Below the pieces are notes generated by a model, which saw nothing but the letters and a program-made list of their open reading frames with translations, was not told the origin of the DNA and did not search any database. Both the position numbers and the translations under genes were made by a program. From NCBI GenBank assembly GCA_024276815.1, contig JAJRWM010000107.1, positions 1-5,543 on the forward strand: a stretch of DNA of 5,543 bases. Direction: 5' to 3'. Positions 1 to 5,543 of this stretch are shown here, one piece after another; the first letter of the stretch is position 1; each line of letters begins with the position of its first letter. This DNA comes from a bacterium (GTDB taxonomy: Bacteria; JACRDZ01; JAJRWM01).

Positions 1-191
1 ATCGAGGCGATTGCCCCCAGTCTCTTTTCCGGGGAAAGAAGTTCGGACTCGGGAAATACATCCGCTTCAAGCGGGTCGGGATCGGTTGTTTGATGCTCGC
101 CATCCCTGGCTCGCACCCTCCGGGCGTCCCTTCGGGACGTCCAAATCCGCTGTCCTGCGGATTTGTCAAGAGCAAAATCGGCATCCAACAT
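1..191 (-). CDS. Partial small ORF of palindrome-rich, recombinase-associated type (5' end only)
   Basis: This minus-strand reading frame starts at ATG 191-189 and stays open for 63 codons to the left edge, so its C-terminus is missing. The start is supported by a strong Shine-Dalgarno, GGAGG, about six bases upstream. The protein begins MLDADFALDKSAGQRIW, continues with a basic stretch including RARDGEH, then an acidic part with TDPDPLEADVFPE, and reaches LSPEKRLGAIAS at the edge. I know no enzymatic domain here. From memory, short proteins with an ALDKSA...ARDGEH start and an (S/T)PE.R..AIA end occur beside site-specific recombinase genes in proteobacteria and other environmental genomes, so a recombinase may lie beyond the edge; this is inference. 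Three hairpins are embedded in the coding sequence, which suggests the DNA or RNA structure may matter as much as the peptide. The frame is open upstream of the ATG back to a TAG, so a GTG start is possible but lacks equal support. Confidence 0.5.
   Translation of the reverse strand, partial: MLDADFALDKSAGQRIWTSRRDARRVRARDGEHQTTDPDPLEADVFPESELLSPEKRLGAIAS
102..165. repeat. Cluster of three adjacent perfect or near-perfect palindromes
   Basis: Three hairpins lie end to end. The first is GCCA/TGGC at 102-113. The second pairs GGGCGTCCC (122-130) with GGGACGTCC (134-142), nine pairs with one G-T wobble and a three-base TTC loop. The third pairs CAAATCCGC (142-150) with GCGGATTTG (157-165), nine perfect pairs with a six-base loop. 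They fall inside the first 30 codons of the minus-strand ORF. Neither strand has a T-run, so they are not terminators. They look like a mobile palindromic element or a structured leader. Confidence 0.65.
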
Positions 192-247
192 CGTGACCTC
201 CGGCTTGCGTGACCGGGTTGTCGGTGTGGATGCCGGGATACCGTCAT

Positions 248-345
248 GCGGTTGGGATGCGTGGTTGCCGGCACCCACAACCGCCTAAGCTCTGCTTCCG
301 GTCAGTTGTCTGGTTTCTAACTGCTCGTCCGGGCGCGACGCCCGG
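248..345. repeat. GC-rich inverted repeats in the divergent spacer
   Basis: Within the 192-608 gene-free spacer two clear hairpins are visible. GCGGTTG (248-254) can pair with CAACCGC (278-284); inside its loop are GTGG/CCAC arms around the perfect palindrome TGCCGGCA (266-273). CCGGGCG (329-335) pairs with CGCCCGG (339-345) across a three-base CGA loop. Neither is followed by a T-tract. Together with the palindromes at 102-165 they make the left 350 bases unusually structured. I see no supportable gene in 192-410 on either strand; plus-strand frames here lack a ribosome site. Confidence 0.5.
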
Positions 346-410
346 TTCTGTCAGTGGTTACATACCGAGAGCATCCTTCGACTGTCGGAAGTCCGTTTTT
401 ATAAGATTTC

Positions 411-439
411 TTGACCTGACAGGCATCAGGTTGTATATT
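411..439 (+). promoter_or_regulatory. Strong sigma70-type promoter with a dyad in the spacer
   Basis: TTGACC (411-416) and TATATT (434-439) are separated by exactly 17 bases, each one mismatch from consensus. The inverted repeat ACCTGA (414-419) / TCAGGT (426-431) occupies the spacer and overlaps the -35 box, a position typical of a repressor operator. The predicted transcript would start near 446 and head towards the TIR gene, about 160 bases downstream, passing a small hairpin at 452-464. It could serve as an upstream promoter for the cassette. Activity is inferred from sequence alone. Confidence 0.6.
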
Positions 440-451
440 AGTCTTTTATGC

Positions 452-468
452 GGCCCAGTGGGCCTTTT
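452..468 (+). terminator. Small GC hairpin with T-tract
   Basis: GGCCC (452-456) pairs with GGGCC (460-464) over a three-base AGT loop and is followed by TTTT (465-468). This has the form of a minimal intrinsic terminator. It lies only about 20 bases after the predicted start of the 411-439 promoter, so it may act as an attenuator, a 5' stabilising hairpin, or the terminator of transcription arriving from further left. The five-pair stem is short, so strength is doubtful. Confidence 0.4.
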
Positions 469-514
469 CCTCTCATGAAATTATCCACGTGGTGGTAATC
501 GAAGTCACTTTTTA

Positions 515-543
515 TTGACTTTCCAAGTACTTGAATATAACAT
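515..543 (+). promoter_or_regulatory. Candidate proximal promoter of the TIR gene
   Basis: TTGACT (515-520) is a good -35 box. Possible -10 boxes are TATAAC at 536-541 (five of six matches but a 15-base spacer) or TAACAT at 538-543 (four of six, 17-base spacer). TATACT at 548-553 is another -10-like hexamer without a matching -35. The region is AT-rich and 60-90 bases upstream of the TIR start, a suitable place for a dedicated promoter. If the cassette boundary at 588/589 is right, this promoter lies outside the cassette. Confidence 0.4.
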
Positions 544-587
544 TTGATATACTCCCCAGTGAGCGGAGATTTTGAGTAGAAAAATAA

Positions 588-594
588 GTTAGCT
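588..594 (+). other. Predicted 5' integron cassette junction (GTTAGCT)
   Basis: GTTAGCT resembles the integron R' core site (GTTRRRY, here one mismatch), with strand exchange expected between G588 and T589. It sits 21 bases before the TIR start codon, the compact spacing usual for integron cassettes. It also complements the R'' arm of the attC after the TIR gene: the reverse complement of TGCTAAC (1633-1639) is GTTAGCA, identical at six of seven positions. This is better than the current downstream junction GTTAGAG (1699-1705), which shares five. That is what is expected if 589-1699 once circularised as a cassette. Confidence 0.55.
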
Positions 595-597
595 GGA

Positions 598-606
598 AAG
601 GAGGAG
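598..606 (+). promoter_or_regulatory. Shine-Dalgarno of the TIR gene
   Basis: AAGGAGGAG lies immediately before ATG 609 with GGAGG at 600-604, four bases from the start. It is a near-perfect anti-16S complement, and it supports ATG 609 as the start. It is inside the predicted cassette, so the gene carries its own translation signal. Confidence 0.8.
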
Positions 607-608
607 CT

Positions 609-1628
609 ATGAAGGTATTTTTAAGTTGGTCTGGAGAACAAAGCCATAAAGTCGCTGTTGTTTTTCGAGACTGGTTTCCTTCTGTAATCCAGTCATTGGT
701 GCCTTATGTGTCATCAGAAGATATTGACAAAGGAGCTCGTTGGAGTACGGATATAGCCGCAGAGCTTGAAGATTCAACATTCGGCATTCTTTGTGTAACA
801 AAAGATAACCTTAATGCTCCGTGGCTGATCTTTGAAGCTGGGGCGCTTTCAAAGACTATGGATAAGGCCTTTGTAAGCCCTTTCTTATTTAATATTAAGC
901 GTTCAGAAGTCGATGGGCCAATTATCCAATTTCAGTCAACTATATTTGAGAAAGAAGATATAAGGAAGCTTCTGAAAACATTAAATAAAGCATGTGGAGA
1001 GGACAAGCTAATTGATGAGCGATTAGATAAGGCTTTTGAAGCTTGGTATCCAACTATGGAGGGGGAGCTGAAGAAAATAACACCATCTAGCAGTGGGGAT
1101 GAAGCGGGGGAAAAGAAGCCAATAACTCAGGGAAATGAAATTCTTGAGGAGATATTGGAGCTAGCAAGGTTAAACCAAAAATTGCTTCGTAATCCTGACG
1201 GAAAATATATAAAAGAAATTGAACAAATGAGCATGATGCTAATGGACTTACGGGAAAGGCTGTCAAAGCGTGAGGATGATTATATTAGACGTAAACGCCG
1301 AAAACTCCATCCTATGTTCATTGATGAATTGCTACACATGTCCCAACGTTTTGAGAAAAACTACACTGGATTTCAAATTGCTCTGAGCTTCTTTAGGAAT
1401 GACTATCCGTGGCTTTATGATGCAGGAATAGATTTAGTTAGGGTGTTGCGCAGTAAAACTGGAAAGATGGAAAAGCAAGAGTCCATTGAAACATTTATGG
1501 AGTTAGTAGAGTTTACCTTCGAACATCCAATGATATTGGAGATGATGGGTGGTATGAACAAGGAACTCCACATGATGAGGAGAGAATTACGCCATTTTTT
1601 AATGAGGGCTAGAGAAGAGTTAAGGTAA
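609..1628 (+). CDS. TIR-domain protein with C-terminal coiled coil and helical domain (putative NADase, anti-phage)
   Basis: The 339-residue protein has an N-terminal bacterial TIR domain at about residues 1-155. It opens with KVFLSWSGEQS, the first TIR strand and loop, followed by helix VAVVFRDWFP, the VSSEDIDKGARW region (34-45), FGILCVT (58-64) and W72-L-I-F-E76, a WxxxE motif leading into FEAGALSK. Glu76 is the expected catalytic residue. TIR proteins of this kind cleave NAD+ or make cyclic-ADP-ribose signals, usually causing death or arrest of phage-infected cells; that role is inferred from the family. Residues about 156-175 are a polar linker, 178-230 predict as a charged coiled coil, and 230-339 form an unrecognised helical domain beginning RRKLHPMFIDELL. 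There is no signal peptide or membrane segment, so it should be cytoplasmic. It is followed by an attC, so it is probably a cassette gene. No ThsA, CBASS cyclase or other partner is adjacent, suggesting a single-gene system. Confidence 0.88.
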   Translation: MKVFLSWSGEQSHKVAVVFRDWFPSVIQSLVPYVSSEDIDKGARWSTDIAAELEDSTFGILCVTKDNLNAPWLIFEAGALSKTMDKAFVSPFLFNIKRSEVDGPIIQFQSTIFEKEDIRKLLKTLNKACGEDKLIDERLDKAFEAWYPTMEGELKKITPSSSGDEAGEKKPITQGNEILEEILELARLNQKLLRNPDGKYIKEIEQMSMMLMDLRERLSKREDDYIRRKRRKLHPMFIDELLHMSQRFEKNYTGFQIALSFFRNDYPWLYDAGIDLVRVLRSKTGKMEKQESIETFMELVEFTFEHPMILEMMGGMNKELHMMRRELRHFLMRAREELR

Positions 1629-1632
1629 AAAC

Positions 1633-1705
1633 TGCTAACAAGGCGCTCCACCTGACCGCTATTCCGCTGGCGCTCCATAGCGGCAGGTGAGCTTGGTTGT
1701 TAGAG
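1633..1705 (+). other. Integron attC recombination site (59-base element)
   Basis: The site folds as a canonical attC. CTAACAA (1635-1641) pairs with TTGTTAG (1697-1703). An unpaired spacer GGC/TTGG follows. Then GCTC (1645-1648) pairs with GAGC (1689-1692), ACCTG (1650-1654) with CAGGT (1684-1688), and CCGCTA (1656-1661) with TAGCGG (1678-1683). C1649 and A1655 are left unpaired; on the recombining bottom strand they are G and T, the extrahelical bases IntI uses to recognise strand and orientation. The terminal loop is 16 bases (1662-1677). R'' is TGCTAAC (1633-1639) and R' is GTTAGAG (1699-1705), with the cut expected after G1699. Total length is about 73 bases, within the normal range. Orientation places the upstream TIR gene in its cassette. 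Confidence 0.88.
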
Positions 1706-1746
1706 GAGGATGGGCCTGCTGGACGCAACAAAAAAGGAGGAAAGAA

Positions 1747-2475
1747 ATGAAAAAGAAACTTTTGGCAGAATTGGTAATGGGATTGTTTGTGCTTGGTATG
1801 GCAGTTACGGTAAATGCAGGCCCTATAACAATTACAAATGATTTGGAGTCTGTTGGTTCCGAGGACACAGTTGTAAACTCTTTAGTTTTTGATAGTAATG
1901 TTCAAGTTAATATAATTACTTCAGACAGTAGTGACCCTGTAATTGGTTTATATGGAAATGGTGCAAGCACACCTCATTTTTCTAGTCCTTCAGGCTCAAC
2001 AAATATTATAAACACACCCGCTAACCCAGCTAATGTATCAGGTAATTATTTTCTCGGCGTAACATCACACTTTGCCCCTGCCCAACCTATTGAATTTTAC
2101 TTTAGTACAGAAATATCTTCTTTTGGCTTAACTACTATCGATTTACTTGAAACCAGCTTCAATCCAAATGACAGCATGTACATGAATTTTACTGCTTACG
2201 ATTTGAATAACAATGTTGTTGACATAATGAGTTTAACCGGAGCCCAAGGGAATTCCGGTATAGACATAGACTGGCTTGTCATCTCAAATAGTCAAAACAT
2301 TAGTAGAGCAACACTAGAGGGTAATGTAGGATCTGGAACTGGTTTTGGTATAGATGATTTTGTCGTAACATATGACCCTGCCCCTACCCCCGTCCCCGAA
2401 CCGGCCAGTGTGCTCCTTTTAGGCACCAGCATAATCGGCTTGGCGGGAATAAGAATCAAAAGGAAAAAGAAATAG
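1747..2475 (+). CDS. Secreted PEP-CTERM sorting-domain protein
   Basis: I chose ATG 1747 because AAGGAGG stands just upstream and the protein then begins with a clean signal peptide: MKKK, a hydrophobic core LVMGLFVLGMAVTV, and a likely cleavage after VNA (about residue 25). An in-frame ATG at 1687 would add 20 unlikely residues and start inside the attC. The mature 242-codon product is rich in Ser, Thr, Asn and Gly, looks like a beta-rich surface or matrix protein, and has no enzymatic motif I recognise. The C-terminus is a textbook PEP-CTERM signal: Pro-rich TPVPEP at about 214-219, hydrophobic ASVLLLGTSIIGLAGI, and the basic tail RIKRKKK. Such proteins are exported, cleaved by exosortase and usually linked to exopolysaccharide or biofilm; no exosortase is in the window. 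The gene begins 44 bases after the attC, but no second attC follows it, so whether it belongs to the integron array is unclear. Its host function is unknown. Confidence 0.85.
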   Translation: MKKKLLAELVMGLFVLGMAVTVNAGPITITNDLESVGSEDTVVNSLVFDSNVQVNIITSDSSDPVIGLYGNGASTPHFSSPSGSTNIINTPANPANVSGNYFLGVTSHFAPAQPIEFYFSTEISSFGLTTIDLLETSFNPNDSMYMNFTAYDLNNNVVDIMSLTGAQGNSGIDIDWLVISNSQNISRATLEGNVGSGTGFGIDDFVVTYDPAPTPVPEPASVLLLGTSIIGLAGIRIKRKKK

Positions 2476-2484
2476 CAAACAAAG

Positions 2485-2511
2485 AAGGCAGGGATTTTTT
2501 GTCCCTGCCTT
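2485..2511 (+). terminator. Terminator hairpin after the PEP-CTERM gene
   Basis: A perfect ten-pair stem joins AAGGCAGGGA (2485-2494) to TCCCTGCCTT (2502-2511), with a seven-base loop TTTTTTG. It starts ten bases after the stop codon. The T-run is in the loop rather than after the stem, and only TT ends the 3' arm, so it may act as a terminator or as a 3' stabilising hairpin. On the minus strand a T-rich tail follows the stem, so it could stop transcription from the right as well. Confidence 0.65.
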
Positions 2512-2519
2512 ACTCCATA

Positions 2520-2720
2520 TCAACCGGCGGAATCGCCGAACTCAGGTTCACAGGTTCCGAATCCTTCCTGAAGGAGCCGACGAGTATTGAGCATTCCCTG
2601 CCGGGAAATACGCATTAAATCCATTTCCCAAATCCTGCGAGGCAGTTTGCGGTTCGAAAATTCGGGTGCTTTTTCATACCACAGGACGTGTTTCCATAAC
2701 TCCCAAACTGGCCGGTCGGC
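2520..2720 (-). pseudogene. Possible ORF remnant of unknown function
   Basis: On the minus strand one frame is open for 66 codons between stop codons, ending at TGA 2522-2520. It reads like protein, with charged and aromatic residues alternating: PVWELWKHVLWYEKAPEF, then RKLPRRIWEMDLMRISR and NTRRLLQEGFG. No start codon or ribosome site is found at its upstream end; the first in-frame ATG leaves only 34 codons. It could be the tail of a decayed gene or a chance open frame, and I do not recognise the family. The rest of 2512-2906 contains only short dyads, for example GGACGA (2755-2760) with TCGTCC, and nothing else I can support. Confidence 0.25.
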
Positions 2721-2906
2721 TTAATCAGTTGATATAAAAGGGATTGTCCCACCGGACGAGCTTTGGACTTCGTCCCAAGAATTCAGAGAATCCGGGGGCA
2801 AACAGAGAATTAAGGCTAAGAAAAGAGGGAGAATCAGGCGGGTGGAGAACGGGTCTGGAAAGATGTGAAACGGGCGCAAACCCTTTGAAAACAAGGGGAA
2901 ATAGAA

Positions 2907-2984
2907 AACCCGTCGTCCCGGAGGCCGCTAAGCGGCTCTTGTTTCGTCGCTTCGCGACACCCGGAGAGACGGGTTGTCTTTTTT
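2907..2984. terminator. Branched bidirectional terminator downstream of ssrA
   Basis: An outer stem AACCCGTC (2907-2914) / GACGGGTT (2968-2975) encloses two further hairpins, GCCGC/GCGGC near 2924-2936 and GTCGC/GCGAC near 2946-2957, and an inner CCGG pairing, giving a cruciform-like fold. On the minus strand it starts 13 bases after the tmRNA CCA end and is followed by TTTTCTATTT, making it the probable ssrA terminator. On the plus strand it is followed by T6 (2979-2984), so it could also stop transcription approaching ssrA antisense from the left. Confidence 0.65.
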
Positions 2985-2988
2985 CAAA

Positions 2989-3340
2989 TGGTGGAGGTGG
3001 CGGGGATCGAACCCGCGTCCGAAAATACATCGGTAAAGGGCGGCTACATGCTTAGTCTGATATTAAATTTCCTCAGCGGCACCCCTCAGACAGGTTGACG
3101 CCAAGTAGCTTACAGTGAAAGTCCCCACACCGGCTGCCAGCGCCCGGTATGAGCGAAGCCCGATAAATGGCGCCTCACCGGTTAACTCGGGCCTATAACC
3201 AAGAGACGTTAGCTGTTCTTAGGCAGCTAAAGCGTAATCGTATTGATTAGCGTTTATACGTTTCCGCCTGTTTTACGAGGCAGCGGTCCTCGGCATGCTC
3301 CCTATACTCCAGTTATTCCCGTCGAATCCAATTCACCCCC
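2989..3340 (-). ncRNA. ssrA: Transfer-messenger RNA (tmRNA), one-piece
   Basis: The minus strand shows both conserved ends of tmRNA. The 5' end begins GGGGGTGAATTGGATTCGAC at 3340. The 3' end has the T-arm GCGGG-TTCGATC-CCCGC followed by CACCTCC, discriminator A and an encoded CCA ending at 2989. GGGGGTG and CACCTCC form the seven-pair acceptor stem with one G-U pair. The 352-base length is typical. tmRNA, alanylated and bound to SmpB, rescues ribosomes stalled on broken mRNAs and adds a degradation tag. Several GC-rich pairings between tag and 3' end fit the expected pseudoknots. It is the unpermuted form, with no intervening split. smpB is not in the window. Confidence 0.96.
3219..3251 (-). 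other. tmRNA tag reading frame (ANQYDYALAA)
   Basis: Inside ssrA the resume codon GCT (3251-3249) starts the frame Ala-Asn-Gln-Tyr-Asp-Tyr-Ala-Leu-Ala-Ala followed by TAA (3221-3219). The Ala-Asn start and the YALAA end match the usual proteolysis tag recognised by ClpXP and related proteases. The bases just before the resume codon, TATAAAC, resemble the conserved UA-rich signal that positions SmpB and the ribosome. Confidence 0.9.
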
Positions 3341-3341
3341 G

Positions 3342-3506
3342 TTATTTGGTCCGGAATCCTCGACCGGCTACTGACTTGTAACCGCCGATCTTCTTGCCAT
3401 GACGCCCTTTCAACTTGTTGACAGAGGAATTACGCACAACACTGGAATAACCGTGCTCTTTTTGCTTTTCTTCGGTTAAATACGCGTGTTTATTGTTTTT
3501 ATTCAT
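3342..3506 (-). CDS. Small basic hypothetical protein directly upstream of ssrA
   Basis: The start is ATG 3506-3504, supported by AGGAGGG (3519-3513) six bases upstream; an in-frame ATG at 3524 overlaps no ribosome site and is less likely. The 54-residue product begins MNKNNKHAYLTEEKQKEHG and ends with Lys, Arg and Gly-rich sequence (KGRHGKKIGGYK, GRGFRTK). It is strongly basic with no membrane segment or signal peptide, so it may bind nucleic acid, but I do not recognise the family. Its TAA (3344-3342) is a single base from the mature tmRNA 5' end. There is therefore no room for a separate ssrA promoter outside this frame, which suggests a shared transcript trimmed by RNase P. Either the protein is real and coupled to ssrA, or the frame is a structured leader that happens to be open; the good ribosome site favours the first. 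Confidence 0.55.
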   Translation of the reverse strand: MNKNNKHAYLTEEKQKEHGYSSVVRNSSVNKLKGRHGKKIGGYKSVAGRGFRTK

Positions 3507-3554
3507 ACCGAACCCTCCTATCAAAACAACAGATTTAGAAAACGTCCATATAAT

Positions 3555-3585
3555 ATTACTACCATAAGATACCTTCCCTTGTCAA
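3555..3585 (-). promoter_or_regulatory. Candidate promoter of the small ORF and ssrA
   Basis: On the minus strand a perfect TTGACA -35 lies at 3585-3580. The best -10-like hexamer is AGTAAT (3560-3555), four of six matches with a long 19-base spacer; the whole stretch downstream is AT-rich. The predicted start would lie about 40-50 bases before ATG 3506, giving a short leader. No comparable promoter is visible just upstream of the tmRNA itself. Confidence 0.4.
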
Positions 3586-3643
3586 CAAATTTACAACATG
3601 GAGTGTAACTCGTCAGTTATTGGGGGAGGAGTTAAGGTGATGG

Positions 3644-3796
3644 GTGGGAGCAGTCGATAAGCAGGACATAAGTTACTGCGAGGTTTGTTTCGAAAAGCAA
3701 CAGAAAATTGATGTCCTCTACGAAGAAGTAATCAGGCTGCAAGCAAAGCTGAACCTCCAGGAGCGCAAGGCACCTCGCAGGGGACATTGTATTTGA
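3644..3796 (+). pseudogene. Truncated IS66-like transposase N-terminus
   Basis: A 50-residue frame starting GTG 3644 reads VGAVDKQDISYCEVCFEK, then a heptad-like helix KIDVLYEEVIRLQAKLNLQERKA, and stops at TGA 3794. The CxxCFEKQ.KID..EEV.RL.AKL..QERKA pattern is what I recall for the N-terminus of IS66-family transposases, where the helix precedes a conserved segment rich in Gly and Ser. Here that segment is replaced by PRRGHCI and a stop, so roughly nine tenths of a transposase is missing and no terminal repeats are visible. A purine-rich ribosome-like site (GGGGGAGGAG, 3622-3631) lies upstream. It is probably a relic of an insertion; a short functional protein is less likely. Confidence 0.5.
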
Positions 3797-3827
3797 ACGA
3801 AACGTGCTCTGAAAATTTGATCGCCTG

Positions 3828-3836
3828 TGTTATGAT
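3828..3836 (+). promoter_or_regulatory. Extended -10 promoter for the glycosyltransferase gene
   Basis: TGT followed by TATGAT (3831-3836) is an extended -10 element, with the hexamer one base from consensus. No good -35 lies at the normal spacing, as is usual for extended -10 promoters. Transcription would start near 3843, leaving a leader of about 20 bases before the start codon, so the gene probably has its own promoter independent of the IS remnant. Confidence 0.45.
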
Positions 3837-3865
3837 TAACAACATCCAGATTAAATCGGGTGTTT

Positions 3866-5530
3866 ATGAACTGGCCAGCAAAGAAAATATTAATAACTAA
3901 ATTAATAACTCCAGCCGTGATCTCGCTGTTTGCCATGGTGATACTCTTTACCAGGCTTGATCGGATCGCCCTGTATCCGTGGGATGAAGCGCGGTTCGCT
4001 GAAATCACCTACGAACTGAGCGAGAACCACGACTGGCTGAACCTTACCTTTAATCAGCGCTCTTACCTGAGAAAACCGCCGCTTTATTTCTGGCTGAGCG
4101 GCGCGACCTTTAACCTGCTGGGAAGCCAGGAGTTCGCCGGTCGTTTCTGGACAACCCTTTTGGGTTTACTCACGGTAATTACGGTTTATTACATCGGAAC
4201 CAACATGTTCGACTCGCTAAGCGGGGTTTTCGCCGCCCTGATTCTCCTGGCGACGCCCTTGTTTTTCAAGGAAGCCCGAACCGCCCAGACCGATATCCCC
4301 CTGACCTTTTTGCTTACCTGTTCGCTGTATTGTTTCTACCTGAGCCGGGAAAAATCAAAATACCTGGTTCCCGGTCTGTTTTTTGTCGGGCTGGCCATTA
4401 TGACCAAGAGCGCGGCCGGATTAATACCGCTGGGAATCGCCGGCGTATACCTGGTAACGACCGGCAATTTCGCCGTTCTCAAAAATCGCTACCTGCCGCC
4501 GGGACTGATACTGCTTCTCGCTATTGTTATCCCCTGGCACGCCTACCAGCTCAGAGCGTATCCAGGCCAATTCTTCGAGAGTTATTTTTCCCACCAGGTT
4601 TACGACCGCATGGTCCGACCCCTGGAAAGCCATTCGGGCGGATTGTTTTATTACCTGTCAATACTGTTCAGCCGGGTCATGCCCTGGAGCTTGGTGTTTG
4701 TCCTGGGACTAAAAACCTTTTGGCGGGAGGAAAGATATCAAAAGCAGGTCAGGTATCTACTTACCTGGTTTCTTACCATTTTAATCGCCTTCAGTTTGTT
4801 CGGCACCAAGAGCGGGACTTACATTATACCTCTCTTACCGCCGCTGGCGCTTCTCTGCGGCTACTATTTCCGTACCCTGACAACAAGCAATTCACAGAAG
4901 GTTATGCGCACGTTTAATTGGCTCAATATTGTTTTGGGGCTGGCCTCGCTGGCGATTATGTTGATCTTGACAGCCCATTATTTTCTTCCCGGTTTGGCAA
5001 TCTTTCCCCTTAAATTCAGGCTCGCCTATCTGAACGCCGGCCGTTTGATCGCGTTCTGGCTTCTCTTATTGGTTTCCTCTTTTTTCTACCCGGCCCGAAC
5101 CAAACAGACCAAACGGAGGCTGGCTGTTTTTCTGCTGCTTTTTATCGTCAGCGTAGCGGCTGTTAACCTCGAAGGCGAGAACCTGGAGATCATCCGGGAC
5201 CCCTACCGGGATGTCAGGGCGGTGGCTTTGGCGAGCAAGGCTCTGACGCCGCCGGGTAAAACTATCTACTCCAGGAAGATAACGGCCGAGACCCTGTCTT
5301 TTTACTCTCGTCACCGCATTGAAGAGCTTGACCGAAACGAGGAGATCGAAAACATCACCGCTAATGGCGATTATTATTTCATTTTGCCGGCTGAGCAATA
5401 CCAGGGCCAAAGGAGCCTTTTCCCTTCATCGGAAGTAATTTACCAGGAGGGCGGGATTGTCTTGATCAAAGACGTTGACTCAGAAGATTCCAGGTCTGTC
5501 GTCAGCGAAAGAGCTTCAGCCCCTGATTAA
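3866..5530 (+). CDS. ArnT/PMT-like polytopic membrane glycosyltransferase (GT83-type)
   Basis: The 554-residue product begins with a hydrophobic segment (about 8-29), then a first extracytoplasmic loop with the acidic pair D40-E41 in YPWDEARFAEI, the expected catalytic acid of this superfamily. Next come DW (56-57), KPPLYFW (70-76), GRFWTTLLGLLT, and EARTAQTD (136-143), all conserved in ArnT-type enzymes. About eleven to twelve hydrophobic segments reach to residue 433, followed by a soluble C-terminal domain of about 120 residues, the usual plan for the family. These enzymes move a sugar from a polyprenyl-phosphate donor to an acceptor such as lipid A, a glycan or a protein on the outer face of the inner membrane; donor and acceptor here cannot be told. 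ATG 3866 is preferred; GTG 3860 is an alternative two codons earlier, and neither has a strong ribosome site. It stands alone in the window. No lipid A-modifying arn genes are adjacent, so arnT is not assigned. Confidence 0.88.
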   Translation: MNWPAKKILITKLITPAVISLFAMVILFTRLDRIALYPWDEARFAEITYELSENHDWLNLTFNQRSYLRKPPLYFWLSGATFNLLGSQEFAGRFWTTLLGLLTVITVYYIGTNMFDSLSGVFAALILLATPLFFKEARTAQTDIPLTFLLTCSLYCFYLSREKSKYLVPGLFFVGLAIMTKSAAGLIPLGIAGVYLVTTGNFAVLKNRYLPPGLILLLAIVIPWHAYQLRAYPGQFFESYFSHQVYDRMVRPLESHSGGLFYYLSILFSRVMPWSLVFVLGLKTFWREERYQKQVRYLLTWFLTILIAFSLFGTKSGTYIIPLLPPLALLCGYYFRTLTTSNSQKVMRTFNWLNIVLGLASLAIMLILTAHYFLPGLAIFPLKFRLAYLNAGRLIAFWLLLLVSSFFYPARTKQTKRRLAVFLLLFIVSVAAVNLEGENLEIIRDPYRDVRAVALASKALTPPGKTIYSRKITAETLSFYSRHRIEELDRNEEIENITANGDYYFILPAEQYQGQRSLFPSSEVIYQEGGIVLIKDVDSEDSRSVVSERASAPD

Positions 5531-5541
5531 TATTATTAATC
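5525..5541. repeat. AT-rich inverted repeat at the glycosyltransferase stop codon
   Basis: GATTAAT (5525-5531) and ATTAATC (5535-5541) form a seven-pair dyad with a three-base centre that overlaps the TAA stop. It is AT-rich and lacks a following T-tract in the window, so it is not a convincing terminator; the window ends two bases later. Confidence 0.35.
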
Positions 5542-5543
5542 GA

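What the first reader, a model, noticed from the sequence alone, without database searches (positions are those of the whole stretch)
589..1699. TIR-domain defence candidate carried as a lone integron gene cassette
Seen: one ORF with its own ribosome site, ended by an attC seven bases after the stop, and a 5' GTTAGC junction that complements the attC left arm. Known: TIR NADases are widespread anti-phage effectors, and integron cassettes can carry defence genes. Inferred: this gene moved as a cassette and may work alone, since no ThsA, cyclase or other partner is nearby. A single-gene TIR system mobilised by integrons would be worth describing.
Basis: partly seen in the sequence, partly recalled or inferred. 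Interest (0 to 1): 0.82.

Follow-up and report, generated by a model that had tools for sequence, protein, structure and literature searches.

The report
Phage-defence-like TIR gene in integron cassette
A bacterial gene of a kind used to shut down phage-infected cells has the exact layout of a mobile integron gene cassette here, and relatives of it sit in cassettes in several unrelated bacterial groups, so integrons appear to spread it; integron-borne phage defence is already known, so this is a new example with some unusual details.

Summary
Segment 589-1699 is a complete gene cassette: one TIR-domain ORF (609-1628, 339 aa), an attC at 1634-1704 (64.2 bits, E 2.3e-15 with a covariance model built from other attC sites), and a 5' GTTAGC at 588 complementary to the attC arm GCTAAC. 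Four homologues show the same layout: Sulfurimonas, Chlorobaculum, a Comamonadaceae cassette array, and another genome of that family. Neither result that would have refuted the finding was seen. (1) The genome holds a second lone cassette on another contig; both cassettes follow the same ~60-bp attI-like sequence, found nowhere else in this draft genome, in which no integron integrase was found. (2) The TIR belongs to the family of the phage P2-AC1 TIR, which was tested only as part of a three-gene locus with two membrane proteins; those partners were not found here. 'Works alone' is plausible but unproven. Most likely it is an NADase whose C-terminal helical part senses infection, in the manner of SpbK; this is inferred from fold, the conserved E76 and kinship. 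Integron-borne defence and single-gene TIR defence are both published, so novelty is moderate.

The parts
532..592 (+). attI-like recombination site, ending at the GTTAG crossover core; also present once on contig C230 of the same genome (L093:2579-2644)
   Evidence: Local alignment score 28.5 against a best of 16.5 in 500 shuffles. A profile of the two copies finds only these two in the genome (52.6 and 60.6 bits). The end AAAATAAGTTAG resembles the published attI1 core AAACAAAGTTRRRY (PMC12901181).
588..593 (+). GTTAGC: 5' crossover core, G|TTAGC; the cassette begins at 589
   Evidence: Exact reverse complement of GCTAAC at 1634-1639.
589..1699 (+). integron gene cassette (1111 bp)
   Evidence: Both crossover cores plus attC.
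609..1628 (+). TIR-domain protein, 339 aa: TIR 1-155 with the candidate catalytic Glu76 (PWLIFEAGAL), coiled coil about 175-230, C-terminal helical bundle 235-338; no membrane helix
   Evidence: PADLOC PDLC03016 (TIR-TM) 380 bits, Pfam TIR_2 E 1e-4, below Pfam's own cut-off; AlphaFold2 mean pLDDT 81.8; fold matches SPARTA TIR Z 13.0, SpbK Z 12.3, SARM1 Z 11.8; E76 invariant in 36 homologues; hydropathy.
1634..1704 (+). attC site: R'' GCTAAC 1634-1639, R' GTTAGA 1699-1704
   Evidence: Covariance model 64.2 bits, E 2.3e-15; bottom-strand fold z -4.06; best candidate in a separate scan.
1747..2475 (+). PEP-CTERM protein gene, first gene after the cassette; no attC follows it, so it is either a resident gene or the remnant of a further cassette
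   Evidence: Pfam PEP-CTERM 22.4 bits; no attC-like site after it; GC 0.39, as low as the TIR gene.

Best explanation
The segment is an integron gene cassette that was inserted next to an attI-like site in this chromosome. It encodes a cytosolic TIR enzyme that most likely protects against phages. The C-terminal coiled coil and helical bundle would sense an infection product and bring TIR domains together, and the assembled TIR domains would then cut NAD+ using Glu76 and stop growth of the infected cell. The cassette structure is shown by sequence. The TIR fold, the conserved Glu and the kinship to a tested defence TIR are shown by computation. The NADase activity, the trigger and the ability to work without partner proteins are inferred. 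No integron integrase was found in this draft genome, so the cassette was probably placed by an integrase that is now lost, missing from the assembly, or acted from another element.
For: Cassette: attC 64.2 bits, E 2.3e-15; matching 5' core; attI-like site shared with the genome's other lone cassette. Recurrent mobility: the cassette signature in Sulfurimonas (10-nt match), Chlorobaculum (7 nt), Comamonadaceae (12 nt, array) and genome G092 (8 nt): 5 of 57 TIR loci against 4 of 786 control ORFs, Fisher p 1.2e-4. On the tree the cassette label needs 4 changes, with G092 far from the window, so capture probably happened more than once. Function: the strongest defence-library match is the TIR of the AC1 system; relatives lie in prophage and phage contigs, one beside a Hachiman-like helicase and an Mrr-type nuclease; TIR fold closest to the NADase TIRs of SPARTA, SpbK and SARM1; Glu76 invariant and aligned with the WxxxE glutamate of a plant TIR. 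Partner-free: no neighbouring gene is shared among the window, L007 and G092 loci.
Against: No activity was measured. The nearest tested relative was tested only together with its 1TM and 2TM neighbours (PMC9122126). The C-terminal halves diverge strongly between family members, so sensing may differ. Expression is uncertain: promoter-like sites in the region are about as frequent as in shuffles. The genome is a 91% complete draft in 246 contigs and the window is a whole 5.5-kb contig, so a partner or an integrase could be missing. The attI-like reading rests on two copies.
Confidence: 0.66

Rival explanations
1. The TIR protein makes a nucleotide signal from NAD+ that activates a separate effector encoded elsewhere, as in Thoeris or as proposed for the AC1 three-gene system; the cassette carries only the sensor half.
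For: The family matches the TIR of the AC1 2TM-1TM-TIR locus over nearly full length (393 bits for AC1, 380 for the window), and the authors proposed signalling to the membrane proteins (PMC9122126).
Against: No 1TM or 2TM relative was found in this genome or in five others carrying related TIR genes, and only 3 of the TIR loci examined, all AC1-like, have them. The two genome searches had no positive control, so they are weak.
Confidence: 0.2
2. The cassette is an unexpressed or decaying passenger with no present function.
For: No integrase in the draft genome, weak promoter evidence, one base of R' (GTTAGA) no longer pairs with GCTAAC.
Against: The ORF is intact with a ribosome site, the candidate catalytic Glu is kept, the attC scores higher than those of the other TIR cassettes, and the first position after an attI is normally the best expressed (review PMC12409362).
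Confidence: 0.1
3. The TIR protein acts on a eukaryotic host as a secreted immune modulator, the reading given to cassette TIR proteins in plant microbiomes.
For: TIR proteins were a main 'host immune regulation' group among predicted secreted effectors in plant-associated integrons (PMC11089894).
Against: Homologues sit in phage and prophage contigs and beside defence genes, and carriers include Sulfurimonas and Chlorobaculum, which are not typical host-associated bacteria (own knowledge). Secretion signals were not tested for.
Confidence: 0.04
4. On the landing site only (independent of the protein's role): the shared 5' sequence is not an attI but a secondary (attG-type) target or part of a repeat.
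For: Only two copies are known, with no integrase gene beside either.
Against: Both copies end exactly at the crossover core, both are occupied by the only two attC cassettes found in the genome, and the end resembles the attI1 core.
Confidence: 0.3

Closest known systems
2TM-1TM-TIR system of phage P2-AC1 (PADLOC TIR-TM, 1TM-TIR, 2TM-TIR; PMC9122126)
   Same: Its TIR component is the closest tested relative: 51% identity over 196 aa, same profile over nearly full length.
   Different: Here there is a single gene in an integron cassette; both membrane partners are absent nearby and not found in the genome; the C-terminal part is different.
SpbK of Bacillus subtilis ICEBs1 (PMC12847820, PMC8880864)
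   Same: Single gene; TIR fold (Z 12.3); a helical, sensor-like domain joined to a TIR.
   Different: SpbK has its helical domain at the N-terminus and the TIR at the C-terminus; here the order is reversed. SpbK rides on an integrative and conjugative element, this on an integron cassette.
Anti-phage integron cassettes (Darracq 2025, Kieffer 2025, Getz 2025, as summarised in PMC12409362 and cited in PMC12444791)
   Same: Small defence genes moved by attC sites.
   Different: Those were tested for activity and lie in Vibrio or mobile integrons; this one is untested and stands alone in a genome where no integrase was found. Whether they include this TIR family could not be checked, as those papers were not read.
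TIR cassettes in plant-microbiome integrons (PMC11089894)
   Same: TIR-domain proteins in integron cassettes.
   Different: Read there as effectors acting on plants; sequence relation to this family not tested.

Membership tests
Integron gene cassette | attC site downstream of the ORF, foldable on the bottom strand | tested here: met
   64.2 bits, E 2.3e-15; fold z -4.06
Integron gene cassette | 5' GTTRRR-type crossover core complementary to R'' | tested here: met
   GTTAGC 588-593 and GCTAAC 1634-1639; rare in controls
Integron gene cassette | Same gene family found with different attC sites in other arrays | tested here: met
   L009 array and L032/G092 with full attC; L006 and L007 with partial or decayed sites
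Complete integron | intI gene together with attI | tested here: not met
   No integron integrase over cut-off in the 91% complete genome; best hit is XerC/XerD. An attI-like site is present
2TM-1TM-TIR (AC1) system | TIR component | tested here: met
   PDLC03016, 380 bits
2TM-1TM-TIR (AC1) system | 1TM and 2TM partner genes | tested here: inconclusive
   Absent next to the gene and none found in the draft genome, but the searches had no positive control
Thoeris | ThsB-type TIR with a ThsA-type effector | tested here: inconclusive
   No ThsB model matched at E up to 1 and no effector gene in the 5.5-kb contig; the rest of the genome was not searched for ThsA
TIR NADase | TIR fold with the catalytic glutamate | tested here: met
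   Fold matches; E76 invariant in 36 sequences
TIR NADase | NAD+ hydrolysis | not testable with these tools
   needs an enzyme assay
Anti-phage defence system | protection against phage | not testable with these tools
   needs plaque assays

The most novel reading that the evidence does not exclude
A branch of the AC1-type TIR family has shed its membrane partners and become a self-sufficient one-gene defence unit that integrons have captured repeatedly and carried between phyla; in this genome orphan attI-like sites, without any integrase gene nearby, serve as landing places for single cassettes.
Probability: 0.33. Interest if true: 0.66.

Novelty: new variant of a known kind. Interest (0 to 1): 0.52.

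Why it matters
It links a tested defence family to integron transfer across Campylobacterota, Chlorobiota, Pseudomonadota and the window's own phylum, and gives a compact gene to test whether an AC1-type TIR can protect without its partners. It also suggests that TIR cassettes in environmental integrons, so far read as effectors against plants, may be phage defence. The paired attI-like sites offer a concrete case for asking how cassettes land in genomes without an integrase.

Tried and rejected
Second copy of the attC by BLAST in the genome: none; the covariance model later found a different, weaker one on C230. Viral contigs with the single protein: nothing; with an alignment, 45 relatives, none with the GTTRR-type cassette signature. 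L038 and L087 passed a looser core test but not the GTTRR form, so they were not counted. L043, the closest viral-contig relative, has a model hit for attC 3.3 kb from its TIR gene (26.9 bits), not next to it, so it was not counted. A first attC model without structure was replaced by one with the R and L stems set by hand. The PDB sequence search gave only a weak match to a plant TIR. PADLOC's name 'TIR-TM' suggested a membrane protein; hydropathy shows no membrane helix, and the name goes with a system that has TM partners. An empty site could not be shown: only three genomes of the same phylum were held and none closer. The C-terminal part was not searched for its fold on its own, so its fold is untested. 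Literature searches for TIR plus attC gave one relevant paper.

Full report
Observation. The window is a whole contig (C28, 5543 bp) of a 2.39-Mb draft genome, 91% complete in 246 contigs. ORF 609-1628 encodes 339 aa. At 1634-1704 lies an attC: it folds on the bottom strand better than all 200 shuffles, was the best candidate of my own scan, and scores 64.2 bits (E 2.3e-15) with a covariance model made from 13 attC sites of a Klebsiella class 1 integron, a Comamonadaceae array and two plasmids, none of them the window's site. E-values of that model are rough because its calibration is short. The 5' core GTTAGC at 588 is the reverse complement of GCTAAC after the stop.

Other genomes. Five TIR loci show the same pair of cores: the window; Sulfurimonas MAG L006 (75% identical; GTTAGCAATA, 10 nt); Chlorobaculum L007 (59%; GTTAGCC, with the rest of the attC not recognisable); Comamonadaceae L009 (12 nt; attC 1012-1121 behind it, what looks like the tail of another attC before it, and further cassettes behind); and G092/L032 (GTTAGATT, attC 42.5 bits). 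In 57 TIR loci this makes 5, against 4 of 786 control ORFs, two of which are themselves cassettes of L009 (Fisher p 1.2e-4). The sample is not random: L006-L009 were found by similarity to the window, and the core definition was refined after seeing the first loci. L008 (57% identical) and the phage AC1 TIR lack the pattern. In L006 the TIR's own R' reads ATTAGC instead of GTTAGC, but the next gene ends in an attC-like site (26.1 bits). The L006 genome carries an integron integrase split between two frames. On a tree of the first 180 residues the window, L006, L007 and L008 form a supported clade (100/98), L009 lies near, and L032 elsewhere; the cassette label needs four changes. So the gene has entered cassettes more than once, or has left them several times.

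Where it landed. The covariance model finds a second site in this genome, on contig C230 (31.6 bits, E 3.5e-4), behind a DUF6920/DUF6544 gene with a 5' GTTAGGC. Upstream of the cores, the two loci share about 60 bp (score 28.5 against at most 16.5 in 500 shuffles), ending in AAGTTAG at the crossover. A profile of the two finds only these two places in the genome and nothing convincing in three genomes of the same phylum. The end resembles the minimal attI1 core AAACAAAGTTRRRY (PMC12901181). I read it as an attI-like site present twice, each with one cassette. No integron integrase was found: the best hit is a XerC/XerD protein, and the genes around both sites show none. This is inference from two copies in a draft genome.

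The protein. Pfam sees a weak TIR_2, PADLOC a strong match to TIR-TM, 380 bits. That profile corresponds to the TIR of the AC1 locus: the phage AC1 TIR scores 393 bits, and its two neighbours match 1TM-TIR and 2TM-TIR. The AC1 locus was cloned as three genes and protects E. coli (PMC9122126). AlphaFold2 gives a TIR at 1-155, a coiled coil and a C-terminal helical bundle (pLDDT 81.8, pTM 0.50, so the arrangement of the parts is uncertain). The TIR part matches SPARTA (Z 13.0), SpbK (12.3) and SARM1 (11.8). Glu76 in PWLIFEAGAL is invariant in 36 homologues and aligns with the WxxxE glutamate of a plant TIR. There is no membrane helix.

Does it act alone? The 1TM and 2TM families were not found in this genome or in five others with related TIR genes; as no control genome rang either, this is weak. 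Only AC1-like loci have those neighbours. No gene next to the TIR is shared among the cassette loci I looked at. This fits a one-gene unit but does not prove it.

Mechanism, with the basis of each step. Movement as a cassette: shown by sequence anatomy and by the other arrays. TIR fold and active-site glutamate: shown by computation. Cutting of NAD+: inferred from the fold family. Activation by an infection product through the C-terminal helical part: inferred by analogy with SpbK, whose helical domain binds a phage portal protein (PMC12847820). Growth arrest of the infected cell: inferred.

Known or new. Anti-phage genes in integron cassettes are established (PMC12409362), TIR proteins in cassettes were noted in plant microbiomes (PMC11089894), and single-gene TIR NADase defence is known in SpbK. 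What is added is the specific family, its repeated cassette carriage across distant bacteria, the absence of the AC1 partners, and the twin attI-like sites.

Noticed in passing
L089 (Thiolapillus brandeum plasmid pTBH13, NZ_AP012275.1) 2590-3989: A cassette with two genes, a ThsB-type TIR (PF08937, 65.8 bits) and a caspase (PF00656, 70.7 bits), with an attC behind it similar to the window's: a TIR-caspase pair, resembling type IV Thoeris, moved as one integron cassette.
   Followed up: partly
L093 (own genome, contig C230) 2579-3589: Second lone cassette of this genome: a DUF6920/DUF6544 gene between GTTAGGC and an attC whose R' reads GTTCGC, behind the same attI-like sequence.
   Followed up: partly
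L043 818-1588 and 1822-4837: A viral contig where a close TIR relative lies beside a Hachiman-like HamB helicase (190.7 bits) and an Mrr-type nuclease, with a phage-type integrase downstream.
   Followed up: partly
L006 1266-2129 and L043 223-681: A protein family without Pfam or PADLOC match stands behind the TIR cassette in Sulfurimonas, ends there in an attC-like site, and by eye recurs upstream of the TIR in L043: perhaps another mobile cassette gene.
   Followed up: no
L031 60-1024 (Sulfurimonas MAG, contig C48): Integron integrase split between two reading frames; whether it is a true pseudogene or an assembly error is open.
   Followed up: no
L088 5984-7063 (Geoalkalibacter subterraneus plasmid pGSUB1): A DNA methyltransferase gene followed at once by an attC-like site 84.6% identical to the window's, suggesting a restriction-modification cassette.
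   Followed up: no
window 2989-3340: tmRNA gene on the minus strand (197.3 bits), an ordinary chromosomal gene near the cassette.
   Followed up: no
window 1747-2475: PEP-CTERM protein gene with GC 0.39 and GC3 0.32, like the TIR gene and unlike the glycosyltransferase gene at 3860-5530 (GC3 0.63): perhaps also acquired.
   Followed up: no
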